Origin: a bacterium
GTDB lineage: Bacteria; Thermosulfidibacterota; Thermosulfidibacteria; Thermosulfidibacterales; JALWSI01
Assembly (NCBI GenBank): GCA_027080315.1
Contig: JALWSI010000017.1
Coordinates: 1-9,250, forward strand
Length of the DNA stretch: 9,250 bases
Direction of reading: 5' to 3'
Made by a program: the position numbers and the translations under genes. How positions within the stretch are numbered: the first letter of the stretch is position 1; every line of letters begins with the position of its first letter. Below, piece by piece: positions 1-9,250 of the stretch. Below the pieces are notes generated by a model. It worked only from the letters and a program-made list of their open reading frames with translations. It was not told where the DNA came from and ran no database searches.

Positions 1-56
1 GCATTACGTATATAGATGGATAATCCGAGCTGCAACACCATAAGCGGGGAGGCATG

Positions 57-305
57 ATGGAGGAGCAAAAGGCAACAACGAGGGAGAACGACCCCATTGA
101 ACCAAAAGAGCCTCTGCTTCTTAAGATCGTCGTGGGGTTGGTGAAAATGGTCGTTTTAACCATTTTGGGAATAGGAATATGCATAGCAGTGGTGATAAAG
201 CTACTGGTAGAACTGGCGATTCTCTGTTTCATGCTAAGCCTGCTTTTTAGCTGTCCCCCGGCTTTCCTAATACTTCTTGCCATAGCGGCTTGCAGAAAAG
301 AGTAG
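57..305 (+). CDS. small two-helix membrane protein, unknown function
   Basis: This encodes an 82-residue protein that I do not recognise. The first ~22 residues are charged and hydrophilic (MEEQKATTREND...). The rest is almost entirely hydrophobic: one helix at about residues 24-47 and a second at about 49-78, separated by a short KLLVE stretch, ending in Cys-Arg-Lys-Glu. A small integral inner-membrane protein is therefore likely. Two ATG codons lie in tandem at 54 and 57. The GGGGAGG at 46-52 leaves only 1 nt before the first but 4 nt before the second, so I prefer 57. It converges on the minus-strand gene ending at 339, with a GC-rich hairpin between. No promoter can be judged because the window begins just upstream. 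The reading frame is convincing (RBS, composition, clean stop), but the function is unknown. Confidence 0.7.
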   Translation: MEEQKATTRENDPIEPKEPLLLKIVVGLVKMVVLTILGIGICIAVVIKLLVELAILCFMLSLLFSCPPAFLILLAIAACRKE

Positions 306-309
306 AAGA

Positions 310-326
310 GCCCGCCTCCGGCGGGC
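310..326 (-). terminator. GC-rich hairpin between convergent genes
   Basis: A perfect 7-bp stem GCCCGCC/GGCGGGC encloses a 3-nt loop, immediately after the stop of the plus-strand gene and 13 nt past the stop of the minus-strand gene. Read on the minus strand it is followed by a pyrimidine/U-rich tail (TCTTCTACTCTTTTC), fitting an intrinsic terminator for the minus-strand cassette. On the plus strand no U-tract follows, so termination there would be weaker. Confidence 0.65.
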
Positions 327-338
327 CCAAAGCTACTA

Positions 339-1001
339 TCACCCCTCTTTACCCTCGCAGCGACTATCAGAAAATGAGCCCCAGAAGCTGGCTTTAACCG
401 AGGGACAGATCTCGTAGTTTCTGAGTCCATACTCATCCTTCAATATGGCATCAAGCTCGTTCACCGATGACTCCCAGGGCTCTGCTCCTGAGTTCACCCT
501 GTTGGTTCCTGTGTATATGGAGGCCACAACAGGGTCCACACCAAAACGGAAGGTAATAGAAGAGAGAAGCACGCAAAGAAGCTTAAGATCGTAAAAGGTG
601 GAGATGAACCTCTTGTTCTTCTCATACAACTCTAACAACTCTTTCTCGTCAATATCCCTTCTTATCTCCGCAGTTATGGATGATCTAATCCGTCTTCTAT
701 TCCCTATATGTTGTCTATTTATCCTATTATGTTCTTCCACACTAACACACTTATAGATATCTTCCTTAGTCAGAATATCTCCATCTCTAACACATGGCAA
801 AAGTATAAAGAGACTTATCATTAGCAGACCATCATCAATGATAAATCTTCCAGGGGTTATCAATCTATGAACCAGCTTTCCATCCCACAAAACCCACACA
901 CCTTTATCTCCAAAATAGGCTAACATACGATCAGGATGGAATCCTTCTCCATGAAAAGCATTTCCTCTACCCACAAGTATTAAAAATCTTGATTGAGACA
1001 T
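339..1001 (-). CDS. unrecognised protein, last gene of WYL cassette
   Basis: This is a 220-residue protein with no family I recognise. The N-terminal third looks like a beta-rich fold (RFLILVGRGN, then GVWVLWDGKLVHRL around residues 34-47). A strongly hydrophobic run follows at about 56-70 (DDGLLMISLFILLPCV), either a buried core helix or one membrane segment. The middle is charged and helical (about 77-135, many Arg/Lys/Glu), and the C-terminus ends in SRCEGKEG. The start is well supported: AAAGGAGGT lies 6 nt before the ATG. It begins only 15 nt after the stop of the upstream minus-strand gene, so the two are very probably co-transcribed. Codons are AT-richer than in most neighbours, which may point to transfer. 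No catalytic motif is visible. Confidence 0.75.
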   Translation of the reverse strand: MSQSRFLILVGRGNAFHGEGFHPDRMLAYFGDKGVWVLWDGKLVHRLITPGRFIIDDGLLMISLFILLPCVRDGDILTKEDIYKCVSVEEHNRINRQHIGNRRRIRSSITAEIRRDIDEKELLELYEKNKRFISTFYDLKLLCVLLSSITFRFGVDPVVASIYTGTNRVNSGAEPWESSVNELDAILKDEYGLRNYEICPSVKASFWGSFSDSRCEGKEG

Positions 1002-1016
1002 ATTGTACCTCCTTTC

Positions 1017-1715
1017 TTAGTTATTAGAGAGATAGAAACACTTATTACCTACGCATATCTTAGCTACAGGCTCTATCTCTCCCTCCGTCTCACCAACCAG
1101 ATTTCCATGGATATCAAAGACGTATTTGTCACCATGGATGTGGTGGTAAATGTATCTCTTTATGGCTCCCCAGGCAGTTATGGTGCCGTGGTTCAATATG
1201 TAGTGCTCTCTCACCATTATTCCCACATAATCCAGCACCCTATCCATATCCTCACCCATGACGAACTCTTTCTTGACACCTATGCGACGCCAACCCTCAA
1301 TAAAGGCCCTGACAAAGCCAGGAGAACTCCAAGGTCCACCTGTTGTCTCAACAAATATGTAGGGATCTTCCAGCTTACATATTGCCACCTGCCTCTTTTT
1401 AACCCACTCTATATACTCTTCAACAGGTTCCTTTTCAATTTCAAGAATCTCAACAAGTTTTAGAACAAAAGATGCACTATCGTACTTGATATCAAAGTTT
1501 CCATCCTTTATCCATGCGTACAGATCAGCTCCACATAGAAAAGAATCCAGAGACTTTAATCCTGCTTCAATATTGTTATATTCCATGCGTTCTACTAACT
1601 CTTTTTCATTCATACTTACCACTTTCTTTTTAATCATCTCAAATAGTTTTACACCTTTAGATAACCTGTTCACCACTTCAACATTACTCTCATTATTCTC
1701 AATAATATTCTCCAT
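1017..1715 (-). CDS. unrecognised protein, middle gene of WYL cassette
   Basis: This is a 232-residue protein, not recognised. An Asn/Glu/Lys-rich N-terminus (MENIIENNESN) leads into helical segments (about residues 15-110, including VKLVEILEIEKEPVEEYIEWVKKR-like amphipathic stretches). A more globular region follows, with TTGGPWSSPG (about 124-133), WRRIGVKKEF and an unusual histidine cluster YHHIHGDKYVFDIHG (about 189-203), then a final ICVGNKC pair of cysteines. The His/Asp cluster could bind a metal, but no known catalytic signature fits. Start: AGGAGG with 6 nt before the ATG. Spacing to the downstream gene is 15 nt; the WYL regulator ends 101 nt upstream on the same strand. It is markedly AT-rich (AAT, ATA, GAA codons), unlike the ATPase genes elsewhere in the window. 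Confidence 0.75.
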   Translation of the reverse strand: MENIIENNESNVEVVNRLSKGVKLFEMIKKKVVSMNEKELVERMEYNNIEAGLKSLDSFLCGADLYAWIKDGNFDIKYDSASFVLKLVEILEIEKEPVEEYIEWVKKRQVAICKLEDPYIFVETTGGPWSSPGFVRAFIEGWRRIGVKKEFVMGEDMDRVLDYVGIMVREHYILNHGTITAWGAIKRYIYHHIHGDKYVFDIHGNLVGETEGEIEPVAKICVGNKCFYLSNN

Positions 1716-1816
1716 TCTACACCTCCTATCTTAATCTTTCATAAATAAATATACGAATATCCTTAGGTCACTTACAGGGACTAAAGACAAAGGGATGTCT
1801 TAAAACTAAACGGCTC

Positions 1817-2749
1817 TTAAGAAATGTTGCCTTGGTACTCCACCCAATCCCTGAGCTCTGCCATAATCTCTTCTCTCAACTCAGGGGGCTTAAGAACGAA
1901 TATGTTGGGCAGCCAGGGTTTTATGACGAAGTTCTTTATAGGATCCAAATTAACTGCAAGGAAGGATACTATCAGGTCTCCTGACTCTGTTTCATCTTCT
2001 ATGATCTGACTGGGATCAAACTTCTTACGCTTAAAATAGTGGGCAACCTCTCTCTTAACCAACACCTCAACCCTTTTGCCCACACCATGACCAAGATAAG
2101 GGTAGTAAACATCCTGCAGCTCGTTCTCAGGAATACAGGCAAATCTTCGGCTTGTGGGGGATATGTCTTTGATTCTGTCAATGGCGTAAGACTTGATCTT
2201 AGAATCTCTCATATCCCGGGCCAGCAGGTACCAGAATCCCTTAAGATAGGCCAGTTTGTAGGGTTCAACCTTGCGGGGTTCATCCTCATCCTTGTAGAGA
2301 AAGGTGATAACCTGTTGCTCCGAGATGTGACCAAGAAGGGCCATCATGTTATTCTGTGTCTCGTCGCTGAGCATCTGGGGAATCCCCGCAGAGATGTGAA
2401 CTGGCGAGATAACATTCTCGCTAAGGCCTAAAAAACCGCTCACGCTGGGTTCAATATCAGGTAGAAGCTGACGAACAAGATGCCTTGCAGCAATGAGAAA
2501 AGAGAGTTCCTCGTCTCCCAGCATCTCCACATTTTTCAGCTCTGAATGATCTGCAGAATAGACCCCCTGATCCACGCGGGTTATGGAGAATCCGGCCTCT
2601 CGCAAAAAACGGAGATCCCGGTTTATGGTACGGGTGCTCACCGAGAAATCCTTTGCGAGTTTTGAAACACTCACACGCTCCTTCTCGCCCAGCAGACGAA
2701 GAATGCTAACCAAGCGTCTCAACCGCCTTTTGCTGTCCTCTACAGGCAC
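1817..2749 (-). CDS. WYL-domain transcriptional regulator (HTH-WYL-WCX)
   Basis: A DNA-binding transcription factor of the WYL family, 310 residues, the usual length. A winged helix-turn-helix of the DeoR/HTH_11 type occupies about residues 10-65 (VSVSKLAKDFSVSTRTINRDLRFL). The WYL domain spans about 141-200, with the name-giving W-Y-L at 173-175 (GFWYLLARD) and the basic YAIDRIKDI that follows. A WCX-like C-terminal domain covers about 225-305. WYL domains are thought to sense small ligands or nucleic acid; relatives such as BrxR and CapW control phage-defence operons. The start is GTG, with GGAGG 6 nt upstream. A strong promoter lies at 2796-2824. I see no clear terminator or promoter in the 101 nt before the next gene, so it probably heads a three-gene operon and may autoregulate it. 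The targets are inferred, not seen. Confidence 0.92.
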   Translation of the reverse strand: MPVEDSKRRLRRLVSILRLLGEKERVSVSKLAKDFSVSTRTINRDLRFLREAGFSITRVDQGVYSADHSELKNVEMLGDEELSFLIAARHLVRQLLPDIEPSVSGFLGLSENVISPVHISAGIPQMLSDETQNNMMALLGHISEQQVITFLYKDEDEPRKVEPYKLAYLKGFWYLLARDMRDSKIKSYAIDRIKDISPTSRRFACIPENELQDVYYPYLGHGVGKRVEVLVKREVAHYFKRKKFDPSQIIEDETESGDLIVSFLAVNLDPIKNFVIKPWLPNIFVLKPPELREEIMAELRDWVEYQGNIS

Positions 2750-2795
2750 ACAACACCTCCCTCACCAAGATGGATGTTTTCGCCCACAGCCACAC

Positions 2796-2824
2796 CTTAT
2801 ACCACTGAAACAGGTTCTGGTCAA
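2796..2824 (-). promoter_or_regulatory. sigma-70 promoter of the WYL cassette
   Basis: Read on the minus strand: -35 TTGACC (2824-2819), a 17-nt spacer and -10 TATAAG (2801-2796). Both boxes are 5/6 matches to consensus at ideal spacing. The predicted start lies near 2789, giving a ~40-nt leader before the GTG of the WYL gene. Confidence 0.75.
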
Positions 2825-3000
2825 GTTTAGCACCCATTTTTTGTAACAGTCTGAAAGAATTAAAGGAGGTGAACAAAACCATAAAGGCAGCATATCCATC
2901 TCTTTATTACTGAACACAACTATTCCTCTGGATAGCAACGCTACCTTCCGCAGATTCCACTCCAAAGACCCCGGACTAAATAAGACAATCTAATCGGTCA

Positions 3001-3294
3001 TCACCACCAACCATAGCGATAACGGCGGTGATGGTAGCCATGGCGATGGTGATGATGGTGGTGATAACCAGAGCTATAACCAAAACCCCACCATCCCGCA
3101 GAGTATGAGGGATAGTGATAAAGGGGGTAACCGTAAGCAGGAGCAATGGCCACCGGATAACATCTGTAAATCACAGTGGGATGATACCCATAGTAGAAAC
3201 CCCTGTAGTATCCACCATTGTAGTAACCACCGCCAAAGGTCACCGCCCAGCCCAGCATGATCATGAAGGCCACCATCAAACCCTTCTTTCTCAT
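3001..3294 (-). CDS. exported Tyr/Gly/His-rich low-complexity protein
   Basis: A 97-residue protein. It begins with a short basic n-region and hydrophobic stretch typical of a Sec signal peptide (MRKKGLMVAFMIMLGWAVTF). The mature part is nearly all aromatic, Gly and His: repeated GGYY/GFYYGY units, then proline/tyrosine segments, then a tail with six consecutive histidines followed by RHGYHHRRYRYGWW. I count 19 Tyr and 11 His. The His cluster could bind Ni, Zn or Cu, and the composition would suit a surface or envelope structural protein; neither is shown. The frame stays open to a GTG at 3315, but the ribosome binding site GGGGAGGTG lies inside that extension, so the ATG at 3294 is the real start. 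It has its own promoter at 3373-3401. No family is recognised. Confidence 0.72.
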   Translation of the reverse strand: MRKKGLMVAFMIMLGWAVTFGGGYYNGGYYRGFYYGYHPTVIYRCYPVAIAPAYGYPLYHYPSYSAGWWGFGYSSGYHHHHHHRHGYHHRRYRYGWW

Positions 3295-3372
3295 ATACCG
3301 CTCACCTCCCCTCACTGGTGAATGGTTCTGCCTCTATGAAGAATCTCTAAAAAGCGCCGCCCTTTGTAATTT

Positions 3373-3401
3373 ATGATAGTCCCAAGATGCTTGTATGAAA
3401 A
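3373..3401 (-). promoter_or_regulatory. likely promoter of the Tyr/His-rich gene
   Basis: Minus strand: -35 TTTTCA (4/6), 17-nt spacer, -10 TATCAT (5/6). The predicted start near 3366 would give a leader of about 70 nt carrying the GGGGAGGTG ribosome binding site. Confidence 0.5.
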
Positions 3402-3473
3402 GGGGTGAGGTGAAAGAAGAGGTCCAAGCCACTTTGAATTAAGAGCCTCTTTGATACAACAGAGAGGATTTGC

Positions 3474-3501
3474 TTGACATTATGCATTTGAAATGCATAT
3501 T
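3474..3501 (+). promoter_or_regulatory. promoter of DUF4143 ATPase, apparently leaderless
   Basis: The -35 is a perfect TTGACA (3474-3479), followed by a 16-nt spacer and -10 CATATT (3496-3501, 4/6). Transcription should begin at about 3508-3510, which is the ATG itself. No Shine-Dalgarno sequence lies before this ATG (TTTTCACTT), so a leaderless mRNA is expected. Nearly every other gene in the window has a strong ribosome binding site, so this is a real contrast. Confidence 0.65.
3481..3499. promoter_or_regulatory. 19-bp perfect palindrome, probable operator
   Basis: TATGCATTTGAAATGCATA: two 9-bp perfect inverted arms around a single central G. It fills the spacer between the -35 and -10 boxes and overlaps the -10. 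A repressor dimer bound here would block RNA polymerase directly. The cognate protein is not identified. Confidence 0.65.
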
Positions 3502-3509
3502 TTTCACTT

Positions 3510-4748
3510 ATGGAAGCCAACAAAACACCCATCTACATCACAAGGTCACTGGAACCCGTGATCAAAAGGGCTGTTGAGCAGTTTCCTGCGGTGGTCCTCA
3601 CCGGGCCACGGCAGTCCGGCAAGACCACCTTGTTGAAGCATCTCTTCTCAGATCGCTACCGCTACGTGTCTATGGAACCGCCAGATGTGAGGGTAGCTGC
3701 AAAAGAGGACCCCAGAGCCTTTATTGAGATGTTCCCCCCTCCCGTGATCCTTGACGAGATACAGCACGCTCCAGAGCTACTCCCTTACATAAAAGAGAGG
3801 ATTGATTCCAACAGAAACAAGAGGGGACAGTTCTTGCTCACAGGATCACAGAACCTGCTCTTAATGGAGAAGGTGACCGAATCACTGGCAGGGCGAGCCG
3901 CCTTGCTTCGTCTCTTTCCCCTTTCACGGCGAGAAGCCGCAGGAGAACCCCAACTCCCTCTACCCTGGGAGAGAGAGAACAGAAACGAGTCAAATAAACG
4001 CCCTTTCACCTATGGGGAGCTTTGGAGAAATCTGCTGAGGGGGTGGTATCCAGAGCTTGTGGCCTATCCCAACATAGACTCAAACCTGTGGCATGGTAGC
4101 TACATACAAACCTATCTGGAAAGGGATGTACGTACCATCAGACAGGTGGGAGATCTCTCTCAGTTCCAGAACTTTCTCCGCATCTTGGCAGCAAGAAGTG
4201 CGCAGCTCCTAAACCTCACTGACATAGCCAGAGACCTCGGTATCGCAGTCAACACCGCAAAGGCATGGCTCTCAGTTTTAGAGGCCAGTTACCAGGTTAT
4301 CGTGCTACGCCCTTACTTCACCAACATAGGGAAGAGACTTGTGAAAAGACCAAAGGTGTATTTTACCGATGTTGGCACCCTTTGCTATCTGGCGGGGCTT
4401 AAAGAGCCCCACCATGCTGCAGCAGGTCCCATGGGAGGAGCAATAATGGAGACAGCCGTCCTCTCTGAGATAGTTAAGACCCTTGTACATCAAGGCATAG
4501 AACCCAGAATATACTTCTGGCGCACCATAGCAGGGACAGAGGTGGACTTAGTTGTGGAAACGGAGGGCAAGCTGGTCCCCATAGAGGTAAAATTATCAGC
4601 CACTCCCCGTCCTACCATGGCCTCCGCAATTAAAAGGTTCCAACAGGATTTTGAGAACAGGGCACTTTCCGGATACGTGGTTCATCCCGGAGAGGTGAAG
4701 CTGCCTTTGGGATCAGGGGTGATGGCTCTTCCCTTCGCAGAATTGTAG
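3510..4748 (+). CDS. AAA ATPase with DUF4143 C-terminal domain
   Basis: A 412-residue protein of the widespread P-loop ATPase/DUF4143 family. Residues 27-40 carry Walker A (GPRQSGKT at 32-39), 78-83 Walker B (PVILDE), and 109-115 a sensor-like LLTGSQN. SLAGRA at 125-130 follows, as is typical of the family. A winged-helix segment lies at about 235-261 (LNLTDIARDLGIAVNTAKAWL). The C-terminal region has the nuclease-like pattern E344-x-D346 ... E359-V-K361 of the PD-(D/E)XK fold. The biochemical role of the family is unsettled; it is often carried as solitary, mobile-looking genes. Length and the N-terminal motif (YITRSLEPVIKRAVEQFPAVVLTGPRQSGKT) match intact members, supporting the ATG at 3510 despite the absence of a ribosome binding site. 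It is transcribed alone from the palindrome-containing promoter. Confidence 0.92.
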   Translation: MEANKTPIYITRSLEPVIKRAVEQFPAVVLTGPRQSGKTTLLKHLFSDRYRYVSMEPPDVRVAAKEDPRAFIEMFPPPVILDEIQHAPELLPYIKERIDSNRNKRGQFLLTGSQNLLLMEKVTESLAGRAALLRLFPLSRREAAGEPQLPLPWERENRNESNKRPFTYGELWRNLLRGWYPELVAYPNIDSNLWHGSYIQTYLERDVRTIRQVGDLSQFQNFLRILAARSAQLLNLTDIARDLGIAVNTAKAWLSVLEASYQVIVLRPYFTNIGKRLVKRPKVYFTDVGTLCYLAGLKEPHHAAAGPMGGAIMETAVLSEIVKTLVHQGIEPRIYFWRTIAGTEVDLVVETEGKLVPIEVKLSATPRPTMASAIKRFQQDFENRALSGYVVHPGEVKLPLGSGVMALPFAEL

Positions 4749-4749
4749 G

Positions 4750-4772
4750 TGCAGGTGAAAGAGCAACCTGCA
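4750..4772. terminator. hairpin between convergent genes, weak terminator
   Basis: TGCAGGT and ACCTGCA form a perfect 7-bp stem with a 9-nt loop, starting directly after the stop of the ATPase gene and 32 nt beyond the stop of the 62-residue gene on the other strand. Neither side has a clear U-tract, so intrinsic termination is uncertain. Confidence 0.4.
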
Positions 4773-4803
4773 TATAACGAGATGCGGCTTTTACACAAAA
4801 GGA

Positions 4804-4992
4804 TCAAGGCTTGTAGGTGAAGCTCACCTTTCGCTCTTCGTCCTTACGCCTATGGTCTGACCTGCCTCTGCTGCTGGCCTCGCTCTGGTAGGTTGAGTAA
4901 GAACAGCTGTTCTTCTTTTGCGACTCAGGGCGATACTGCTTTCTTCTCATGGTGTCAAAAAAGGTCGCTGCTGCAAAGAGATTAGGGAACAT
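4804..4992 (-). CDS. small basic hypothetical protein
   Basis: A 62-residue protein beginning MFPNLFAAATFFDTMRRK and then strongly polar and charged (many Arg, Lys, Ser, Gln, Glu; SSRGRSDHRRKDEERK around residues 40-55). A short hydrophobic N-terminal helix followed by a basic, probably disordered tail is all that can be seen. The frame remains open to 5052, but AAAGGGGGTGAT, nearly the full anti-Shine-Dalgarno complement, ends just 3 nt before the ATG at 4992, which decides the start. It stands alone, convergent with the ATPase gene. No family is recognised. The strong ribosome binding site is the main support; it could still be a chance frame. Confidence 0.5.
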   Translation of the reverse strand: MFPNLFAAATFFDTMRRKQYRPESQKKNSCSYSTYQSEASSRGRSDHRRKDEERKVSFTYKP

Positions 4993-5078
4993 CCCATCAC
5001 CCCCTTTTCCAACTACTGTTTGTAAAGTTAAGCCTATGTTCAAAATTATCAATACCTTTTTAAGAAATGAGGCAGGGT

Positions 5079-5120
5079 TTTGGTCTGGACCAAATCTGAC
5101 CAGACCCTCTTCTTTATTTT
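5079..5120 (+). promoter_or_regulatory. two mutually exclusive hairpins with T-rich tail
   Basis: Two overlapping inverted repeats share the same bases. TTTGGTC/GACCAAA (5079-5094) has a 2-nt centre, and GGTCTGG/CCAGACC (5082-5106) has an 11-nt loop. The second is followed on the plus strand by a pyrimidine-rich CTCTTCTTTATTTT (5107-5120), so it resembles a terminator and the first a competing structure. It could end transcription from upstream, act as an attenuator for the ADP-ribosylglycohydrolase downstream, or be an operator for the minus-strand 62-residue gene. The sequence alone does not decide. Confidence 0.4.
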
Positions 5121-5165
5121 AACACTTACGAAACTTAAACCTTGAAATGCAAAATGATCAAAATC

Positions 5166-5194
5166 ACCCCTTTACTTTTACGCCCTAAAGGGGT
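5166..5194 (+). promoter_or_regulatory. 9-bp stem-loop in upstream region of glycohydrolase
   Basis: ACCCCTTTA (5166-5174) and TAAAGGGGT (5186-5194) form a perfect 9-bp stem around an 11-nt loop. It lies about 165 nt before the chosen start of the ADP-ribosylglycohydrolase. Its right arm contains AAAGGGG, which resembles a degenerate ribosome binding site. On the minus strand it is followed by GATTTTGATCATTTT, so it might also terminate minus-strand transcription. Confidence 0.45.
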
Positions 5195-5262
5195 AGGTTT
5201 GCAAAGAGAGGTTTATTAAAGAGTTGGGCTTAAAAGCTTTTCAAAGAGATTACAGAACAAGC

Positions 5263-5418
5263 CCAAGGAGGTGCATTTGAGCCAAAAGCCTTCTTTGATG
5301 GAGAGATTCTTAAAGGCGCTTATGGACATGGCAAATAGAATAAAACCAAGGAGGTGTGTTTTGAGCAAAGACTCTTCTTTAATAGACAAATTCTTAGGTG
5401 CGTTTCTGGGCATGGCAA
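5263..5418 (+). repeat. tandem duplication of RBS plus start region
   Basis: Copy 1 (5263-5334) and copy 2 (5346-5418) align over ~73 nt at roughly three-quarters identity with a period of 83-84 nt. Both begin CCAAGGAGGTG, have a TTG start (5277 and 5361) at 5-6 nt spacing, and then similar codons: LSQKPSLMERFLKALMDMAN versus LSKDSSLIDKFLGAFLGMAI. The two are in one open frame. A more decayed third copy may begin near 5187 (AAAGGGGTAGGTTTGCAAAG, TTG at 5199), but its frame is stopped at 5217. Confidence 0.75.
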
Positions 5419-6293
5419 TAGGCGATGCCCTGGGAGCCCCGCTGGAGTTCAAACGACCGGGAGAGTTTGAAGAGGTTACAGGTTTCACTGAGGGAGGTAT
5501 TCACCACATTCCCAAGGGTTGCTGGACAGACGACACCTCAATGGCCCTCTGTCTGGCAGAGAGCCTGATTGAGTGCAACGGCTTTGATCCTGAAGACCAG
5601 ATGAAACGCTACGTGAGGTGGTGGAAAGAAGGTTATCTCTCTCCTGTGGGCTTCTGTTTTGACATAGGCACCACCGTCTCAATGGCTTTGAGCACCTTTC
5701 AGAGCACAGGAGAGCCCTACGCAGGTTCCACGGATCCCTACAGCGCAGGAAACGGTTCTCTCATGCGACTTGCCCCTGTGCCTCTCTACTACCACCGGGA
5801 TCCCCAAAAGGCCATTGAGATGTCAGGCGAAAGCTCTAAAACCACCCATGGGGCAGACACCTGCATAGACGCCTGTAGGTACTTTGGAGGGCTGATAGCG
5901 GGAGCGGTGATGGGTGTTGACAAGGCCACCCTCCTCTCTCCGGGCTGGAGGCCAGATGGCAGAACCTGGCAGCAGAACGAGCTTCACCCCGAGATCTGGG
6001 AGATCGCTCAGGGCAGCTTCAAGACAAAGTCACCGCCTCAGATAGAGGGAAGCGGCTACGTTGTGAGATCACTGGAAGCAGCCCTGTGGGCCTTTTACAA
6101 AGGAGGAGACCTTGAAGAGAGTGTGCTGCTGGCGGTGAATCTGGGAGAAGACGCAGACACCACGGGCGCAGTCTGTGGCCAGCTTGCAGGGGCCTATTAC
6201 GGAAAAAAGGGCATACCCAAAAGGCTAATAAACGGCCTGTACGAAAGGCTCATTGTGGAGTACATGGCTGAGAGACTGTACAGGGTATCATAA
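5361..6293 (+). CDS. ADP-ribosylglycohydrolase family protein (DraG-like)
   Basis: A 310-residue ADP-ribosylglycohydrolase, the family that removes ADP-ribose from arginine-modified proteins such as nitrogenase reductase (DraG) or from other ADP-ribosylated substrates. It should be a cytoplasmic, dinuclear Mg/Mn enzyme. Visible landmarks: GAFLGMAIGDALGAPLEF (residues 13-30, with E29), WTDDT (55-59), FDIGTT with D101, SAGNGSLMR (128-136), H163, and GEDADTTG (262-269). E29, T56, D57, D58, D101, D264, D266 and T267 correspond to the metal ligands known in DraG, so it should be active. I chose the TTG at 5361 because AAGGAGG precedes it by 6 nt and the family's N-terminus begins there. An in-frame TTG at 5277, with an equally good site, would add 28 residues derived from a duplication. 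No nitrogenase gene is near and the substrate is unknown. Confidence 0.92.
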   Translation: MSKDSSLIDKFLGAFLGMAIGDALGAPLEFKRPGEFEEVTGFTEGGIHHIPKGCWTDDTSMALCLAESLIECNGFDPEDQMKRYVRWWKEGYLSPVGFCFDIGTTVSMALSTFQSTGEPYAGSTDPYSAGNGSLMRLAPVPLYYHRDPQKAIEMSGESSKTTHGADTCIDACRYFGGLIAGAVMGVDKATLLSPGWRPDGRTWQQNELHPEIWEIAQGSFKTKSPPQIEGSGYVVRSLEAALWAFYKGGDLEESVLLAVNLGEDADTTGAVCGQLAGAYYGKKGIPKRLINGLYERLIVEYMAERLYRVS

Positions 6294-6327
6294 CGAGCTC
6301 TGAGTAAAACTACAGAGGCTTCTGTCA

Positions 6328-6866
6328 TCATCTATTCTTCCGTGCCCGTTTTCTTGCATGGTAGAGCCTTTCCGTAAATCCGCCTTCTTGGAGAAACCGC
6401 TCCTCAAGGCTTTGGATCTGGCCTCTGAGCAGATAAGTGGCTTGGTTTATGAGGCAGATCATAACATTGGCGAAGGTCTCAGGGTCAGAAAGGTTGGACC
6501 AGTCCGATAAGTCGGACAGATCTGACACCCTCTTCTTCCTCACCCGAAGGGCCTCTGGCGAGTCTTTATCCCAGATGGGCAATCCCCTTTGTCTAAGAAA
6601 GGCCTTGTAATCAAGCAATAACTCTTCAAGGCTCGCCCGAGCCACCCCGGTGAGCTTTAGCTCCATCTTCTTGGAAGTTGCCGAGGCCATGCTGCCCTCT
6701 GCAATGTTCTGTGCCCCGCTCCTTGATCGTGGGTTCTTGAGCGCTTGTTAATGAAACGATTGCAGAAGATCACTGTTGCGTCGTAGATAACCTCAGCAAG
6801 CAGATAAGACCTTAGCTTTCTATATCCTCCGTGTGGAGGGATGAGGTTGGAGTCTTTTTCTCTCAT
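6328..6866 (-). pseudogene. four-helix-bundle suffix-domain protein, frameshifted
   Basis: The two parts of one protein lie in different frames. The N-terminal part (6866 to about 6723; RBS AAGGA before the ATG) reads NLIPPHGGYRKLRSYLLAEVIYDATVIFC...RSRTHDQ. The C-terminal part (about 6723-6328) reads SGAQNIAEGSMASATSKKMELKLTGVARASLEELLLDY...GLPIWDKD...GGFTERLYHARKRARKNR. Both match the four-helix-bundle family related to 23S rRNA intervening-sequence proteins, with its C-terminal 'suffix' domain. From memory of the family, DQ is followed by about MVQAAR before SG; here GATCA runs straight into AGGAGCGGG, consistent with loss of ~16 nt and a frameshift near 6722-6725. The C-terminal part alone could start at the ATG at 6690, but it would lack the first helix. 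It is convergent with the glycohydrolase gene, 34 nt away. No rRNA gene is near, so the family's IVS context is absent. Confidence 0.82.
6481..6525 (-). repeat. five degenerate 9-nt units encoding SDL-type repeats
   Basis: Inside the suffix-domain part of the pseudogene the minus strand reads five consecutive 9-mers: TCAGATCTG, TCCGACTTA, TCGGACTGG, TCCAACCTT, TCTGACCCT. They encode SDL-SDL-SDW-SNL-SDP. The units vary at several positions but keep the TCNGAC core, so this is an aged minisatellite in frame with the gene. Confidence 0.75.
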
Positions 6867-7127
6867 AGTTCCTTCATAATCTTAACATATCCGGCGGATA
6901 CCCCTACGCCTCATCAAGTACTGCTGAGCACTCAGTAGCTCTTACTAACCACACCGATCCTTTCTATAATCCGATCCGCCGAGAATTCCGCCATCACACC
7001 TCTTTTCTTTGAAGCCACTTCAGGACTTCTGCTACGCCATCACCACACATTGATCAACTCTATTTTGCGTTAGGTTAGAGAGTTTCAAATGTTGGTTGTA
7101 CAGTTTTCTTTCTCTTTCCAAAACAAC
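6867..7127. other. intergenic stretch without a convincing gene
   Basis: I see no credible coding region or tRNA here. It holds an imperfect palindrome at 6921-6938 (CTGCTGAG-CA-CTCAGTAG, one G/T mismatch), a perfect -10 box TATAAT at 6965-6970 on the plus strand with only a weak -35 (TTACTA, 6942-6947, 17-nt spacing), and CCGATCC repeated at 6954 and 6971. Together they could form a regulated promoter firing rightward, though no plus-strand gene follows. Confidence 0.35.
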
Positions 7128-7156
7128 GGGGAGATCCCTTGCTGTGGAATCTCCCC
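7128..7156 (-). terminator. terminator of the ATPase/zinc-ribbon operon
   Basis: GGGGAGAT and ATCTCCCC form an 8-bp stem with a 13-nt loop; a bulged TCC/GGA pairing can lengthen it. On the minus strand it is followed by GTTGTTTTGG, a short U-rich tail. It lies 60 nt past the stop of the zinc-ribbon gene, the expected place for an operon end. Confidence 0.55.
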
Positions 7157-7215
7157 CACATTTTAGGCTGATTCTCCAAAGCCTCCTAAGTGACCAATTG
7201 CTGAACAGGGGAAAG

Positions 7216-7803
7216 CTATATCTCCCTCCATTGCGACAAAACAGAGGGCAAGATCTTCTTCAAGGCGAAATTTGCAAGTTTGCTCTCTTTCAATGCCACT
7301 GACCCGTTAGAAGGCCCTTTGGATAGCCGCTGTAGTTCTTCTGTGCCCCACTTTAAGATCGGGATGCCTTTCTCCCCTTCTTCAGCAGCGACAGCCAAAA
7401 GCAAGGTTTCCATCCAGGCTTCAAATCTCCCATTTTCGGAGATGGCCTCATTCTCGGCAAAGAAGGCTATCAAATCCCGTATATGGCCACGAACAATCTC
7501 TTGGTAGCTCACTTTCGGAGTTTTGGGAGAGAGAAAACGGTAACCAAACTCCCTTTTACACCCTGAACACCAGTAATAGATATCCTCCCAACCTATGGGA
7601 AAGAGGGCGACCCCTTTAACAGGCTCAGGAGTCCTTATGGAAAAATCAGGAAACCCCATCTCTCCCCTTGAAAACTCCAGCTCTCTTCCCCCGCAATAAG
7701 GGCATCCTGCCTTAAAGATCTCAAAGTGAGCCAGACGAAGCAGAACAGGGGCAGGAATCACCAAGGGATACTGAAGCTCTATCTCAATAAGCTCGTGTCC
7801 CAT
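7216..7803 (-). CDS. zinc-ribbon protein, partner of SMC-like ATPase
   Basis: A 195-residue protein whose family I cannot name. After an acidic N-terminus with a beta-like ELIEIELQYPLVIPAPVLLRL come two cysteine knuckles: C34-P-Y-C37 and C79-S-G-C82, 41 residues apart, a typical four-Cys zinc ribbon. The C-terminal half is helical (about 98-195; VRGHIRDLIAFFAENEAI...FEAWMETLLLAVAAEEGEKG). It could bind nucleic acid or a protein partner. The frame is open to a TTG at 7821, but AGGGGGT lies inside that extension and 5-6 nt before the ATG at 7803, which is therefore the start. It begins 21 nt after the stop of the ATPase gene, so the two are almost certainly co-transcribed, and a hairpin terminator follows. 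Confidence 0.82.
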   Translation of the reverse strand: MGHELIEIELQYPLVIPAPVLLRLAHFEIFKAGCPYCGGRELEFSRGEMGFPDFSIRTPEPVKGVALFPIGWEDIYYWCSGCKREFGYRFLSPKTPKVSYQEIVRGHIRDLIAFFAENEAISENGRFEAWMETLLLAVAAEEGEKGIPILKWGTEELQRLSKGPSNGSVALKESKLANFALKKILPSVLSQWREI

Positions 7804-7824
7804 CCCGCTACCCCCTATCAACCC

Positions 7825-9250
7825 TCAAACTGCTCCTCCAAACCCCACCTCCTTGGCCCCAAAAGAGGCGTAGTCTGAAGGGTTGCTGGTGAGCACAATC
7901 ACCTGCAAACCGTTCTTGGCGGCAAGGTCAAGCATACGCTGAACCACCCTCACCCTGTCAGGATCCGTGTTCACAAAGGCATCATCAAAGATCACCGGCA
8001 GGGTTCCACCGTGCTCTGCGGCCAGCAGCTCTGCAATGGCCAGTCTAACCGCCGCAGCCACCTGCTCCTTTGTGCCCCCGCTCAGGGCGTCAAAGTCAAA
8101 GGCGCCTTCAAAGTTCCCTCTGGACCGGGCCAGCTTGACACCGCTAAGCCTGTTGCTCTCGGCATCAAACTCCACCTTGGCTTCGGCGTCTGGAAAGATG
8201 CACCTGAGATACCTGGTAATACGCTCTGCAAGAGGCTGAGAGAGCCTATCTGCAAGCTCCTTCTGCTTTTCGCGAAAGAGATGATCAATTAGTTTAATGG
8301 CTTCTGCCCGCAGCTCAATCTTTTGGTAGTTCTTCTCAGCAAAGTTGCGCTCGGCCTCGGCCTCCTCAAGCTCCACCTTGGGATCAGACTCCCTTGAGAC
8401 CTTCAACAGCTCCCCTTTGGCGGCCATGGTCTCTCTGGACTCCTGGATAATCCTCTCCTTCTCCGCCTTGGCCCTGGTGAGCCTCTCGTAATCTCCCTGC
8501 AGCTCCTCAGGATTCAGCTCAGCTATCCTCTTCTTGACCTCCTCAACCCCGGCTGTGGCCCTGACCACCTTCAGCTTCACCGCCTTGAGGTTGGCCTCTC
8601 GCTGCCCGTCATCCCCGTACTGCTCAATCAGCATCTCAAGATTGGCCTTGTGGTTAGAGAGGCTCTGCTCGTCCTCAAGAAGATCCTTCAAGAGTGCCTG
8701 AAGCTCACCTTCCAGCCCCTTCTCTCTCTTCTTGGCCTCATCCAAGGCCTTCTTTTTGACCTTCTCTTCACCCTCTGCCTCTTCAACTGCCTTCTTGGCC
8801 TTCTCAAGCAGCTCTTTGGCTTCATCCAAGGTGTTGGGGCTCTCAGGGTCTTTCACCTGCTCCCTGCGGCGCGCCACCTCCCCTTGGGCAGAGGCAACGG
8901 CCTCATTGGCATCCTCCAAAGCCCCAGAGAGACCGGTGGGATCAAGCTCCTCAAGGGCAGACTCCCGCTCCTTAATCTGCAACTCAATCTCTGCCCTCTC
9001 AGCAAAGGCCTTCTCTGCCTCATCAAGGGATGTTAGGGATCTCTCATTAAGCAGCCTCTCTAAACGATCCTCTAAACCCCTCTTCTCCTCGCGGCACTTT
9101 TGCAGGCTGTCTCCACCACCAGGGCGGATCTTGAGCCTCACCCCGTCTCCCACCTTGACCTCTGAGACCTCTGTGAGCCTCTTTGACCCTTTGGGAGCAA
9201 CAACCTCGCCGTTCACCACCACAGTCTCGGCGGCCTCAACCACCTCAACC
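7825..9250 (-). CDS. SMC/Rad50/YhaN-like coiled-coil ATPase, C-terminal part
   Basis: The visible ~475 residues are the C-terminal part of an ABC-type ATPase; the reading frame runs off the window, so the Walker A head is outside. In order: a beta segment around TVVVNGEVVAPKGSKRLTEV...VRLKIRPGG (probably the middle of the protein), a long Glu/Lys/Ala-rich coiled coil (about residues 45-345 counted from 9243), and the C-terminal head with the ABC signature LSGGTKEQ (387-394), Walker B LPVIFDD (415-421) and VIVLTSNPSDY (448-458). The last has Asn where many relatives have the switch histidine. No zinc-hook CxxC is present. The layout fits the SMC/Rad50/RecN/YhaN group that acts on DNA; relatives often sit beside a metallophosphoesterase nuclease, which could lie upstream outside this window. 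It is followed at 21 nt by the zinc-ribbon gene. Confidence 0.88.
   Translation of the reverse strand, partial: VEVVEAAETVVVNGEVVAPKGSKRLTEVSEVKVGDGVRLKIRPGGGDSLQKCREEKRGLEDRLERLLNERSLTSLDEAEKAFAERAEIELQIKERESALEELDPTGLSGALEDANEAVASAQGEVARRREQVKDPESPNTLDEAKELLEKAKKAVEEAEGEEKVKKKALDEAKKREKGLEGELQALLKDLLEDEQSLSNHKANLEMLIEQYGDDGQREANLKAVKLKVVRATAGVEEVKKRIAELNPEELQGDYERLTRAKAEKERIIQESRETMAAKGELLKVSRESDPKVELEEAEAERNFAEKNYQKIELRAEAIKLIDHLFREKQKELADRLSQPLAERITRYLRCIFPDAEAKVEFDAESNRLSGVKLARSRGNFEGAFDFDALSGGTKEQVAAAVRLAIAELLAAEHGGTLPVIFDDAFVNTDPDRVRVVQRMLDLAAKNGLQVIVLTSNPSDYASFGAKEVGFGGAV

Follow-up and report, generated by a model that had tools for sequence, protein, structure and literature searches.

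Tandem duplication of the translation start region of a bacterial ADP-ribosylglycohydrolase gene

Our results establish that the start region of an ADP-ribosylglycohydrolase gene is duplicated in direct tandem within the window, as we call the whole 9,250-nucleotide stretch of DNA analysed here. A degenerate upstream copy (copy 1, 5255–5339, + strand), delimited by its alignment with copy 2 and by a Tandem Repeats Finder (TRF) array, is followed directly by copy 2 (5338–5422, + strand), the enzyme's own start region, whose position equals that of orthologue N-termini. We favor, as the probable explanation, a single small tandem duplication after which the upstream copy has drifted as protein while keeping a perfect Shine-Dalgarno block, both starts being probably usable. 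In such a scenario some 83–84 nt, comprising the ribosome-binding site and the first 19–20 codons, would have been copied once, head to tail. The downstream copy would have stayed the start of the enzyme, and the upstream copy, freed from protein constraint, would have drifted, with compensating 1-nt indels keeping the present frame. Given the intact upstream Shine-Dalgarno block and TTG, ribosomes would probably initiate at both places, with the shorter form as the likely main product. The upstream copy has the look of a remnant left by a small, commonplace duplication, not of a new device, and the locus offers a clean small example of how the one-step duplication of a start creates a second ribosome-binding site and, along with it, an extension able to drift freely.

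When the two copies were aligned locally, 64 of 85 columns were identical. The alignment scored 61, whereas 1000 dinucleotide-preserving shuffles averaged 14.8 and never exceeded 23, and TRF reported an array at 5263–5418 with a period of 84 and 76% matches; the two tandem copies of period 83–84 nt described in the original prediction are thus confirmed. The likeness reaches beyond the ribosome-binding site, where 5277–5345 aligned with 5361–5435 scored 47 against a shuffle maximum of 25, so that the adjacent copies are alike beyond chance with the functional motifs excluded too and the duplication survives this check. As had also been described, each copy carries an identical CCAAGGAGGTG, a TTG start and similar codons in one open frame, about 19 of which can be aligned, and copy 1 has lost the GMAIGDALG core of the enzyme, reading DMANRIK. 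The Shine-Dalgarno sites lie 83 nt apart and the TTG codons 84 nt apart, a difference due to two compensating 1-nt indels, one preceding the TTG and the other following codon 19, which leave both starts in frame. Read without its extra A near 5334–5336, copy 1 would continue GCA ATA GAA TAA and end in a stop, so the fusion of copy 1 to the enzyme frame depends on the indel at that place. The copies adjoin directly, and the junction holds no trace of a further gene. The array is the only one of its kind in the 1.84-Mb assembly, which rules out a repeat element, and among the start regions screened over 134 kb of the source genome no other came near the score of the duplication.

A third, decayed copy had been proposed near 5187, and this part of the original prediction did not hold. 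The interval 5170–5262 scored 16 against either copy, where shuffles average about 15 and where 370 and 392 of 1000 shuffles equalled it. The apparent likeness arises from an unrelated hairpin: in a local inverted repeat of 5159–5174 with 5186–5201, AAAGGGG near 5187 forms the 3′ arm. This inverted repeat (CAAAATCACCCCTTTA / TAAAGGGGTAGGTTTG, 5159–5201) lies about 60 nt 5′ of the duplicated start and would fold as a stable hairpin within the predicted leader.

The open reading frame downstream of the duplication encodes an ADP-ribosylglycohydrolase. The enzyme body (5361–6293, + strand) matches Pfam family PF03747 over its full length (E 5e-84), with 282.8 bits against a gathering score of 26.2 and profile positions 1–287 of 287 covered, and the nearest solved chain is that of another ADP-ribosylglycohydrolase (PDB 2cwc, E 3.5e-78). 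Like the members of PF03747 (DraG / Tri1 / ARH), the enzyme contains the acidic motifs WTDDTS and GEDADTT, within which we take TDDT and DADT to be the conserved metal-site motifs of the family; in a 23-sequence alignment T84, D85, D86 and T87 as well as D292, A293, D294 and T295 are invariant or nearly so. It differs from the family in its extra 28-residue N-terminal extension, the product of the duplication. Scores stayed below the equivalog cut-offs for Tri1 (ADP-ribosylarginine hydrolase, NF041672; 266.6 of 490 bits) and for DraG (TIGR02662; 149.8 of 337 bits). The gene is single-copy in the source assembly (1.84 Mb, 253 contigs). The phylum comprises only nine genomes, and among the 8 others, which we compared for homologues, distant ones occur in 2, none above 37% identity. 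Better relatives, with up to about 61% identity, come from scattered phyla and from plasmids, a distribution that suggests horizontal spread of the gene. A viral, phage or plasmid origin of the sequence was considered and rejected: relatives on phages and plasmids are scattered widely and share no more than 61% identity, and a viral scan returned a 24-residue match only.

Orthologues identify which of the two starts belongs to the enzyme. In 22 orthologue proteins (47–60% identity) the N-terminus coincides with TTG 5361 or lies a few residues away, and no counterpart of the 28 residues of copy 1 is present in any of them, which makes copy 2 the native start of the enzyme and copy 1 the addition. 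The 28-residue extension derived from copy 1 (LSQKPSLMERFLKALMDMANRIKPRRCV, 5277–5360, + strand) could have been an ordinary conserved domain of the orthologues, the alternative that had been set against a duplication at the outset; 0 of the 22 carry it, and the duplication stands. Neither a conserved long form nor an orthologue bearing the duplication was found among these 22 proteins, and the 8 other genomes of the phylum hold no close orthologue. In an AlphaFold2 model of the long, 338-aa form the fold of the enzyme is retained (mean pLDDT 92.7, pTM 0.88), and the extension is rendered as a lower-confidence helix over residues 7–20 (pLDDT about 73) joined by a floppy linker in which residues 26–29 fall below pLDDT 50; so modelled, it does not resemble a domain added to the enzyme. 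Its amphipathic character would be expected of a sequence copied from the enzyme's first helix, and the extension has no detectable role and presumably no function.

The two candidate start sites lie in a single frame that remains open to 6293. Shine-Dalgarno block 1 (CCAAGGAGGTG, 5263–5273, + strand) is fully complementary to the 16S rRNA tail (duplex −15.1 kcal/mol) and stands, with 5 nt between GGAGG and TTG, before an upstream candidate start (TTG 5277–5279, + strand) that would yield a 338-aa long form. Block 2 (CCAAGGAGGTG, 5346–5356, + strand; duplex −15.3 kcal/mol) stands, with 6 nt between GGAGG and TTG, before the downstream TTG (5361–5363, + strand), likely the ancestral and main start, which gives the 310-aa form. 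The description of these as nearly equal initiation sites is right for their Shine-Dalgarno energies and fails for predicted mRNA structure: folding of ±35 nt gives −14.2 kcal/mol at start 1 versus −8.3 kcal/mol at start 2, and the mean unpaired probability over four contexts is 0.28–0.33 versus 0.42–0.45. Start 1 thus lies in the stronger predicted structure, and of the two starts the prediction favors the downstream one. With the upstream Shine-Dalgarno block intact, dual initiation, with production of both the 338-aa and the 310-aa forms, is plausible, the 310-aa form likely being the main product. This carries a warning for annotation, since the longest ORF (340 aa) begins at an in-frame GTG (5271) that falls within Shine-Dalgarno block 1 and is probably not the main product, and start callers may pick either site. 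A consensus scan found no sigma-70 promoter 5′ of the gene on the + strand; its two hits are on the minus strand, are mutual copies within the repeat and are near the number expected by chance. A perfect 8-nt inverted repeat (TTGGGCTT / AAGCCCAA, 5223–5266) reaches with its 3′ arm the initial bases of Shine-Dalgarno block 1; copy 2 has AAAACC at the place of that arm and lacks the repeat.

The manner in which copy 1 has changed is that of a sequence released from selection on its protein. A comparison across 19 codons shows 14 differences in 57 nucleotides and 10 in 19 residues (NG86 dN 0.34 and dS 0.13, values that are imprecise with so few synonymous sites); when copy 2 is substituted at random, 9.0 ± 1.4 residue changes are expected under neutrality, against the 10 observed. 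The protein sequence of copy 1 therefore shows no sign of constraint. Against a reading of pure drift, the intact Shine-Dalgarno block and the open frame are mild hints of retained translation. The 11-nt block of copy 1 is intact where a quarter of the rest has changed (P 0.036), with a longest-run statistic for the unchanged stretch that is unremarkable (P 0.63). Among simulated neutral copies 39% contain a stop and 61% do not, so the open frame is mild evidence only.

These hints bear on the idea that the double translation-initiation leader is itself under selection, either for higher enzyme output or for two isoforms with different properties, which we regard as possible and rather unlikely. 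Such selection would be consistent with two identical and complete Shine-Dalgarno blocks and an open frame. Engineered leaders in Bacillus licheniformis that, as here, repeat ribosome-binding site and start units before one gene give one band per site and an output that rises with the number of sites (PMC9723656), and pairs of in-frame N-terminal proteoforms documented in Salmonella come, as they would here, from one ORF with two in-frame starts and their Shine-Dalgarno sites (PMC11005335). However, of the spacings of 12–24 nt between Shine-Dalgarno sites tried in the engineered leaders only 15–21 nt was effective (PMC9723656), whereas the sites in the window are 83 nt apart; in addition, start 1 is the more structured, and the extension changes neutrally and is not conserved. 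The window's case also differs from the engineered leaders in being natural, diverged and limited to two sites, and from the proteoform pairs in that its second, predicted site is a copy of the first. It resembles both in anatomy, use of the second start being possible. For a decoy site or functional isoforms, both of which had been raised, the positive evidence is the intact Shine-Dalgarno block (P about 0.04), and we find none beyond it.

A further suggestion in the original prediction was the scar of a gene duplication followed by deletion. The notion of a scar is the best supported of those offered, and a single small duplication is the simpler route to the same product. A duplication of the whole gene with later loss of the first copy's body, which judging from the junctions would be expected to leave an identical end sequence, is in our estimation quite unlikely: there is no spacer and no 3′ remnant of a gene, the genome lacks a second homologue, and two events are needed where, given a duplicate start with no remnant between the copies, one suffices.

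The two copies also offer opportunities for RNA pairing. Each Shine-Dalgarno block can pair with CTTCTTT, codons 5–7 of the same copy, and site 2 has the CTTCTTT in copy 1 as a further possible partner; one can thus envision a translational attenuator in which ribosomes that have initiated at site 1 would control whether site 2 is active. Predicted hairpins at 5264–5297 (−12.5 kcal/mol; z −2.4 on 38 nt chosen after the fact) and 5348–5380 (−8.2 kcal/mol) fit this idea, as does the pairing of the sites, which was matched or surpassed by 13 and 40 of 500 downstream-shuffled controls. However, the stems were selected after the fact, the 135-nt region as a whole is no more stable than shuffles (z 0.16), the pairing probabilities in context are low, cross-pairing between copies arises automatically from any duplication, and copy 1 is fused in frame and provides no separate leader ORF. 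An Rfam search of the region was without match, which also argues against a riboswitch or other known RNA. The pairing is weak, and we do not claim an attenuator, which we consider very improbable. The broader thought that duplicating a start region makes a natural two-site switch, in which the upstream TTG would add an amphipathic helix and stems between Shine-Dalgarno and anti-Shine-Dalgarno sequences of the two copies would set downstream initiation, strikes us as a long shot.

The single small duplication that we favor has a parallel elsewhere. Our search of the open-access literature found no published natural duplication of a Shine-Dalgarno or start region, and start-region duplications were screened for in 318 kb of relatives' loci. 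In locus L045, from a Phycisphaeraceae bin of a different phylum, a 38-nt duplication (about 1598–1715; 33 of 38 identical) involves the N-terminal codons of an ADP-ribosylglycohydrolase, the extra copy lying 79 nt 5′ of the native codons and separated from them by a stop codon. As in the window, N-terminal codons have been copied about 80 nt upstream; unlike the copy in the window, that of L045 lacks a ribosome-binding site and is ended by the stop. The occurrence of an unrelated duplication at the same place indicates that small duplications of this kind arise independently, need no function and look ordinary.

Elsewhere in the window, at 5082–5119 and 3′ of a DUF4143 ATPase gene, an inverted repeat (GGTCTGG / CCAGACC) encloses an 11-nt loop and precedes CTCTTCTTTATTTT; the element reads like a candidate intrinsic terminator on the + strand, with a loop longer than our terminator scan allows. 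Two adjacent ORFs on the minus strand (342–1715) encode proteins of 220 and 232 aa, neither with a Pfam match, and a small protein encoded at 3001–3315, also on the minus strand, combines a hydrophobic start with a tail rich in glycine, tyrosine and histidine that includes a histidine run.
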